DNA of 64,000 bases from Methanolacinia petrolearia DSM 11571 (lineage in GTDB: Archaea > Halobacteriota > Methanomicrobia > Methanomicrobiales > Methanomicrobiaceae), in NCBI RefSeq assembly GCF_000147875.1, contig NC_014507.1, positions 434,001 to 498,000 of the forward strand, in the 5' to 3' direction. The translations under genes were made by a program, and so were the position numbers. Of the stretch, positions 1-64,000 are shown one piece after another (position 1 is the stretch's first letter; every line of letters begins with the position of its first letter). Under the pieces are notes generated by a model, which had not been told where the DNA came from, ran no database searches, and was given only the letters and a program-made list of their open reading frames with translations.

Positions 1-576
1 CTGGCAGCTCCCGCATCCGGGCATCGCGGCCTTTTCAAGCTCTGTGAGCTCTTCGTCGCTCATCTTTCCTGCTGCAACCTTTCCCACACCCTCGAATATA
101 TCGGTAAGCGAGAGTTCGCATCCATGATGGTAGCCGGGGAGCATATTGCCTCCTGTAATGACAATTGCAGGAATATTGCATCTCACTGCAGCCATGAGCA
201 TTCCCGGAACTATCTTGTCGCAGGTGCATATGCACACGAGCCCGTCGAACCTGTGGGCCTGGATCATCAGTTCCACCGCGTCGGCAACGTTCTCTCTTGA
301 AGGAAGCGAGTAGGTCATTCCTTCGTGGCCCATCGCGATTCCGTCGCAGATGCCTATTGTATTGAACTCGAATGGGGTTCCGCCTCCTGCGGCAACTCCC
401 TCGCGGACACGCTCGCCGATCATTCGAAGATGCGTGTGCCCGGGAACTATCGAGTTCCACGAGTTCGCTATGCCTATGAAGGGTTTTTCCATCTCCCGAT
501 CAGATATCCCGAGGGCCCGGATCAGGGACCTGTTGGCAGCCCTTTCATAACCCGATTTCGCTTCGTCGCTCCGCAT
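1..576 (-). CDS. ilvD: Dihydroxy-acid dehydratase, N-terminal part (continues past left edge)
   Basis: IlvD removes water from 2,3-dihydroxy-isovalerate and 2,3-dihydroxy-3-methylvalerate in branched-chain amino acid synthesis; it is a cytoplasmic iron-sulfur enzyme. Reading leftwards from an ATG at 576 gives 192 residues without a stop up to the window edge. Family landmarks are PGHTHLRM (45-52), [13 protein letters not shown] (75-87), YSLPSREN (89-96), the cluster ligand Cys119 in CTCDK and Cys191 in PGCGSC. The roughly 350 C-terminal residues lie outside the window. Identification is by motif order; the start is the first ATG before the conserved block. Confidence 0.95.
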
Positions 577-711
577 TGTAACCGATCATGATTGGATTGT
601 AAAATACAAATAAATTCTTGCAGGGGACGGAAAAAGGCCGATCTGGTGCACCCTTCAGGCACTTGCAATAATCTGATAATTATATGAGTTATCGGGTTCC
701 ACCTGATTTGT

Positions 712-1224
712 ATGTGTGGTGAAGAGGAGATCCGTGGATATATAGATCAGATAAAAAACGGAAATCTCCAGGAAAAAAGAGGTGCGGTCGACTCCCTTGC
801 CGGATGCGGTGAACCTGCCGCAGTCCTGTTATGCGAGTTCATCGAAGAATCCGGTGACAACGATTCGATGTGGTACGCCGCATCGGCACTTGCAAAGATC
901 GGGGTTGCCGCCATCGGACCGCTCTCGGATCTGCTTAAGAGAACCCCTTCAAGAGATGCAAAAAAGTATGCCGCTGCAGCTCTCGGTGCGATCGGCGAAC
1001 CTTCGATAGACATTCTTCTGGAGATGCTCTCCGGCGACGACAAGGTAGTCAGGGGCTATGCATCGCAGGCTCTTATCCGCGTAGGCGAACCTGCGGTTCA
1101 GCCGTTAAAGGATCTCATAGACAATTCCGACGGAGTTGTCGAAAGATGTGCGGTCCTGACCCTTCACAGGATGGGAACTGTCGAGCCGGAAGCGGTTGAA
1201 AATGTCCTTAGAAAAGATTTCTGA
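712..1224 (+). CDS. HEAT-repeat protein (PBS-lyase-like repeats)
   Basis: This 170-residue protein is built of about four HEAT-like helical repeats, each with the pattern A-x-x-A-L-x-x-I/V-G-x-x-A/S-I/V-x-x-L (for example around residues 61-75, 89-104 and 120-137). Such alpha-solenoids usually mediate protein contacts; no catalytic residues are visible. It opens with MCGEEEIRGYIDQIKNG, a helical cap. It stands alone, converges on thyA and ends before a T-rich tract. The partner is unknown. Confidence 0.85.
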   Translation: MCGEEEIRGYIDQIKNGNLQEKRGAVDSLAGCGEPAAVLLCEFIEESGDNDSMWYAASALAKIGVAAIGPLSDLLKRTPSRDAKKYAAAALGAIGEPSIDILLEMLSGDDKVVRGYASQALIRVGEPAVQPLKDLIDNSDGVVERCAVLTLHRMGTVEPEAVENVLRKDF

Positions 1225-1226
1225 AA

Positions 1227-1242
1227 TTTTTTTGGTTTTTTG
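1227..1242 (+). terminator. Poly-T terminator between convergent genes
   Basis: Two T runs (1227-1233 and 1236-1241) follow the HEAT gene stop. Archaeal RNA polymerase terminates at such tracts without needing a hairpin. The tract separates this gene from convergent thyA. Confidence 0.5.
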
Positions 1243-1267
1243 TTTGAAATATTGTTTTAGTTCCTGT

Positions 1268-2029
1268 TTAATCTTTGATGAGTTTTGAGGATTCGTAATG
1301 CTTCAGGTCTGCTTCCAGCCCGAGCCCTTTTACATATTTCATAAGCTCATCGTGATCCCGTTCGTGATACATATGAGCCGAGACCGAGGTATGCGAGTAC
1401 CATCCGACATCTGCTTTGAGACGGTCCGCGATCATCTTCTGGAGATGGACGAGGGCGTACATGTTCGCCCCGAGTGCGGAGAGCATGTCGTTCGACCTGA
1501 AATCCACGTGCATATTGAGTCTCCCGTCGCGGACGAAGCACTGGATTCTCTGGAGGCACGGCGGATTGTCCGATTGATCGTCTTTCGGGGGAAACCAGGT
1601 GATTGCTTCGGCACGGCGTGAATTGGGCTCGGCTTTGAGTTTCTCTATCAGGTATTCCACCTGGTCGATCCCTTTCCCGTCGCCGTCTCCCCTGAACTCC
1701 GAATCCCCCACCGGATAATCGAAGAGCCGGTCGTGATACGTATATACGAACTCGTTCTCGGTCCCGTTCAGGAGATCGTTTACGTACTGCCTCATCGCCC
1801 CTTCGCCGAACATATTGAAAGGGCTAATCATGTAGTCCTCGAACGGATTTTTAACGTGAATATTCAGCGGCTCGGGAAGTTCTATAGTCTTTTCTCCGTC
1901 TTCTGTGACCAGATATTTCCCGTGCTTCAGGATGGTCTTGATAACCTCTTCATGTGCCTTGCCCAGTGAAAATGCACGTACGTTGAACACCTTAAAACCA
2001 TCTCCCTTTGATAAGAGTATTTTCGCCAA
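1268..2029 (-). CDS. thyA: Thymidylate synthase, methanogen type
   Basis: Makes dTMP from dUMP by reductive methylation; methanogens are thought to use tetrahydromethanopterin-linked one-carbon units. The 253-residue protein has the catalytic Cys158 in PPCLQRIQ, a downstream RSND motif (178-181) for the nucleotide and Asn/Tyr-rich substrate-site residues (GANMYALVHLQ, 187-197). The N-terminus differs from bacterial ThyA, as in the archaeal subfamily of about 220-250 residues. It ends one base before the DUF5714 gene region, so the two minus-strand genes are probably cotranscribed. Confidence 0.9.
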   Translation of the reverse strand: MAKILLSKGDGFKVFNVRAFSLGKAHEEVIKTILKHGKYLVTEDGEKTIELPEPLNIHVKNPFEDYMISPFNMFGEGAMRQYVNDLLNGTENEFVYTYHDRLFDYPVGDSEFRGDGDGKGIDQVEYLIEKLKAEPNSRRAEAITWFPPKDDQSDNPPCLQRIQCFVRDGRLNMHVDFRSNDMLSALGANMYALVHLQKMIADRLKADVGWYSHTSVSAHMYHERDHDELMKYVKGLGLEADLKHYESSKLIKD

Positions 2030-2030
2030 C

Positions 2031-2765
2031 CTATTTCAGATTGTCTGATTGCCCGCACCAGAACGGGCATTCTTTCTTCCGGCATTCCCTGTTCAGTCCG
2101 GAAAATTCACAGCAGAACTCTTCCGTAACCGGCAGGGCGACTTTGAAGTTCTCTTCCAGGAACTTAACCGCCCCGATTATCGCGAGGTATGTATCCCGTT
2201 TACAGCACCTGGGCCCCCCTGCGTTGGCAATTGCCATTAAAGCCGTTGCCGTCATCCTGTTCGATAGCGACCAGGACTCTCCTGAAAGAGGGGTCGAGCC
2301 CGTGATCACGCTTATGAAGATCCCTGTTCCGATCGCTGCACCGCATGTTCCGTGCGTTCCGCAGAAACCGCCTTTGATATGCTCAGAACGACTGAGTGCC
2401 TTCTTCAGCGCTTTTTCCTTCTTTTCCTGCTCGTTTATTTCATTATAATACGCGGTGATGAGTACTGCCGGGACGAGGTAGTGGTGTTCGGGGCCGTGCA
2501 TGTGCATGCTTGGGTGGCGCATGAGCGTTATTGCAATTTTTATCGGGTCTTTGAGATCCGTATTCAGGCAGAACGCGGTTATCATTGCTTCCGCCTCCCT
2601 GCCGTGGCATTCGTCGCATATGAAATGGCCGTTTTCGCAGGCAACGTTTGTCCTGAATTTCTTACCGCAAAACGAGCACTCCATCTCCTTTTCGGTATCG
2701 CTGTAGACCAGTTCCCCGCCGCAGATGAGGCAACCGGTCTTCTCATCAGTCATTCTTTTCATCAC
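2031..2765 (-). CDS. DUF5714 family zinc-ribbon protein
   Basis: The 244-residue protein starts with two CxxC-type pairs (CLICGGEL and CSFCGKKF, residues about 12-36) and then HFICDECHG, a zinc-ribbon-like N-terminus. The core carries HPSMHMHGPEHHYLVPAV, GGFCGTHGTCGAAIGTG and GGPRCCKRDTYLAI, all conserved in DUF5714 proteins of methanogens and other anaerobes; the C-terminus ends in a further Cys-rich piece (CRKKECPFWCG). The many conserved Cys and His suggest metal or Fe-S binding, but no function is established. Start may be the ATG at 2765, 2762 or 2750. It abuts thyA downstream and is divergent from polC. Confidence 0.8.
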   Translation of the reverse strand: MMKRMTDEKTGCLICGGELVYSDTEKEMECSFCGKKFRTNVACENGHFICDECHGREAEAMITAFCLNTDLKDPIKIAITLMRHPSMHMHGPEHHYLVPAVLITAYYNEINEQEKKEKALKKALSRSEHIKGGFCGTHGTCGAAIGTGIFISVITGSTPLSGESWSLSNRMTATALMAIANAGGPRCCKRDTYLAIIGAVKFLEENFKVALPVTEEFCCEFSGLNRECRKKECPFWCGQSDNLK

Positions 2766-2848
2766 TCGTGTATACTGTTCTCTTCAGGATCGCCATAATG
2801 ATTGGCAATGCCAAATGGATTATAGCGATGCCGACAGAATAATAGATT

Positions 2849-5800
2849 ATGCAGACCTCGCCGGAGATGAATGCCTATTTTAAATCGCTTCAGACCGGGC
2901 TTGAAACCGCAATAAAGGTTGCAAAGCAGGCGCGTCTGAAGGGGATCGATCCGAGGACCAGTGTGGAGATCCCTATTGCAAACGATCTTGCCGACAGGGT
3001 CGAGGCACTGCTTGACATCAAAGGAGTAGCGGCGAGACTCCGTGAACTCGGCGAAACGATGTCCCGCGAGGAGGTCGCCCTGAAGATAGGCGACGATTTT
3101 ATTGCAAAGAAATTCGGCGAGCAGACAAGGGAAGATATCCTCGATCACGCGATAAGAACATCGATGGCTCTCCTGACCGAGGGTGTCGTTGCGGCCCCGA
3201 CCGAGGGTATAGGAAAGATCGGCGTCGGCAGGAACGACGACGGAACAGAATATTTAAAGATCTATTATGCCGGGCCTATCAGAAGTGCGGGCGGAACGGC
3301 CCAGGCTCTCTCTGTTCTCGTCGGGGATTATGTCCGGAAAGGTCTTGGGATGTCCGCGTTTATCCCGAGGGACGAGGAGGTCGAGAGGTATGTCGAGGAG
3401 ATTAAGAAATACAACAATATCATGAGCCTCCAGTACCTCCCGCCGGACGACGATCTCAGGTATATCGTCAGGAACTGTCCTGTCTGCGTCGACGGCGAGC
3501 CGACGGAGAAGGTCGAGGTCTCGGGTTTCAGGAACCTCGAACGCATTGAGACCAATGTCGTCAGGGGCGGTATGGCTCTCGTGGTTGCGGAGGGAATGGG
3601 GCTTAAGGCCCCGAAGATCCAGAAGGTCGTCCGCAAGGTCAGGATGGAGGGCTGGGAATGGCTCGACAAACTCGTATCGGGCGGTACTTCTTCTGCCGGC
3701 AAAGAGGGGGCAAAAGAGGAGAAGGACGAGGGATTCCACCTCAAGCCCAAGGACAAATATATCAAGGATCTTATCGGTGGAAGACCGGTCTTCTCCTACC
3801 CGATGAAAGCCGGCGGTTTCAGGCTGAGATACGGCCGTTCGAGAAATACCGGATTTGCGGCTGCAGGATTCAATCCTTCAACTCTCCATATACTCGGCGA
3901 CTTCCTTGCGGTCGGCACCCAGATGAAGGTCGAGCGTCCCGGGAAGGCGGCGGGAGTAGTCCCGGTCGATACTGTCGAAGGGCCGACCGTTCGTCTCACC
4001 AACGGGGACGTGATGAGGATCGACACGATAGAGGATGCGCTGAAGTACGGTCCGCAGGTCGAAAGAATCATCGATGTCGGCGAGATGCTCGTTTCATACG
4101 GTGAATTCCTCGAGAACAACCACAACCTCGTTCCGTCCGCATACTGCCACGAGTGGTGGATGCTCGAAGGCGGTGAAAGGCGGCCGGAGAACATGATGGA
4201 AGCGGTCGAGATGGCCGTGTCCGGTGCATATCTTCATCCGGATTATACATATATCTGGGACGATATCTCCGTTGAAGATGTAATCGCCCTTGCAGATGCA
4301 GTGTCTGCCGAAGGAGAGATCAAGGAAGGCGTCCTGTATCTCCCCGGCGATTTTTCGCTGAAGAGCACTCTTGAAATTCTCCTCCTTCCCCATAAAGTTC
4401 GTGAGGGAAAGATCGTTATCGAATCCCCGATCGTCTTTCTCGCATGCCTGGGCCTTACGATGAATCTCGAGAAGAGAGAAACCCGCGAACACCTTCCCGA
4501 ATGCAAAAACGGTCTTGAGGCGGCATCATGTCTCTCCGGATTTAAGATGCGCTCCAAGGCGGGTACGAGAATCGGCGGAAGGATGGGCCGCCCGGGAAAG
4601 TCCAAACCCCGTAAGATGAATCCTCCACCAAACGGACTCTTCCCTGTCGGCGACGAGGGCGGATCGAGGCGCTCTTTCCAGGAGGCCTCCAAGTCGAAGG
4701 AGAACAGGCAGGGGGGACTTATAACCGCCGAGATGGGTCTTCGCCGGTGCCCTTCGTGCAAAAAGATAACATACAAGAATATCTGCGAGTGCGGGACCCA
4801 TACCGAACCCGAGTATGTATGCCCTAAGTGCGGAAGGAACGTTGTAGGCGGGAAATGTCCTGTCTGCGGGATGGAGGGAGTTTGCAGCCAGCAGGTCCAG
4901 ATCGACGTAAAGGCTGAGTATGATTCCGCCCTGAAAAATGTCGGTATGATAAGGGATATGGAGCCCAAGCTGGTAAAAGGCGTAAAGGGTATGATGTCGA
5001 AGGAGAGGTGTGCCGAACCGCTGGAAAAGGCGGTATTACGTGCTGCAAACGAACTATACGTGTTCAAGGACGGAACCCTCCGCTACGATATGATCGACCT
5101 GCCGCTCACGCATTTCAAACCGAAGGAGATCGGGACTTCGGTTGAAAGGCTGATAGAACTTGGTTATCCTAAGGATGTCTACGGGAAACCTCTCGAATCC
5201 GAAGATCAGGTACTTGAGCTCAAATGCCAGGACATTCTTGTCTCCGAAGACTGCGGGGAATGGCTCCTGAAGGTTGCGATGTTTATCGACGAGATGCTCG
5301 GAAAGCTCTACGATCTTCCTCCCTACTATAATGCGGAGAAGAAAGAGGACATCGTCGGCCGCCTGCTCATGGGGCTTGCTCCGCATACGAGTGCCGGGGT
5401 TCTGGTGAGGCTTCTCGGTTTTTCGAAGGCATTTGTCGGATACGGCCACCCGTATTTCCACGCGGCAAAGAGGAGAAACTGCTTCCAGGGCGAGACCGAG
5501 ATCACGGTCTATGACAATGAGAAGTGGCAGACGCTTCCGATACGGAAGTTCGTACTCGAGAACTTCGATATCTCGAAGACCAACTTCGATCTCGTCGGGA
5601 CATACTATTCCGATCCATCAAAGACCTTCTGGGTCCATTCGCTCGATATCTCCGGTGCGGTCAGGATGAGGCGGGTCACTTCGGTATCAGTCCACAGGTC
5701 TCCGAAGACTCTAATCAGGTTCGAGACCTCGCGTGGAAGATCGGTAACCGTTACCCCCGAACACACGATGCTTGTCTGCGATCTTGCATACCAGCGGAGG

Positions 5801-6724
5801 GTTAAGGCCCTTGAGTTAAAGGAAGGAGATTTCGTCCCGATATTCGAGGGCACCTGCATGATAAACGACAGGATTGTCGGGCGCGACATCCTCGAGTCCG
5901 CCGAGGACTATGTGTTCTGCATGACCGTGGACCAGGATCACAATCTTCCTGCAAACGGTATTTTCACGGGGCAATGCGACGGCGACGAGGACTGCGTGAT
6001 GCTCCTTCTCGACGGCCTGATCAACTTCTCCAAGTGCTTCCTCCCCGAGACGAGGGGCGGATCGATGGACGCCCCGCTCGTCCTGACGAGCAGGATAGAT
6101 CCTTCCGAGGTTGACGGAGAGTGCCACAATGTGGATGCATGTCCGTCTTACCCGCTCGAACTCTATCTCGAAGCCCTGAAATATACGCATCCCAAGGATC
6201 TTGAAAAGAAGATCGACCATGTCGCCCTCCGGTTGGGGACACCGGGGCAGTATGAAGGGATCATGTTCACCCACGATACAACCGACATATCGGCGGGCCC
6301 GCTCATATCCTCTTATAATACATTAAAAACGATGACCGACAAACTCGAGGCCGAACTTGAACTTGGAAAGATCATACGAGCGGTCGATGCCGACGATGTC
6401 GCGGAGAGGGTGCTCAATACGCATTTCATACGCGATATTATGGGCAACCTTAATTCTTTTTCAAAACAGTCGATGCGCTGCACTAAGTGCAATGCGAAGT
6501 ACAGGAGGATGCCGCTTTCGGGGAAGTGCAGGTGCGGGAATAAGGTGATCCCGACCGTCCACGAGGGGTCGGTCAAGAAATACCTTGAGATGTCACAGAA
6601 GATGTGCGATGAATATAATGTATCCGAATATACGAGGCAGAGGGTGGAGGTACTCTCGATGGCAGTCCTTTCGACCTTCGGCGAACCGCCCGAGAAGCAG
6701 ATGGGTCTGGCGGATTTTATGTGA
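2849..6724 (+). CDS. polC: DNA polymerase II (family D) large subunit with a mini-intein
   Basis: DP2 is the catalytic subunit of the archaeal replicative polymerase PolD. The 1291-residue precursor contains a 165-residue intein at 878-1042, leaving about 1126 residues of extein, normal for the family. Visible landmarks are [25 protein letters not shown]-type N-terminal conservation, Cys pairs for zinc around residues 630-680 (CPSCKK, CPKCGR, CPVCGM), and the catalytic aspartates in CDGDEDC directly after the intein. A C-terminal zinc motif ([10 protein letters not shown]...CRCG) follows. The small subunit is not in this window. It is divergent from the DUF5714 gene with an 83-bp gap. Confidence 0.97.
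5480..5974 (+). other. PolC mini-intein (165 residues)
   Basis: This in-frame insertion interrupts polC exactly before the catalytic CDGDED motif. It begins with Cys878 (block [11 protein letters not shown]), has a block B TPEH motif within [10 protein letters not shown], a block [16 protein letters not shown], and ends IFTGQ followed by Cys1043. The last intein residue is Gln rather than Asn and the penultimate one Gly rather than His. A C-terminal Gln is documented for other PolII inteins that still splice. There is no room for a homing endonuclease domain. Confidence 0.93.
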
Positions 6725-6999
6725 TTTTTATAACCCTCTTTCGTATACCGGGATAACTGGCTGGATGATGGGTTGGTGTGATTGGTATCTCCATTACTGT
6801 CGCATTGCCCTGTGGCACATTTCAGGTTAGGTTTCTCGTCACATCTTCCTGCCGGAAGGAGACCGGCAAATGTAGAATATACGGTCTGTTTATTAAATCT
6901 GACGCAAATAAATGCTATAATCTCTTTTCTGCTATATAGATTTATATTGCAGGGCTATACTGCTGCATTGATATGGTCCGGGGACGAAAATGAGTGTTT

Positions 7000-7638
7000 A
7001 TGGCAGGAGCAAAAGATTACGACGAGATCGCGTTAAAGTGTGTTCCATACCACGATGCTTTTTTCGGAACTGTTCTGGATTTCATCTTCCCGGAGGATAA
7101 GAAGATCCTTGAGCTTGCGTGCGGCACCGGAATCCTTACGGAGATGATCGCCGGAAAATGCCCGGGTGCAGATATTTCCTGTGTCGATTCGGACGGATCT
7201 ATGATCGAAAAAGCCGGTGAAAAACCTGCACTTTCCGGTGTCAGGTTCATTGAAGGTGATATGAGAGATTGTTCCGGGAGCGGTTATGATGCGGTCGTTA
7301 TTACACAGGCGATTTTTTTCATCGATGATTCCGACAGGAAGATTCTTGTTGCAAAGATCCGCGACATGCTTAAAGAGGGCGGCAGGTTCATCTCCGGCGA
7401 TATGTTCGTCCCGGGTACAGAATTTGAAAAGGAGTTATACAAAAAGAACTGGATTGACCTGATGCTCTCAAACGGACTCTCCCTTTCCGAAGCGGAGAAT
7501 ATGATCGCGCCTCTCGATGATTTTTGCGGGAAGAATACTATTGAATCCTTTTCCTCAGAGCTTAAGAAAGCGGGTTTTAGCAGGGTGATTGTTCCCTACA
7601 GGTCGGGATATTATGGGGTTGTTGTAGGCTACAAATAG
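7000..7638 (+). CDS. Class I SAM-dependent methyltransferase
   Basis: A 212-residue Rossmann-fold methyltransferase. The SAM loop is ILELACGTGILTEMI, followed by an acidic residue at the end of strand 2 (ISCVDSD) and FIEGDMRD; the MLKEGGRFISGDMF segment is the usual post-strand-5 region. The substrate is unknown. I prefer the ATG at 7000; an in-frame GTG lies at 6994. A TATA-like TATAGATTTATA lies about 50 bp upstream. It appears monocistronic. Confidence 0.85.
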   Translation: MAGAKDYDEIALKCVPYHDAFFGTVLDFIFPEDKKILELACGTGILTEMIAGKCPGADISCVDSDGSMIEKAGEKPALSGVRFIEGDMRDCSGSGYDAVVITQAIFFIDDSDRKILVAKIRDMLKEGGRFISGDMFVPGTEFEKELYKKNWIDLMLSNGLSLSEAENMIAPLDDFCGKNTIESFSSELKKAGFSRVIVPYRSGYYGVVVGYK

Positions 7639-7729
7639 GGATGATGTAAAAAATATTGCACCAATTGTAATGTTTATACTACATTGATTCCTATTTAAAT
7701 GAAAGAAATTTTTCAGTGTAAATCCGAGT

Positions 7730-9025
7730 ATGGCAGGAAAAAGAATCAGAAGGATAATCCCTGCGGCTGCAGGGGCTGCGGGTCTTGCAGTGCCGGCATG
7801 TGCGGCGGTATGCCCCAAGGGTATCGGAGACTGTCCTTATCCGGGGCGCTGCTTCCTTTATGTAGACTCCAACGGGGATTCCATCTGCGATTATACGCCC
7901 GGTGATACATCCCAGGTGGCAACCGATGCCGATCCTGTTACGGTAACAAACAGTTCAGCAACCGATTCAGGTAACAGGCACAGGGGAGGATCTGCGGCGG
8001 ATACCGTGCAGTCGACTGTATCGCCGTCAGGGGGGCCTGAATCCTCACCTGAATCGGGCCTGAATCCGCTTTTGCTTACTGCCGCAGGGCTGTTTGTTGC
8101 CGGTGTCCTGATCCTTTCAGCATATTTCATCCTGAGATATCTAAAGAGAGAAAACCCTTTGCTTTACAGCAGGTTATTCCTGTATGCCGGGATGGTTCCG
8201 CTTCTTCTTGCAATTCTCATAGTCCTTAACGATCCTGAGTCTTTTGGTATCAGCGGCACATTTGCCGATATGGCGGAGCGCTATTCGGGGATAGTGTATA
8301 TGTTCGGTGGAGCTCTTGTCATGGCCGGCCTTTGGCTCAAAAACGGTGTTTCGAGGGAGATGACAATCTCGGTTTTGATACTTACCATTGCGGCAGGCTT
8401 CCTCCTGGTGCTCCCGATAGCACCGGACGGTTTCTATTCGGTGGTTTCGGGCCTGACTACTCTCCAGTTCGCGGGGATCGGTTTTGTCGGGCTTGTCCTG
8501 CTGGTATGTATTTCGCTGATATTCGGGCGGGTCTTCTGTGCGCATATGTGCCCGGCGGGGGCGGTCCAGGAGCTCCTATCAAGACTACCGCTGCCGAAAC
8601 TGGAGATCCGTGACAGGCGTATTCCGAATGCCGTACGGCTGATTGTATTTATCGTTCTTATAGCTGGTGCGCTGTTTTCGATAAATACATTCGAATACAT
8701 CGGTGTTTCGCACTTCTTTGCGATGATATTTTCAGCTGCCGCAGTGGTGTTTGCAGTCATACTGGTTCTTTCGCTGTTTGTTTACAGGCCGTTCTGCACT
8801 TTCCTGTGCCCGTATGGCCTTGTGTTCTCGATGGCCTCCCGTTTCGGGAGATTCGGGCTTAAGAGGACCGAAGACTGCATCGACTGCGGGAAATGCGAGA
8901 GAGTTTGCCCGACGGTTGAAGCAGGGAGGGATGGCAGGAAAGCGGAGTGCTATCTCTGCGGAAGATGTATTGAGGTCTGTCCGAAAGATTCGGCAATAGT
9001 CTTCGGGAAGAGAAGCGAGCCTTAA
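7730..9025 (+). CDS. NapH/NosR-like 4Fe-4S membrane protein
   Basis: The 431-residue protein has an N-terminal hydrophobic segment (signal-like), a Cys-containing motif CPYPGRCFLYVDSNGDSICD and a Ser/Thr/Asp-rich linker, then about six membrane segments. Membrane-side Cys pairs GRVFCAHMCPAGA and FCTFLCPYG resemble the NapH/NosR 4Fe-4S_5 domain, and the C-terminus holds two ferredoxin motifs (CIDCGKCERVCP and CYLCGRCIEVCP). It should move electrons across or along the membrane; donor and acceptor are unknown. It is a single gene upstream of tRNA-Leu, with a TATA-like TTTATACTAC about 55 bp before the start. Confidence 0.85.
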   Translation: MAGKRIRRIIPAAAGAAGLAVPACAAVCPKGIGDCPYPGRCFLYVDSNGDSICDYTPGDTSQVATDADPVTVTNSSATDSGNRHRGGSAADTVQSTVSPSGGPESSPESGLNPLLLTAAGLFVAGVLILSAYFILRYLKRENPLLYSRLFLYAGMVPLLLAILIVLNDPESFGISGTFADMAERYSGIVYMFGGALVMAGLWLKNGVSREMTISVLILTIAAGFLLVLPIAPDGFYSVVSGLTTLQFAGIGFVGLVLLVCISLIFGRVFCAHMCPAGAVQELLSRLPLPKLEIRDRRIPNAVRLIVFIVLIAGALFSINTFEYIGVSHFFAMIFSAAAVVFAVILVLSLFVYRPFCTFLCPYGLVFSMASRFGRFGLKRTEDCIDCGKCERVCPTVEAGRDGRKAECYLCGRCIEVCPKDSAIVFGKRSEP

Positions 9026-9061
9026 ATTAGTGAAAGGATAAATAATGAAACTGCATTTTCT

Positions 9062-9143
9062 GCGAGGGTAGCCAAGTGGTCAACGGCGCTCGACTCAAGA
9101 TCGAGTCCTTAGTGGTTCGCGGGTTCGACTCCCTCCCCTCGCA
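9062..9143 (+). tRNA. tRNA-Leu (anticodon CAA)
   Basis: An 82-nt type II tRNA. Acceptor strands GCGAGGG and CCCTCGC pair fully, the D stem is GCC/GGC, and the anticodon arm CTCGA-CTCAAGA-TCGAG gives anticodon CAA. A long variable arm (TCCTTAGTGGTTC) and a TTCGACT loop follow. The T stem GCGGG/CCCTC contains one C-T mismatch. CCA is not encoded; a T-rich terminator (TTTTTATTTTTG) follows immediately. It decodes UUG. Confidence 0.95.
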
Positions 9144-9203
9144 TTTTTATTTTTGAGATTTCTTCACGATCACCGTAACAATGAGATTGGACTTCTCCAA
9201 AAA

Positions 9204-9617
9204 TCACTCGTTCCCTGATTTCTCTCCCTCGCCAGAAGAGTGTCTTGAGGGACAACAGGAACTCCGGCACTTCAGCGTGCATTTCTTTTCATGAAGGTTG
9301 TCCCTCTTCTCGGCCCATTTGACCAGGGGGATGATAACTTCGCAGAGTTCTTTTCCGTCGTCGGTCAGTGAATATTCGACGCGGGGAGGGATTTCGGGAA
9401 ATGACTCCCTCTCTACCAGACCTGTTCTCTGTAGCTCTTTTAAGAGGTCTGTCAGCGTTTTCGGGCTTATTCCGTCCAGTATATTCATAAGGTCGTTGAA
9501 TCGTAGTTTTTCGTGATGCCCGAGGATTGTGATGAGCAGAATGGCCCATTTTTTGGATATTGTGGTAATGATCCCTTCGAGCGGGCAGAGGCAGATCCTG
9601 TTACTATCGTGGTGCAT
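9204..9617 (-). CDS. HxlR family winged-helix regulator with Cys-rich tail
   Basis: The 137-residue protein has the HxlR signature: ICLCPLEGIITTISKKWAIL at the start, RFNDLMNILDGISPKTLTDLLKELQ as the recognition region and VEYSLTDDGKELCEVI as the wing. The C-terminal 30 residues are unusually Cys-rich (KKCTLKCRSSCC), and the N-terminus has CLCP, which suggests redox or metal sensing. ATG at 9617 is preferred; an in-frame GTG is at 9623. It is divergent, with an 87-bp gap, from a Cys/His-rich protein and an exporter, which it probably controls. Confidence 0.85.
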   Translation of the reverse strand: MHHDSNRICLCPLEGIITTISKKWAILLITILGHHEKLRFNDLMNILDGISPKTLTDLLKELQRTGLVERESFPEIPPRVEYSLTDDGKELCEVIIPLVKWAEKRDNLHEKKCTLKCRSSCCPSRHSSGEGEKSGNE

Positions 9618-9704
9618 AGTCACTTCATTACTATAAACTTAATAGAATTAATACTTTCCAAAATATTGTAATTATATACAAATGACAGGGAGGTGAAATA
9701 AGCG

Positions 9705-9908
9705 ATGTGTATGCCAATTCAGAATTCGCAATGTCATGGTCACGGGCATTGCATGGGTCCTGATCGCGGTCACGGACACCGTTCCTGCGATTGCATGCAG
9801 ATGCTCTCAGTTGAAGACGAGATCAAATCACTGGAGAATGCAAAGCAGCGGACGCAGGCCAGACTCGATATGATCGAGAAGAAGATCGGGGAACTCAGGA
9901 AAATATAA
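9705..9908 (+). CDS. Small Cys/His-rich protein with C-terminal coiled coil (DUF5320-like)
   Basis: The first 31 of 67 residues hold five Cys and six His (QCHGHGHC, RGHGHRSCDC), a likely metal-binding segment. The rest (SVEDEIKSLENAKQRTQARL onwards) is a charged coiled coil. The layout resembles small DUF5320 proteins of anaerobes, but the assignment is tentative. A strong ribosome-binding site GGGAGGTGA sits 8 nt before the ATG. It leads a plus-strand unit with a 24-codon ORF and an ABC-2 exporter. Confidence 0.8.
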   Translation: MCMPIQNSQCHGHGHCMGPDRGHGHRSCDCMQMLSVEDEIKSLENAKQRTQARLDMIEKKIGELRKI

Positions 9909-9973
9909 TTTACACGAAAAAAGGCTGATGCCCCGGACCTGTCCGGGTCTTCATTTGAGTGGGGACAGATAAC

Positions 9974-10048
9974 ATGGAGATTCATTTCAACAGAAACAGG
10001 ATAGTTCCCGTGATGCGGAACGGTTACGGGAGGGGTGATGTAGTGTGA
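9974..10048 (+). CDS. Possible 24-residue peptide coupled to the ABC ATPase
   Basis: ATG at 9974 opens MEIHFNRNRIVPVMRNGYGR and four more residues; its TGA overlaps the GTG start of the ATPase in the string GTGTGA. The overlap and the basic character suggest a translated, coupling mini-gene rather than chance. A GGGGAC stretch precedes it weakly. No family is recognised. It could equally be an untranslated spacer. Confidence 0.4.
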   Translation: MEIHFNRNRIVPVMRNGYGRGDVV

Positions 10049-10974
10049 GCGGGGTGATCGAAGTCAGGGATCTGACAAAGACCTTCGGTTCCACCGTCGC
10101 CGTAGATCATATCTCATTCTCTGTAAAGGAGGGGGAGATCCTGGGTTTTCTCGGCCCTAACGGTGCGGGCAAGACAACCACAACTCGTATGCTGACCGGC
10201 GTGATCCCTCCTGTGTCCGGTACTGTGACAATCCTCGGGCACGATATATGGCGTGAACCGGTGCTGGCCAAACAGGGATTCGGGGTGGTTCCCGAGATTT
10301 CTAACGCCTATACTGATCTTACAGCCTGGCGGAACCTTCAGTTGATGGGTGACCTCTATGGTCTTTCGCGTGACCTTGCTGACCGGCGTGCGACGGAGCT
10401 TCTCGGTACACTCGGACTCCTGGACCGAAAGGATCAGAAGGTTCAGGCATACTCGAAAGGCATGAAGCAGCGACTCGTTCTTGCGATGGCTCTTCCCCAT
10501 GAGCCCCGACTTCTCTTCCTTGACGAACCAACGAGCGGGCTCGACGTGCAGAGCACACGGCTGATCCTCACTCTGCTGCGAAAATTGAACAGGGACGGGA
10601 CAACTATCTTCCTCACAACGCATAACATGGAAGAGGCAAATCTGCTCTGTGATCGGATTGCAATTATCCGGGCCGGTAAACTTGTGGCGGTCGATGCCCC
10701 GGAAAAGCTCAAGACAGAGATTGATCGTGTGCACAGGGTAGAGGTGAGCTTTGACCGGGAAGTGCCTGATGATGAGATCTGTGGACTGTTGGGAGTGACC
10801 GGTGCGGAGCGGACCGGAGACAAGTGGCAGATCGTGACAGAAAACCCGGATGCCGCTATCCGCTCTCTGGTGGCATTCAGCCGTCAGCATGGGGCGGCGA
10901 TCGTGACGCTCGTAACTCATGCACCCACTCTGGATGAGGCGTTCCTCAGGCTGACAGGGGAGATGGAATCGTGA
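10045..10974 (+). CDS. ABC-2 type exporter, ATP-binding protein
   Basis: DrrA-like ATPase of 309 residues. Walker A GPNGAGKT is at 37-44, the signature region reads YSKGMKQRLVLAMAL, and Walker B reads RLLFLDEPTSGLD. The C-terminal 90 residues are the variable domain of this family. GTG start at 10045 with GGGAGGGGTGATG upstream, overlapping the stop of the 24-codon ORF. It overlaps the permease gene by four bases, so both form one transporter. The cargo is unknown; the neighbouring Cys/His protein hints at a metal or toxic compound. Confidence 0.92.
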   Translation: MSGVIEVRDLTKTFGSTVAVDHISFSVKEGEILGFLGPNGAGKTTTTRMLTGVIPPVSGTVTILGHDIWREPVLAKQGFGVVPEISNAYTDLTAWRNLQLMGDLYGLSRDLADRRATELLGTLGLLDRKDQKVQAYSKGMKQRLVLAMALPHEPRLLFLDEPTSGLDVQSTRLILTLLRKLNRDGTTIFLTTHNMEEANLLCDRIAIIRAGKLVAVDAPEKLKTEIDRVHRVEVSFDREVPDDEICGLLGVTGAERTGDKWQIVTENPDAAIRSLVAFSRQHGAAIVTLVTHAPTLDEAFLRLTGEMES

Positions 10975-11726
10975 ACCCGGCGGGAGTGCCGGAACAACTC
11001 CGGCGGGCATGGGCCATAGCTAAAAAAGACATCCTTATTTATTATTTTAAGGGGCCTGTCCTGATCTTCGGGGTTTTCATGCCGGTATTTCTTTTCCTCG
11101 CGTTCCTCATGGGGGGTCGTCAGCTTCCGCTGGAATTCCTCGTCTCAGGACTCATCGGCATGACCCTCTTTTTTACGGCCACCGCAGTTTCGCCTGCGAT
11201 ATTTCCGTGGGAGGGGCAGGCAAAGACCCTTGAACGGCTGGCTTCATGCCCGGTCTCCACCGGGACAATTGTCTTTGGCGACATGCTCGCTTCACTCATC
11301 TTCGGGATCGGAATAACGGCTGTCACTGTCATCATCGGTATCGCTCTTGGGCTTCCTCTGCTCCACGGCATTGTCCTTGTTGCCGGAATCGTAATCTCGG
11401 CGTTTTGTTTCTCGGCGATAGGAATGCTACTCGCTGTACCTCCCACGAATGTGCCATCGAATATAATGATGCTGACTTCGCTCATCAAGTTCCCACTCAT
11501 ATTTGTATCTGGGATTTTTGTTCCCCTGGAGCAACTGCCTTACTGGGGTGTGGCACTGGCGGCGTGCTCTCCCCTCACCTACTTTACTGATCTTGTCCGC
11601 TACTCGTTCACGGATGCACATTTCTTCCCGGTTCTAACCGATTTGGCAGTGCTGACTGTGTTCACCTTTTTTTTTACGATAATGGCGATGGCATTGCACA
11701 AGATGACGATGCCACGGAGAATGTAG
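10971..11726 (+). CDS. ABC-2 type exporter, permease
   Basis: A 251-residue membrane protein with six predicted membrane segments, starting AKKDILIYYFKGPVLIFGVFMP and ending FFFTIMAMALHKMTMPRRM. The middle carries FPWEGQAKTLERLASCPV, typical for ABC-2 permeases between helices 2 and 3. GTG start overlaps the ATPase stop (GTGA), indicating translational coupling. It is the last gene of the unit controlled from the 9618-9704 promoter region. Confidence 0.9.
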   Translation: MNPAGVPEQLRRAWAIAKKDILIYYFKGPVLIFGVFMPVFLFLAFLMGGRQLPLEFLVSGLIGMTLFFTATAVSPAIFPWEGQAKTLERLASCPVSTGTIVFGDMLASLIFGIGITAVTVIIGIALGLPLLHGIVLVAGIVISAFCFSAIGMLLAVPPTNVPSNIMMLTSLIKFPLIFVSGIFVPLEQLPYWGVALAACSPLTYFTDLVRYSFTDAHFFPVLTDLAVLTVFTFFFTIMAMALHKMTMPRRM

Positions 11727-11829
11727 GGTAGAGAGAATAAGTCTAAAAGTGTGTTGTTAAATGTGTTTTAATCCTGTGGGGAGAGATTTGGATTTGTTTT
11801 TGTTATCCAAAAAATCAAAAAGGGAATTT

Positions 11830-12159
11830 TTACATCAGCACTGCTGCAAGGGCGAGCACCGGCAGCATCGTCATGAGGGCAAGGTGCGGTGCGTAGCCCG
11901 GGGATGTCTGGATCGAGTATTTCAGTGTCGGCCAGATCTGCGTGTATGCCGTAATCGTCGCCAGGATCTGGAGGACGGCGGCTGCAAGGACTGTTGTCGT
12001 GAGACCTGTCGCAATCGCTGCAATGGTTGCAATGAAGGCGAGCATCAGAAACCCGAAGTGCACTGCAAGACGCATCCCGATCATCCGGAAGGTGATGAAT
12101 CCCGTAGTTATGCTGCTCAGCAGGATCGCCAGGGTAATAACAAGGTATGTGTATTCCAT
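11830..12159 (-). CDS. Four-helix membrane protein of unknown function
   Basis: A 109-residue protein made almost wholly of four hydrophobic helices, rich in Ala, Ile, Leu and Thr, with few charges. No family is recognised. It ends a minus-strand operon after a TusA-TusA-DsrE fusion (11-bp gap) and DUF169, so it may be a membrane partner of that sulfur-relay-like set. Confidence 0.75.
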   Translation of the reverse strand: MEYTYLVITLAILLSSITTGFITFRMIGMRLAVHFGFLMLAFIATIAAIATGLTTTVLAAAVLQILATITAYTQIWPTLKYSIQTSPGYAPHLALMTMLPVLALAAVLM

Positions 12160-12169
12160 CTATTTCGCC

Positions 12170-13015
12170 TCAGAAGTTGACCACCGCGTTGGCAGGATTG
12201 CTGATCAGGTCGATATATGTCGCAGCTCCTGCGATTTTCATGCCCTCGACGAGATTGCCTTCGTTTATGCCGCGGAACTGTGCCGAAAGCTCGCAGACGT
12301 ATACTTTCGTACCTCCTTCGATGACCTCGTTCATGAGACTGTCGAGCCGGTCGAAGGAAGGATGTTTCACGCCTGTCGCCGCTCCCTTCTTCGCCATGCT
12401 TGCGCCGTCCATGAGCAGGAAGATGGTCACCGTCTTTCCCATCGAAAGTGCCACCTTCGAGAAAAGGAAGGTTGCATAGGCTCTTTCGGCGTTGCTGATC
12501 CCGTTGCTCTGGATGATCACCACGGAATCAAGGTTTGCTGCCAAGGCTGACGCTTCTCCTGCGGCAGGACGTTCTGCCTTTTCCGCGATAAGGTAGTGGC
12601 GATCGCCTTCGCCCCCCTCTTCGATCACGCGGGAACCGCCCGATGTTACTGCACGGGCGATATCTTCGAGAGTGGATCCGTTCGCACACTTCACCTTCAG
12701 TCTCTCCCCGATCCCGAGCGATTCGAGAATGTTTCCGACTGTGATGGCAGGGCCGGGGCAGGTATCGCCTGTAACGTCGACCTCCTGCATCTTCGTGCCG
12801 TGGGGAGTCATCCGCACCTCGACATCGCCGCCGTTCTTTCCGGTCTCAAGGTTGTATCCGAACTTTTCCGCGACTGCATCCATGCCTTTTTCCGCACCCG
12901 GACTGAGGAGGAACCGGATCTCTTCATCCGGTTCTGCGGAATGCCTGATTACATTTGCGGCAAGGATCGAGGCGTTGGGAGATTTAATCCCGCGTGCCGG
13001 GATTGTCTTCACCAT
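12170..13015 (-). CDS. TusA-TusA-DsrE fusion protein (sulfur-relay-like)
   Basis: Three modules can be seen in 281 residues. Residues 1-70 look like a TusA domain in which the usual CPxP cysteine is replaced (GIKSPNAS, Ser12). Residues 78-148 are an intact TusA domain with Cys86 in DTCPGPA. Residues 162-281 form a DsrE/F-like domain (VVIIQSNGISNAERAYATFL, KTVTIFLLMDGASM). TusA and DsrE proteins pass sulfur as persulfide on cysteines, so intramolecular transfer is likely. The gene is 3 bp from DUF169. Confidence 0.8.
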   Translation of the reverse strand: MVKTIPARGIKSPNASILAANVIRHSAEPDEEIRFLLSPGAEKGMDAVAEKFGYNLETGKNGGDVEVRMTPHGTKMQEVDVTGDTCPGPAITVGNILESLGIGERLKVKCANGSTLEDIARAVTSGGSRVIEEGGEGDRHYLIAEKAERPAAGEASALAANLDSVVIIQSNGISNAERAYATFLFSKVALSMGKTVTIFLLMDGASMAKKGAATGVKHPSFDRLDSLMNEVIEGGTKVYVCELSAQFRGINEGNLVEGMKIAGAATYIDLISNPANAVVNF

Positions 13016-13018
13016 GTT

Positions 13019-13699
13019 TCACCCCCACTTCTCTGCAAACAATTTGAGTGCCTCGATTATATCCGGGAGATCTTTCGGCGGGATTCCGAGGATGACCTCG
13101 TCTTCCGCGATCCCGGAGTTCTTCCTCGAACCGTTGCACCCGAGCGTCATGTTCGGAACTCCGCGCTGCTTCACGGCGACAACTGCGTCTGCACAGATCG
13201 ACTGGATGCCCGAGTAATCGCTCGAAATCCTGCCGCCGGTCGCATAGAGGTACGCCTGGCTGAGCCTGAGTGCCTGTCTCGGTGTTGCAACTATGACTAC
13301 AACGTCAGGCTCGAACTCCGCCGATTCGAAAGGTGAGTAGACCGACGCGTAGGACTCTGTAGTGCATTTCGGGATGGCGGAAACTGTGTCGAGCGCTCCT
13401 TCGGCTGTCTTGAAGTTGCCGAGCGTATGATACATTTTGCCTGTCGAGACCGCCTCGGGAAGAGGCTCGATTCCCATTACGCCTGCCCCGCCCTTGCAGA
13501 GGTGTTCGTCGCGTGTTGCATATCCTTTCATTCCCTGAAGCCTTGCATCCTGTACGAACTGGCAGTGCCTGCTCTTCTCCCGGATCTTCTGGTATCCGGC
13601 GGGCACGTCCGCCTGTGTCTCTGCGATCTTTACGGCGACAGGACTTCCCTTCAGCCCCAACAGTTCTATCAATTCTTTTCCGGTTGTTTCGTATGACAT
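13019..13699 (-). CDS. DUF169 family protein
   Basis: Starting at the ATG at 13699, which has GGAGG 8 nt upstream, the product is 226 residues (MSYETTGKELIELLGLKGSP). Conserved features are SPVAVKI, the Cys-containing CQFVQDAR and HLCKGGAGVMG, PDVVVIVATPRQALRL and the C-terminal NMTLGCNGSRKNSGIAEDE. DUF169 proteins are common in methanogens and anaerobes and their reaction is unknown. It heads the operon with the TusA/DsrE fusion and is divergent from a winged-helix/GAF regulator, with shared operator boxes between them. Confidence 0.85.
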   Translation of the reverse strand: MSYETTGKELIELLGLKGSPVAVKIAETQADVPAGYQKIREKSRHCQFVQDARLQGMKGYATRDEHLCKGGAGVMGIEPLPEAVSTGKMYHTLGNFKTAEGALDTVSAIPKCTTESYASVYSPFESAEFEPDVVVIVATPRQALRLSQAYLYATGGRISSDYSGIQSICADAVVAVKQRGVPNMTLGCNGSRKNSGIAEDEVILGIPPKDLPDIIEALKLFAEKWG

Positions 13700-13749
13700 G
13701 TTTTTTTCCTCCGGTCGATACCAGGATTGCTGCACCTGTTTTGTCGACT

Positions 13750-13775
13750 TAGTATAACTATATTGTATAGTATAA
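13750..13775. promoter_or_regulatory. Two TAGTATAA boxes before the DUF169 operon
   Basis: TAGTATAA occurs at 13750-13757 and 13768-13775, 18 bp apart, about 50-75 bp upstream of the DUF169 start and overlapping its AT-rich promoter. The same octamer forms the palindrome at 13871-13888 in front of the divergent regulator. Confidence 0.6.
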
Positions 13776-13870
13776 AATATATCAATGTTGCGATTGTTGC
13801 CTTGTTTACCATACTTTCTATATGTAGAATGGCATTTCATGCCGTGATATGTTTATCATCTTCTGGCGAA

Positions 13871-13888
13871 TTATACTATGTAGTATAA
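13871..13888. promoter_or_regulatory. Perfect palindrome TTATACTA-TG-TAGTATAA at the regulator start
   Basis: An 8+2+8 inverted repeat ends immediately before the ATG at 13889. Binding there would block the start of the winged-helix/GAF gene, so autoregulation is likely. The half-site matches the two boxes near the DUF169 promoter. Confidence 0.65.
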
Positions 13889-15511
13889 ATGGCTTCTACG
13901 AGAATTGAGAATCTTGCCGGGACCGAGCACCTGATTGTCACGTACCTGCGATCGCATCTGCCCGAGGAGTGTATGCTCGACAAGATATCCATGGGAATCG
14001 GGAAAAGCCGGGCGACCGTCCTTAAATATCTCTGGACACTTCATGCGAAGGGAATCATCGATTACCGTGAGATTGGGCGTAACAAGCTATGGATGATGAA
14101 ACAGCCGCAGGAAGCGGGTACTGAAACAATCATCCGCGAGGAGCCTGAGAGCAGACCTCCGGGTGTCCGGACGACTGCGCAGGCCGCATTCGAACTCCAC
14201 AATCTTCTTCTTAGGGAAGCAGAACTCCGTGACTCGCTGGACCTCCCGGAGACCGCAGTCCTTACAATAGGAGAAGATCTTTTTATAATCGCAAGAAACA
14301 GGCTCTTTGAATCGCTTTTCCCTGCGGCAGAAAAGTTTTCCGACCTTGTACACCAGTCCCAGGCTGCAAAACTAGAAAATCTCTGCCGGTCGGCGAATGC
14401 AGGCACCCCTGCCTCTATTGAACTCGACCTGCTTGAGAGGGCCGGGATATACCGTTCATATCGTTTTACCCTTGTTCCCGCCGGTCCCGCAGATTCGGCA
14501 GGCGCACGTGTTCTTATCGGGGAAGACCTATCAGGCGGGAGAAGGACACGGCGGCATCTCGAATCTCTCCTCTATATCATAAGAACGGCTGCAACTGCAC
14601 AGAATGAAGAAGACCTTCTCCGTGAAACTCTCCGGGGAGTAAGGGAGAATCTGGTCCCCTTCGTCCACGGGAGTATCGTCATGGCCGACATGCACGTAGC
14701 CTTCACTACTGCATCACTCTCAGGCGAACTGCTGCAGGACTTATCTCCACTTCTCGAACACTGTATGACTTCGCTTGAGACGGTATCCGAAGAAAGGGGT
14801 GACGGGACATTCCGCTATGCAGTCGCAGTCCCGATCATCGACGAAGAACAGGCCACCGGTGCGATGCTGCTTCTGACGGAGTCTTCGATCAGTGCAACCG
14901 AGGTGGAGAACATAGAGATCGTCGCGGACGAGATCGCAAGCGCCCTCCGGATGCAGCGGCTCGACCGGGAAAGGGCGGAGTTCGTCAATACGCTCCTTGC
15001 GATGAACTCCATCTCTACTATCCTGAATACGGCCACCGACGAGGAAGCGATCCTGGAGAAATCGATCGAGGCAGTCATTAATACCCTGGGTTTTGATATG
15101 GGCTGTATCTACCTTAAAGACGATGCTGAGGGAATGGTGCCGCGGGTCCAGCGGAACATGCCCGAACATCTCAGGAAGATGTGTATAGCCGGAATCTACG
15201 ACGGCCTGTTCGATCGCGTGTTCCGTGACCAGACCCTTGTCTATGTAGTACCGGGGATGCCGGAGTATGAGGATCTGGTCCCCCGTGCCATCCGGGAGAA
15301 CGGAGTCCGGACGCTGTTGATCCTGCCGATAAAAGTTGGCGATCAGATCGTCGGGCTGGTTAATATGGGCAGCCGGGCGGAGAAGCACTATACACAGACA
15401 AGTCTTGATAATCTCTTATCCATCGGGCTCCAGCTCGGCATCGCTCTCGAAAGATCGAGGCTTGCCAGCGCTCTTGGTGAAGCCGGCGGAGAGAGTAAAA
15501 AAGGAGAGTAG
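13889..15511 (+). CDS. Winged-helix, PAS-like and double-GAF regulator
   Basis: The 540-residue protein starts with a winged helix (residues 10-70: HLIVTYLRSHLPEECMLDKI, SRATVLKYLWTLHAKGIIDY). A PAS-like region follows at about 100-215, then two GAF-like domains at about 220-350 and 360-530 (the latter with GCIYLKDD and TLLILPIKVGDQIVGLVNMG). It is a DNA-binding sensor with small-molecule or redox-sensing domains and no kinase module. It is divergent from the DUF169/TusA-DsrE operon and probably controls it through the TAGTATAA boxes. Confidence 0.8.
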   Translation: MASTRIENLAGTEHLIVTYLRSHLPEECMLDKISMGIGKSRATVLKYLWTLHAKGIIDYREIGRNKLWMMKQPQEAGTETIIREEPESRPPGVRTTAQAAFELHNLLLREAELRDSLDLPETAVLTIGEDLFIIARNRLFESLFPAAEKFSDLVHQSQAAKLENLCRSANAGTPASIELDLLERAGIYRSYRFTLVPAGPADSAGARVLIGEDLSGGRRTRRHLESLLYIIRTAATAQNEEDLLRETLRGVRENLVPFVHGSIVMADMHVAFTTASLSGELLQDLSPLLEHCMTSLETVSEERGDGTFRYAVAVPIIDEEQATGAMLLLTESSISATEVENIEIVADEIASALRMQRLDRERAEFVNTLLAMNSISTILNTATDEEAILEKSIEAVINTLGFDMGCIYLKDDAEGMVPRVQRNMPEHLRKMCIAGIYDGLFDRVFRDQTLVYVVPGMPEYEDLVPRAIRENGVRTLLILPIKVGDQIVGLVNMGSRAEKHYTQTSLDNLLSIGLQLGIALERSRLASALGEAGGESKKGE

Positions 15512-15514
15512 ACC

Positions 15515-15567
15515 GCGGGAGAGAAAATATTCTTCCCGCCGGCTGATATGTTAATAGATTAACATAT
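15515..15567. terminator. Inverted repeats between convergent genes
   Basis: Between two convergent stops lie a GCGGGA...TCCCGC hairpin with an AT-rich loop and a perfect ten-base inverted repeat ATATGTTAAT-AG-ATTAACATAT (15546-15567). They probably help bidirectional termination. Confidence 0.4.
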
Positions 15568-15594
15568 GGCAACTTTTCCCTGCGATTAATAAAA

Positions 15595-16278
15595 TCAATG
15601 ATATTCCGGAATCCCGTCAAACCATTGATCGAAAGATTCCATAATCTCTTCATCCTGGTAATAGAAGACAACCTGGTGATTATGGAATACAAAATATGCT
15701 TCTTCCCCTGAGTCGTAACTGCAATTCAGGTAGCAGAAATATTCAAATTCATCATAGACGGGGATGCAGTCTCCACCGAAAATCTGCTCCAGTTCCGGGT
15801 TTCCGGCCATGAACAATGTGACATTATAGCATTCCCCTGGGGAGTAGCATTTGTATTCGGTCTCTCCCGTAATCTCACCGCTATCGTTCACAAAGTCGAA
15901 GTATAATTTGTAATATTCCTTGTAGACTGATATTTCACCGGCACCTGTCGGATTGTCGTCGATAAAAGATACGATCGGGCCGAGGAAATCATCTAAGCTT
16001 ATGATGCCGTTTTCGTAATTCCTGAGTTCATATGTAGTATTGTATGAATCTATATATCCCTGGAAATCCTGAAAATCGGTGTTGTTGCTTACTCTTTGTA
16101 TATTGTTCCATTCAGTAATTGTCGGGTCGGATAAATCAAGAGTGTTCTTTACCGATTCATTCGATGAAGGCATTTCATTGCCTGAATCCCCGTCACCTAT
16201 GACAATAATTCCCGCAAGAAGGCACAGAAGAAACAGGAGGATAAAGATTACACCAGCCATGATGTGCGTATTTTTCAT
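15595..16278 (-). CDS. Membrane-anchored acidic protein of unknown function
   Basis: A 227-residue protein with one N-terminal membrane helix (IMAGVIFILLFLLCLLAGII) and an extracellular domain rich in Asp, Glu, Tyr and Asn with four Cys (KCYSPGEC, CYLNC), which could form disulfides. No family is recognised. It is a single gene, convergent with the GAF regulator. Its style resembles the secreted proteins at 29.5-33.5 kb, but I see no clear homology. Confidence 0.7.
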   Translation of the reverse strand: MKNTHIMAGVIFILLFLLCLLAGIIVIGDGDSGNEMPSSNESVKNTLDLSDPTITEWNNIQRVSNNTDFQDFQGYIDSYNTTYELRNYENGIISLDDFLGPIVSFIDDNPTGAGEISVYKEYYKLYFDFVNDSGEITGETEYKCYSPGECYNVTLFMAGNPELEQIFGGDCIPVYDEFEYFCYLNCSYDSGEEAYFVFHNHQVVFYYQDEEIMESFDQWFDGIPEYH

Positions 16279-16395
16279 AAACAGGATCTTTACGAGAAGA
16301 TCATAGAAGGAATTTTTTATTTGTTCTCCTGATGAGCACCCTTCTATATGCGGTCAGGAGGAAGAGTTAACAGGCTGATTGTTATATTAACTGTG

Positions 16396-16779
16396 ATGAA
16401 CGCCGGCTGTGAAGACCCCGCGAGGTATATCGGGTGCTGCGGTGCGTACTGCAAAACATGCAGGGCTCTTGCAGAAGGCACATGCAGGGGCTGTAAACCC
16501 GGTTACGATAAAGGTGAACGGGATATCAGGAAGGCGAGGTGCAGGATCAAGGTCTGCTGCTTTGGTGAGAAGAAGTTTGAAACATGCGCCGACTGCCCTG
16601 ATTACGATGCCTGCGATGTAATATCCGTTTTTCACAATAAGAAAGGCTACAAATACATAAAATATCATGAGTCGCTTGAATTCATCCGAAAGAATGGTTA
16701 TGATGAGTTCATTGAGGCGGCCGGCAAATGGAAAGGAGCGTACGGCAGGCTGCCACGGACGCTTTCTCCGGAAGACTAG
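16396..16779 (+). CDS. DUF3795 family Cys-rich protein
   Basis: From the ATG at 16396 the protein is 127 residues and carries the DUF3795 pattern: YIGCCGAYCKTCRAL, GTCRGCKPGYDKG, CRIKVCC and CADCPDYDACD, followed by a helical tail (YIKYHESLEFIRKNGYDEF). The eleven or more Cys suggest zinc or Fe-S binding; function is unknown. An upstream GTG-type extension to 16348 is possible but unconserved in character. It overlaps the convergent oxidase gene by four bases. Confidence 0.8.
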   Translation: MNAGCEDPARYIGCCGAYCKTCRALAEGTCRGCKPGYDKGERDIRKARCRIKVCCFGEKKFETCADCPDYDACDVISVFHNKKGYKYIKYHESLEFIRKNGYDEFIEAAGKWKGAYGRLPRTLSPED

Positions 16780-17228
16780 TCGATCAGGTTCTTCCTGCCG
16801 GTCATCTCCTTTACGGCTATCCTGATAACGGCAAGCCCCCCGGTATTCAGGCTTCTTGGATCGTAATTCCCGCCGTGGTAACGCCCGGCGATAACAGCGA
16901 GCCCTTCCCTGATCTCTTCTTCATCTTCAAGAATCGTCGCCGTTCCGGAACCTGTGACGCTTTCGTATTTCATATCGTATGAACACGGGCGATCCGATGG
17001 AACCAGTCCGTAATATGCGTCCGCTTCAAAACAGACATTTGGGTTTACCTTCAGGATCTCGATCTTCTTGCCTTTTTTCGAACTGTGGAGGTATATCGCC
17101 CCGTCTTTGTACCCGAATGCCATAGGAACTATGTAGGGATCTTTGTCCCTACACACGCCGAGCCTCAGGTACGGCGAGTTCAGCAAAATCTCTTCAATCT
17201 CCTTTTTATCTGTTATGACTTCTCCCAT
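16776..17228 (-). CDS. Pyridoxamine 5'-phosphate oxidase family FMN-binding protein
   Basis: A 150-residue split-barrel flavoprotein of the NimA/Pnp-oxidase-like group: LRLGVCRDKDPYIVPMAFGYKDG at the start, IYLHSSKKGKKIEILKVNPNVCFEAD for the FMN-phosphate site, and SVTGSGTATILEDEEE. Substrate unknown; such proteins reduce small molecules or bind F420/FMN. It follows a methyltransferase and a racemase-like gene on the same strand. Confidence 0.85.
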   Translation of the reverse strand: MGEVITDKKEIEEILLNSPYLRLGVCRDKDPYIVPMAFGYKDGAIYLHSSKKGKKIEILKVNPNVCFEADAYYGLVPSDRPCSYDMKYESVTGSGTATILEDEEEIREGLAVIAGRYHGGNYDPRSLNTGGLAVIRIAVKEMTGRKNLID

Positions 17229-17241
17229 TATTCGTTCTCCT

Positions 17242-17862
17242 TCAGGGCTTCCTGAACCGGACCGTATAATTCCAGAATCCTCCTTCCACTCCGTCTACAA
17301 CGAACCCTGCATTTTCCCCCATGGCGATTGTCGTCCTCTTCAGCGGATAGTCCGGGTCCACCAGAAACTCAGAGACCCCGAGAACACCGCCTTTTTTCAA
17401 AACCCGTCGGCATTCCATAAGGGCGGTATGGGGATCGGGGATCTCCTGCAGTACCGTCACCATGTAGACCGCATCGAACGTATTTTCACAAAAAGGAAGG
17501 TTGTACGCATCCGCCTGCACAAGTTCGGGCAGTTCAGTTTCCTTTTCTGAACACTGGTCGAGCATCTCCTTCTGGATGTCGAACCCGATGACCTTCCCTT
17601 CCGGCCCTGCCATCTTCACAGCAAAGGGCGTGAAGCAGCAGCTCCCGCATCCAACTTCGAGAACGGTCATCCCCCGTTCAATCCCGCTTCTTGACAAAAG
17701 AAGATCCGGGGGCTGAATCCACCGGCGGAAGTCCGAGTCCAGGAATCCCCCGATGAATGAAGGTGCGGGGAAATGCCAGACCTTGCGGCCGATGCGGATT
17801 ACGATCTGCCATATGAGGATAATAACGATAATCCAGAAAAAAATTTCAGTAACCGACATCAT
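17242..17862 (-). CDS. Membrane-anchored SAM-dependent methyltransferase
   Basis: The 206-residue protein begins with one membrane helix (IFFWIIVIILIWQIVIRI), then a Rossmann methyltransferase core: VLEVGCGSCCFTPFAVKMAG (SAM loop), VIGFDIQKEML, DAYNLPFCENTFDAVYMVTVLQEI and LMECRRVLKKGGVLGVSEF. Such proteins often act on lipids or quinone-like membrane substrates. The ATG at 17862 overlaps the end of the racemase gene by four bases, so the two are coupled. Confidence 0.85.
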   Translation of the reverse strand: MMSVTEIFFWIIVIILIWQIVIRIGRKVWHFPAPSFIGGFLDSDFRRWIQPPDLLLSRSGIERGMTVLEVGCGSCCFTPFAVKMAGPEGKVIGFDIQKEMLDQCSEKETELPELVQADAYNLPFCENTFDAVYMVTVLQEIPDPHTALMECRRVLKKGGVLGVSEFLVDPDYPLKRTTIAMGENAGFVVDGVEGGFWNYTVRFRKP

Positions 17863-18440
17863 TCATCACCCAGTGCATATTTAACAGCCGCTTCGGCATG
17901 TATCGTCATCATGTCGAAGAGAGGGATCTCGACATCCTTTTGCTTTACGAGCAGCGGGATCTCGGTGCACACGAGGATTATTACCTTAATTCCGAATTTC
18001 TCTTCAAGCCTTTTTCTATAGAAGTCTTCTTCCATCGTGTACTCAGTTCCGGGAAGCCCGACAATCTTAAGGGCCCGCTCCCTGATCTTTTCGCCGGTCG
18101 CACCGGCGATGTGCAGTACCGGGATTTTTACTTTCTTCTCTATATCATCCGCACTCGAATGCAGAGTATTCGAACATCTGATGATGAAGTAGGCCCCTCC
18201 CCGCTTGAGTCTCTCGGCTGAATCGATCATCGTGTTCCTGAGAGGTTTCCAATCGAAGGAGCTCTGCACCTTTCGGAACCTCCGGGGGATATCAGTAAAC
18301 TCTGCGAATTCTATCGAGTACATCAGGATCTTTGCCGAGTGCAGGCCGCCAGGTCTCTCTTCGACCATCTCGTTCATCAGTTTATAGTATTCGGCCGATG
18401 ACACCCGGCTCATCCCGCCGATAACCCCGATCATCTTCAT
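17859..18440 (-). CDS. Shortened aspartate/glutamate racemase family protein
   Basis: The 193-residue protein follows the racemase family closely at both ends: MIGVIGGMSRVSSAEYYKL, GGLHSAKILMYSIEFAEF, the first catalytic Cys in CSNTLHSSAD, GLPGTEYTMEEDFYRKRLEE, then the second Cys in CTEIPLLVKQKDVEIPLFD. Between GIKV and IILVCTEI about 45 residues normally present are missing, in frame. Both cysteines remain, but the lost part is structural, so activity is doubtful. It is coupled to the downstream methyltransferase. Confidence 0.8.
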   Translation of the reverse strand: MKMIGVIGGMSRVSSAEYYKLMNEMVEERPGGLHSAKILMYSIEFAEFTDIPRRFRKVQSSFDWKPLRNTMIDSAERLKRGGAYFIIRCSNTLHSSADDIEKKVKIPVLHIAGATGEKIRERALKIVGLPGTEYTMEEDFYRKRLEEKFGIKVIILVCTEIPLLVKQKDVEIPLFDMMTIHAEAAVKYALGDE

Positions 18441-18691
18441 ATATCGCTTCCCACTCCTGCCGTAAGGAAGAATCGGGTTTTGTATTCATATATTTTTTCG
18501 GGATGTTCCAGTGCCGTGAAATAAAACCCTGATGATATAAATCGGATATATGGATTGCTCATATTCAAAGCAACCTTTTTTTTGCTGATGATGTTGTATA
18601 GACTTACAATCGGAGAACCGTAAGGGGGAGACTCCTCAAATCTGGTTGTGGTTCTTTCAGGCAATAAAATAGAATTTCCGCGGTGAAATGA

Positions 18692-20389
18692 ATGGATATT
18701 GATATTCGCACGCTCTCTCTCGTGGTTGTGATCGCTAATGTCTTTCAGGCGTTTGCAATCGCCTTTCTCTACGTGATTAATAAAAAATACCGTGGAATCA
18801 GCTGGTGGGTTCTTGGAAGCGCCTCTACGGCATTAGGGTTTATACTTCTGCTTCTGCGGGATGCCAGCGATATTGTGCTGGTTACAATAATTCTGGCAAA
18901 TGCCCTGATTGTAGCCGGTTCGGTTTTTACATATACCGGGATCATGCGTTTTCTCGACAAACATGAGAACTTCAGGATCGTTCTCCCTGTCTTTGTGGTT
19001 TTTATCGGACTTTATTTTTATTTTACCTATGTAAGTGACGATATCACAGTGCGAACGGCAATCTTGTCGTTATTTCTGGCCTTCTACATGTTTCTGACAT
19101 CATCGGCGCTTTTGGGAAAGGTGCCGTATGCCATAACCTGCTCTGCCCGTTTTGTCGCGGGAGTTGAGACAACTCTCGCATGTTTTCTTGTATTCCGTGG
19201 CTGGTATGTCCTCTTCGTGACTCCTATCGAAACCCTCTTCACTTCAGCGATTATCCAATATGTGTCATTCCTGTTTTTCTTTGGCGGAGGTTTCCTTTTA
19301 ACAGTCGGGCTTATCATTATGGTCAACCAGCGGCTGAATGCGGATGTGGTCGAGGCAAAGGAGGAGTTCGAACTTTTCTTCCGCACCAGCCCCGACGGGA
19401 TTGTAATCTCGCGTCTCGACGGCGGGGTAATAATAGACATCAATGAAGGTTTTACTAATCTTACAGGGTTTGACCGTGATGATACGATCGGGTCCTCGAC
19501 CCTTGAGATCAATATGTGGAAAGATCCCGGCGACCTGAAGGAAATTTTTGGCGAAGTCCGGAAGAAAGGATTCTGCGAGAATTATGAAACCATCTTAAGG
19601 CGAAAAGATTGCAGCGAGATTACAAGTATTGTCTCTGCCAAGTCCATAACCCTGCAGGGTGTTCCCTGTATCATCAGCGTGACAAGGGATATTACGGATC
19701 GTAAGCGGGCGGAGGAGGCACTCCGGCAGGCCAACCGGAAGTTAAACCTGCTCTCCAGCATCACCCGGCACGATATCCTGAATTCGATCACCGTCATTGC
19801 CGGTTATCTCGGCCTTGCCCGGGAAGAACCCGCAGGGCCGAAGCTGAAAGGTTACCTGGATCACCTCGATGCGAGTGCAAAGACGATACAGCACCAGATC
19901 GAGTTCACTCGTGAATACCAGGAGATCGGAGTGAATGCAGCCACCTGGCAGAATGTCGAAGAAAATGTCAGGAATGCCGCATCTGAATTTAAGATTGGAG
20001 ATGTGATCCTTACCATAGAATGCAGTGATGTTGAGATATTCGCAGATCCGCTCCTCCGGAAGGTATTCTACAACTTCTTTGATAATTCATTCAGGTATGC
20101 ACCTCCGTTTACGACGATCACGGTCTCATGTAAGGAGAAGGGGGACGGACTGTCTGTTATATTCGCCGATGATGGCGTAGGAATCACGAAAGAAGTCAGG
20201 AAGCACCTGTTCGAGAGAGGTTTTGGGAATCATACCGGTCTCGGTCTTTTCCTTTCGAGGGAGATCCTTGCAATCACAGGAATTACGATCACTGAAAACG
20301 GTGGAGCCGGGAAGGGTGCCAGTTTCGAGATGACTGTTCCGAAAGGAGCATATCGTGTTTCCGATGACGAAGCGAATCAGATGCAATGA
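18692..20389 (+). CDS. Seven-helix membrane PAS histidine kinase
   Basis: The 565-residue protein has seven N-terminal membrane helices (residues about 8-235), a PAS domain (about 245-360: FRTSPDGIVISRLDGGVIIDINEGF), a degenerate dimerisation helix with the phospho-acceptor candidate in SITRHDILNSITVIAGYLGL, and a HATPase domain with FFDNSFRY (N box), FADDGVGI (G1) and GNHTGLGLFLSREIL (G2). This is the archaeal HK layout with the H-D-x-x-N motif. No response regulator is adjacent. Confidence 0.88.
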   Translation: MDIDIRTLSLVVVIANVFQAFAIAFLYVINKKYRGISWWVLGSASTALGFILLLLRDASDIVLVTIILANALIVAGSVFTYTGIMRFLDKHENFRIVLPVFVVFIGLYFYFTYVSDDITVRTAILSLFLAFYMFLTSSALLGKVPYAITCSARFVAGVETTLACFLVFRGWYVLFVTPIETLFTSAIIQYVSFLFFFGGGFLLTVGLIIMVNQRLNADVVEAKEEFELFFRTSPDGIVISRLDGGVIIDINEGFTNLTGFDRDDTIGSSTLEINMWKDPGDLKEIFGEVRKKGFCENYETILRRKDCSEITSIVSAKSITLQGVPCIISVTRDITDRKRAEEALRQANRKLNLLSSITRHDILNSITVIAGYLGLAREEPAGPKLKGYLDHLDASAKTIQHQIEFTREYQEIGVNAATWQNVEENVRNAASEFKIGDVILTIECSDVEIFADPLLRKVFYNFFDNSFRYAPPFTTITVSCKEKGDGLSVIFADDGVGITKEVRKHLFERGFGNHTGLGLFLSREILAITGITITENGGAGKGASFEMTVPKGAYRVSDDEANQMQ

Positions 20390-20437
20390 TTAATCTCAGG
20401 TCTTATTATGTGTAGAATCTTCCGCAGCCTGCGAATA

Positions 20438-20938
20438 TCATTTTTTGACAACAATATTCCATTTCGTGTAGGGAAACGGGTTGAAGTCATGAAAGTTTTC
20501 CCTGGCTTGCATGTATGTTGAGACATGCTCCACGAGCCCGAAAATCTCCCACCGGCCGAACAGCTCTTTGATCCCGGCGTAATCGAAGTAATGGTGGGGC
20601 ACGCCTGCTTCGGGGCCTCCTTCGGATACGAACGTGTCCTCTTCTATTTTTATTCCCCTGCCGTACCCTCCTCCTTTTGTAGAAATCAGGGAGGACATGA
20701 ACATCCCGCCGTCGCAAAGGCTGTCGTAGATGTTGTCTACGGATTTTTCTATATTTTCAATGGTGTTGTGATGCAGGGCGTTCCATGAAAAAGTGCCGTG
20801 AAATCCCAGATCGAAAGAGTTTCGTCCGGAAATGCACCTTCAAGCATTTTTATAAATTTGTAGACTTCGGGCTGGGGAAGAGTCTCTATATATTTGTCGT
20901 CTAAAAAAAGTTCGTTCCATGTTGCCATTATATAGAGT
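20438..20938 (-). pseudogene. Broken class I methyltransferase
   Basis: The 5' part (ATG at 20938, MATWNELFLDDKYIETLPQP) and the 3' part (GTFSWNALHHNTIENIEKSV through GPEAGVPHHYFDYAGIKELF) are recognisable ends of one methyltransferase. The central SAM-binding region, roughly 100 residues, is missing, and the two parts are in different frames, joined near position 20800. An internal deletion with frameshift therefore inactivated the gene. Confidence 0.8.
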
Positions 20939-21024
20939 CGATTCCGACTGCTTAAAGCTGCTTTGAACGACGACCTCGTCCTTCGGCACATTATTTAATA
21001 TTTTATGACATAAATCTCAGTAAT

Positions 21025-21318
21025 ATGAACTCGTCTCCGCTTGAGTTGCTGAAAGAACATGAGGATGAAATCACCCGGAGCTTCGGCGTCAGGAGGATCG
21101 GCATATTCGGATCGTTTGCAAGGGGAGAGGAGAGTCCGGAGAGCGACGTCGATATCTTCGTCGAATTCCAGGCCGGCAAAAAAACGTTTGATAATTACAT
21201 GGGCCTGAAAAATTTTCTCGAATCTTTGTTTGAAAGAAAGATCGATCTCGCGACTTACGAGGGACTGAACCCTCATATCCGGGAGAGTGTAGTGAACGGG
21301 GTGATCTATGCCTCGTGA
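21025..21318 (+). CDS. mntA: MntA-like nucleotidyltransferase antitoxin
   Basis: A 97-residue minimal nucleotidyltransferase with the GSFARG motif at 29-34 and the metal-binding Asp41 and Asp43 in SDVD. In HepT/MntA pairs this protein adds AMP to a tyrosine of HepT and silences the toxin. It overlaps the hepT gene by 11 bases. The promoter region has an AT-rich stretch about 25 bp upstream. Confidence 0.88.
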   Translation: MNSSPLELLKEHEDEITRSFGVRRIGIFGSFARGEESPESDVDIFVEFQAGKKTFDNYMGLKNFLESLFERKIDLATYEGLNPHIRESVVNGVIYAS

Positions 21319-21640
21319 TATGGATCTGTATTTCAGTGATATCGTAGATGCGGCGAACAATATTCTGGATTATACTAAAGGGATCGATTATGATGATTTC
21401 ATATCGAACCAGATGTGCATCGATGCGGTTATCAAGAATTTTCTTGTGATTGGCGAGGCTGTAAAGAAGATCCCCGAAGAGATAAAATCGCAACATTCGT
21501 CCATAGACTGGAAGAATATCGCCGGACTTCGTGATGTTTTAGTCCATGCCTATTTCAGAATTGATGATGAGATACTTTGGGACATCGTTCAGAACAAGCT
21601 TGAAGACCTCAGGGACGAAGTCCTGAAGATGTCTGAATAA
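21308..21640 (+). CDS. hepT: HepT-like toxin (HEPN ribonuclease)
   Basis: The 110-residue HEPN protein carries the RX4HXY motif as Arg75, His80 and Tyr82 (GLRDVLVHAY), the RNase active site and AMP-accepting tyrosine region of HepT toxins. Its start lies inside the 3' end of mntA. The pair is a type VII toxin-antitoxin module, probably stabilising this accessory region or limiting phage. Confidence 0.88.
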   Translation: MPRDMDLYFSDIVDAANNILDYTKGIDYDDFISNQMCIDAVIKNFLVIGEAVKKIPEEIKSQHSSIDWKNIAGLRDVLVHAYFRIDDEILWDIVQNKLEDLRDEVLKMSE

Positions 21641-21654
21641 CCCGAATCGGGAGT

Positions 21655-22236
21655 TTATGTTACGGTTGCCTTACCGATAAGCGGGATTACCAGGGCTCCG
21701 ATAAGAAAAATGAAGAGACCGACTGTTATTATAATCGCGGCCACAAAAGCTCCTGCCGCTTCTCCCGTACTCATCTTATGAAGTTCGCGGATTCCAAGAA
21801 CATTGAGAACAGCCGACCAGATTATGAAAATGAAACCGATAACCGGAATCCAGTCAAAAAGGAGCATCGGGGTGCTGGCATAGACAAAGGCTTTTATCGT
21901 CTGCATGCCCCCTCCCTTTCCACAGAGAATGTAAACCCAGAAATGAAGCAGCATAACAAAAATGACTGTCTGGACAAGGGAGCTGATAACGGCGAAGGCG
22001 AATATAAAGAAAATATTTTCCGAACCCGGTATCAGTGCGATCGTTTCTGCGTCTATCCCCGCATATTTGACAATTGTAAATAAAACCGAGTTGATTATAA
22101 AAAGAACAGCAAAATAAGTTAATACCTCTTTTGGCTCGTCATTTTCCGACTGATGAAAAGATTCGACAGGGTCCAAAAGGACTTCCGTTATTCTAACGAT
22201 TATTTTGTCGATCATAATTTTTGAATATTCTCTCAA
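21655..22236 (-). CDS. Yip1 family membrane protein 1
   Basis: A 193-residue protein with five membrane segments and the family start REYSKIMIDKIIVRITEVLL followed by DPVESFHQSENDEPKEVLTY. The IRELHKMSTGEAAGAF segment matches the RELHEIS/T-x-R-A block of its two neighbours. Yip1-domain proteins in eukaryotes act in vesicle traffic; in methanogens their role is unknown. It is the most diverged of three tandem paralogues. Confidence 0.8.
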   Translation of the reverse strand: MREYSKIMIDKIIVRITEVLLDPVESFHQSENDEPKEVLTYFAVLFIINSVLFTIVKYAGIDAETIALIPGSENIFFIFAFAVISSLVQTVIFVMLLHFWVYILCGKGGGMQTIKAFVYASTPMLLFDWIPVIGFIFIIWSAVLNVLGIRELHKMSTGEAAGAFVAAIIITVGLFIFLIGALVIPLIGKATVT

Positions 22237-22312
22237 ATTTAACTTAAATTATTTTATTTTGTTCTGATTTGAAAAAAAGTCTAATAGTCAGTCTTTAAAT
22301 TTGGCAAAAAAA

Positions 22313-22918
22313 TTAAGGAGTATATGCCGCGGCAGGAATCGTATTCAGGTGCGAGATCAGGTACAGCGAAACGAAGAGAAGAAGGAGAAGCGGTATTACG
22401 ATTGCGATTACAAGAGCAACCGCCGCTCTCGCGGTACTGATCTCGTGCAGCTCGCGGACTCCCAAAACGCCGAGAAGAAACGACCAGATCAAAAATATAA
22501 TGCCGATATACGGAATCCACCCGAGGAGAAACTCCGGTGTGACGCCGTAGACGAAAGCCTTTGCAGTCTGGATGAGCCCCTTCCGTCCGCCGAGAATATA
22601 CACCCAGAGATGAAGCCACAAGACAAAAAGGGCCGACATGACAAGGGAGCTTAAAACCGCGAAGACGAATATAAAGAAAACGCCCCCGGGTCCTGTCGGG
22701 GACAGTCCCCCCATGTACGAGCCTGCTTGCAGGTATATGACAATTGTATGCAATAACGAATTGACCAGGAGAATAACGGCGAAATAGGTGATTATCATTC
22801 CCTGCGGATCATCCCGCGACTCCTGAAACGTCTCTACAGGATTCAAAAAAATTCCTTTTATTTTTGCAACGATGTCCTCTACATCTGTCATAATTTGTGA
22901 ATATTCTCGTAAGTCCAA
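22313..22918 (-). CDS. Yip1 family membrane protein 2
   Basis: A 201-residue paralogue with the same layout: LREYSQIMTDVEDIVAKIKG, NPVETFQESRDDPQGMIITY, five membrane helices, GVRELHEISTARAAVALVIA. It lies 76 bp from the next paralogue and 203 bp from the previous one, each probably with its own promoter. Function unknown. Confidence 0.8.
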   Translation of the reverse strand: MDLREYSQIMTDVEDIVAKIKGIFLNPVETFQESRDDPQGMIITYFAVILLVNSLLHTIVIYLQAGSYMGGLSPTGPGGVFFIFVFAVLSSLVMSALFVLWLHLWVYILGGRKGLIQTAKAFVYGVTPEFLLGWIPYIGIIFLIWSFLLGVLGVRELHEISTARAAVALVIAIVIPLLLLLFVSLYLISHLNTIPAAAYTP

Positions 22919-23121
22919 TTTAAATCATTTTATTCATTCCAGCCTGTAACAGTCGGTCACATATTCGCGAATTTATTTGAAATTGCCGACAAAGGCCAAT
23001 AATTCTTCAAAAAAACGGTCATGAAACAAAGTCTTCATACACGGTTTCATGAAATCACAACGTGATTTGTATGTAATATCATCCGGTTACCCGCCAACCC
23101 CGAAAAAAAAGATTCGGGAAT

Positions 23122-23697
23122 TTATGCAATATTTACTAAGGCCATATACGAGGCGAATAGAACTATCGCAAGGATGACGAGAAGGACGATCGGTACCACA
23201 ATCGCGATTGCAAGAGCGACTCCCGCTCTCGCAATACTAATCTCATGCAGGTCCCGGATTCCCAGGACACTGAGGATAAACGACCAGATAAGGAAGATAA
23301 AGCCGATGTACGGTAACCATCCCAAAAGAAAATACGGGGTGCCGGCATATACAAAAGTCTTTGCAGTCTGGAAGATCCCCTTTCGTCCGCCGAGAATATA
23401 CACCCAGACGTGAAGCCATGCTACAAAAAGAACAGCCAGGATAAGGGAACTGAAAACGGCGAATCCGAATATAAAGAATATGTTCCCCGAACCCGGTATT
23501 GTGTCGGAGGGGGGATTCAGTCCCACTATTGACATAATCGTATAGAATAACGAATTGATTATGACAAGAACGGCATAGTAGGTTAATACCGCTTTTGGCT
23601 CCTCATCCTTCGACTGAAGGAATGTTTCGACGGGATCCAAAAGAATTCCTTTTATCTTTGCGATAATGCTGTCGATCATAATGCCTGAATATTTCAT
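23122..23697 (-). CDS. Yip1 family membrane protein 3
   Basis: A 191-residue paralogue (MKYSGIMIDSIIAKIKGILL, DPVETFLQSKDEEPKAVLTY, GIRDLHEISIARAGVALAIA) with five membrane helices. It is closest to copy 2, consistent with recent tandem duplication. Downstream, a small hairpin AAATCAC-aac-GTGATTT (23052-23068) may help termination before copy 2. Confidence 0.8.
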   Translation of the reverse strand: MKYSGIMIDSIIAKIKGILLDPVETFLQSKDEEPKAVLTYYAVLVIINSLFYTIMSIVGLNPPSDTIPGSGNIFFIFGFAVFSSLILAVLFVAWLHVWVYILGGRKGIFQTAKTFVYAGTPYFLLGWLPYIGFIFLIWSFILSVLGIRDLHEISIARAGVALAIAIVVPIVLLVILAIVLFASYMALVNIA

Positions 23698-23841
23698 TAA
23701 ATTTAATTTATATCATTCCATTCGGTTAATTTGAAAAATACCGGTCCATGTCGGGAGACTGCGGACCTTTCCGGGGAAAAAAAGGGTCTTATCTTTGAAA
23801 GGAGCCAGGTCGATCAACAGCGGCGCCGGTTTCATTCAGGG

Positions 23842-25593
23842 TCATCCGGCTGCTTTCCCGCCGGTCATCTCCATCTGTCTTCTGACCATACCGGCAAAGA
23901 TTCCGTTCATACTCTTCAACTCCTCCGGTCTGCCGCTCTCCTTCACCATGCCGTTTTCGAGCACTACAATCTTATCCGCAGTGGCAACGGTACGCATCCG
24001 GTGGGCAATAACAAGCACCGTTTTATTCCTGACAAGCTCCGAAATGCCCGCCTGTATCCTTGTCTCGTTCTCCACGTCCAAAGAGGCGGTCGCCTCGTCG
24101 AGCAGCACGATGGGAGCGTCCTTGAGCAGTGCCCGGGCAATGGAAATACGCTGTCTTTCTCCGCCCGATAGTTTTTCGCCGTTCTCGCCTATGACGGTCT
24201 GATATCCGTCGGGTAATTTGTTCACGAACTCGTCGCACTGCGCCAGTCCGGCCACCCGCAGGACCTCTTCGTCACTGGCCCCATGCCTTCCGATACGTAT
24301 GTTCTCCATTACCGAAGTGTTGAAAAGAACAACATCCTGGAACACCACCGAATAATATTTCAGCAGCGTTTCGGGATCTATCTCTTTGATATCCTGGTTG
24401 CCGAGCAGTATCCTGCCCGAATTAACATCCCAGAACCGGGCGGCCAGTTTAGCCGAGGTGCTCTTCCCGCCGCCCGACGGTCCCACCAGGGCGGTTATTT
24501 CACCCTGCTTTGCGATGAATGACACGTCCCGCAGGACCTGCTTTCCCGTCTCGTAAGAGAAATCGACATGGTCGAAACCGATATCGAAGTTCTCCGGGGA
24601 AAATTCAGTCCTGCCCGTATAGACCGGCAATGCCTCCATCTCTCTCATGCGGTTTATCCGGACGTCAAGGTAGAACAACACAGCCAGGTTATTGAACACT
24701 TCGTTGATGGGCTCGAATATGAGTGTTGCGAGGATCAGGAACACGAGGTACGTGAAGAGATCCACACTGCCTGCCACCAGCAGACCGGCACCGACAAGGA
24801 TAACACTTACAAGGCCCAGTTTCAATAAGCCTTTGGAGCTGTTGACCAGGAGACCTATCACCAGTTCCCCGCTGATGAGGCTTCTCTCGTAATTATCAAG
24901 CTTCCTGTCCAGGTCACGGAGGTATTTTTCCTCGTTGCTGTATGCCTTTATCTCCTGTATCGTGTCCAGGCCTTCCTGGATATGTTCGCTGACGTTCCTG
25001 CTTTGATCGTAAACATTCTTCTGGTTTTTGCGCTGCATCTTTTTGGAGAGAAGGATTACCACCAGGGCAAGCGGAGCCGGCCAGAGCAGGGCAAGTGCCA
25101 GCATCCAGTTGTAGACAAAAACCATGATGCCCATGATTGTCAGGAAGATGACGGATGCGAAGAGCTGGGGCACTGCATGGGAGAATGTGTGCTCCAGTTC
25201 GGTATTGTCCTGCATGATCGTGGAACTGAGATCCGAGAGGTTCTTTTCCGCGAAGAAGGACAATGGCAACTTGCGAAGCTTCTCTGCCAGTGCCAGACGG
25301 CGATTGGCGCTTTCTTCGTAGATAGTCGTATATGTGCTGCGGTACTGGAGCCGGGCAATTACCCATGTCACAATAATAAACAGAACTGCTATCGCGATGT
25401 AGTACCGGATATCGTTGCCGGGAACTCCTGCCTCTCCCGTCAGCGGTCGGAGATATTCGTCAAGGAAGAGGAAAACATACACTGCTGGGAGCATCAGCGC
25501 AAAGTCGAGAAGGAGGGTGAAGAAAGTGCCCTTCACGAAGTCCCCGGCCCCTTTCCTCGAGAGGGCCAGCCTGTCCATCAGAAATTTAAGCAT
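23842..25593 (-). CDS. ABC exporter, fused permease-ATPase, subunit B
   Basis: The 583-residue half-transporter has six membrane helices (residues 20-310) and a C-terminal nucleotide-binding domain: Walker A GPSGGGKST, Q-loop region YYSVVFQDVVLFNTSVMENI, signature LSGGERQRISIARALL and Walker B PIVLLDEATASLD with a following H-loop (VLVIAHRMRT). It overlaps the upstream exporter gene by eight bases, so the two form a heterodimer. The cargo is unknown; the nearby secreted-protein cluster is a possible but unproven source of substrate. Confidence 0.92.
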   Translation of the reverse strand: MLKFLMDRLALSRKGAGDFVKGTFFTLLLDFALMLPAVYVFLFLDEYLRPLTGEAGVPGNDIRYYIAIAVLFIIVTWVIARLQYRSTYTTIYEESANRRLALAEKLRKLPLSFFAEKNLSDLSSTIMQDNTELEHTFSHAVPQLFASVIFLTIMGIMVFVYNWMLALALLWPAPLALVVILLSKKMQRKNQKNVYDQSRNVSEHIQEGLDTIQEIKAYSNEEKYLRDLDRKLDNYERSLISGELVIGLLVNSSKGLLKLGLVSVILVGAGLLVAGSVDLFTYLVFLILATLIFEPINEVFNNLAVLFYLDVRINRMREMEALPVYTGRTEFSPENFDIGFDHVDFSYETGKQVLRDVSFIAKQGEITALVGPSGGGKSTSAKLAARFWDVNSGRILLGNQDIKEIDPETLLKYYSVVFQDVVLFNTSVMENIRIGRHGASDEEVLRVAGLAQCDEFVNKLPDGYQTVIGENGEKLSGGERQRISIARALLKDAPIVLLDEATASLDVENETRIQAGISELVRNKTVLVIAHRMRTVATADKIVVLENGMVKESGRPEELKSMNGIFAGMVRRQMEMTGGKAAG

Positions 25594-27349
25594 GGAGAGC
25601 CTCCTTTCCTATGGTCCATTGAACCGATCTCTGGTATTCGTTCCACATTTTGGCGTAAAGGCCGTCTTTGTCAAGCAACTCCTGGTGACTTCCCTGTTCG
25701 GCAATCTTTCCGTTTTCGATCACCAGGATGGTGTCTACGTCGACTACGCTCGTAAGCCTGTGGGCGATCATGAGCACGGTTTTGCCCTCCGTAAGTTTCC
25801 CAAGTGCCTCCAGTATGAGGTGCTCGTTCTCCGGGTCGGTGAATGCGGTAGCCTCGTCCATCACCACTATGGGAGCGTCTTTTAGTATGGCACGGGCCAA
25901 TGCGATTCTCTGCTGCTCCCCGCCGGAAAGGTATGTGCCCTCCGCTCCGATCTTTGTATCCAGCCCCTTGGGCAGTCTGTCTATTATCTCCCTGCATTGC
26001 GCCTTCTCCAGTGCAGATTCAACTTCTTCGGGGGTTGCGCCGGGATTGCCGTAGCAGATATTGTCATAAAGGCTGGCCCTGAACAGACTGGTGTTCTGGA
26101 AGACGAACGAGACGTTTTGCATGAGTTCCTCCGGGTCGATCTCCCTCACATTACTTCCCCCGATGAAGACTTTTCCTTCGTCCGTGTCCCAGAAACGGGG
26201 GACGAGACGTGCGATTGTGGTCTTGCCGCTGCCCGACGGACCGACCAGTGCGAATGTCTTTCCTTTCGGGACGGTGAAACTGATATCATCGACAGCCTTC
26301 CGGCTGGTGCCGGGATAAGTGAAGGATACGTCTTCAAAACGGATCTCGTTTCCATGGATTGGTTTCGGGTCGGATGATACGGGCAGGGGCTTTACATCGG
26401 TGAGTTCGTCTATCCGGTTGATGGCCTCTTCGGCCTGGCCCATCGCCTGCCTGATATACATGCTCTTCATGATGCTGTTGGCAAAGACGGGCGTGATGAG
26501 GATGTAAAAGAGCAGGTCCACGACGATACCGGCATAGTTCGCCGAATTGCCGATCATAAGGATGGCCACGGGTACCAGTATATATGCGAAGCTGTGGATG
26601 CCCACCGTATAAGCGGTCATAGGCGTCTCCCATGATATCGTATAGTTGAAGACCATCTCCTTGTACCTGATTATGCTCTTCTGAAAACTCTTGAAGGAGT
26701 AGACAGTCTGCTGAAACACTTTGACTACGGGTATTCCACGCACGTATTCGACCGCTTCGGTGTTCATTTCCTCGAGCGAGTCCATGTAGGTTTTAAGGAA
26801 ATACTTCCCTTTGGTCCCCATTGCAAAGCTCATTATTCCAAAGGATATGACCAGGGGTACAAGACAGGCCAGGCCCAGCCGCCAGTCGAAGATAAAGATC
26901 AGGACGAGCGACACCACGGGCACGACTATACTTGCTGCCAGGTCCGGCATCTGGTGGGCAAGAAACGAGTGGGTTGTTGAAGCATTATCATCAATTATCT
27001 TTCGAATGCGTCCGCAGGTGTTGTTGTCGAAGAACCCAAGGGGAAAAGAGACGATCTTTTTCATCGCCTGCCTGCGCATCTCGACTTCGACACGGAATGC
27101 GGCAAGATGGGAGATGGTCAGTGCCAGGAAATATATGCCGATGCCCGCTATTGCAGTGCCGGCAGCCCACCATGCATAGGTACCTATGAGGGCCTGCGAT
27201 GTAACCGTGGCCGGACTGAGAAATTCCCTGATGATCAGCCATATGAATATCAGGGGCAGTATGCCCAGCAGGGAACTCAGCGCCGATATCAGTAGTGAGG
27301 CAGGAAGCATGTACTTTCTGCCGACCATGTATCTTTGAAATCTTGACAA
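25586..27349 (-). CDS. ABC exporter, fused permease-ATPase, subunit A
   Basis: The 587-residue half-transporter has the same design: six membrane helices, Walker A GPSGSGKTT, YDNICYGNPGATPEEVESAL, signature LSGGEQQRIALARAIL and Walker B PIVVMDEATAFTD. Both subunits keep complete signature motifs; the residue after the Walker B Asp-Glu is Ala in both. It is the first gene of the pair, with 636 bp of non-coding DNA upstream. Confidence 0.92.
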   Translation of the reverse strand: MSRFQRYMVGRKYMLPASLLISALSSLLGILPLIFIWLIIREFLSPATVTSQALIGTYAWWAAGTAIAGIGIYFLALTISHLAAFRVEVEMRRQAMKKIVSFPLGFFDNNTCGRIRKIIDDNASTTHSFLAHQMPDLAASIVVPVVSLVLIFIFDWRLGLACLVPLVISFGIMSFAMGTKGKYFLKTYMDSLEEMNTEAVEYVRGIPVVKVFQQTVYSFKSFQKSIIRYKEMVFNYTISWETPMTAYTVGIHSFAYILVPVAILMIGNSANYAGIVVDLLFYILITPVFANSIMKSMYIRQAMGQAEEAINRIDELTDVKPLPVSSDPKPIHGNEIRFEDVSFTYPGTSRKAVDDISFTVPKGKTFALVGPSGSGKTTIARLVPRFWDTDEGKVFIGGSNVREIDPEELMQNVSFVFQNTSLFRASLYDNICYGNPGATPEEVESALEKAQCREIIDRLPKGLDTKIGAEGTYLSGGEQQRIALARAILKDAPIVVMDEATAFTDPENEHLILEALGKLTEGKTVLMIAHRLTSVVDVDTILVIENGKIAEQGSHQELLDKDGLYAKMWNEYQRSVQWTIGKEALHA

Positions 27350-27985
27350 TGTGTTTATAATATCACCCTCTCACCCGATCCGTTCACGTTTTACCCCCAT
27401 CTTCGGGTTTTTCCGGATTTTCGGACCCGGCTAGACTAACCTTCATGCGTTAACCTGCAAGGGTAGCATTAAGATGAACCTAACTTTCTTTGATTATCGG
27501 ATTTCTTTCGAAATTACTGTTACAAAAGTCGCAGTCACGGTTTTTCTGGCGGGAAAAAAAACGAGGGGACGAAAACGAAAGAGATTGAAGAAACCGATCG
27601 CAGGATTGATGAACCTGACAGGTCGTTCCTGAATACGAACCATCTTCCGTACGGTTCTCCCGGGATGGATAATAGTTAGGAAAACCAGATCTCCATATAG
27701 TTCCGGACAAGACAGGCTGCCACAGAAAAAGACACTTCCCGTATGATTAGAAAGATCACGCGACAGTTCTGCGATCGAATCTACGAAATATGGATGAGCA
27801 ACCCCACTGTAGGCAGTGCTCCCGCCAGGAATAGATCTGGATCTGTGATTAAAGAAGGGAGTGGAATGTTTATGATGTTCAAAGGTCTACCTTCAAACAA
27901 CCGGCCAATTAAGGAATAAATATTATTTTGTCTTCTGAAAGTGGCCCTTTAAAAAAATACAATCCTTTCCATGCTCTGATTCCTT
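27350..27985. other. Non-coding or decayed intergenic stretch
   Basis: I find no credible gene in these 636 bp. Short open frames on both strands (for example a 58-codon plus-strand frame from about 27742) have no recognisable features. A CGTACGGTTCT string near 27650 looks like the 3' strand of group II intron domain V, but its pairing partner is absent. Promoter signals for the exporter should lie in the left 100 bp. Confidence 0.4.
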
Positions 27986-28858
27986 TTATAGAAAGAATTC
28001 TGTAAAATATACAACTATTGTAGAAATGACAAACCCCAGCACAAACGCACTGCTCTCAATCCATTTCCCGGATATCTTCGATCTCAGGCAGTATATAATA
28101 GTGGCCGATACTAAAGACGTTGCAATAACCGGAATTATCCGTAAAGGAAAAATGGTCCGGACACAGGGGAGAGTTGTAAGAAAAGGCCAGGGAAGTAAAA
28201 CAAGAAATGCTGCAAATATCACAGCTTCCAAAATTCTCAGATCAGAAATCTTATAACTTTCCTTCTGTAGTTCATTTAACAAAATAAGTATCAATGCTGA
28301 AAGAGATGCAGCTGCAACAGAAACACCAAACCAAATGATCCCTGGAATTAAGAGCAGCAGAAGCACCAAAAGACGCTTATCAAATTTAAAATTTTCATAG
28401 TATCTTTGAATAAATATCAGCAGAGCTATTGCTGAGACTGAAAGAATTAAAGTGCCGGAAAAATTTCCAAAAATCCAAAGATATGGATAATAATAATCAC
28501 ACATGTATTGTGTGGTGAGGAAATACATAGGATAAGTCAGAGTTACCAAAAAAATCACAGGAAACAGATATTTTTTATCCAGGTATTCCCTGAATGCAAC
28601 AGCAGGTGATACCATTACAAGAGCCGTTCCCATAACAAGGAGTGCGGAGCCTGCAAATCCTCCGGCAGCAAATGCGGATAATGCGATAAGGAAAAATCCC
28701 AGGGTTATGCCTGTAATCAGCTGAAATTTTTCATTTTTAATCCTTGTCAAAATCAGGTATACTAAAACTGAAAACGCTGCAAAGATAATGCTGGTAAGAA
28801 TAAGAGAATTCACGAGATAATCCAGAATTCCCCCAAAAACTCCTGTTATAATATCCAT
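27986..28858 (-). CDS. Polytopic membrane protein of unknown function
   Basis: A 290-residue protein with about nine or ten hydrophobic helices and short loops, no clear motif. It is 20 bp downstream of the small secreted protein behind leader copy 1 and so shares its transcript. It belongs to an AT-rich cluster (27.9-34.2 kb) whose codon use differs from flanking metabolic genes. Confidence 0.75.
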   Translation of the reverse strand: MDIITGVFGGILDYLVNSLILTSIIFAAFSVLVYLILTRIKNEKFQLITGITLGFFLIALSAFAAGGFAGSALLVMGTALVMVSPAVAFREYLDKKYLFPVIFLVTLTYPMYFLTTQYMCDYYYPYLWIFGNFSGTLILSVSAIALLIFIQRYYENFKFDKRLLVLLLLLIPGIIWFGVSVAAASLSALILILLNELQKESYKISDLRILEAVIFAAFLVLLPWPFLTTLPCVRTIFPLRIIPVIATSLVSATIIYCLRSKISGKWIESSAFVLGFVISTIVVYFTEFFL

Positions 28859-28878
28859 AATACCTCCAAAAAATGGAT

Positions 28879-29160
28879 TTAGGGCTGTGTATAAACAGCT
28901 ATTGCATTATTTCCAAACGCAATATTACTTGCTGTAGTTATATTTTGAGTTAAGTCTACACCATTCCAGACAGAATATTCACTAATGTCTGTAGACATTT
29001 GGGTTAAATGTGCTTCTGCAACTTTTTCACCGTATTCATAAGTTACCAAATTTTCACTTCCACTATTATCATATGCACTGGCGGCCGGTACAAAAACAGC
29101 CCCGGCAAGTGCCAAAACTATCAGCAGGCTCAAAGCCTGCATACCTTTCTTAACTTTCAT
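28879..29160 (-). CDS. Small secreted protein behind leader copy 1
   Basis: From the ATG at 29160, which has GGAG seven bases upstream, the product is 93 residues: a signal peptide (LSLLIVLALAGAVFVPAASA) and a mature part of about 65 residues rich in Ser, Thr, Asn and Tyr. The ribosome-binding site lies inside the GTCTCC/GGAGAC hairpin of the conserved leader. No family is recognised; the size would fit a secreted peptide or small cell-surface protein. Confidence 0.75.
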   Translation of the reverse strand: MKVKKGMQALSLLIVLALAGAVFVPAASAYDNSGSENLVTYEYGEKVAEAHLTQMSTDISEYSVWNGVDLTQNITTASNIAFGNNAIAVYTQP

Positions 29161-29373
29161 TTTTTGTCTCCATTTTTTCATGCCCCCGGAGACAGGACTA
29201 TCAAAGGTTTCAATTAGTTTTTGAGCCTGGCTACATTATGCCCCGGGCACGCAGGGGTTAAGCCGTTCTTGTTCGGTCCGGGCAAAACCCCCTGCAACAT
29301 CTTTTAGGTGCTACATGGATGACTTTTTGTTTTGGGAAATAAATTGATTATGTCCAAATCGTCGAACTGTTCA
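29161..29373 (-). promoter_or_regulatory. Conserved promoter and structured leader, copy 1
   Basis: Read on the minus strand this holds the box GATTTGGACATAA (29360-29348), a TATA-like CAATTTATTTCC, then a GC-rich leader. Its stems are GCAGGGGTT (29251-29259) with AACCCCCTGC (29286-29295), an inner CCG...CGG hairpin, TGCCC-GGGGCA, and GTCTCC/GGAGAC (29166-29171 with 29188-29193), which encloses the ribosome-binding site. Copy 3 at 33475-33688 is nearly identical and copy 2 at 30263-30395 is partial. It looks like a translational control leader. Confidence 0.65.
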
Positions 29374-29572
29374 TTTCCAGTCGGAAATCTTTGATCCCAA
29401 ATCAGAATTCTGTAAAATTATCATTCACTCTTACTTCAGCATTAACTGACGAAACTAACTTGGGGAATTCCATTATGATATTGTCTTAATTTACTGGCCA
29501 AGAGACTAATTCTAACGTTTCAAAAATTTATTTTGAGAATTTAATTAAGCATAATGGTGATCTGTGTTTTAT

Positions 29573-30097
29573 TTATGGAAACCATATATCACTACTATTG
29601 AATGCAAAAACAGCAGTACCATTCCCATCGATAAGGCGGGTATAGTTTTCCAGTCGTTCCTTTCCATAAAGATCTCCTGGTATAACAACCTCAAATCTCT
29701 CAACAATTTCCTGCGTTTCATTGACATAGAAATAGACGTTAATGCCCCGGTAAACAACCCAAAGCGTTGGTCCGCAACTCAGGTTCCATCCTTTTGGTCT
29801 GGATGGCATAAAATCAATTACTCCTTTGATACCGCTCCCATGACTGAGCATTTCTGCCACATTTTTATCGCACAGGGCAGTCCGTGCTACAAAAGATGCA
29901 TTTGTACGAATCGATTCAGAGCCAAGGTAGGGGACAGTCGAAACATTAACCCCGGAGATCCATTCTTCGGAAAGATTACATTTGGTTGTGTTGTTTATGA
30001 CAGGCTGGTCTGGCCCTTTAATTTCCTGATCAATACAACATGCGGCATGTCCTATTAAAAGCAACATCAGAAGTAAAATAAAAAAAGAGATTTTCAT
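29573..30097 (-). CDS. Putative secreted lipoprotein
   Basis: From the ATG at 30097 the product is 174 residues, with a hydrophobic signal (FFILLLMLLLIGHAACC) that ends in a lipobox-like Cys. The mature part is rich in Asn, Ser and Thr with several Asn-x-Ser/Thr sites. In-frame TTG (30112) and GTG (30106) starts also exist. No family is recognised. It lies downstream of the partial leader copy 2, across a 54-codon ORF. Confidence 0.7.
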   Translation of the reverse strand: MKISFFILLLMLLLIGHAACCIDQEIKGPDQPVINNTTKCNLSEEWISGVNVSTVPYLGSESIRTNASFVARTALCDKNVAEMLSHGSGIKGVIDFMPSRPKGWNLSCGPTLWVVYRGINVYFYVNETQEIVERFEVVIPGDLYGKERLENYTRLIDGNGTAVFAFNSSDIWFP

Positions 30098-30108
30098 TAT
30101 TTTCACTT

Positions 30109-30273
30109 TCAATTGGCTGTTTTTAATTCTACATCAGTTCCGGATATGATGTTTACATCCAGCCCGCTCAGTAGTTGTTGCGCCATTGATCCATAATATT
30201 CACTAAATGACATTGTTACTGTACTGCCTCCATTTTTAAATACCATGTTATAGAACTCAGTATCCCCAGGCAT
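30109..30273 (-). pseudogene. 54-codon ORF, probable 3' remnant fused to repeat copy 2
   Basis: An open frame from an ATG inside the repeat (30273) reads MPGDTEFYNMVFKNGGSTVT and on to LDVNIISGTDVELKTAN. It ends just before the lipoprotein start. It has protein-like composition but neither a signal peptide nor a ribosome-binding site. The junction falls exactly where repeat copy 2 loses its downstream half, so it is probably the tail of a gene cut off by recombination. Confidence 0.4.
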
Positions 30274-30395
30274 GCAGGGGTTAAGCCGTTCTTGTTCGGT
30301 CCGGGCAAAACCCCCTGCAACATCTTTTAGATGCTACATGGATTACTTTTTGTTTTGGGAAATAAATTGATTATGTCCAAATCATCAAACTGTTT
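30263..30395 (-). repeat. Partial leader repeat, copy 2
   Basis: This copy keeps the GATTTGGACATAA box (30383-30371), the TATA-like stretch and the GCAGGGG...CCCCTGC stem nearly unchanged from copy 1, including identical inner hairpin sequence. It breaks off right after the stem and lacks the ribosome-binding-site hairpin. Confidence 0.8.
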
Positions 30396-30415
30396 GAAAA
30401 TAAAATATCTGAGAT

Positions 30416-31051
30416 TTAGTCATACAATCCCTCTGTATTTATGACTGAATAGGAAGGGTACAGGTAAAGGATAGCTGTATCGTTGTAAATCATAACTACT
30501 GTTGAATTTGAACTATTATTTTGTATATCAAAAACATACCACCATCCAGTCAGTTTGTCTTTTGCCTTATGATAACCCTCGGGAAGAGGACCGGAAATTG
30601 GTTCTGAGATCCATGTAATTGCATCGCAGTAACCCTTAGTGGCAGTCCTACTCTGTTCATTGACAACTATGTAAAATGAGAGAGCATCTTTCCTAAATTC
30701 CAGTTCCACAGATTTCCCGTCATTGCTATCCTCATTGTCATATTCCGAAACAGAAGCAATGATCCATCCGTTTTCAAGAAGTATCCCTGAACGCAGATCA
30801 TTCAGTGCAACCCCGAGAATAGTGCTTAGATTAGTGGAAATTGTTTCGGGATCATCCACCTTTAGCGCGGACAAATCAAGAGAAATCTGCGAACCGCCGT
30901 TATTGTAATAAAAAGTAACCGAACCTCTTTCGTTTGCCTGAAAATTATCGGGATTATCAGGAACCGGTCCTGCGAAGTAGAGACAGATTGCCATTACTAT
31001 AAGTAAAACTCCCAGTCCACCCAAAATACCAATTAATTGAGTTTTCTTCAA
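30416..31051 (-). CDS. Membrane-anchored protein of unknown function
   Basis: A 211-residue protein with a single N-terminal helix (LIGILGGLGVLLIVMAICLY) and an extracellular domain with predicted beta strands (SVTFYYNNGGSQISLDLSAL). No family is recognised. The FYYNNGG motif loosely recalls FKNGGSTVTM in the 54-codon remnant next door, so the two may be related. It is on the same strand as its cluster neighbours. Confidence 0.7.
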   Translation of the reverse strand: MKKTQLIGILGGLGVLLIVMAICLYFAGPVPDNPDNFQANERGSVTFYYNNGGSQISLDLSALKVDDPETISTNLSTILGVALNDLRSGILLENGWIIASVSEYDNEDSNDGKSVELEFRKDALSFYIVVNEQSRTATKGYCDAITWISEPISGPLPEGYHKAKDKLTGWWYVFDIQNNSSNSTVVMIYNDTAILYLYPSYSVINTEGLYD

Positions 31052-31126
31052 AGATTGACCACTCCTTTGACATTATAAATTTCATTTTCTGTGTTTTTTA
31101 AGATTAAAATTTTAATTAAGAGGAAA

Positions 31127-32179
31127 TTAAACCGCACTTACATTGAGGCCGATCCTGATACTGGGCTCGGACCAGGTCCATTGATTGAATTGCGTCGGCA
31201 CCCCCGGCGATGTTTCAAAGCGTTGATAAGGCAGAGGGATATAAACCGACATCAGTTCATGAACACCTTCTTCGGAAGGTACAACAATACTTGCCGGCAC
31301 TGAAATTTTTTCACCGGCGGAAAGAGAACCAAACCAGCACTTTTCTTTCATATCAGTTCTCAGAGGAACCTGTATATAATCAAGAAGAGTTATGACTGCA
31401 AAAGATACGGGATATTCTTTATCAGCTGCGAGGTTGATCCAGTAGTGCAGGACTTCTCCTGACCTAACATCTTCAGTAAACCATCCTTTAGAAGAACAGG
31501 GCTCCTTTGTAAGAATTATACCATCATTTATCGGATAATCAGAACCGCAATTTGATGCCGATAGTAACGAAAAGTCCGTATATTGAACTTCGGGGAGTTT
31601 ATCATCAAAAACAAACAGGTTCATTCTCTTACTACCTAGATAAGAAAAATCAGTCGACAACCTGAAAGATTTGTTTAACGAGTGCTGATCGGTTTTCAAC
31701 AGTATAAATATTTCAAAATCGTGGACCCCTTTTTCCAGTGGATCGATGGAAAACTTAACAAAACGTTCTTCAAACGGATTCAAACTGACTTTATGGAGAA
31801 CTCCTTTTTCACTTCCATCGCATGAAAAAGACGTCTGATTATAATCGACAAGGCAAAATATCAGAAAAGAATTGTTTTCAGCAAGCTGGTTGCTTATGAA
31901 AAGATAACCGTTAAAAGGTTCATTTTCCGAAAGTTCCTTTGAATAATGCAAAGAATGATCAGGCGTATGGACAGGGGCATCGTAAAGACCGATTCCAAAA
32001 CTTTCTCCCACTGCCCCCGGTTGATATGCAACAGATTCAGGATTTAATGCTCCGGAATTATTATCGACTATCCCGGTCATGGCAATTTGAGGAGAAGATT
32101 CAAAGACTACATGATAGAACGGGACACTTAAACATAGAAAGACTAAACAAAAGACAAATAAAAAAAAGGTTTTTCTCAC
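31127..32179 (-). CDS. Large secreted or membrane-anchored protein
   Basis: A 350-residue protein with an N-terminal hydrophobic helix (FFLFVFCLVFLCLSVPFYHV) and two or three beta-sandwich-like repeats; segments such as FNGYLFISNQLAENNSFLIF followed by KGVHDFEIFILLKTD look like tandem immunoglobulin-type domains. It resembles DUF1616-type surface proteins in style, but I cannot assign it. It is transcribed after the four-helix protein at 32190. Confidence 0.65.
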   Translation of the reverse strand: MRKTFFLFVFCLVFLCLSVPFYHVVFESSPQIAMTGIVDNNSGALNPESVAYQPGAVGESFGIGLYDAPVHTPDHSLHYSKELSENEPFNGYLFISNQLAENNSFLIFCLVDYNQTSFSCDGSEKGVLHKVSLNPFEERFVKFSIDPLEKGVHDFEIFILLKTDQHSLNKSFRLSTDFSYLGSKRMNLFVFDDKLPEVQYTDFSLLSASNCGSDYPINDGIILTKEPCSSKGWFTEDVRSGEVLHYWINLAADKEYPVSFAVITLLDYIQVPLRTDMKEKCWFGSLSAGEKISVPASIVVPSEEGVHELMSVYIPLPYQRFETSPGVPTQFNQWTWSEPSIRIGLNVSAV

Positions 32180-32189
32180 CCATTCACCT

Positions 32190-32627
32190 TCATGAAATGC
32201 CCGATATAAAAATTAAAAACCATATTACAGACAATATACCCGCTGCAATCAGGTGCAGTTTTTCCCTCCCTGAAGCCAGAAAACCAATAATCCCAAGACA
32301 GATCAACAATGCCAGATGGTATCCTGCAAATAAAAGTAAATAGCCTGAACTCAAAGGATTCTGAAAATTAACTAATAAAGAAATAAAAAGAATCAAAAAT
32401 GTATAAGATACGATTCCTGCAAGAGGAGAACGAAATCTATCACCTGTTTTATATCCATAGAAGAAAGCACCAACTGGATATAAGATAATTAAAATAATTC
32501 CAATTATCCCGGAATAAAATGAATTTTTCGAACTTAGAAAATAATATGCAAAAGAAAAAACAGCAAAAAAAGAAAGATATGATAAAAAAAGGGTGTTTTT
32601 TTTGTCAAAAAACTTCTGGCATCTCAT
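32190..32627 (-). CDS. Four-helix membrane protein
   Basis: A 145-residue protein with about four to five membrane helices (SYLSFFAVFSFAYYFL, GIIGIILIILYPVGAFFYGY, LLFAGYHLALLICLGIIGFL, LIAAGILSVIWFLIFI) and no visible motif. It sits between two secreted-protein genes with gaps of 10 and 7 bp, indicating one transcript from leader copy 3. Confidence 0.7.
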   Translation of the reverse strand: MRCQKFFDKKNTLFLSYLSFFAVFSFAYYFLSSKNSFYSGIIGIILIILYPVGAFFYGYKTGDRFRSPLAGIVSYTFLILFISLLVNFQNPLSSGYLLLFAGYHLALLICLGIIGFLASGREKLHLIAAGILSVIWFLIFISGIS

Positions 32628-32634
32628 CAGTTAT

Positions 32635-33474
32635 TCACCCATAAAATATTCTTGTACACATTCCATTATTATAAGGACTTGCTACATAATTGTTGAGAGA
32701 ATAATCATCCTCATAGACATGCCACATAACATCACCTGGCTGATCATAAAATCCTGCAACCTCCTCTTCTGCATTTTCAAATCCATCAGCTTCATGAGGG
32801 GCCCATGTGTCATGATGAGCTGCTCCTACAACATCCCCATCATTCATTTGCCATAATCTAATGTGCCAACCCCCGAAAACCCTTAAAGGATCGTCTGCGA
32901 GTCCATCATCTGCTTTCCACCCACTATCATAGATATAGTATGTGTCTTCAGCGATGACATCCCACCATCCTTCATTGAGAATTTCTGCTTTCACTGTATT
33001 GAGGTCGTTACTTTCCCAAGCGATGTTAATAGGTTCATCCAACTGATGATAAGTATCTCCTAATTTTTCATAAATCCATTGAGGATAATCATAGCTTTTC
33101 GATGAAACAGGCGGATCATTTTTCAATGTGAAAACTTCATATGAAGATTCCGTGGAAGTATAATGCTTACCTTCAACAAGATTGAACTTTTTTACATAAT
33201 CTGGATCAACCTTATAAGAATTCGTCTTCTCTAGTTGCTCCACATTAAACCTTTTTTTCAATTCTGAGCCGGAATAGACGTCTTTAACATATAGTGTCTC
33301 ATCACTGACATAATATTCAGTTGTATGTTCTACAAGAATTGCATGTTCTTTTTCCCATTCACTTACTATTCTGGGACTGGTTTTTTCTGCACTTACAGCC
33401 TGTACCAAGATTACACTTACTATCAGCGCTGTAAAAAGCAGGCTCAAAGGCCGCATTGTTTTTTCCATTTTCAT
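32635..33474 (-). CDS. Secreted 279-residue protein behind leader copy 3
   Basis: ATG at 33474 follows GGAG inside the leader hairpin. A signal peptide (LSLLFTALIVSVILVQAVSA) precedes a mature domain of about 255 residues rich in Tyr, Trp, Asp and Glu. The C-terminal part contains a His-rich VVGAAHHDTWAPHEADGF and ends DDYSLNNYVASP...CTRIFYG. The HHD and HE motifs could bind metal. No family is recognised. It heads an apparent operon with the two membrane proteins downstream. Confidence 0.75.
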   Translation of the reverse strand: MKMEKTMRPLSLLFTALIVSVILVQAVSAEKTSPRIVSEWEKEHAILVEHTTEYYVSDETLYVKDVYSGSELKKRFNVEQLEKTNSYKVDPDYVKKFNLVEGKHYTSTESSYEVFTLKNDPPVSSKSYDYPQWIYEKLGDTYHQLDEPINIAWESNDLNTVKAEILNEGWWDVIAEDTYYIYDSGWKADDGLADDPLRVFGGWHIRLWQMNDGDVVGAAHHDTWAPHEADGFENAEEEVAGFYDQPGDVMWHVYEDDYSLNNYVASPYNNGMCTRIFYG

Positions 33475-33688
33475 GTTTTTCGTCTCCATTTCTTTTTCAT
33501 GCCCCCGGAGACAGGATCGTCAAAGGTTTCAAGTAGTTTTTGAGCCCAACTACATTATGCCCCCGGGCACGCAGGGATTTGGCCGTTCTTGATCGGTCCG
33601 GGCAAAACCCCCTGCAACATCTTTTGGATGCTACATGGATGACTTTTCGTTTTACGCCATATATTGATTATGTCCAAATCATGCAACT
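33475..33688 (-). promoter_or_regulatory. Conserved promoter and structured leader, copy 3
   Basis: Aligned with copy 1, most differences fall outside the pairing segments, or stems are kept with fewer pairs (for example GCAGGG/CCCTGC). The ribosome-binding-site hairpin GTCTCC (33482-33487) with GGAGAC (33507-33512) is unchanged although the loop is three bases longer. The promoter box GATTTGGACATAA is at 33680-33668. Confidence 0.65.
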
Positions 33689-33719
33689 AACCCCTTTCAG
33701 TTTGACGATTTGGACATAA
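33668..33719. promoter_or_regulatory. Inverted pair of GATTTGGACATAA boxes
   Basis: TTATGTCCAAATC (33668-33680) and GATTTGGACATAA (33707-33719) form a perfect 13-base inverted repeat. Each half lies just upstream of a TATA-like element for one of two divergent genes. It is a likely activator site shared by both directions. Confidence 0.7.
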
Positions 33720-33776
33720 AACCTAAATAACGTCTTTTTCCAACAGATTAATCATAGAAATCAGGAGAGTGATTTT

Positions 33777-34235
33777 ACGTTTAAACAGATTGCAATTGCT
33801 GCATTAATCATACTTTGCTGTGTATCTTTTGCATCCGGCGCGGCTATTGAAGAGAAATCAGATCAGGATCTCATAGGCGAATTCGGGGACTACATTATAT
33901 CGCCTGCAAGAGATTCCTGCGTAAACCCCGGTCCGAAATACGTCTTCGACACGATTAAACAGGGCGAGACTAACTGGCACACAAAATATGTCGGTTCCCA
34001 GATAACCGTACTCAACGTCGACCTCAACTGGGCCGATCCCACGGACTCACTGAGGCTGAAGATCTACACTCCCGACAACCAGTGTCTCGGGGTATTTTTT
34101 GACGATGACGACGGAAGACCTGATGACGGGAGGATCAACATTGATATCTGCAATTCCGGCGGCATTGCACAAGGGACCTGGTACTATGAAGTCTACGGAT
34201 ACAGTATTGAAGGGATCGAAGATTATTATATATAA
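33777..34235 (+). CDS. Secreted beta-sandwich protein with an apparent ACG start
   Basis: An uninterrupted frame of 152 codons begins at ACG 33777, nine bases after AGGAG; no ATG, GTG or TTG precedes it in frame before a stop. The product has a signal peptide (AIAALIILCCVSFASGA) and a domain (VLNVDLNWADPTDSLRLKIY, GTWYYEVYGYSIEG) resembling PPC-like secreted beta-sandwich modules. Either ACG is used as a start or a single T-to-C change has weakened the gene. It is 21 bp upstream of the regulator ATG. Confidence 0.7.
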   Translation, partial: TFKQIAIAALIILCCVSFASGAAIEEKSDQDLIGEFGDYIISPARDSCVNPGPKYVFDTIKQGETNWHTKYVGSQITVLNVDLNWADPTDSLRLKIYTPDNQCLGVFFDDDDGRPDDGRINIDICNSGGIAQGTWYYEVYGYSIEGIEDYYI

Positions 34236-34256
34236 TCTCATATAGAATTGTCATCT

Positions 34257-34991
34257 ATGCAGAATGTATCAAAACTCATTCTATTCTTTTACATTCTTTT
34301 AATTTTCATGGTCACCGGAGTGCAGGCTGCGGAAGGGGATTATATTATAAAACCACACGAAGACAATCAGGGCCTCATCGATAAGGGACTTATTGACTCA
34401 GGCGGTGCCGATTCTACAATTACATTCTGGGAGCTTCCATTGTTGATTAAGATCTCATTTATCGCCGGAATTCTGGCGGCAATTATCGGAACAATAAAAA
34501 TTATCCCAATAATTCAGGGCAGGCTTGAAGATCTTTTTGACAACCAGAACAGGAATGACATATTTGACTTTATATCTGAAAATCCGGGTTGCTCAATTGC
34601 AGACATCTCAAATAATCTCGGTATAAACAGGGGTTCGACGAAATATCATATTGGGAAACTGATCTCCGATAGTAAAGTTACATTAGTGAAATCCGGGAAA
34701 TTTATACGGATTTTCGAGAATTCCGGAATTTTTGATGAACAGCAAAAAGTACTTGCATCACACCTGAGAAATGAGACCGGGAGAAAACTTCTGTTAAGTA
34801 TTATGGAAAATCCTGGTATTACGAATATGGATCTCGCAGAGAAGCATGATATGAATAAGAGTACAATACACTGGCCCCTTAAAAAATTTCAAAAATCCGG
34901 CATTGTTCAATCTTCCCCTGAAGGAAAATATAAGAAATATTCCCTGAATCCCACTTTTGAAAATGATCTGAAAGATTACTTCTCCAAATAA
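34257..34991 (+). CDS. Membrane-anchored double winged-helix regulator
   Basis: From the ATG at 34257 (TTG alternative at 34248) the 244-residue protein has a signal-like segment (LILFFYILLIFMVTGVQAAE), a short external loop, a second helix (IKISFIAGILAAIIGTIKII) and two cytoplasmic winged helices (residues about 98-150, CSIADISNNLGINRGSTKYH; and about 170-235, NMDLAEKHDMNKSTIHWPLK). This methanogen architecture senses something outside and binds DNA inside. It follows a secreted protein and is the natural candidate to act at the GATTTGGACATAA boxes. Confidence 0.85.
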   Translation: MQNVSKLILFFYILLIFMVTGVQAAEGDYIIKPHEDNQGLIDKGLIDSGGADSTITFWELPLLIKISFIAGILAAIIGTIKIIPIIQGRLEDLFDNQNRNDIFDFISENPGCSIADISNNLGINRGSTKYHIGKLISDSKVTLVKSGKFIRIFENSGIFDEQQKVLASHLRNETGRKLLLSIMENPGITNMDLAEKHDMNKSTIHWPLKKFQKSGIVQSSPEGKYKKYSLNPTFENDLKDYFSK

Positions 34992-35258
34992 TTCTTATGA
35001 CGGGATCTTGGCTGTTTCATGTGAGGAAAAATCTGGCTTCAGTATTTTTCACAAACCCTCCGCCGCTGATGCCAGGGTTGCTGGTCGAAGGCGCTGGAGG
35101 GGCCGGTCCGTAGCGGTTCAGGGGTTTGAATTCTTTCCCTTATATTTCTCAGATAATTATTCAAGAAAAAATCTGAATTTTAGTTTATTACACATGCCAT
35201 CTCGATATCCGACCAGTTCAGTTGAACGATCGATGATGTAAAGCTTCTCTCTCTCATT

Positions 35259-35891
35259 TTAATCGCTAATAGTATTATCAAGCGGCATTAAAAACCAATG
35301 AATTAGAGTTGGAAGATACTTTATCATATATTCAGTATCATCTTTTGAGAAATGTCCTCCTACAAACAATTGGCCATCTTTTGTGAAATAATTATAATCC
35401 ATTGAAAACCGCTCATGATCCCGGGTGATATGAGTGAGTTCGCTATCTGATTTGTAAATTGTTCTGATATTATTAGCTTCAGTTGTATAGCCTAAATTTT
35501 CTAATTCTATGCGAACTTTAATGGGAGATGGAAAATTATCCGCATGATAAGATTCCGCTTTTTTCGGATTTGCGCATATTAATTTAAAAGCAGCCAGTGA
35601 TTCAATTGCAGTACGTGAACAAATAACCGAATCTACATACAAACTGTATAATGTTAAAATCAGTGATGAGAGAATATGATTGAAAAATCTTGTAGCTAAC
35701 AACATTTTCACATTACGTTCTGTAGATATCGGCATTTTTTCAAGTTCCTCAAAAAAATTAGAGAAAACTTCTACAGCTTCCTCCCAGTCTGTATTTGAAT
35801 TTTCAAGAAGACGCAAAGAATCTTTAAAATTCGTATCCAAGTGGATTTTAAATTTTTTAAAATCATATCTCTGCATATTCTTCATATTCAA
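35259..35891 (-). CDS. Helical protein of unknown function
   Basis: A 210-residue, AT-rich gene whose product is predicted all-alpha (NHILSSLILTLYSLYVDSVI, SRTAIESLAAFKLICANPKK). The R-T-A-I-E-S-L segment loosely resembles DUF5677-type proteins found near defence genes, but that is weak. It lies alone between the secreted-protein cluster and a HicAB pair. Confidence 0.65.
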   Translation of the reverse strand: MNMKNMQRYDFKKFKIHLDTNFKDSLRLLENSNTDWEEAVEVFSNFFEELEKMPISTERNVKMLLATRFFNHILSSLILTLYSLYVDSVICSRTAIESLAAFKLICANPKKAESYHADNFPSPIKVRIELENLGYTTEANNIRTIYKSDSELTHITRDHERFSMDYNYFTKDGQLFVGGHFSKDDTEYMIKYLPTLIHWFLMPLDNTISD

Positions 35892-35998
35892 GAATCTGAT
35901 AAATAAAATAATTGGTAAAAGGAACTCGTTTTTAATTCATATTCAATGAGTTAAAAGTATAGTTTGAATGAAGTCTATAGAGAGATTCCTGCCTATTC

Positions 35999-36208
35999 TC
36001 AAACCAAAACCCACGACGCCGAAGACTTCCCCTCGGGGATCGGGAGCCCGTCGTCTTTCAGCCCCTCAATGTGAAACGCAATCGCCTCGTGCATATTCTT
36101 CTCCGCCTCCTCGCGGGTTTTGCCGGTCGCAACACATCCCGGAAGGTCCGGGGAATATGCGGAATAATTGCCGTCCGCCTTTTCGATAATAATCAGAAAC
36201 CTGAACAT
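35999..36208 (-). CDS. hicB: HicB-like antitoxin (locus 1)
   Basis: A 69-residue single-domain HicB: FLIIIEKADGNYSAYSPDLP, GCVATGKTREEAEKNMHEAI, a partial RNase-H-like fold that neutralises HicA. It overlaps the hicA stop by one base. The gene order is toxin first here, opposite to locus 2 at 51.4 kb. Confidence 0.88.
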   Translation of the reverse strand: MFRFLIIIEKADGNYSAYSPDLPGCVATGKTREEAEKNMHEAIAFHIEGLKDDGLPIPEGKSSASWVLV

Positions 36209-36402
36209 TATTTTCTCTCCTTTATTCCTGCCTGTTTTAATATGCTGTTTAGTGTACCGGGTGCGAGGGTATCGTTCATGTTGCCCGGAATCGTTATTCT
36301 TCCGGGGATATTGGGATTTTTGTACTGCCTATGACTTCCCCTTACAGATACAAGGTACCATCCCTCTACTTCTATAATCTTTATGACTTCCCTAACCTTC
36401 AT
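36208..36402 (-). CDS. hicA: HicA-like mRNA interferase toxin (locus 1)
   Basis: From the ATG at 36402 the product is 64 residues, usual for HicA, with the catalytic His in VRGSHRQYKNP and the RITIPGN-GTLNSILKQAGI end. HicA cleaves mRNA as a double-stranded-RNA-binding-fold nuclease. A longer start at 36420 is possible but unneeded. Confidence 0.88.
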   Translation of the reverse strand: MKVREVIKIIEVEGWYLVSVRGSHRQYKNPNIPGRITIPGNMNDTLAPGTLNSILKQAGIKERK

Positions 36403-36521
36403 ATCTTCGCCCCCGGTCACTGAACTTTGATCATCTTTTCATTAATTCCGAGATATGATTATCATTTCGATTATTTGCAGGACAATACACGCTATTTCAA
36501 AGGATATTATGGTTATCGCAA

Positions 36522-36664
36522 TCGCCCCTTCAACCCTCACTCGATCGAGATATGTCGCCGACCGAAGGTCCTCGCCATTTCGAAACCCTGGACGACCTCC
36601 GGTCACCATTTTTGAAAATTGGTTTTTGAAGGATGGACGAGCCTCCCTCCGGGTCCAAAAAAAT
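36522..36664 (-). repeat. Dispersed repeat, copy with insertion
   Basis: On the minus strand this carries GGACCCGGAGGGAGGCTCGTCC, then about 60 extra bases, then GGTCGGCGACATATC and GTGAGGGTTGAAGGGGCG. These match in order the copies at 37071-37159 (minus) and 51122-51209 (plus). The terminal G-rich palindrome is lost. Confidence 0.55.
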
Positions 36665-36784
36665 CCCCGCCTGTGCAGAGGAGATCTTAATTTATTTTTC
36701 CCGCCGTCCTTCCGCCAGTCCCGCCAGGAAGGGATGATCTCTTCTCACAGCTAAAAGAACTATAAATCGTATAACACAGAATTT

Positions 36785-37010
36785 TTTTGGAGGCAACTTA
36801 TTTCACGTTATGAGTCTGCCGCGTCTCTCGCTCAGGGGATACCGGTCTATCCCCTGAGCGGCTATCACCATGAAGAGGCCCCGAGGCCGGGGCCGATCCG
36901 CCGGGCCTGCGAAGCGGCCGGGCGGCGGGGGGTTGCCAACGATGTACTTGATGGAGACCTACTCCGGACCGCTTGATCTCTCCATCCTGGTATATGATAC
37001 CAATGTCAAA
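36785..37010 (+). ncRNA. Candidate GC-rich structured RNA
   Basis: A TATA-like TATAAATC at 36761-36768 sits about 25 bp before the start. Stems that pair perfectly are GGCAAC (36792-36797) with GTTGCC (36932-36937), CGCTCAGGGGATA with TATCCCCTGAGCG (36829-36860), GGCCCC-GAGGCC-GGGGCC, and CCGCC-g-GGCC...GGCC-g-GGCGG; after the closing stem come GATGGAGA...TCTCCATC and TGGTAT-ATG-ATACCA. The closed multi-branch layout and GC content far above the flanks suggest an RNA. It does not show RNase P or SRP RNA core motifs. A small coding frame overlaps it and cannot be excluded. Confidence 0.45.
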
Positions 37011-37070
37011 TTCTTTCCAAATACTACACCTTTGACTCCATGATATGATACATTTGATTTTCATTATGAG

Positions 37071-37159
37071 AAGGGAGGGGAGTTCCCCTCCCTTCAACCC
37101 TCCCCCCATTGCGATAAGTCGCCGTCGGGACGGGCAAGCATCCCTCCGGCTCCAAAAAA
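37071..37159 (-). repeat. Dispersed repeat, copy next to echF
   Basis: Ends in the perfect palindrome AAGGGAGGGGA-GT-TCCCCTCCCTT (37071-37094). The remainder on the minus strand (GGAGCCGGAGGGATGCTTGC, CCGTCCCGACGGCGACTTAT) matches the copy at 51122-51209 nearly base for base. It follows the echF stop and may double as a terminator. Confidence 0.7.
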
Positions 37160-37172
37160 GAGAATTAAAAAA

Positions 37173-37559
37173 TCACTCAGCTCCCGCAGGAGCCTCTTTT
37201 TCAGCCTCAACCTCAGGCCCAATCACCTTATCCTTCACCGGGCCGGAAAGAACGGGCTCCTTGTACACGTTTGAAGTCGAGAGGCAGTCCTTCGGGCAGG
37301 CCTCGACGCACGAGTTGCAAATGATGCACCTGAACCTGTCGATCTCCCACGTGCGGTCCGGCTTCGATACCTCGATCGCATCCGCCGGACAGTTCTTGCT
37401 GCACAAGCCGCAGAAGATACAATCGTCGATATTAATCTCGATATGGCCCCTCGAAGCATCGTATCTCTTCGCCGGCTCAAAGGGGTACCTGAGAGTCGCC
37501 GGCCCGCCGACGAGGTTCTTTAAAATCCTCTTCGCCATCGTGAATGTAATCTTTCCCAT
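37173..37559 (-). CDS. echF: Ech hydrogenase ferredoxin subunit EchF
   Basis: A 128-residue polyferredoxin-type subunit with two 4Fe-4S motifs: Cys47, 50, 53 and 57 (CIFCGLCSKNCP) and Cys78, 81, 84 and 88 (CIICNSCVEACP). It passes electrons between soluble ferredoxin and the EchC cluster. The C-terminal 30 residues are an acidic Ala/Glu/Pro tail. It is the last gene of the echABCDEF operon. Confidence 0.92.
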   Translation of the reverse strand: MGKITFTMAKRILKNLVGGPATLRYPFEPAKRYDASRGHIEINIDDCIFCGLCSKNCPADAIEVSKPDRTWEIDRFRCIICNSCVEACPKDCLSTSNVYKEPVLSGPVKDKVIGPEVEAEKEAPAGAE

Positions 37560-37565
37560 CTCAAA

Positions 37566-38648
37566 TCACCTCTCCGCACACCCGATACACGGATCGATCG
37601 TCAGAACTATCACCGGGACATCCGCCATCTCGCAGCCCGCGAGCATCTTTACAAGCGGCGGGATATTCGTCAAAGTCGGCGTCCTCACACGCTCCCTCAC
37701 CAGGAACCTCTTACCGTTGCCCTTCACGTAATGGATGCACTCGCCTCTCGGCTGCTCGACCCGCGAGAAGTACTCTCCGTCCGGGTTGCCCTTCACCTTC
37801 ACCTCGATATCCCCGTCGGGAATCTTCTCAATCGCCTGTTTGATCAGGTCCGCCGACTGGAGAACCTCCTTCGCACGGACGACACACCGCGAGTAGCAGT
37901 CCCCTTCCGTCTCGACAATGGGTTTGAAATCAAGCTCGGGATATTTAAGATATCCCGTCTCGCGGGCATCGATCGCAACACCGCACCCTCTCGCAGTCGG
38001 CCCGACCGCCCCGAGGTGGTACGCATCGTCCTTCGAGAGATACCCGATTCCGCTCGTCCTGTGGATCACCGTCGAATCGTCGAAGAAGACATGGTTCAGC
38101 TCCTCGACCTCGGCATAGGTCCTGTCGAGGCCCGCCGACATCTCCTTCAGCTTCGAATCGGAGATATCCCTCCGGACACCTCCCACCTTGCACGAACCCT
38201 GAATCACCCTTCCGCCCGTCGTCTCCTCCATCACATCAAGGACCTGCTCGCGGATTCTCCAGGCGTTCATGAACAGGTTCTCGAATCCCATCGCGTCCGC
38301 AAACAGCCCCATCCAGAGGAGGTGGCTGTGCATCCTCGAGTACTCAGACCAGATCGTCCTCAGGTACTGTGCCCTCTCCGGGACCTCCACACCCATGATA
38401 TTCTCGATCCCCTGGCAGAACCCGACGCTGTGGATGAAACTGCATATCCCGCAGATCCTCTCCGCGATATACACGTAGTTCTTGTAATCCTTCTTCTCCA
38501 CCAGCTTCTCAAGCCCGCGGTGGACATACCCGATCGACGGGACCGCCTCGACCACCCTCTCGTCCTCGATCACGAGGTCCAGGTGGATCGGCTCCGGGAG
38601 AACCGGGTGCTGCGGCCCGAACGGTACGACGGTACGCCTCCCTGTCAT
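37566..38648 (-). CDS. echE: Ech hydrogenase large subunit EchE ([NiFe] site)
   Basis: A 360-residue catalytic subunit homologous to the 49-kDa subunit of complex I. The nickel ligands are all present: Cys66 and Cys69 in ERICGICSF and Cys354 and Cys357 in DPCIGCAER. The protein ends three residues after Cys357, so there is no C-terminal peptide for a maturation protease, as in other energy-converting hydrogenases of this type. Its ATG overlaps the echD stop. Confidence 0.95.
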   Translation of the reverse strand: MTGRRTVVPFGPQHPVLPEPIHLDLVIEDERVVEAVPSIGYVHRGLEKLVEKKDYKNYVYIAERICGICSFIHSVGFCQGIENIMGVEVPERAQYLRTIWSEYSRMHSHLLWMGLFADAMGFENLFMNAWRIREQVLDVMEETTGGRVIQGSCKVGGVRRDISDSKLKEMSAGLDRTYAEVEELNHVFFDDSTVIHRTSGIGYLSKDDAYHLGAVGPTARGCGVAIDARETGYLKYPELDFKPIVETEGDCYSRCVVRAKEVLQSADLIKQAIEKIPDGDIEVKVKGNPDGEYFSRVEQPRGECIHYVKGNGKRFLVRERVRTPTLTNIPPLVKMLAGCEMADVPVIVLTIDPCIGCAER

Positions 38649-39073
38649 TCTTCACCCCCGGCATCGGCCTTTGCTTCTTCTTTGGTCTCTTCCACCGCTT
38701 TCTTCGCCGGGACTTTCTTTACCGTCACCTCGCCCCTGAACGGGTGCGGGATGCTCGTCTTAAAGAGATAGCCGTTGAAATCGATATTCATCCCTTCCAC
38801 CGGAATCCCGTAGAGGTCGTGCATCTCGTTTTCGTAGATGAACGCCCCCCAGTAGATATCCGATATGCTCGGCATCGTCACATCTTCGCCGATCGTGACT
38901 CTCAGGTTCTCGAAACGATTCTCCTTGTCGAACGAGTAGTTGATCTCGAAGGCGTCCTCGATTCTCGTGCACCCGATCTGGACCAGGCGGTAGCCGTCGT
39001 CCGACTTCGCTTTGACCTCGTCCAAAAGTTCGCCGACCGAAATCTCCCTTATCAGTTGTTCTTCGATAGTCAT
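38645..39073 (-). CDS. echD: Ech hydrogenase subunit EchD
   Basis: A 142-residue homologue of the 30-kDa (NuoC) complex I subunit: FEINYSFDKENRFENLRVTI, and the conserved SDIYWGAFIYENEMHDLYGI. The C-terminal 30 residues are Lys/Glu/Ala-rich. It sits between echC and echE with tight overlaps. It links the catalytic and small subunits. Confidence 0.9.
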   Translation of the reverse strand: MTIEEQLIREISVGELLDEVKAKSDDGYRLVQIGCTRIEDAFEINYSFDKENRFENLRVTIGEDVTMPSISDIYWGAFIYENEMHDLYGIPVEGMNIDFNGYLFKTSIPHPFRGEVTVKKVPAKKAVEETKEEAKADAGGEE

Positions 39074-39074
39074 C

Positions 39075-39515
39075 TCAGTGCCCCGCCTCTTTCTTCATAT
39101 CTTCTCTCTTCTGTTCCAGTATGCCAAGCGCCTTCACGACACCGTCGATAATCGCCTCCGGTTTCGCCGCACAGCCGGGAACATACACGTCCACCGGGAT
39201 CAGCTTGTCCACTCCTCCGGCTACATTGTAGCACTCGCGGAAGACACCGCCCGATAAGGCACAGGCCCCGATCGCAACGACAACGTTCGGCTTCGGCATC
39301 TGTTTGTAGATATTTTTTATCACCGGTTTGTTCTGCTCGTTAACGCTGCCCGTCACGAGGAAGACATCGGCATGCTTCGGGTTTCCCGTATTGATGATCC
39401 CGAACCGTTCCACGTCATAGAGAGGTGTAAGGCAGGCAAGGACCTCGATGTCGCAGCCGTTGCAGCTCGACGCGTCGTAGTGTATAATCCAGGGGGATTT
39501 TGTTATGTATGCCAT
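39075..39515 (-). CDS. echC: Ech hydrogenase small subunit EchC
   Basis: A 146-residue NuoB homologue carrying the proximal 4Fe-4S cluster: Cys18 and Cys21 (SCNGCDIE), Cys85 (GACAL) and Cys115 (PGCAAKPEAI). It passes electrons from EchF to the nickel site in EchE. The gene is 1 bp from echD. Confidence 0.94.
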   Translation of the reverse strand: MAYITKSPWIIHYDASSCNGCDIEVLACLTPLYDVERFGIINTGNPKHADVFLVTGSVNEQNKPVIKNIYKQMPKPNVVVAIGACALSGGVFRECYNVAGGVDKLIPVDVYVPGCAAKPEAIIDGVVKALGILEQKREDMKKEAGH

Positions 39516-39521
39516 TTCTTC

Positions 39522-40403
39522 TCACCTCAAAATCAGGTACAGGGCCATCAGGTTCAGGACCCCTGCAACGGCGGTCACAATCCAGCAGCTATCGAGCATA
39601 AAGCCCCATTTCACCCTCGAAGTCGCGTTGTCCACGAAGATCTCCAGGAGATATACAAGGGCAATCACGATAATTCCGATTATAGGGGCAGCGAACCCGA
39701 AGAACAGGAACAAAAACCCGAGGAGGAAGACGACCTCGTAGAGGTGCGCAAGCTCGATCATCCCGAGCGTCGATCCCGCGAACTCCGTATTGAGACCCCG
39801 CACAAGCTCCTGGTGGGCGTGGTGCGACGTGGAGATATCGAACGGCGACTTCCTCAGCTTGACAGTCAGTATATAGACGAACCCGATGAAGATTCCCGGC
39901 AGGACCAGTATCAGCGGGCTTCCGTACGATGCGATCTCGAACGTGTTGAACGAGTTCGTCACCTCGTAGAACCCGACGGCCGCGATTATTATCATCGGCT
40001 CAATCGCCATGAGCTGAATCAGTTCGCGTTCCGCACCGACATGTGCGTAAGGCGACCCGGACGAAAACGCTCCGAGTATCAGGGAGACCTCCGCGAGAGT
40101 CAGGGCGAATATCACCAGCAGGATATCTGAGCCGCCGAAGAAGAGCGCTCCCGTGATTATGATGAAGACGAGATACCCGAATATCCAGAAGTTCTGGGAC
40201 TCGTGTATAACCATCTTCTCCTTCTCGAAGAGCTTGAGTATATCGTACATCGGCTGGAACAAGGGCGGCCCTACCCGTCCCTGCATCCTCGCAGTAATAA
40301 TCCGGTCGAGTCCGAGGACGATCGTCCCGATGAACGGGGCGAGGACTATGAAGAGCAGAATCCCGATGACAGGTTCTCCTGTCAACAGCTCTATAGCACT
40401 CAC
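39522..40403 (-). CDS. echB: Ech hydrogenase membrane subunit EchB
   Basis: A 293-residue NuoH homologue with about eight helices. The conserved RIITARMQGRVGPPLFQPMYDILKLF start and the SPFDISTSHHAHQELV loop are characteristic. The GTG at 40403 overlaps the echA stop (GTGA), which I prefer to the ATG at 40430 because the nine extra residues (MARPAGGDD) are unlike the family. It couples electron flow to ion movement. Confidence 0.93.
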   Translation of the reverse strand: MSAIELLTGEPVIGILLFIVLAPFIGTIVLGLDRIITARMQGRVGPPLFQPMYDILKLFEKEKMVIHESQNFWIFGYLVFIIITGALFFGGSDILLVIFALTLAEVSLILGAFSSGSPYAHVGAERELIQLMAIEPMIIIAAVGFYEVTNSFNTFEIASYGSPLILVLPGIFIGFVYILTVKLRKSPFDISTSHHAHQELVRGLNTEFAGSTLGMIELAHLYEVVFLLGFLFLFFGFAAPIIGIIVIALVYLLEIFVDNATSRVKWGFMLDSCWIVTAVAGVLNLMALYLILR

Positions 40404-42334
40404 ATCATCACCCCCAGCGGGACGAGCCATGATAACAGGGCGAACATCACCACGATTATGAGGATCGACGACCAGACGCCCGCCCTGCTGAGCTCCTTTT
40501 CACCGAACATATTCGGGAAGTAGTAGTTGGAAAGCTCCTCTTCCTTCATGACACCCATGCTGCCGAGGAATTTGAGGTGCTCTCCATCGACCTCCGAGAC
40601 CCTTGCGCTCATATACTGTCTCCTGAGTGTCCGTCCCTTTGCGAAGTGGAACAGGCTCAGCGGGAGCAGGATGACGACGACGACCATGAAGAGCATGATG
40701 ATCTCGTTGCTCAGGCTGAGGAGTGGCGATGCCGTATGGTACACTTCATGGATGTACGGCTCGATCATCGTCGACGATATCAGCGGGAATATCAGGCATG
40801 CCAGGACGGTAAGTCCCCCGAGTGTGAATATCGCACTCATCTCAGGGCGGGACGCCTCCTTTTCGACAGGCTTCCGTTCGGTCCTGACCTCCAAAATGCG
40901 GCCCATCCATTTCGTCCAGAAGAATACCGTGATTCCGCTGCCATATGCGATTATCGCGATGAGCAGCATCCCGAACGGCGGTATCGCGTTGACGAACGCA
41001 TGGATCGACGCCCACTTCGAGATAAGCATCCCGAACGGTGCGAGGAACATTCCGGCCATTCCGATGAGCATCATGAGGGCGATCTTCGGCATCGTGGCGA
41101 TAAGTCCGCCCATGTCCTCGATATCCCTCGAATGCTTCTGGTGCTCTACGGATCCTACGGAGAGGAAGAGGAGCGACTTTGCGACCGCGTGGAATATTAT
41201 CAGCAGTATTGCAGCCCAGACCGCTTCTTCGGTTCCGATTCCCGCACAGGCGACGACCAGGCCGAGGTTTGCAATCGTCGAATACGCGAGAACTTTCTTC
41301 GCGTTGCTCTGGCTGATGGCGATCGCCGATGCGGTGAGGAAGGTCAGTGCCCCGATGAACGCGAACGCGATCCCGATGAGGTTAGATTCGAAGACCGGTG
41401 CGAACCTGACAATCACGTAGACTCCGGCCTTGACCATCGTACTCGAATGGAGCAGAGCCGAGACAGGTGTCGGTGCGACCATCGCCCCGACCAGCCAGGA
41501 GGAGAACGGGAACTGTGCGGACTTGGTGAGACCGGCGAACCCGATGAAAGCCGCTGCGACGAGTGCTATCTCCGGCGAACTCTTAAGGAGCTCGTTTAGA
41601 TATATGTCGCTTCCCGAAGAGAATGCGTTTATGAAGAGTATTGCGCCGCTGAACGCCACACCCCCTATGACGTTTAGGAGCAGGGCCCAGAAGGCGTTCT
41701 TCCACGAGACTTCGTCCCTCGCGTACCCGATGAGGAGGAAGGAACAGAGTGTCGTTATCTCCCAGAACATGAAGAGCCACATGATGTTGTTGGAGAATAC
41801 GATCCCGAACATTGCCGAGAGGAAGAGGAACATCAGGAAGAAGAAGAGCGGTCTCCTGTCCACTACGTCCGTGTGGTGCTCGTGATACGTCTTCATGTAG
41901 CCGGTCGCATAGACGCAGATCAGGCTCCCGATTATGCCGATGATCAAGGCCATTATCAGGGAGAACGGGTCGATGAAAAGGTCGAATCCTGCGTAATGCG
42001 CCGGTTCGAAGACGATCTCGGTATAAGCGGCCATCGCGAGCTGCAATGCTGCGAGGACGGTTACCAGGTATTTTTTGAACTTCAGGCTTATTCCGATGAT
42101 GAACAGGCCGATTGCAACTTCGGCCACCAGTATCAGCGGGTCGACAAATGTGCCGTCTACAGCGAACAAGACCTCGCCCTTTCCGAAATATTCAAAGAGG
42201 AGATATAATGATCCCAGACAGGTCACAATTGCCGCGAAATTGACGAATAGATCCCTCCCTCTGCTGTTGGGGAGAAATAGCATGATTACTCCGGCAATCA
42301 GCGGGAAAAGTATCAGAAATATTAGTGATTCCAC
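40400..42334 (-). CDS. echA: Ech hydrogenase membrane subunit EchA (antiporter-like)
   Basis: A 644-residue NuoL/MrpA-like ion-translocating subunit with about sixteen helices. Typical motifs are MFWEITTLCSFLLIGYARDE (loop Glu), FAGLTKSAQFPFSSWLVGAM and TPVSALLHSSTMVKAGVYV. It is the first gene of the operon, so the promoter lies in the 395 bp upstream; a GATAAATAATG element on the minus strand near 42370 is a candidate TATA box. Confidence 0.94.
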   Translation of the reverse strand: MESLIFLILFPLIAGVIMLFLPNSRGRDLFVNFAAIVTCLGSLYLLFEYFGKGEVLFAVDGTFVDPLILVAEVAIGLFIIGISLKFKKYLVTVLAALQLAMAAYTEIVFEPAHYAGFDLFIDPFSLIMALIIGIIGSLICVYATGYMKTYHEHHTDVVDRRPLFFFLMFLFLSAMFGIVFSNNIMWLFMFWEITTLCSFLLIGYARDEVSWKNAFWALLLNVIGGVAFSGAILFINAFSSGSDIYLNELLKSSPEIALVAAAFIGFAGLTKSAQFPFSSWLVGAMVAPTPVSALLHSSTMVKAGVYVIVRFAPVFESNLIGIAFAFIGALTFLTASAIAISQSNAKKVLAYSTIANLGLVVACAGIGTEEAVWAAILLIIFHAVAKSLLFLSVGSVEHQKHSRDIEDMGGLIATMPKIALMMLIGMAGMFLAPFGMLISKWASIHAFVNAIPPFGMLLIAIIAYGSGITVFFWTKWMGRILEVRTERKPVEKEASRPEMSAIFTLGGLTVLACLIFPLISSTMIEPYIHEVYHTASPLLSLSNEIIMLFMVVVVILLPLSLFHFAKGRTLRRQYMSARVSEVDGEHLKFLGSMGVMKEEELSNYYFPNMFGEKELSRAGVWSSILIIVVMFALLSWLVPLGVMM

Positions 42335-42729
42335 GTGTGCGCCTCTAATCTATATTCTGGTTTCACATTATTTATCATTATCAATATGAACCGGTTTTAA
42401 GAAACTTTCAGGTGGATCTGGTGTGAATAATGCCTTATTCTGTAATACCATTTATGTTGTCTTCGCCGGTTATGCAGGGTTTGATCGTGCCCCGGGGATA
42501 GAATTTTGCATGCTCGCGAAATTTTATTTTTCCAAAAAAATTTTCCGGAAGAAGTTTCATTAAGCATCTCCCGTGTCTGTATGTGTATTCCGAGATCAGG
42601 AACGGGTGATAAAATTTGCATAGATCGTGGAGACTGGTATATCGGATCTCGTCGGATGACGAGGGCCGCATCACCCTGGGAATGGGGCCGGGGAGATTTT
42701 GAAGGTTTTGTGAAATTTTCAGTTCAAAA
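42335..42729. promoter_or_regulatory. Intergenic stretch upstream of ech
   Basis: These 395 bp contain the ech promoter near the right of echA (TATA-like GATAAATAATG, minus strand) and otherwise no credible gene. Short open frames on both strands lack start signals. The right 100 bp are the 3' flank of the nuclease-like gene. Confidence 0.4.
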
Positions 42730-43578
42730 TTAAAAATTGGAAAGATTCGATTGTTCGCTTGATGCCCATTCTTCGATCCTGCTTTCAATATATTCCCTTC
42801 TTTGAACAGATTTTACAGAATCTGTCGTTGAAATGTATTTCCCGGAATCAAGTTTAATATAGCCTTTTAGAAACCTTCCGATAAGTAACTCCATTTCAAT
42901 CTCAATTTTCTTTGCCAGATCTTTTTTTTGTTTTTCTCCGGTTTTTTCAGATATTCGTTCAAGGCTTAGCTCTACCATCTGCCTTGAAGTTAATCCCTCA
43001 GATCCCGGTTTAAAAAGCATCATTACAATATCTGAAATTCCTCTTCTGATTTCCAGTTTTTTTGACTCCGGAACCAACGTTATCGGTATGGCCGGTAATT
43101 TCGATAAATCATCACCCTTTGATGTAGTTAAAGCATCGATTAATGCAGAATAATCTAATAAATTTAATTTGCAGACTTCTAATTTCTCTTTGACAATTAT
43201 TTGACAGCATTCTTTATCGTCTATATACTCAATCCTGCTTGTAAGGATTTCAGGAGTTGTTTTGTGAGGTTTAAGTCCGTAAATACTGAGATTTCTCCCT
43301 TCAAGATCTTTGTATTTTAAAATTTGATCGCATTTTGACTTGTCTGAATTATTTGTTAATTCGATTATCAACCATGAATTATCATTACTTGCGACAATAT
43401 CCGGATTATAGTCGGTTTCTTCATAATTATTTCTTAAAAAAGGTTCAATTTGGTAGTTATAATTACATTTATGAAAGGGACCTTCAAATTTGGGCCGGTT
43501 TAATTTCCTAAAGAGTTGTAAAGTATTTCTCCAAAGAACCAGTCTTCTATCGATTTCAGGCAAATATTTCAACTCCAT
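42730..43578 (-). CDS. RecB-like nuclease-signature protein (accessory pair, second gene)
   Basis: A 282-residue AT-rich gene. Residues 56-90 read DYNPDIVASNDNSWLIIELT and end QILKYK: Asp60, Glu73-x-Thr75 and QxxxY (Gln85, Tyr89). This is the PD-(D/E)xK order of RecB-type nucleases, but the usual Lys is Thr. The C-terminal half is helical (LTSRQMVELSLERISEKTGE). It overlaps the 348-codon gene by 23 bases. Function is not established; a defence role is possible. Confidence 0.65.
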   Translation of the reverse strand: MELKYLPEIDRRLVLWRNTLQLFRKLNRPKFEGPFHKCNYNYQIEPFLRNNYEETDYNPDIVASNDNSWLIIELTNNSDKSKCDQILKYKDLEGRNLSIYGLKPHKTTPEILTSRIEYIDDKECCQIIVKEKLEVCKLNLLDYSALIDALTTSKGDDLSKLPAIPITLVPESKKLEIRRGISDIVMMLFKPGSEGLTSRQMVELSLERISEKTGEKQKKDLAKKIEIEMELLIGRFLKGYIKLDSGKYISTTDSVKSVQRREYIESRIEEWASSEQSNLSNF

Positions 43579-44593
43579 CGTAAAATATGGATGTATATCC
43601 TGCGTTATCTTCTCCTTGTAATGTTGCTATTCTGGGTACAGCATTAATACATCCCTTTCCCGGTACAGTTATATATGCATAATCTTCACCAATGTCGATT
43701 AATAATCTGTCCCAATTGTGAAGATCAACGCCTTTGAATCGTTTGAAGTCATCTTTTGACTCGGTTTCGGTCAACCAGAGCCTCATTTGACCTTTGCCCT
43801 TTTTTACAGTTTTTGAAAAGGAACTCAAATCGACTTTTTGTTCGAAATTTAACTCAAAAGCACCGATTTTATCATCACGAAGTTTAGACGCATCTATTAG
43901 TTCATCTTCATATTTATTGGCAATTTCAGATATTTCGATAAGGGTTTCGTCAACATCTTCCGCCCGGTTTATGGTAATTTTTCCTTCGCTGTACATCTCC
44001 ATTGAGATCTTTGTATCTCCATTTGAGATCTTTTTCCATCTTGTGCTATGGATAGCTAATTTATCAGATGCTTCTTCGATTATTTTATCCAGACCTTCAA
44101 TTTGTTTATTCCCATACCATGCTTTTAAGCTGAACTGTCCGCCTTCATCCTCTTCTGCAAGCCCGTCGAGGTACTTCAATCCAATTCCCTTTTGAATCCA
44201 GTTGGATTTGTTTTTCTTATAATGGAGATATCCTCTTGAAAGCCAACATCTGTCAAGTCCGATATTGTTCTCTACCAATTTTTCGATGAAAAGATCTGAT
44301 TCTTTTGCATTTTCTATATTATACAATGTCCAGACTCTTTCTCCGGCTGTATTGATGAATACCGAGTTATTATAATCTTTTGAATCCAGAATGTACCAAC
44401 CGTCCGATGAAAGTTTTCTCCAGGTTCCAAACGGTGGCCTGAAATTATTCAGATCCTTTTCATTACTCTCAATGAGATATGCTTTCAATTGCGGTTTCGT
44501 ATATTTTTTATACTTGGATAATGTTTCCTCATTATCATCGAAACCCGCTTGTATTAGTTCTTTAACACCATTGAGGTCATGAATTTTCGGCAT
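43556..44593 (-). CDS. Unknown protein paired with the nuclease-like gene
   Basis: From the ATG at 44593 (GTG at 44602 also in frame) the product is 345 residues with no recognised family. The N-terminal half (KIHDLNGVKELIQAGFDDNE, FGTWRKLSSDGWYILDSKDY) and the C-terminal half (MRLWLTETESKDDFKRFKGV, DYAYITVPGKGCINAVPRIA) look like separate mixed alpha/beta domains. AT content and codon use set the pair apart from ech. The overlapping partner suggests a two-component system. Confidence 0.65.
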   Translation of the reverse strand: MPKIHDLNGVKELIQAGFDDNEETLSKYKKYTKPQLKAYLIESNEKDLNNFRPPFGTWRKLSSDGWYILDSKDYNNSVFINTAGERVWTLYNIENAKESDLFIEKLVENNIGLDRCWLSRGYLHYKKNKSNWIQKGIGLKYLDGLAEEDEGGQFSLKAWYGNKQIEGLDKIIEEASDKLAIHSTRWKKISNGDTKISMEMYSEGKITINRAEDVDETLIEISEIANKYEDELIDASKLRDDKIGAFELNFEQKVDLSSFSKTVKKGKGQMRLWLTETESKDDFKRFKGVDLHNWDRLLIDIGEDYAYITVPGKGCINAVPRIATLQGEDNAGYTSIFYDGVEIFA

Positions 44594-44674
44594 ATCAATC
44601 ACATTTTATTTTTCATAGGGATATTTTGTTTAATTATTCCATAAAGGACGTTGTTATTCCCATTTATCTAATTG

Positions 44675-44854
44675 TTATATTATATTTTTTACTTCACCCC
44701 CCTTCAAATCCTCTCTCAAAAGTCTCGCGAAACATCTCTCGCAGATGGTCGGTCCGGGCTCTTTTGATACGAAGACTGCCCTGCCCTTACCACCGTAGAG
44801 ATCGTATTTTCCCGGATGTCTTCTCGTCTGCACGAAGTCCCGGTTGGCTGAAGC
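44675..44854 (-). pseudogene. 3' fragment of a primase-helicase paralogue
   Basis: The minus strand encodes NRDFVQTRRHPGKYDLYGGK, then TICERCFARLLRE, matching the C-terminal zinc finger of the 983-residue protein at 47567 (RDFVRTEKELGKCDLCGMGK, SICERCFGRLLRE). The first two cysteines have become Tyr, and nothing upstream is left. It lies directly after the AAA+ gene. It shows that a second copy of the replication gene once ended here. Confidence 0.75.
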
Positions 44855-44871
44855 TTCAGAGTATAAAATTA

Positions 44872-46677
44872 TTAAAGTGTGACTTCCTTCAGGTCGTCTA
44901 AAATTATCGTTGACAAATCTTCTTCAGACGGATTTTCTTCCATAGCAAGCCTGTCGGACATATTCAGGTATGCCCGTTCGAAGAAATTACGTACATCACG
45001 GCCGTTTGCGAAATCCGCTCCTTTTGTTTTGCATCTCTTTTCAAAGAAGGCCCTGGCATAAACCCGGCTCTCATCGGACAGGGCCATTCCGTTTTTGCGG
45101 CATCGCATATCGAGCATCTCCATCAGTTCTTCCGGGGAATAATCCTCGAAATTAATAAATTTATTAAAACGGGAGCGAAGACCCGGGTTCGACTGTAAAA
45201 ATTCATTCATCAGATCGGGATACCCTGCGACTATCACCAGGAGATCGTTACGGTTGTCTTCCATCGCCTTCAACAGGGTGGCAATTGCTTCGTCCCCGAA
45301 ATCGTTTCCTTCTTTGGATGTCAGCGTGTAGGCTTCATCTATAAACAACACACCGCCCAGGGCACTCTGTACGACCTCCTGGACTTTCAGTGCCGTCTGG
45401 CCTACGTATCCTGCAACCAGGTCGGCCCGGTCCACTTCAACAAGATGACCTTTGGAAAGGACTCCGAGTTTGTGATAGATTTCAGAGACCAGCCGTGCGA
45501 CAGTGGTTTTGCCTGTCCCGGGATTTCCCGAAAAGACCATGTGAAGGGAGAGCTCGGGCTGTTTCAGGCCCTTCTTCTCCCGCAGGTTTCTGATCTTTAC
45601 TATGTTTATTTGCGAGTTCACGTCTTTTTTTACTGAAGAAAGACCTGTCAGTTCGTTGAGTTCTTCAAGGAGGTCTTCCAGTGATCTTCCACCTTTTTCG
45701 CCGTTGAGATCCTTCAGCATGTCGTTAAGACTGTTTTTACTGTTGTCTTTTTTTGGTTTTACGGGTTCTGGCGGGGATTTGTCCTCAAACAGTTCCCTGA
45801 ATTCGTCGGTCGATTCAATATCGGGATTATAACGGAGTGCTTCTTTATATGCCTCTCTGCATTCATCTTCGGGTGCATCGATCTCTTTTAGAGCGAGATA
45901 CCGGTAGTACCACAGGAGTGCGTTCAGGTCGTCCGTTTCTTCATCCTCCGGTAAAATCAGAGGTGCATTGTCTACAATGTCATGGTATCTTCCAAGATTG
46001 AAATTACAGAGAACAAGTGAGGTTTTTGCAGCAAAATATTCGGCTGATTCGTCGTCGCAGAGTTCAAGTAATGTATGAGCAGCTTCAATCGCTTCCTCCG
46101 CTCTTTCCATTTCCATCAGGACAAGAATTTTTCCCTGCCATGCGCCGGGTCTTTCCCAGTCCCTCTCGATTGCTTCTTCGTAGAATTCGAGAGCCCGGGA
46201 ATAATCTTCAAGCTTATAGTGGACATTGCCGATCTCTTCGCGGAATGCCGCCTGGTATTCTTCCGGAGACGAATTTAATCCGTCCGTGAGTCTTTTCAGG
46301 GCGAGTCGGTATTTTTCGGAGAGTGCCAGTAATCTTCCACGGGACAGATCGAGTATTGCAGTAACCCCTGCTTCCTGGTCTGAAAAATCGTAGTCGAACG
46401 TGTCGTCCCAGGAGAAGAAAGCTTCGTAGTAGGATTCTACCTCATCTAAAAATTCTTCGATATAGTCGGGGTCGTCATCATAGAGTTCGAAGATCTCATC
46501 TATTGCAGGTCCCAGGTGTTCTACGGATTCATCGTAAATTCCTATGGAGGATTCATATTTCGATTCGGCTTTCTCCTCTTTTCCCGATTCGTATGAACTT
46601 TTTACGCCAGCCAGTTTATTGTTAAGATTTTCGAGTTCTTCGAGAAGTTCATCGGATAGAACCTGTTCTTCGCCCAT
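44872..46677 (-). CDS. TPR and AAA+ ATPase (CbbX/SpoVK-like)
   Basis: From the ATG at 46677 the protein is 601 residues. Residues 1-320 are TPR-like helical repeats (EEYQAAFREEIGNVHYKLED, SRALEFYEEAIERDWERPGA). Residues 350-600 are a CbbX/SpoVK-type AAA+ domain: LTGLSSVKKDVN, Walker A GNPGTGKT, Walker B LGGVLFIDEAYTL, sensor and Arg-finger region NPGLRSRFNKFINF. It remodels protein complexes; the substrate is unknown. An in-frame extension to 46830 overlaps the divergent methyltransferase and is unlikely. Confidence 0.85.
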   Translation of the reverse strand: MGEEQVLSDELLEELENLNNKLAGVKSSYESGKEEKAESKYESSIGIYDESVEHLGPAIDEIFELYDDDPDYIEEFLDEVESYYEAFFSWDDTFDYDFSDQEAGVTAILDLSRGRLLALSEKYRLALKRLTDGLNSSPEEYQAAFREEIGNVHYKLEDYSRALEFYEEAIERDWERPGAWQGKILVLMEMERAEEAIEAAHTLLELCDDESAEYFAAKTSLVLCNFNLGRYHDIVDNAPLILPEDEETDDLNALLWYYRYLALKEIDAPEDECREAYKEALRYNPDIESTDEFRELFEDKSPPEPVKPKKDNSKNSLNDMLKDLNGEKGGRSLEDLLEELNELTGLSSVKKDVNSQINIVKIRNLREKKGLKQPELSLHMVFSGNPGTGKTTVARLVSEIYHKLGVLSKGHLVEVDRADLVAGYVGQTALKVQEVVQSALGGVLFIDEAYTLTSKEGNDFGDEAIATLLKAMEDNRNDLLVIVAGYPDLMNEFLQSNPGLRSRFNKFINFEDYSPEELMEMLDMRCRKNGMALSDESRVYARAFFEKRCKTKGADFANGRDVRNFFERAYLNMSDRLAMEENPSEEDLSTIILDDLKEVTL

Positions 46678-46769
46678 ATTATTACCATTCACACGGGGCA
46701 CTATTAAATTTATTAAACCCTGCCGGATTATATGATAAAAAAGTGACTTGATATTGGAGATATTAGCAT

Positions 46770-47540
46770 ATGGCAGGATTCGAATATAAAAAATCATCAA
46801 AATATACGGATTACGATACGATATATGCACAGTGCAGCGGTCCGGGCGGACTTCAGCTTGCCGAGTTCATGGCGGAAAAAATGGGTGTTGCGCCTGGTAA
46901 GAAGCTGCTCGATGTCGGCTGCAACCGCGGGTGGCAGACCTGTTTTCTTGCGAAGGAGTACGGGATCTTCGCGGTAGGGATTGATCCATGGGACGACCGG
47001 GAGGAGGGAGACCCGATGGTGGAGCATCTCCGCAGGAATTCGGTCCTCTGGGGAGTGGAGGATTCCGTTCTCGGGATAAAGGCGGGAGTGCCGGATACAG
47101 GTTTTGCCTCGAAATCGTTCGATTATGTATATTCGACGACGGCTCTTGAGATGGTCCGGGTTTCGCAGGGAATCGAAGGTTACATGGAGGCATTAAAGGA
47201 GATTTACCGGGTGCTGAAACCGGGAGGGGTATTCGGCGTCGGCGAACCGATGCATCTCGGCGTTCCGGTTCCCGAAGATCTCGAACCTTATGTCTCGCAG
47301 GACGAGTACTCGTGGAAGGTGTGTTTCCGGAGCCTCGACGAGACGACGGAACTGATTGAAGAGGCGGGATTTAGGATCACAGAGTCTGCCTATGTCCCGG
47401 ATGCGTGGGACTGGTGGACGGCGTTCGCCCGGCACGATCCCTTCTGCAAAGAGGACCCGGCTGGCGACCCGAAGACGCTGGAGGTCGACGGGGGGAGATG
47501 GACGAGTTTCGGGTACGTGATCGGGATGAAGGGTGAGTGA
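46770..47540 (+). CDS. Class I SAM-dependent methyltransferase
   Basis: A 256-residue methyltransferase: LLDVGCNRGWQTCFLAKEYG (SAM loop), VGIDPWD, KSFDYVYSTTALEMVRVSQG, EIYRVLKPGGVFGVGEPMHL, then a C-terminal domain with SWKVCFRSLDETTELIEEAG. It resembles small-molecule or sterol-type N/C-methyltransferases; the substrate is unknown. It is divergent from the AAA+ gene (92 bp) and convergent with the primase gene. Confidence 0.88.
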   Translation: MAGFEYKKSSKYTDYDTIYAQCSGPGGLQLAEFMAEKMGVAPGKKLLDVGCNRGWQTCFLAKEYGIFAVGIDPWDDREEGDPMVEHLRRNSVLWGVEDSVLGIKAGVPDTGFASKSFDYVYSTTALEMVRVSQGIEGYMEALKEIYRVLKPGGVFGVGEPMHLGVPVPEDLEPYVSQDEYSWKVCFRSLDETTELIEEAGFRITESAYVPDAWDWWTAFARHDPFCKEDPAGDPKTLEVDGGRWTSFGYVIGMKGE

Positions 47541-47566
47541 CCAAAACATTCCCGGATCTTAAATCC

Positions 47567-50518
47567 TTATGAAGATTGATTGCCTCTCTCCCGCAGGAGT
47601 CTCCCGAAACATCTCTCGCAAATACTCATCTTCAGCTCATCCGAAGAAAAAACCGCCTTCCCCATCCCGCAGAGATCACACTTCCCGAGCTCCTTTTCCG
47701 TTCTCACAAAATCGCGATGATCGAGAACGCCCTGGAGAGGAAGAGTCGAGCCTCTTGCATCAACTGGCGACACATCACCCGGTACATTTGTAACTTTGCA
47801 CACATTTACAACCGGTTGCGAAATGTTTTTGCAAACTAAAGAATTATTATCTGCTGCTGTTTCTTCATTTCCCGGCATATCCGGGTATTCTTTTTCTATG
47901 TTTGCAAAATTACCACGCGTACACACACACTTCTGAATAGGTATAGGCCGATTATTCATCTCCTGTGCCCCGGGATTTTTGTGCAAACAACTGTTTACAG
48001 GGAGGTGATCTCCATCATCCGTGCAATTTTCAGTAAAAGAACCGTCCTCCGTCCCTGTCTTAGTTTGCAAATTTGTTTTGCAAACCGTGTGCAAAGATTG
48101 TGCAAAGTTGCAAACAGAAGATGACTCCGGAGGAGCATCTTCCCCCGGACCGCCGTCATCATCACCGGGACCGTTGTCGTTCTCCTCCTCATCGAGCCAG
48201 ACCGGGGTTCTGCGATTCCATTCCTGGTAAATCTCGTAATCGAATGAGAACTGGTTCTCACGCCGCCGGACCATATAGCCGTCGACCTCCTGCGAAACCG
48301 TTGCGTCGATAAAGCCGATTGCAGGACATTTTTCCAGGAGACCCGAATAAGAATAATCACCTCTCGAATAACCCTGGAAGATCCTCCTCGCCTGGTGATA
48401 CGAGATCCCCATAACGTCCTGGAGCATCTTAATCGTAACAGTCTCCCAACCCATCTTGCAGATGACATCCAGGGCGTCCGCCTCGTTCTTCGTCAGTTTC
48501 GTCTCCTGGCTTCCCGAATCTCCGTTGATCGCCGCATAGATCCTTACGGCCGCATTAAAATCGTCAACCGTCGCCCGGATTGCTGCAATATTTTCCACGG
48601 AATTACCATCCTCGTCCACCGGCGTGAACCTCTCCCTCTGTTCTTTGAAAAGAAGGGCGTGGCACTTGACGAGATCGAAGAAGATCGCCGGGTTCCTCCG
48701 GTTTGCAGAAGATGAAAACTGCACCCTCTCCGCGAACGGAATCGAGACATAAGTCGTCTCCTCCTTCAGCATCGTCCAGATGCAGCGGCATATGCCGACT
48801 TCGGCCGGCTCCCCGACGACTATTATTTCCCGTGCCTCGCATCTCTTCAGGTTGTCGAGAACCCTGTGATCCTGTTCCGATGTGTCGTCGATCCAGACCG
48901 TGAGCATCCGGTTCAGCACCTGGTCGTCGCCTATGGACTCGACCTTCGCCACCCACCAGATGCACCGCTCCGGGATATTATAGATCCTGAGCTGCCTGTC
49001 GGTTGTAAGCGTCTGGTACTCGATCTTTTCACGAAAGTTCGTGGTCGCGGATTTCAGGATCTCGCAGACATCTTCCGAGAGGTGTGAGTCGTCGAAGAGG
49101 AAGACGGTCTCCGGTTTAAGATCCCTGTTATAGTAGAGCGCCTTGTCGCTCACCTTCCCCCTGAGCCTGTAGTCTTCGGGGACGAGTTTCATCATGGCCC
49201 TGCACGCAACGGATTTTCCTTTCCCGGACTTCCCGGATACGAATACATGGAGGCCGTTTGTGTTCATGACCGACTGGGAGGCGATCGACATTAACAGGCA
49301 TTCGGCCAGTGTTTCGTCGCCGACGTGGAATTTCGAGAAGGTGTCGAGCATGAATTTAACCGGGTCTCCGTTTTTGAGGATCCCGGCGGCCTTCTCCCGG
49401 GTCTTTTCAGGGAATGAATTTCCCCCGCGGCGGATTGTCTTTTCGGTTTTGTCCGTGTTCTCGTTTTGTCTTCCGGCATTTCTCTCCTTTCGGCCGGATT
49501 TGATCTCGTACATCGCCCGGAGTTCGCTCCATCTTTGTTTCCCTCCGCCGCAGGAATTGTGGTGGCATCCGGCATAGATCGCACCGTTTGAAAACTGGAT
49601 GGCGAAGGCCCCGTCCTTATGGGCGGAAGAGAACGGGCATTCTTCGAGGACGTAGAGTGTTCCTCCCTGCCAGGGCCTTTCGTTTGCGACTGCGATCCCG
49701 TGGTCGGAGAGCCATTCGGAGAGGTCGATCTTTTTGTCGCCGCTCTTGGCCTGCGGTTTTTCATCGTCTTTGGGAAGGAGGTCTGCGAGTTTCCGGAGCG
49801 TGTCCGCCCCGGCGATCTGGGTCTCCTCAGGTGTATCGATGATCCGGGATATCCTGTGTGGCCGATCGGGTGTGTCGTCGCCTTTTCGGGAAACCGTTCC
49901 GTAGAGTTTCCAGATCCGGGCGGCGTTGTAGTTGGCCGTATCGACCGTTACCGAATCGTCGGAGAAGAGGGCGTCGAGTGTGGTGAGGCAGTCTTTGACA
50001 AGGGCGGTTGTGTCGTCGTCGTTGGGGAGGTCGACTGCATATAGTATATGTGCACCGTTGCCGGAGTCGGCGAGGATCGGGCGGGGGAAGCCGAGTGTCT
50101 GAAGGAAGCGGGCGATCTTTTTTGCTTTCGTTATGGCGGCCTGGTGCTCTTCTTCGGTGGATGAAACACCGCTTGGACGGACGGGGTCGAGGTCGACGGG
50201 GAGCCACTTCCGGCGGTTGATGTCGGCGTCGGCGGTTGTTGCGTCTTTTCGCCCGAGTTTCATCTTGATCCTGTTGGCCCTCCGGGAGAGGAGTGCGGGA
50301 TTGACCTGGTTGAGGGTTACGTATACGCCGGATACGTCGGAGAGGCGGGAGATCTTTTCGGCTTTTTCAGCGAGGGTTTCGGAATTGTCGAAGTACCCGC
50401 TGTGAATGTTGTAATCGGAGATGGCCCGGAGTTCGACGACTCCTCCGCCGGGGAAGAGGAGGGAGAGGGCTTTTTCGATCTCTTTTTTCGTCGCTGCGGC
50501 GTCCTTCTCAGGATTCAT
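47567..50518 (-). CDS. Primase-helicase-type replication protein of a mobile element
   Basis: The 983-residue protein has an AEP-like primase region (residues about 100-230: WLPVDLDPVRPSG, LADSGNGAHILYAVD, DTANYNAARIWKLYGTVSRK), a zinc motif (about 295-325: CPFSSAHKDGAF, GCHHNSCGGGK), a P-loop helicase (about 430, SGKSGKGKSVACRAM; Walker B VFLFDDSHLSED), a winged helix (about 690-760) and a C-terminal zinc finger (KCDLCGMG, SICERCFGR). This is the layout of replication proteins of archaeal plasmids and viruses. No integrase is in the window, so the element is incomplete or larger. Confidence 0.8.
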   Translation of the reverse strand: MNPEKDAAATKKEIEKALSLLFPGGGVVELRAISDYNIHSGYFDNSETLAEKAEKISRLSDVSGVYVTLNQVNPALLSRRANRIKMKLGRKDATTADADINRRKWLPVDLDPVRPSGVSSTEEEHQAAITKAKKIARFLQTLGFPRPILADSGNGAHILYAVDLPNDDDTTALVKDCLTTLDALFSDDSVTVDTANYNAARIWKLYGTVSRKGDDTPDRPHRISRIIDTPEETQIAGADTLRKLADLLPKDDEKPQAKSGDKKIDLSEWLSDHGIAVANERPWQGGTLYVLEECPFSSAHKDGAFAIQFSNGAIYAGCHHNSCGGGKQRWSELRAMYEIKSGRKERNAGRQNENTDKTEKTIRRGGNSFPEKTREKAAGILKNGDPVKFMLDTFSKFHVGDETLAECLLMSIASQSVMNTNGLHVFVSGKSGKGKSVACRAMMKLVPEDYRLRGKVSDKALYYNRDLKPETVFLFDDSHLSEDVCEILKSATTNFREKIEYQTLTTDRQLRIYNIPERCIWWVAKVESIGDDQVLNRMLTVWIDDTSEQDHRVLDNLKRCEAREIIVVGEPAEVGICRCIWTMLKEETTYVSIPFAERVQFSSSANRRNPAIFFDLVKCHALLFKEQRERFTPVDEDGNSVENIAAIRATVDDFNAAVRIYAAINGDSGSQETKLTKNEADALDVICKMGWETVTIKMLQDVMGISYHQARRIFQGYSRGDYSYSGLLEKCPAIGFIDATVSQEVDGYMVRRRENQFSFDYEIYQEWNRRTPVWLDEEENDNGPGDDDGGPGEDAPPESSSVCNFAQSLHTVCKTNLQTKTGTEDGSFTENCTDDGDHLPVNSCLHKNPGAQEMNNRPIPIQKCVCTRGNFANIEKEYPDMPGNEETAADNNSLVCKNISQPVVNVCKVTNVPGDVSPVDARGSTLPLQGVLDHRDFVRTEKELGKCDLCGMGKAVFSSDELKMSICERCFGRLLRERGNQSS

Positions 50519-50844
50519 GGGTTTCTTCCTCCTTTTGCGGATGTGATCATGCTGATGGAGTAGTTGTGGCCGCGGGTTCTTCTCACGTCTATTCCTATGA
50601 TGCTTTCGCCGAGCTCACGGATTTCTTTCGAGAGTGCCTGCGGGATTAGGTAGAGGGGGACGGGGTCGGCCGTTTTGCTTATCTTCCTGAAGGTAGAATT
50701 CCTGTTGGCAGTTCTCAGGCAGCATGTGGTGGTACACGGTTTGTTCCGGGGGCTGCCGTTTTCCTTTTCGGACTTTTTGTAGCAGCACACGAAGGTTTTT
50801 CGTTTGTTTGTTTCTTTCATCTTAATCATCGGGTGCGATTTCAT
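50515..50844 (-). CDS. Small basic Cys-rich protein upstream of the primase
   Basis: A 110-residue product if the ATG at 50844 is used (102 from 50820). It has KTFVCCYKKSEKENGSPRNK, TTTCCLRTANRNS and then a helical C-terminal part (IPQALSKEIRELGESIIGID). The Cys pairs could bind zinc. Its stop overlaps the primase start (ATGA), so both belong to one operon of the element. Function unknown. Confidence 0.55.
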   Translation of the reverse strand: MKSHPMIKMKETNKRKTFVCCYKKSEKENGSPRNKPCTTTCCLRTANRNSTFRKISKTADPVPLYLIPQALSKEIRELGESIIGIDVRRTRGHNYSISMITSAKGGRNP

Positions 50845-50933
50845 GCACCTGGTAAGGGTAGGGAGGGGAGTTGTTATAAAATTAAATCGGAATTTGGGGA
50901 GATAATTGAAAATTAGATTTAATAGTGGGGGAT

Positions 50934-51300
50934 TTTTTTGAATTTTCAGGAATTTATTTGGGCATAAGCCCCTGACGGGGCAACCCAATGCTCAGTTCGC
51001 TACGCGAACTTTCGCAAAGATGATAACCCGGCCTGGACACTACCCTCCGGGTAGTCTCGGCCGGGGGAGAGATCTATTGGAAAACGGAAAGTAAGTTATA
51101 AACAGTGGCTAAAAATATTCACGGAGCAGGAGGGACACTCGCCTGTCCCGACTGCGACCTATCGCCGTGAGAGGGAGGGTCATAGGGAGGGGGAATCGTC
51201 CCCCTCCCTTCCCTGTATGATTTGAATTTTTTCAGGAATTTATTTGGGCGTAAGCCCCGGACGGGGAGAAAAATTTTGGAAAACGTAAAATAAGTTGTGG
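50934..51300. repeat. Hairpin-rich intergenic DNA with a direct repeat
   Basis: TTCAGGAATTTATTTGGGC (with a GGGC-nTAA-GCCC then CCCC-nGAC-GGGG hairpin) occurs at about 50946-50980 and again at 51231-51266, each followed later by a GGAAAACG...AAGTT stretch (51079, 51277). Between them are perfect hairpins: AGTTCGC-tac-GCGAACT (50994-51010), CCCGGCC...ACTACCC-tcc-GGGTAGT...GGCCGGG (51027-51065), GGGACA...TGTCCC (51132-51149). No gene is credible here. It may be a replication or recombination site of the element, or an RNA. Confidence 0.5.
51122..51209 (+). repeat. Dispersed repeat, copy upstream of hic locus 2
   Basis: Plus-strand copy of the element at 37071-37159, ending in AGGGAGGGGGA-ATCG-TCCCCCTCCCT (51184-51209). 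Shared core: GGAGCaGGAGGGA, TGTCCCGACTGCGACCTATC. It lies 170 bp upstream of hicB, in the same relative direction as the locus 1 copies. Confidence 0.7.
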
Positions 51301-51378
51301 GGGGTGGCCAGGGATCATTCCGGTTTTAGTGATAATAATTTATACCCCCGTGCCGATAATTTAAACAGGGTGCCTGTA

Positions 51379-51615
51379 ATGGAGAAAAATTATAATTTCA
51401 GGATTATGCTCAGGAAAGAGCCGGAAGGAGGGTATACGGCTTATGTTCCTTCACTTCCCGGATGCGTTACATATGGCGATACGATAGACGAAGCCGTAGA
51501 TCTGGTCCGGGAGGCGGTTGAACTCTATATCGAGAGCCTTATCGAGCATAACGAACCTGTTCCTTCGGACGACGAGGTTCTTGAATACAATCTCCAGATC
51601 AAAGCACAGGCATGA
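51379..51615 (+). CDS. hicB: HicB-like antitoxin (locus 2)
   Basis: From the ATG at 51379 the product is 78 residues: NFRIMLRKEPEGGYTAYVPS, LPGCVTYGDTIDEAVDLVRE, a single-domain HicB. A longer frame from 51295 has no conserved character. It overlaps hicA by four bases. Here the antitoxin comes first, opposite to locus 1. Confidence 0.88.
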   Translation: MEKNYNFRIMLRKEPEGGYTAYVPSLPGCVTYGDTIDEAVDLVREAVELYIESLIEHNEPVPSDDEVLEYNLQIKAQA

Positions 51616-51830
51616 AGCTTCCGAACCTGAACCCGGACAGAGTTATAAAAATTCTTGAAAGCCGGGGTTTTGTTCTTGACAGGGTAAAAGGGAGCCACCA
51701 CATATACATACACCCTGAAACCAGGCAGAGGGTTGTTATTCCGGTTCATAAAAAAGATCTTCCGAAAGGAACCCTGATGGAGATCCTCAGGCAGGCGGGA
51801 ATAAAGAAGGAAGATTTGGAGAAAGAATAG
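51612..51830 (+). CDS. hicA: HicA-like mRNA interferase toxin (locus 2)
   Basis: A 72-residue HicA: PNLNPDRVIKILESRGFVLD, catalytic His29 in KGSHHIY, then VIPVHKKDLPKGTLMEILRQ and AGIKKEDL. Start overlaps the hicB stop. It is more similar to typical bacterial HicA than the locus 1 protein. Confidence 0.9.
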   Translation: MKLPNLNPDRVIKILESRGFVLDRVKGSHHIYIHPETRQRVVIPVHKKDLPKGTLMEILRQAGIKKEDLEKE

Positions 51831-51884
51831 TTTCTTGGAATCTTTTCTGGCTGCCAAAAAAAGATTTTATCAATTTTAATATGA

Positions 51885-52736
51885 TCAATCATCTTCTTCA
51901 TAAAGGAGACTAAATTCTCCATTATCACATTCAATAATGAGATGATCCTCTTCTTCAAGGAATTTTTGACAGAAAAAATTGTGATATTTTGCAAGCCAGA
52001 TATATTTTTCTTTCACACTTGCATCCGATGCAATTTGGATATTATTTTCGATATTTTCTTTGTGTTTACTCATTAATTCTATAGAGTCGGGCACATTTCT
52101 GTATATTGGAAATTCTAAAACATCTTCAGGAATTTGGTCAATACAATTATCTATGTAATCGTTTATAACCTGCAAATAATTTAAAAAATACTTACCTTCA
52201 CGATCTTGGCATATATATGATGATATATTTTCATGTCCCGGCCAATTATGATCATGATAATATCTAACAATTTGTATTAACGAGTCTGTAAGGCAGATCC
52301 TTGGATATTTCGCAGTTTTCTCGCATTTAACAACTTCCAAAATCCCTGGTCCAAAAGCAATTGTTTCATCAAAATATGCAAAGTTTATTGTGGCACATCC
52401 ACGAATAAAATATCCATTTTGCGCTAAATTAAATTGATATGAAGCTAAATCATCTAAAGAATGTCCTATTTCTCCACGTCCATCATGGAAATGTCTACCT
52501 GAAGTTGAACTAAGAGGAACATTTATAAAAACACTATCTGAGAAAAAATTTATATTTCTTCCATCCAGGTGCGAACTTGATTCGTTTAAGTAATTCTGGG
52601 GTTCAATTAAATTTGTTCTAATTTTAGCTAATTCTTCTGATAATTGATCATAGTCATTATTACAATTCTTTATCATCTCAGAATATCCTAAAATGTCCAC
52701 AAAGGCAGTGAAACAAGTTTTAATCTGATCTTCCAT
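51885..52736 (-). CDS. Class III nucleotidyl-cyclase-like protein
   Basis: A 283-residue AT-rich gene. FTAFVDILGYSEMI carries Asp14 and FFSDSVFINVP carries Asp67, the two metal-binding aspartates of class III cyclases; GYFIRGCATINFAYFDETIA and FGPGILEVVK...KYPRICLTDSL are typical of a bacterial and archaeal cyclase-like family to which Pycsar PycC cyclases are related. The C-terminal 110 residues are helical. No cyclic-nucleotide effector is adjacent. Whether it makes a cyclic nucleotide is unknown. Confidence 0.65.
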   Translation of the reverse strand: MEDQIKTCFTAFVDILGYSEMIKNCNNDYDQLSEELAKIRTNLIEPQNYLNESSSHLDGRNINFFSDSVFINVPLSSTSGRHFHDGRGEIGHSLDDLASYQFNLAQNGYFIRGCATINFAYFDETIAFGPGILEVVKCEKTAKYPRICLTDSLIQIVRYYHDHNWPGHENISSYICQDREGKYFLNYLQVINDYIDNCIDQIPEDVLEFPIYRNVPDSIELMSKHKENIENNIQIASDASVKEKYIWLAKYHNFFCQKFLEEEDHLIIECDNGEFSLLYEEDD

Positions 52737-52860
52737 AAAATCAATCCTTTAATTCAATAATCTATTCTCTAACTATTTATTCAAAACTTTTTCAACCATC
52801 TCTCTCCCCAAAACTTCTTCTCCTCCCAAACCAATCTCCCCAAAAGAAAAAGCAAAAGAG

Positions 52861-53289
52861 ATGAAAAAAATGAGCGATGCCGATGCAAACAGGGAGAAAA
52901 TAAAAATACTCTTCGAGCGGGTCCTCAACGGGGGCAACGACGACTACCTGGACGAACTGATAGCGGCGGATTATATCGAGCACAATCCCGTTCCCGGACA
53001 GGAGCCCGGTGCGGAAGGAGTAAAGATCAAGCTGAAAGATCTTCGTGCGGCATTTCCCGACATCCGTTTCTTCCCGGCGGAGACTGTAGCCGAAGGCGAT
53101 CTCGTGGCCGTCCGTTACCACTGGGAGGCCACCCACAACGGGCCGTTCATGGGCCTCGCCCCGACGGGAAAGAAAGTATCCGTCAACGGGATGGACTTCT
53201 ACAGGTTCAAAAACGGAAAACTCGCCGAACACTGGGACTGTGCCGACATGCTCGGCCTTATGGTGCAGCTAAAGGTCTTCAGAGTCTAA
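52861..53289 (+). CDS. SnoaL-like / ester cyclase family protein
   Basis: A 142-residue NTF2-fold protein: YLDELIAADYIEHNPVPGQE, PDIRFFPAETVAEGDLVAVR, HNGPFMGLAPTGKKVSVNGM, FYRFKNGKLAEHWDCADMLG. These are the conserved segments of the SnoaL/ester-cyclase family, whose members often have unknown substrates. The start may be the second Met (MSDADANREK). It is followed by a membrane protein on the same strand. Confidence 0.88.
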   Translation: MKKMSDADANREKIKILFERVLNGGNDDYLDELIAADYIEHNPVPGQEPGAEGVKIKLKDLRAAFPDIRFFPAETVAEGDLVAVRYHWEATHNGPFMGLAPTGKKVSVNGMDFYRFKNGKLAEHWDCADMLGLMVQLKVFRV

Positions 53290-53342
53290 CGCCGTTCTTC
53301 ATCCACAAACCGTAATATCAAAAAAATCGATTTACTGGTAAT

Positions 53343-53744
53343 ATGTCCCTTCCGAAATCACGATATTCAAGAGCAGTCCTCGGGGGGATCGTCACATGGC
53401 TCGTCCCGTTCCTCGTATCGCTGTTATTCTACAATCAAAACGGCCTTACGATCGATGTCTTCCTCTTCAAGTCGATAATGATCGTCGTCGGGGCGATCGT
53501 CGGAGCCCTGATGATCGTCTGGTACTTCAGGCCCGAAACGGAAAACTTCCTCCGGGCCGGAATAATCTTCGGTGCAACAGCCCTCGCAGTCAACTGGGTG
53601 CTCGACCTCGTCGTCCTCTGCGGAATGCTCGGCGAAGACCCGCTCTCGTGGTTCGCCGGTGTCGGGGTCAGGTACCTCGTCATCCCCGTCATGAGTATCA
53701 CCGTCGGTTACATCGCTGAAGAAAAAGCCGGGGTCAACCCCTGA
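53343..53744 (+). CDS. Four-helix membrane protein
   Basis: A 133-residue protein with four membrane helices (GIVTWLVPFLVSLLFY, IMIVVGAIVGALMIVWYF, AGIIFGATALAVNWVLDLVV, GVRYLVIPVMSITVGYIA), resembling small uncharacterised membrane proteins of methanogens. No motif gives a function. It lies 53 bp after the SnoaL-like gene. Confidence 0.75.
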   Translation: MSLPKSRYSRAVLGGIVTWLVPFLVSLLFYNQNGLTIDVFLFKSIMIVVGAIVGALMIVWYFRPETENFLRAGIIFGATALAVNWVLDLVVLCGMLGEDPLSWFAGVGVRYLVIPVMSITVGYIAEEKAGVNP

Positions 53745-53756
53745 ATAATATTTATT

Positions 53757-53885
53757 TTAAATCCGGATGCATTGAACACAGTAATCGGCATTCAGGTATT
53801 CAATAGTATTATCCGAGAGAAAAGGCCCGATAATCGTGGATTTTCCTGAACCGTTCGGTCCGGCAAAAAGGAAAAAATCTTTCAT
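53757..53885 (-). pseudogene. Truncated zeta-toxin-like kinase
   Basis: Only the first 42 residues remain: KDFFLFAGPNGSGKST is the Walker A region and IEYLNADYC the following strand of zeta-type P-loop kinases, then a stop. The ATG overlaps the stop of the 82-codon gene upstream (ATGA). The rest of the kinase is missing and the membrane-protein gene begins on the other side. Confidence 0.7.
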
Positions 53886-54130
53886 CGGTGTTTTGAACTG
53901 CGATTTTTATATGTCCTTCGGGCAGCCTTCATCAAAATTTCATCCGTGTCTTCGAAAGAGGGAATAAATCCTTTTTCACTCCACTTTGTTCCGGTCGAGA
54001 TCTTTTTGCTTTCAGGTGACATCCTGGCATAGATCTCCTCTCTTTCGGAGACTCCTGCATGTACACAGATCCATCTCTTTTTTGCCCGTTCGTCTGAATT
54101 TTTATCTCCAGGTGATCTGATGTCACTCAT
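53882..54130 (-). CDS. Small protein, possible antitoxin of the truncated kinase
   Basis: The 82-residue hydrophilic protein (RWICVHAGVSEREEIYARMS, WSEKGFIPSFEDTDEILMKA) precedes the truncated zeta-like kinase with a four-base overlap. Small genes in this position next to archaeal zeta-like kinases are candidate antitoxins, but this is inferred from context only. Confidence 0.6.
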   Translation of the reverse strand: MSDIRSPGDKNSDERAKKRWICVHAGVSEREEIYARMSPESKKISTGTKWSEKGFIPSFEDTDEILMKAARRTYKNRSSKHR

Positions 54131-54255
54131 TGCTGCAACCTTAATTAGTAGATGTTCCTTTTCTTAAATAATATATTTGCCTGTCAATTTTCTGTGCAAT
54201 TAACAATATGCAGGCATTTGTCTCTGTCAAAATACCGGATCTCAACAAGAGATCT

Positions 54256-54837
54256 CTATTTTATCCAGTTTACAGACGGTTCCGGTCTAGCAGGCATCTC
54301 CGGGTTTTCCGCAGGGTACCCGAGGACGAGGGAGGCGACGAGGTGGTATTCGTCCGGGATTCCAAGCTCTTCAACAAGCCCCGGATTCTTTTCAAGATGT
54401 CTCGCCGAGCCGATCCAGCATGTGCCGAGACCAAGCGAATGTGCGGCGAGCATGATATTCTGTGCACAAAGCGAACAGTCTACATCCGATATGGGAGCAT
54501 CATTTTTACCAAGTATCAGGAGAAGAGACGGGGCGTTGTAGAAGATCGAAAATCTCTCCTCGCCCACCATATCAAGATATCTCTGTGTCATCCCGACCCT
54601 TTTTGCATTCTTAAGCTCAGCGAGAATTTGCGGTTTTACATATTCGGAGACCCTCTTCATCATCCCCCTATCCTTTACGACGATAAAACTCCACGGAAAA
54701 AGGGCGAGGGCCGAAGGTGCATGTATCCCCATGTCGATCAGCATCTCGATCAGTTCATCCGGAACAACCCTGTCCGAATAATTCCTGATGCTTCTCCTTC
54801 CCATAATCGCACGGGTCACTTCGTTCTCATCGTTCAT
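54256..54837 (-). CDS. Nitroreductase family protein
   Basis: A 193-residue FMN-dependent reductase: IMGRRSIRNYSDRVVPDELI at the start (FMN-binding Arg-Arg-Ser), GIHAPSALALFPWSFIVVKD, SDVDCSLCAQNIMLAAHSLG and GLGTCWIGSARHLEKN. The substrate is unknown. It is divergent from the VOC protein gene. Confidence 0.9.
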   Translation of the reverse strand: MNDENEVTRAIMGRRSIRNYSDRVVPDELIEMLIDMGIHAPSALALFPWSFIVVKDRGMMKRVSEYVKPQILAELKNAKRVGMTQRYLDMVGEERFSIFYNAPSLLLILGKNDAPISDVDCSLCAQNIMLAAHSLGLGTCWIGSARHLEKNPGLVEELGIPDEYHLVASLVLGYPAENPEMPARPEPSVNWIK

Positions 54838-54939
54838 GATAATCAGTCCTTATACACGCTTATGTATTTAAACAATCTGGCAGATTCACTTTCTTCTCCT
54901 GCGGATCTTTATTATATTGAGCGGAGACAATTCAGGATC

Positions 54940-55434
54940 ATGAATGAAAATAAACCATTCTCATATCATTCGACCGTTCTGTTCGTGGAAGATGTGGAGA
55001 GATCGAAGAAGTTCTATACTGAAGTAATGGGCGAGGAGATCGAACTCGATCTCGGGAAAAATGTAGGATTCAAAAACGGCCTTGCCATCTGGGAAGGGGA
55101 ATACGGCCGTAATGTAATATTCGGGGATCCTTCCGGTGGAGATTATTCATCGAAGAAGATGCTGGAGATCTACTACGAGACCGAAGACATGGCAGAGACC
55201 TATGAGATCCTGAAATCCGCCGGGGTCGAATTCGTTCACGAAGTAGTCGAACAACCCTGGCGGCAGCTCACCGTAAGGTTCCTCGATCCCGACGGGCACA
55301 TGATAGAGGTCGGCGAGAGAATGGACGTCTGCATAGGGAGACTTGCGGCCTCGGGGGAAACACCTGAGATGATCGCAGAATCAACGATGATGCCTGCCGA
55401 AATAGTGAATGCAATCCTGGCGAATAGAGATTAG
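54940..55434 (+). CDS. VOC (glyoxalase-like) family protein
   Basis: From the ATG at 54940 the protein is 164 residues: STVLFVEDVERSKKFYTEVM, GLAIWEGEYGRNVIFGDPSG, QLTVRFLDPDGHMIEVGERM (vicinal-oxygen-chelate metal positions His near the start and Glu in the last strand), then a helical tail. A longer frame from 54208 overlaps the nitroreductase and is not real. Substrate unknown. Confidence 0.85.
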   Translation: MNENKPFSYHSTVLFVEDVERSKKFYTEVMGEEIELDLGKNVGFKNGLAIWEGEYGRNVIFGDPSGGDYSSKKMLEIYYETEDMAETYEILKSAGVEFVHEVVEQPWRQLTVRFLDPDGHMIEVGERMDVCIGRLAASGETPEMIAESTMMPAEIVNAILANRD

Positions 55435-55452
55435 ATCAAAAAATAGTTGATT

Positions 55453-55776
55453 TCAGGATGATTCTTCGGGCGGGGTTCCGTCAGGCATCTCGCCTTCGGG
55501 CATCTCTCCGCCGCCCATGCCGCCATCGGGCGGAGTCATGTTTCCGTCACCTGCGGGCATCGTCATGTTGCCGTCGGGGGGAGTCATATTACCTCCTTCG
55601 GGCATGGTCATATTGCCGTCACCTGCAGGCATATCTCCCATGTCCCCGGAACCGGTTTCCTGTGCTGTGTCTGTATTCGTATCTGTGCCGGATGATTCAG
55701 ATGTGCATCCGCTTATAAAAATGCATGCCAGTAAGATTGAAATTGCAATCAGAAAAAATAATGATTTGTTCTTCAT
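55453..55776 (-). CDS. Low-complexity lipoprotein
   Basis: A 107-residue lipoprotein: signal and lipobox (FFLIAISILLACIFISGC), then a mature part of short repeats (GDGNMTMPEGGNMTPPDG repeated) ending EGEMPDGTPPEES. It is the last gene of an operon with DUF4956 and VTC genes (1-bp gap). Function unknown; Met-rich repeats may bind metal. Confidence 0.8.
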   Translation of the reverse strand: MKNKSLFFLIAISILLACIFISGCTSESSGTDTNTDTAQETGSGDMGDMPAGDGNMTMPEGGNMTPPDGNMTMPAGDGNMTPPDGGMGGGEMPEGEMPDGTPPEESS

Positions 55777-55777
55777 T

Positions 55778-56443
55778 TTATTCCTCTTTCGGTTTATCCC
55801 CGGTATTCTCCGGGTTCCCTTCTATATTTTCGGAAATGCTGTCCATAACTTCTACCGGATCTGCCGTATAGTAGATTTTAAGCTGGGCAACGTCACGAAG
55901 GAAGTCGATACTCCGGATGTCGACATCCCTGACGTTAAGTCCGGTACGAATCCTTAAATCATCAATCAGTTCGTTCTCATGTCCTGCTTTTACAAGGTCT
56001 ATCTTTTCATAGACCACCTCCTTCTGCATGACCTCTCTCTTAAATCCCCATCCGTTCTCGAGGATCCAGACGACTACGATCATCAGTACATCTATGACCA
56101 GGAGTTTTGCATACTCCCCCGAGTCGAACAGGATGGAGTTTAAGATCGGAAGCGCCACCATGATGAAGAGATATGTCATCTCCCTGATGGGGACGGTCTC
56201 GGTCCTGTACCTCAGGATCGAGAAGAGGGCGAACAGCCCGAATCCCGCCCCTATCGAGAGCTCTATACTCGTGAAAAGCCCGATTATGAAGTACACGACC
56301 GCGTTGAACGCAAGGAACGTGAATATAAAGTTCTTCTCGCCTTTCTTAGGGTAATAGATCAACCTGACGATTATGAACGCCACTATAAAGTTGATCAGGA
56401 ATCCCAGTACAAACAAAACTTCGGTATTACTCAGACTCAGCAA
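55778..56443 (-). CDS. DUF4956 family membrane protein
   Basis: A 221-residue protein with four to five N-terminal helices and the conserved FGLFALFSILRYRTETVPIREMTYLF stretch, then a cytoplasmic C-terminal domain (EVVYEKIDLVKAGHENELID). DUF4956 proteins are regularly encoded beside VTC-domain proteins, as here with a seven-base overlap. Their joint role is probably in polyphosphate or cell-surface polymer synthesis. Confidence 0.85.
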   Translation of the reverse strand: MLSLSNTEVLFVLGFLINFIVAFIIVRLIYYPKKGEKNFIFTFLAFNAVVYFIIGLFTSIELSIGAGFGLFALFSILRYRTETVPIREMTYLFIMVALPILNSILFDSGEYAKLLVIDVLMIVVVWILENGWGFKREVMQKEVVYEKIDLVKAGHENELIDDLRIRTGLNVRDVDIRSIDFLRDVAQLKIYYTADPVEVMDSISENIEGNPENTGDKPKEE

Positions 56444-57288
56444 ATCGCTTCACTCCCGGATATCCTGGAAAGGAAGAGAAGATTCGGCTTGAACCTGTTG
56501 TGCTTGAGGTGGCTGTAGATCAGTGATACCCCTATGCAGTACTTCGAAAAACTTCTCTCCCGTATTCCAAGCGTCCTGATATAGGTCAGGGCCTTTGAAC
56601 TGGTGATGCTCTTGTCCATCTTGACTTCCCCTATCACGACGGCGGGGAACGAGTAGACCTTTTCACTGTTTTTGAATGTGAGATCGAAATCCAGTGTTAT
56701 CCTCTCGTTCATCTTCTTCGAGACAAGGGTGACCCGCTTATACTCCACGGATATGACAGGATGGAACTCGTGGTAGTCAAACGGGAATGACATCCTGAGG
56801 AACCTGTCGTACTCCTCTTCGCTCATCTCCGAGGATTCGGAGATCTCGATGCGGTTTTTGACCGTGACCCCGGTGTTCTTCTTCTCCTTGACCTCGATAT
56901 AGTACTCATCGGAGGAGAGGTAGTGCCTGGCCCTGAGCTTATAGCGGTTGGCCTTGCCGTTGTGGTGCTGGTGGTAGCTCGTGAACGAATCATCGTCATA
57001 GTATTCTGTTTCGTAGCCGCTCATCTTGCACTCGTCTACATCGAGTATCATGTAGTCCCCGTCGAGGCCCGATATAAGCTCAAGGCACTGGTCGAATGTC
57101 ATGAGGTATTTCGATTCCTTCCTCGACATGAGCGAGGCATCCGAGTTCTTCAGCTCTTCAAGCGTGATCTGCTCGTATCCTTCTATTGCGGATGAGATCT
57201 TCCCGTTTAAAATATTGGCCTCATCGTCTGTTTTTCTATATGTATCCATATCATTCCGGTTCATCAATATCGAACCCCTTGTATTCAT
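56437..57288 (-). CDS. VTC domain protein (polyphosphate-polymerase-like)
   Basis: A product of 283 residues from the ATG at 57288 (alternatives 57354 and 57264). It has the VTC-domain layout of a beta tunnel: ASLMSRKESKYLMTFDQCLE, RYKLRARHYLSSDEYYIEVK, EKKNTGVTVKNRIEI and SVEYKRVTLVSKKMNERITL, with the basic residues that bind phosphate in the yeast Vtc4 fold. A GGAGGT lies 15 bp before 57288, so the start is uncertain. It heads the operon with DUF4956 and the lipoprotein. Confidence 0.85.
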   Translation of the reverse strand: MNTRGSILMNRNDMDTYRKTDDEANILNGKISSAIEGYEQITLEELKNSDASLMSRKESKYLMTFDQCLELISGLDGDYMILDVDECKMSGYETEYYDDDSFTSYHQHHNGKANRYKLRARHYLSSDEYYIEVKEKKNTGVTVKNRIEISESSEMSEEEYDRFLRMSFPFDYHEFHPVISVEYKRVTLVSKKMNERITLDFDLTFKNSEKVYSFPAVVIGEVKMDKSITSSKALTYIRTLGIRERSFSKYCIGVSLIYSHLKHNRFKPNLLFLSRISGSEAIC

Positions 57289-57608
57289 ATCGTATCCGCA
57301 GTGACCTCCTCTCTGGAGGATCTGTGCTGTCATTGTATACATTGTTTGACTCAATGTTAAATATACTTTACTCTATGTAAACTAATTGCTCCGTGAAACC
57401 TGAAAAAATATAGATAACCAGTATATTATGTATTTCTGGGTATTTTGACTGAAAACGGATTATATACGCAGCAATGGCCTGTCAGGGTTTTAATTTGGGG
57501 ACATGGCAAAAAAGACATGGGCGTGGGCGGGAGGGGAAACAGATCGTCCGTTGAATTTTTTTGCCTGTGGATTTTGCTAAAAAATTGTTTTTGTTTTCTT
57601 TATTTTTT

Positions 57609-58358
57609 TTAGACCGAAGTCTTCCTGAACAGATATGCCCCGACCAGTATCATTGCAACGGAGAACGCGGCGAGCACGATAAGGCAGACCAGGGGATTGA
57701 TCTGCGATGCCCCTGTCAGGCCGTATCTGATTCCTTCCACTCCGTACGTCAGGGGATCGAACAGAGTCAGCGATTTGAATGCCGAAGGAAGACTGTCGAT
57801 CGGAAACATAGCTCCCGAAAGCCCGAAGATGGGAAATATCAGGAAACTCATTATCAGCTGGAATCCGTTCATGTCCTCCATTCTCGATGCGATCGCTATG
57901 CCGAGCGAGGTGAACGCTATTCCGATCAGGATCATGAATCCCGCGGCAATGAGAAGCCCGGTGATTCCGGGAAAGCTGAGGCCGACGAGAAACGAGATCA
58001 GGAGGATTATCGTTCCCTGGATGATTGCGGTGGTCGCTCCCCCGAATGTCTGGCCGAGCATGATCTCGGTTCTCGTCACCGGTGCTACGAGCGTCTCCTT
58101 CAGGAAACCGAACTGCTTGTCCCAGATGATCTGTATCCCTGCGAATATCGACGTGAACAGGACACCCATCGCCACGATTCCCGGGGCGAGGAAGACGATG
58201 TAGTTTTCGCCTGTATTGGGTATGACGACGACCGAGTTCAGGCCGAATCCCATGAAAACGAGAAGGAAGAGAGGCATTCCGAGACTTCCTACGATGCGGC
58301 TCTTAGATCGTATGTATCTCTTGACACTCCGGAGCCAGATAGTATATATTACGTCCAT
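57609..58358 (-). CDS. ABC-2 type exporter, permease
   Basis: A 249-residue DrrB-like permease with six helices: IYTIWLRSVKRYIRSKSRIV, FLAPGIVAMGVLFTSIFAGI, WDKQFGFLKETLVAPVTRTE, FPIDSLPSAFKSLTLFDPLT YGVEGIRY-type end. It lies one base after the ATPase gene. It is the exported half of the PadR-controlled unit; the cargo is unknown. Confidence 0.9.
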   Translation of the reverse strand: MDVIYTIWLRSVKRYIRSKSRIVGSLGMPLFLLVFMGFGLNSVVVIPNTGENYIVFLAPGIVAMGVLFTSIFAGIQIIWDKQFGFLKETLVAPVTRTEIMLGQTFGGATTAIIQGTIILLISFLVGLSFPGITGLLIAAGFMILIGIAFTSLGIAIASRMEDMNGFQLIMSFLIFPIFGLSGAMFPIDSLPSAFKSLTLFDPLTYGVEGIRYGLTGASQINPLVCLIVLAAFSVAMILVGAYLFRKTSV

Positions 58359-58359
58359 A

Positions 58360-59343
58360 TCAGTGCCTCCTCATATTATGCATCATTCTCATATGGTCCT
58401 TCGAATCCAACTCTGCGTCGCGGATTGTTTTTCCCGTATAGTGGAGGAAGACGTCTTCGAGTGTCGGTTTGTGGACCGAGACCGATGAGATTTCGATGCC
58501 GTTGTCCAGGAGAGCACTGATTACTGCGGTCAGGTGCTCCTCCGCGTTTGAAAGACTGATTGTAAAAAAACCGTCATAGCATGAGATGTTTTCAATCCAG
58601 GGCTGGTTCAGGCCCGAGATTTTTTCATTGAAATCCGGTGATTTTACTGTGATGATATCGCCTCCTATACTGTTCTTGAGGTTTTCGGGTGTGTCGAGTG
58701 CGATGATTCGTCCCTGATCTATGATCCCGATCCTGTCGCACAGCCTGTCCGCCTCCTCCATGTAGTGGGTAGTGATGATTACGGAGATCCCGAATTCCCG
58801 GTTCAGGTTCTCGATATACTCCCAGAGATAATTCCTCGTCTGCGGGTCGAGGCCGAGTGTCGGTTCGTCGAGGAAGAGAACCTTCGGCCTGTGCAGAAGA
58901 CCTCTTGCAATCTCGAGCCTCCTTCTCATGCCCCCGGAGAATGTCTTTACAAGATCGTCTTTTCTCTCGTAGAGACCTACAAGCTCAAGAAGCTCTTTTA
59001 TCCTCTTGTCGCGTGTTTCACCGGGAATCCTGTACAGCCTCCCGTGGAAATCCATGTTCTCCCAGGCGGTCAGTTCTTCGTCGAGGCTCTGGTCCTGGAA
59101 TACTATGCCTATGGATTTCCTGACACCGTCTTCGTCGTCGGCGGTATCATGCCCGTTTACTATCGCCTTTCCCGAAGTGGCATCGGCCATCGTCGCGAGG
59201 ATGGATATGGTCGTGGATTTCCCTGCCCCGTTCGGACCCAGGAGGCCGAAGATCTCGTTTTCATCTATATCGAACGATATATTGTCGACCGCAGTAAAAT
59301 CTCCGAACTTCTTCGTAAGGTTTTCAACTGTTACCGCTTTCAT
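58360..59343 (-). CDS. ABC-2 type exporter, ATP-binding protein
   Basis: A 327-residue DrrA-like ATPase: Walker A GPNGAGKST, FQDQSLDEELTAWENMDFHG, signature FSGGMRRRLEIARGLL, Walker B PKVLFLDEPTLGLDPQTRN. The long C-terminal extension is normal for this subfamily. Start overlaps the end of the padR gene by 20 bases. Confidence 0.93.
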   Translation of the reverse strand: MKAVTVENLTKKFGDFTAVDNISFDIDENEIFGLLGPNGAGKSTTISILATMADATSGKAIVNGHDTADDEDGVRKSIGIVFQDQSLDEELTAWENMDFHGRLYRIPGETRDKRIKELLELVGLYERKDDLVKTFSGGMRRRLEIARGLLHRPKVLFLDEPTLGLDPQTRNYLWEYIENLNREFGISVIITTHYMEEADRLCDRIGIIDQGRIIALDTPENLKNSIGGDIITVKSPDFNEKISGLNQPWIENISCYDGFFTISLSNAEEHLTAVISALLDNGIEISSVSVHKPTLEDVFLHYTGKTIRDAELDSKDHMRMMHNMRRH

Positions 59344-59860
59344 TTCCTTTCAGCCTCTTTAGCTCCTCAAGACATTTTCCGGTTATCGATGCGGCTTCTT
59401 CCTCCTTTTCAGGGGGGATCTCATCGAGTACCTGGTGGATTTCATACAGAAACTCTCCGGCTTTCCCGAAGTTACCGCCAAAGATGTCGGCCATAATCCG
59501 CCTGAAAACGTGCATCCTTTTTCCGGCTTCTTTTCTGTGTTTTATCATTCTTTCCAGGAGATCCCTGCCGTCTTCCGTGATCTCGTAGATATTCTTCGAA
59601 CGTGACCCGGTATCCGAGACCACGATGAGACCACCCTCCTCCATCTTCTTCAGCAACGGATAAAGCATCCCCTTGCTCGGAACCCATATGCCGTCGGTCT
59701 TCTCCGAGGTCTCCTTTATGAGATCGTAGCCGGTCTTCGGTTCGACTGTCAGGGAATGCAGGACGTAGAGTTTCATGATCCCGCCGGTCCTGTGGCTTCT
59801 GCCGTTTTCGAATTTCATATGCCTGTGAAATCCGGGCATTTCAAAGTCGTCTTCTTTCAT
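59324..59860 (-). CDS. PadR family transcriptional regulator
   Basis: From the ATG at 59860 (TTG at 59869 also in frame) the 178-residue protein has a PadR winged helix: MKLYVLHSLTVEPKTGYDLI, KGMLYPLLKKMEEGGLIVVS, KNIYEITEDGRDLLERMIKH and a C-terminal dimer helix. It heads the ABC exporter operon and probably represses itself through three phased sites upstream (59893-59936). Confidence 0.9.
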   Translation of the reverse strand: MKEDDFEMPGFHRHMKFENGRSHRTGGIMKLYVLHSLTVEPKTGYDLIKETSEKTDGIWVPSKGMLYPLLKKMEEGGLIVVSDTGSRSKNIYEITEDGRDLLERMIKHRKEAGKRMHVFRRIMADIFGGNFGKAGEFLYEIHQVLDEIPPEKEEEAASITGKCLEELKRLKGNESGNS

Positions 59861-59892
59861 GATTTCCAATCCTTGTACTGATCAGAATTATG

Positions 59893-59936
59893 GTTCTGTT
59901 AAGGACCGTTCTTTTTAGCACAGTTCTAATTAGTAC
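59893..59936. promoter_or_regulatory. Three tandem PadR-type operators, 15-bp spaced
   Basis: Near-palindromic 14-mers of the form GTTCTnnnnAGnAC (unit A has its AG one base later in GGAC) lie at 59893-59906, 59908-59921 and 59923-59936, separated by single bases. Exact 15-bp spacing puts them on varying faces of the helix. They are 33-76 bp upstream of the PadR start, over its promoter. Confidence 0.65.
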
Positions 59937-60101
59937 CATTGCACATGTGGTTATATAACCCTTGCCTGCACCGGGCCGTGACAAACCGAAGATCATGAAA
60001 AAAGAAGCCAGGAATTTTTCGTTGAAATCTACCGGCGCATTTCGGATGTGAAATCTCCCGGAAAAAGAAAAGAAGTGAAAGCCCCCCTGAACAACTATTG
60101 A

Positions 60102-60956
60102 TTATTCTTCACCGGTATTTTTGATAACCATGATTCTCCATTCGTTTCCGCCTGTATCCACAGTGCTCCAGAAAGCCTTCTTGACGATTTCATCCTTCGT
60201 CCCTGTGGCGTAATAGCTGTATTCGCAGCTTCCGGACCAGTCTTTGACAACCTTTTCGGCCGCTTCGATGATTCCGGGGAAATCCTCGTAGGCGGGATTG
60301 TTGAAGGTCTGCTGTCCTGCTTCGGATTCATCGGGATCGTAGAGTATCAGTCCGTCGGTCTGGAGAACCATGACCTCGAAGCCCGATTCCTCTTTCAGTT
60401 CTGCCGCATATTTGCTGAAAAAGGTCTCGGGGACGAAGGTGATGCTTATGAACCCCTGGTAGCTGTCGCCGGAAAAAACCGGGTAATAGACTGCCGCCGC
60501 ATATCCGCCCTGCTTCAGTTCGAAGAGATCAGTCAGGAGCGGGGTTTTGTTTTCATTCATCCGGACTACGGAATCCTGGTATTCCAGCGAATCACCGACA
60601 TTAATTCCACCGGATTCGGGAGAGATAGCGTTCAGGACGCCGTCGCTTCCGATGTATGCAATTGTGAGAATGTAGTCTTTACCAGAGGCGGCTTCAGAGA
60701 TCTTTTCCTGCAGATCGGCAGTTCCGACAGATCCTGCACAAATCCGTGCCCGGGAAAAGAGATCGTCCAATCCGCTGTATGTTTCTCCCTGCAGCTCCGA
60801 AAGCGATGACTGCATGAGTGAATCAGAATCGGAATCATCCGCTGTTTGTGCGGCTTCACATGCCGGACATATTTCCGAGGTTGATGTGCACCCGGAAGAG
60901 AGGAGAACCGCCATTGCGATAAATGCAACGAACAAAATTGAACAGGCATTTTTCAT
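60102..60956 (-). CDS. Lipoprotein with a dCache-like sensor domain
   Basis: A 284-residue lipoprotein (FVAFIAMAVLLSSGC lipobox, then CPACEAA) with a dCache-like extracellular domain: YILTIAYIGSDGVLNAISPE, AVYYPVFSGDSYQGFISITF, GFEVMVLQTDGLILYDPDES, EWRIMVIKNTGE. Such domains bind small ligands in sensors; here there is no signalling module, so it is a free-standing ligand-binding lipoprotein. Confidence 0.8.
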   Translation of the reverse strand: MKNACSILFVAFIAMAVLLSSGCTSTSEICPACEAAQTADDSDSDSLMQSSLSELQGETYSGLDDLFSRARICAGSVGTADLQEKISEAASGKDYILTIAYIGSDGVLNAISPESGGINVGDSLEYQDSVVRMNENKTPLLTDLFELKQGGYAAAVYYPVFSGDSYQGFISITFVPETFFSKYAAELKEESGFEVMVLQTDGLILYDPDESEAGQQTFNNPAYEDFPGIIEAAEKVVKDWSGSCEYSYYATGTKDEIVKKAFWSTVDTGGNEWRIMVIKNTGEE

Positions 60957-61016
60957 AATAATATGAATATACCCGATTTCTGGTAAAAAAATGTTGTATT
61001 GGATTCCGGGAGAAAA

Positions 61017-61751
61017 TTAGTAATTCTCCCCGATATATTTACAGAATTTTTCTATATCGGTAAAGAGTCCGGCATGCTCGCTGATCCATTCGATATCCCT
61101 GTCCCACCACCTGAAATCTTTCAGGAGTTCGATCTGTTCCTCTTCGAACCTGTATTTGATCACCCGTGCCGGAACGCCGGCCACGATCGCATAATCCGGG
61201 ACATCCTTTGTGACGACGGCTCCCGCCCCTATTATCGCACCGTCGCCGATCGAAATCCCGTCGAGGATCGAGCATCCTGCACCGATCCATACATCGTTTC
61301 CTATTGTAACGGGCAGACTCTCCTGGAATATTGTCTCATCGGTAAACGAAGCGAGAGCTCCGGGATTCCATTTCGAGTAGAATGCTGGATGCATCGCGAC
61401 AAATGTGTGCGACGGGTGGAACCCGTAGCAGATTCTGTTGTGGAGTGCGATCGAGCAGAATTTTCCGACCTTCGTATTGTGCATCCCCGACCAGGTGTAT
61501 GTATAGTCTCCGATCTCCGATGACGTGATCCCTATTCCGGGGTGGACGACGACGTTTTCACCGAGTATGCAGTCTGGGGAGATGGTCGCACCTTCGAATA
61601 TTATTGCCCCGGGGTGCTGCTTCATCAGTTCGTAATCGAGTTTTTTTCCTTCGTGATAAACGGCATACTGCCCTATGAATCCGTCTTTAAGGGCGTCGCC
61701 CGTGAATGCGAACCGTTCGTCTGATAAGTAGTCTTCAACTGATCTTTTCAT
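61017..61751 (-). CDS. Hexapeptide-repeat acyltransferase (CatB-like)
   Basis: A 244-residue left-handed beta-helix protein: [100 protein letters not shown] and [15 protein letters not shown]. His in FHPSHTF fits the catalytic loop of CatB-related O-acetyltransferases. Acceptor unknown, perhaps a surface sugar. Confidence 0.9.
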
Positions 61752-61852
61752 GAAATCCTTCCGTTTCCTGTAAAATGCATAATCGCAATTTTTCTGTAAT
61801 CTTACTCCCGCCGCGAGGTTAAAACATTATAGTATGGAGTTTGAAAATGTGT

Positions 61853-62518
61853 TCAGTCGTATATTCCATGCGGGAGGGGAAGCCTTGCATGGTCGTCGTT
61901 TAACAGGGGATCGAATTCCAGGGCTCCGCCGTAGACAGCCGAAATTCCTGCCATCAGTCTGGCCGAATATTCATTGTCTTTCACCCAGGTGCCGTTCTCA
62001 ACTTTTATAATTATGTAATAAGGCGGAGCGCTGCTGCCGTCCCTGAAGTATTTGATCCCGGTGTAACCTGTGACGATGTTACTGTCGAGCTCCTCCCTGA
62101 TCTCGGGTATTGTATCCGCACCTTCCGCCAGTGCCTCCTCCAGGACCATAGCGGTATCGCGCCCGTAATATTCATACATGGTATCTTCGCTGAGACCGCC
62201 GGGATATTCAATCCCGTAGACGCCTTCGGCATATGAGCCTGCGTTCTCCGTAAAGAGATCGTTTGCGGAAGATTCTGAGAGAATTATCTTTGTATCCCGG
62301 CTGTATTCCCTTATGGTTTTTACAGCCTCCGAACCGTTTACGGGTGAACCGGTCCAGACTGCGATCTCCGGTGCGCCTTGCGGATCTCCTCCCGTATCCC
62401 TGACGAGATATTCGATCCCGCTTCCGCTCTCATTCGTTTCGGCCATGATACCGGAGAGGATATTATTTCCTTCCTTTTCATATTCTCCTGAAAGCGGCAG
62501 CAATATGCCTGCGTTCAT
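61853..62518 (-). CDS. Short periplasmic-binding-protein-like protein without signal peptide
   Basis: From the ATG at 62518, which overlaps the pit stop (ATGA), the 221-residue product begins directly with the first strand of a type I binding-protein fold (NAGILLPLSGEYEKEGNNIL) and ends DAVYGGAL-type (AGISAVYGGALEFDPLLNDD). Typical members are 350-400 residues with a signal. The central part is shortened and no signal is present. It may be a cytoplasmic ligand sensor of the phosphate operon or a decaying fragment. Confidence 0.65.
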   Translation of the reverse strand: MNAGILLPLSGEYEKEGNNILSGIMAETNESGSGIEYLVRDTGGDPQGAPEIAVWTGSPVNGSEAVKTIREYSRDTKIILSESSANDLFTENAGSYAEGVYGIEYPGGLSEDTMYEYYGRDTAMVLEEALAEGADTIPEIREELDSNIVTGYTGIKYFRDGSSAPPYYIIIKVENGTWVKDNEYSARLMAGISAVYGGALEFDPLLNDDHARLPLPHGIYD

Positions 62519-63696
62519 CCGAACACCGCCATTATGAGCAGCATGACAACATAAGACAATGCCATTGAAGCAGGAATGGTCACGAACCAGGCGGTGACGA
62601 TCTCGCGGGATGCGGACCAGTTTACGGCAGCCCGGCCCCTTGTGGCGCCTGCGCCCATTATCGAGCCGCTTATCGCGTGGGTCGTCGAGACGGGAACACC
62701 GAATGCAGTCATCAGCGAGAGAATCATCGCTCCCCCGGTTGATGCCGCGAAGCCCTGGTACTGGCTGATATGCGTTATCTTGTTTGCCATTTTGTCGATC
62801 ACATTGCATCCGCCGATCATGGTCCCCATTGCGATTGCAAGACATGACGATACGATAACCCAGAGCGGCACTTCGAAGGTGCTCAAAACACCTGCTGCAA
62901 GAAGGACCGACGTTATGATACCCATTGCGTTCTGGGCGTCGTTTGCCCCGTGGCTGATTGCGAGGGCAGCGGCGGAGAGCACATGGAGCGGTTTCATCGT
63001 GGAATTTATCCGGCCCCTGTTCACTTTTCTGTTCAGGATCAGGGCCATTACGACAATCAGGGTATAGGCGGTTATGAATCCGATTGCAGGTGAGACGACT
63101 ATGAATATCAGCACTGCAAGTATCCCCGAGATCGGCAGGGTCCCCGTTACCATAAGAACGGGCACCACCAGGCATGCACCTGCGGCAAAGAATACGAGCG
63201 GCATTATTCCGGGCTCTTTCTTCTTAATTTTTGCAAATATGAGCAGTATTACGGCCCCGCAGATCCCGCCGGCCGCCATATATATTGCCAGCGAGACGAT
63301 TGTCGCAGGGGAAGGCCAGAGGACGCTTCCCAGACCTGCATATGCAACCGCCGCACCCATCATTCCCCCGATCAGGGCGTGGCTGCTCGATATCGGGATT
63401 CCGTATCTTGTCGACAGCAGGACCCACAGGACCGCCGTAAAGGCGGCGGAGAAGAGGACGTAACAGTTGAGAACGCTGCCTTCGAGAATTCCGACACCTA
63501 TTGTCTCCGCGATTGCCGTTCCGAAGATGAAAGGGCCGATGAAGTTCATAGAGCCGGCGAGCAGAACGGCGTGAAGCGGAGATATGGTGCGGGTTCCGAT
63601 TACGGTTGCGATCGAATTTGCGGCATCATTCATTCCGTTGACGAAGTTGAAAAAAAGAGCGAAAACTATCGTCACGAAAAATAATATGGCTTCCAT
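62515..63696 (-). CDS. pit: Inorganic phosphate transporter, PiT family
   Basis: A 393-residue permease with about ten helices and two inverted signature segments: FNFVNGMNDAANSIATVIGT near the start and ISHGANDAQNAMGIITSVLL in the second half. IPISSSHALIGGMMG and VPVSTTHAISGSIMG are the paired helix motifs. It imports phosphate with a cation. It follows the DUF47 gene (11-bp gap) and overlaps the binding-protein-like gene. Confidence 0.94.
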   Translation of the reverse strand: MEAILFFVTIVFALFFNFVNGMNDAANSIATVIGTRTISPLHAVLLAGSMNFIGPFIFGTAIAETIGVGILEGSVLNCYVLFSAAFTAVLWVLLSTRYGIPISSSHALIGGMMGAAVAYAGLGSVLWPSPATIVSLAIYMAAGGICGAVILLIFAKIKKKEPGIMPLVFFAAGACLVVPVLMVTGTLPISGILAVLIFIVVSPAIGFITAYTLIVVMALILNRKVNRGRINSTMKPLHVLSAAALAISHGANDAQNAMGIITSVLLAAGVLSTFEVPLWVIVSSCLAIAMGTMIGGCNVIDKMANKITHISQYQGFAASTGGAMILSLMTAFGVPVSTTHAISGSIMGAGATRGRAAVNWSASREIVTAWFVTIPASMALSYVVMLLIMAVFG

Positions 63697-63707
63697 GTGA
63701 CCCGGTG

Positions 63708-64000
63708 TTATACCTGCCTGACCGCTATATCGTATATCGCTCCCGTCCTGTCCTCGCAGAGGCTTGCAAGGTCGCAGACCCTGCCGTAGATCTTCCCGTA
63801 TTTTATGATATTCAGGGGTTCATTGGTATAGATCCTGTGTGTTGCCCGGGCGTTCAGCAGGTAGACCTCTTTTTCGATCTCTTTTACGGTCATGTAATGG
63901 GGCAGTATGTCCTTCGGTTTGCCCTTTTCCTTAAGATGAGCGAATGCCGATTCCATCTCCGCCATTGATCTTTTGAGGAGTGAAACCGCTTCTTCCATGT
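63708..64000 (-). CDS. DUF47/PhoU-like protein, C-terminal part (runs off right edge)
   Basis: The visible 96-97 residues are the C-terminal helices of a DUF47 PhoU-like protein: KPKDILPHYMTVKEIEKEVY, LLNARATHRIYTNEPLNIIK, YGKIYGRVCDLASLCEDRTG. DUF47 proteins regulate adjacent Pit transporters; full length is about 210 residues, so the N-terminus lies beyond the edge. It is upstream of pit in one operon. Confidence 0.85.
   Translation of the reverse strand, partial: MEEAVSLLKRSMAEMESAFAHLKEKGKPKDILPHYMTVKEIEKEVYLLNARATHRIYTNEPLNIIKYGKIYGRVCDLASLCEDRTGAIYDIAVRQV

What the first reader, a model, noticed from the sequence alone, without database searches (positions are those of the whole stretch)
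29161..33688. Three copies of a structured leader, two of them hiding the ribosome-binding site of secreted-protein genes
Copies at 29161-29373, 30263-30395 (partial) and 33475-33688 share promoter box, TATA region and a GC-rich leader in otherwise AT-rich DNA. In copies 1 and 3 the last hairpin pairs GTCTCC with GGAGAC, and the second arm is the GGAG that serves the start codon 7-8 nt downstream. Loop lengths differ (16 against 19) while the arms are identical. In the upstream stem GCAGGGG...CCCCTGC, copy 3 keeps GCAGGG/CCCTGC. I recognise no described archaeal riboswitch here. It could be a riboswitch, an RNA thermometer or a protein-bound leader for secreted-protein synthesis.
Basis: partly seen in the sequence, partly recalled or inferred. 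Interest (0 to 1): 0.85.

Follow-up and report, generated by a model that had tools for sequence, protein, structure and literature searches.

The report
Archaeal mRNA switch for secreted proteins
Methane-making archaea carry a conserved folded RNA at the start of many genes for exported enzymes and toxin-like peptides; it can fold in two exclusive ways, one leaving the ribosome's landing site open and one hiding it, so it looks like an unrecognised on/off switch for what these microbes secrete.

Summary
The element lies on the minus strand. The genome has five intact copies and three decayed ones; window copy 2 is a deletion scar. Covariance models found it in 65 of 232 genomes of the order, often many per genome, and outside the order in Methanosarcina-type genomes. 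It nearly always directly precedes signal-peptide ORFs: metallo-, cysteine- and serine-type proteases, a protease inhibitor, halocin-C8-like peptides. Pairing covaries strongly. Anatomy: a three-way junction (P0/P1/P2), then a conserved strand CCCGGRGGCA (anchor) that mimics the Shine-Dalgarno (SD) sequence. An anti-SD arm can pair either with the anchor (P4, SD free, about 7 kcal/mol better) or with the SD (P5, SD hidden).

No Rfam family covers the leader. One distant relative is known experimentally: the 5'UTR of Methanosarcina mazei MM2442, start mapped by RACE, bound by antisense sRNA162. The sRNA's 5' end is the exact complement of the anchor, which suggests how P5 could be triggered. 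A membrane regulator and a small secreted protein (MM2441/MM2440 in M. mazei) sit beside a leader in many genomes.

Shown here: family, structure, targets, exclusive pairing. Inferred: translational control, its sign, its signal.

The parts
33475..33643 (-). Copy 3: intact leader, predicted 5' end near 33643 to the start codon ATG 33474-33472
   Evidence: R1 and R2 covariance hits; 5' end about 25 nt after the TATA-like box, same place as the RACE-mapped start of the Methanosarcina mazei relative
33634..33637 (-). Copy 3 P0 5' strand CAUG (pairs with CGUG 33571-33568)
   Evidence: structure given; P0 covaries in A8/A9
33615..33633 (-). Copy 3 P1 hairpin UAGCAUC-CAAAA-GAUGUUG
   Evidence: MFE; all six P1 pairs of the R2-based alignments change on both sides somewhere
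33572..33614 (-). Copy 3 P2 hairpin CAGGG..CCCUG
   Evidence: MFE; covariation
33558..33566 (-). Copy 3 anchor (anti-anti-SD), 5' arm of P4, CCGGGGGCA
   Evidence: most conserved block of the family
33505..33513 (-). Copy 3 anti-SD arm UGUCUCCGG: pairs with the anchor (P4) or, through GUCUCC 33512-33507, with the SD (P5)
33482..33487 (-). Copy 3 SD strand GGAGAC, 3' arm of P5
33438..33454 (-). Copy 3 hairpin inside the signal-peptide codons, GCGGCCTTTGAGCCTGC
   Evidence: more stable than synonymous recodings (mean z -2.1 over 42 copies)
32635..33474 (-). Copy 3 gene: 279-aa secreted protein, MKMEKTMRPLSLLFTALIVSVILVQAVSA..., no family match
   Evidence: 89% identical relative behind a leader in G017
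33668..33680 (-). Operator-like box GATTTGGACATAA upstream of the copy 3 promoter; inverted mate at 33707-33719 (+) faces the divergent pair
   Evidence: 467668-467680 and 467707-467719; I5
29161..29323 (-). Copy 1: intact leader; SD strand GGAGAC 29171-29166, anti-SD GUCUCC 29193-29188; start codon ATG 29160-29158
28879..29160 (-). Copy 1 gene: 93-aa secreted protein MKVKKGMQALSLLIVLALAGAVFVPAASA...
   Evidence: orthologue of the same length behind a leader in the sister genome
29124..29140 (-). Copy 1 hairpin in the signal-peptide codons, GCAGGCTTTGAGCCTGC
   Evidence: z -3.8
29348..29360 (-). Box GATTTGGACATAA of copy 1
   Evidence: 463348-463360
30265..30346 (-). Copy 2: promoter plus P0/P1/P2 only; P4/P5, SD and start codon deleted
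30112..30264 (-). Tail of the gene that copy 2 once controlled, 152/153 nt identical to the 3' end of the 369-aa gene of the sister genome
33777..34235 (+). 'div': small secreted protein, divergent from copy 3, homologue in position of M. mazei MM2440; start codon uncertain (ACG where relatives have ATG, GTG or TTG)
34248..34991 (+). 'hth': protein with signal/TM segments and two winged HTH_24 domains, homologue in position of M. mazei MM2441

Best explanation
The element is the transcribed 5' leader of genes for exported enzymes and peptides, and it acts in cis as a two-state translational switch. Its 5' half folds into a three-way junction (P0, P1, P2). The next strand, the anchor CCCGGRGGCA, imitates the Shine-Dalgarno sequence. 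About 45 nt downstream lies an anti-SD arm (GUCUCC or GCCUCC) that can pair with the anchor (P4, long stem, SD open) or with the SD itself (P5, SD closed). P4 is transcribed first and is more stable, so the default is probably ON. Anything that captures the anchor releases the arm, P5 closes and translation stops. In Methanosarcina the capturing agent is plausibly the antisense RNA sRNA162, whose 5' end is the exact complement of the anchor. In Methanolacinia, Methanogenium and Methanoculleus relatives it is unknown: a ligand or protein acting on the P0-P2 junction, or an antisense RNA not yet seen. A box upstream of the promoter and a divergent membrane winged-HTH regulator probably add transcriptional control of the same regulon. 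Shown here: the family, its structure, the two exclusive pairings, the gene association. Inferred: that it controls translation, the default state, the trigger.
For: Covariation: in A9 (50 copies, five families) 233 double-changed cells against 75 +- 9 in shuffles, score 0.324 against 0.156, slid versions at most 0.083; the same trend in A8, A4 and A12. Strand: G.U pairs on the leader strand outnumber A.C 201:48 (A4) and 102:21 (A12). P4: 85 of 93 copies pair at least 8 of 10 anchor bases when the SD is kept free; P4 is better than P5 by a median 7.7 kcal/mol; P4 segment mean z -3.5. P5: 92 of 93 copies, mean 7.2 bp; 89% strong against 15% in controls; the pair outside GGAG covaries, C-G 58 and T-A 19. 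In Methanosarcina-type copies the arm changes with both partners (TGCCTCG/CGAGGTA, TTTGCCTCT/AGAGGCAAA, CTCCTG/CAGGAG). Targets: nearly every intact copy directly precedes a signal-peptide ORF, even where the signal peptide differs. Transcript: RACE of MM2442 places its start 184 nt upstream of the annotated start codon, which on L188 is the 5' edge of the junction; sRNA162 binds this leader by gel shift and footprint (PMC3510493).
Against: No expression or probing data for the window's organism. The main P4 stem is almost invariant, so it is supported by complementarity and by covarying inner stems rather than by its own double changes. The anchor mimics the SD, so P5 follows partly from P4 plus an SD. 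A few copies (e.g. L086_14606, L092, L084) have shifted arms. R2 does not detect the M. mazei-like L188 leader itself and finds L194 only at E=0.015, so that homology rests on gene order, motif order and L189 (E=2e-4). In M. mazei, sRNA162 overexpression lowered MM2442 transcript only slightly (PMC3510493).
Confidence: 0.74

Rival explanations
1. Ligand riboswitch: the P0/P1/P2 junction with its conserved loop (GAUCARGAAYGG-like) is an aptamer whose ligand shifts P4/P5. This is one possible trigger of the best explanation.
For: Junction plus exclusive platform is a typical riboswitch layout; P0 ends directly where P4 begins; many copies per genome with unrelated targets in one functional class.
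Against: The junction helices vary greatly in sequence and length between families (P1 GUAGCAUC against GGGUACC), so few nucleotides are conserved in it; the most conserved blocks are the anchor and UACUUGAA in P4. The target genes share no metabolite.
Confidence: 0.3
2. Antisense-RNA control everywhere: the leader is chiefly the target of an RNA made from the opposite strand, as with sRNA162 and MM2442.
For: RF02792 overlaps leaders in Methanosarcina-type loci in the same geometry; its 5' end is the complement of the anchor; gel shift and footprint in M. mazei (PMC3510493). The conserved UACUUGAA block sits where the antisense TATA box would lie.
Against: RF02792 has no match in the window's genome nor in two other Methanomicrobiales genomes. 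UACUUGAA is a poor TATA box outside Methanosarcina. G.U counts favour the leader strand as the structured one.
Confidence: 0.25
3. Protein-bound leader: a regulator (ribosomal, secretion-related or part of the divergent HTH system) binds the RNA and chooses the state.
For: One functional class of targets (exported proteins); conserved single-stranded UACUUGAA; conserved hairpin in the signal-peptide codons.
Against: No candidate RNA-binding protein is tied to the leader; HTH_24 domains suggest DNA binding.
Confidence: 0.2
4. RNA thermometer: melting of the SD hairpin P5 opens the SD.
For: P5 covers the SD in 92 of 93 copies.
Against: P5 is not the preferred fold; a competing stem frees the SD by about 7 kcal/mol. 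A thermometer needs no three-way junction and no anti-anti-SD strand.
Confidence: 0.06
5. No RNA function: a duplicated promoter-signal-peptide cassette kept similar by recent copying.
For: Copies in one genome are alike and extend into the signal-peptide codons.
Against: Compensatory changes across families and even orders, with very different primary sequence and different signal peptides.
Confidence: 0.03

Closest known systems
5'UTR of Methanosarcina mazei MM2442 with antisense sRNA162 (Rfam RF02792) and the MM2440-MM2441 operon (PMC3510493)
   Same: Same neighbourhood (div/MM2440, hth/MM2441, leader-controlled exported gene/MM2442), same order of P2, anchor, P4 arm and SD; the mapped transcription start lies at the 5' edge of the junction; binding of sRNA162 nt 1-65 to this leader shown by gel shift and footprint.
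   Different: RF02792 describes the opposite strand and is limited to Methanosarcina; the leader was not recognised as a structured family, the paper saw no RBS for MM2442 (its annotated start lies 42 nt downstream of a TTG with an SD), and no P4/P5 switch was described.
Translational riboswitches with an anti-SD / anti-anti-SD platform (general knowledge)
   Same: Works like them: 5' domain followed by two mutually exclusive helices, one of which hides the SD.
   Different: No ligand known, no match to any Rfam riboswitch family, very variable junction helices.
[quoted passage not shown]
   Same: Cis-acting leaders, present in archaea too.
   Different: No covariance match; targets here are secreted proteins.

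Membership tests
Rfam sRNA162 (RF02792) | Antisense small RNA of about 190 nt matching the family model | tested here: not met
   No RF02792 match in the window's genome nor in the window; the leader is the opposite strand of such RNAs
5'UTR of MM2442 type leader | Leader next to MM2440/MM2441-like genes and before an exported protein | tested here: met
   div within 800 bp of a leader in 22 of 52 genomes held, nearly always followed by hth; same genes on L188 and L189
Any known Rfam riboswitch or leader family | Covariance match at or near the gathering score | tested here: not met
   only a tRNA, pyrrolysine elements and sRNA162 on the opposite strand, plus chance miRNA/snoRNA scores far below cut-off
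Translational riboswitch | Element is part of the mRNA 5'UTR | tested here: inconclusive
   Position and TATA-like box fit; RACE in the M. mazei relative fits; not measured in this organism
Translational riboswitch | Mutually exclusive helices that free or hide the SD | tested here: met
   (computed, not probed)
Translational riboswitch | Specific ligand bound by the 5' domain | not testable with these tools
   Needs in-line probing or similar
RNA thermometer | SD hairpin is the ground state and melts in the growth range | tested here: not met
   P4, which frees the SD, is preferred in most copies; mean SD accessibility 0.72 at 37 C
Halocin C8-like peptides (target genes) | Match to TIGR04449 over its cut-off | tested here: inconclusive
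   L087 protein matches the domain over its full length, 20.9 bits against a cut-off of 24

The most novel reading that the evidence does not exclude
A new archaeal riboswitch-like RNA class, shared by Methanomicrobiales and Methanosarcinales, that senses a cue through its three-way junction and sets translation of a whole secreted arsenal (proteases, inhibitor, halocin-like peptides), coupled to a membrane HTH regulator and, in Methanosarcina, overridden by an antisense RNA that captures the anti-anti-SD strand.
Probability: 0.35. Interest if true: 0.93.

Novelty: new variant of a known kind. Interest (0 to 1): 0.86.

Why it matters
Few cis-regulatory RNA classes are known in archaea, and what methanogens secrete is little understood. 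This family gives a single RNA handle on a set of exported proteases and halocin-like peptides across two orders, including Methanosarcina, where genetic tools exist. It also offers a testable explanation for a result left open in 2012: why sRNA162 binds the 5'UTR of MM2442. Its 5' end covers exactly the strand that would otherwise keep the SD open.

Tried and rejected
RNAalifold on a plain MAFFT alignment of 29 copies found only 11 pairs because the P2 arms are misaligned by one base between clades; structural models replaced it. A tight hairpin UGCC-CGGR-GGCA at the anchor, which would break both P0 and P4, was tested as a third state: its outer pair is kept in 79 of 93 (shuffled 72.7), but several copies lack it, so it is left as a weak possibility. 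The anchor pattern scan of 84,980 species gave 27 stretches: L127, filed under Bacillota, carries two strong leader copies and looks like a misbinned Methanoculleus contig; L134 and L152 look like chance matches, without leader or signal-peptide gene. L073 and L165 are chance model hits. The two other genomic copies of the box lie inside ORFs. Structure prediction of div gave a beta sandwich of modest confidence (pLDDT 68.5) with no significant PDB match; that of the 369-aa protein was too poor to use.
Full report
CHECK OF THE OBSERVATION. The three copies exist at the stated places, on the minus strand. Arms, loop lengths (16 and 19 nt) and the upstream stem are as described. A search of the whole genome (2,843,290 bases, the size I remember for Methanolacinia petrolearia DSM 11571; from memory, not tested) gave further copies at 384-392 kb, and a profile search added one more remnant: in all five intact leaders and three decayed ones. 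Window copy 2 is a scar. After the P2 region its sequence jumps into the last 51 codons of a gene; those 153 nt are 152/153 identical to the 3' end of a 369-aa gene that stands behind an intact leader in the sister genome G015. The GGAG of copy 2 is therefore codon sequence, not an SD.

A FAMILY, NOT A LOCAL REPEAT. DNA similarity finds the leader in 11 of 28 genomes of the family. A covariance model from eight Methanolacinia-like copies (R1) found homologues in other families. A second model, R2, was built only from sequences of other families. R2 hits 65 of 232 genomes of the order (the class holds the same genomes) and in turn re-finds the window copies (33487-33643 E=2.5e-6, 29158-29323 E=2e-4). 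Many genomes have ten or more copies. At phylum level R2 also hits 17 genomes outside the order. Of 16 such hits that I read, 15 lie directly before an ORF with a clear signal peptide; the sixteenth (L176) leads into a short 31-codon ORF. An exact-pattern scan of 84,980 species returned 27 stretches, all in methanogen records except two filed under bacteria, of which one is a misbinned contig and one a chance match. Contig lengths tie handles to names: G008 to Methanogenium cariaci, and G104, G106 and G089 to Methanoculleus. G348, G426 and G534 exceed the cut-off of the Methanosarcina family RF02792.

ANATOMY. About 25 nt after a TATA-like box the leader begins. P0 (CAYG/CRUG) closes a three-way junction with P1 and P2. 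Directly after P0 comes the anchor CCCGGRGGCA, then about 45 nt with the conserved block UACUUGAA, then the anti-SD arm, a loop of 9-20 nt, the SD, and the start codon 7-10 nt further. The minimum-energy folds of Methanolacinia and Methanogenium-type leaders show P1, P2 and the hairpin P4 between anchor and arm, so that the arm is not on the SD.

COVARIATION. Order-wide alignment A9: 29 of 41 pairs have changes on both sides; 233 double-changed cells against 75 +- 9 in shuffles; covariation score 0.324 against 0.156 +- 0.006; slid structures score at most 0.083. A8: 28 pairs, 137 cells against 43 +- 7. A4: 19 pairs, 67 against 24 +- 6. Methanosarcina-type A12: 19 pairs, 41 against 16 +- 3. All six P1 pairs change on both sides. 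These alignments were fitted to the models, which favours them; the slide controls, and the fact that models from one family find the other families, argue that this is not the cause. G.U pairs on the leader strand outnumber A.C mismatches, which would be G.U on the other strand, by 201:48 (A4), 346:154 (A8), 228:117 (A9) and 102:21 (A12), so the structured strand is the mRNA. The main P4 stem itself hardly varies; its inner stems do.

THE TWO STATES. In 93 usable copies, P4 pairs at least 8 of 10 anchor bases in 85; when P4 is forbidden, the SD is fully paired in 77 and three-quarters paired in 10; P4 is better by a median 7.7 kcal/mol; mean SD accessibility is 0.72. The SD finds an upstream arm in 92 of 93, mean 7.2 bp; a strong SD hairpin is seen in 89% of copies against 15-16% of controls. 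Just outside the fixed GGAG the P5 pair covaries (C-G 58, T-A 19; no shuffle reaches the observed pairing). In the Methanosarcina-type copies arm and SD change together: TGCCTCG/CGAGGTA, TTTGCCTCT/AGAGGCAAA, CTCCTG/CAGGAG. In the copies of L177 and L184 the arm reads CTCG, the anchor CCTGAGGCA and the SD CGAGG or TGAGG, so both pairings were kept.

TARGETS. Nearly every intact copy is followed within a few bases by an ORF with a signal peptide. In Methanomicrobiaceae and Methanoculleus relatives the peptides are alike (MKxKxGMRALSxLLxxxLVSxxxVPAVSA); in f5, f6 and Methanosarcina-type genomes they differ, so the leader rather than the peptide is the constant part. Behind the signal peptide the proteins are unrelated: reprolysin-like metalloproteases, C39-like peptidases, a chagasin-type inhibitor, proteins with HExxH or GDSGG motifs, and cysteine-rich halocin-C8-like proteins (one full-length match just under the cut-off). 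The protein of copy 3 (279 aa) has no family match. The codons for RALSLL/RALSVL form a hairpin (GCGGGC-TTTGA-GCCTGC or GAGCAC-TTTCT-GTGCTC) that is more stable than synonymous recodings (mean z -2.1, n=42; related sequences, so not independent).

REGULATOR NEIGHBOURS. The box GATTYGGWCAYAA occurs 11 times in the genome, 9 at the two leader clusters and 2 inside ORFs. Divergent from copy 3 lie a small secreted protein (div) and a protein with two HTH_24 domains behind hydrophobic segments (hth). Such a pair, or div alone, starts within 800 bp of a leader in 22 of 52 genomes of which I hold mostly a few kb, and it also occurs in a Methanosarcina-type genome (L185).

LINK TO PUBLISHED WORK. Rfam RF02792 (sRNA162) matches the strand opposite to leaders in L185. 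The 2012 study of M. mazei (PMC3510493) reports the operon MM2440-MM2441 (unknown protein and ArsR-type regulator), sRNA162 masking the MM2441 RBS, and binding of sRNA162 nt 1-65 to the 5'UTR of MM2442, whose start was mapped by RACE 184 nt upstream of the annotated start codon with a 65-nt overlap. On L188 (G348, RF02792 185.9 bits) div and hth lie at 39-311 and 382-1056, sRNA162 at 1501-1690 (-), and both published distances put the MM2442 start at 1625-1626 if the annotated start codon is the ATG at 1809; this is the 5' edge of the junction. The same locus shows P2 (GCAGGAUUCAG..CUGAACCCUGC), the anchor GCCCGAAGGC, the arm UUUCUUGCCUCUU and the SD AAGAGGUG before a TTG that opens a 258-aa ORF with a signal peptide, resembling the halocin-C8-like protein of L098 by eye; this would explain why no RBS was seen for MM2442. 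The first ten bases of the sRNA162 consensus, GCCUUCGGGC, are the complement of the anchor. R2 scores L189 at E=2e-4 and L194 at 0.015 but misses L188, so this homology rests mainly on synteny and motif order.

MECHANISM. I take the leader to be a two-state translational switch with P4 as default ON and P5 as OFF, and capture of the anchor as the event that throws it. The capture by sRNA162 is an inference from complementarity plus the published footprint; the trigger in the window's organism is unknown. Thermometer behaviour is unlikely because the hidden-SD state is not the ground state.

NOVELTY. No Rfam family describes the leader. The paper searches I made found no description of it; many journals are not held. 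Because the kind of device (SD-sequestering leader) is known and one distant copy has been touched experimentally, I call it a new variant of a known kind.

Noticed in passing
window 33777-33779: The div gene has ACG where relatives have ATG, GTG or TTG; the sister species shares it, so a non-standard start codon or weak translation is possible.
   Followed up: partly
window 34248-34991: Membrane-anchored protein with two HTH_24 domains next to leaders in many genomes, position homologue of M. mazei MM2441; candidate reader of the box GATTTGGACATAA.
   Followed up: partly
L188 1767: M. mazei MM2442-like gene probably starts at a TTG 42 nt upstream of the published start, with an SD that lies in P5.
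   Followed up: partly
leader P4 loop, e.g. window 33528-33535: The conserved block UACUUGAA lies where the TATA box of an antisense RNA would be; in Methanosarcina (UAUUUAAG) it looks like one, elsewhere not.
   Followed up: no
L127: Contig filed under a Bacillota MAG carries two strong leader copies and is probably a misbinned Methanoculleus contig.
   Followed up: partly
L087 2598-3326, L098 3368-4126, L182 3722-4342: Halocin-C8-like cysteine-rich exported proteins in methanogens behind this leader.
   Followed up: partly
window 29124-29140 and 33438-33454: Hairpin in the signal-peptide codons kept by synonymous choice, in two different sequence versions between clades.
   Followed up: yes
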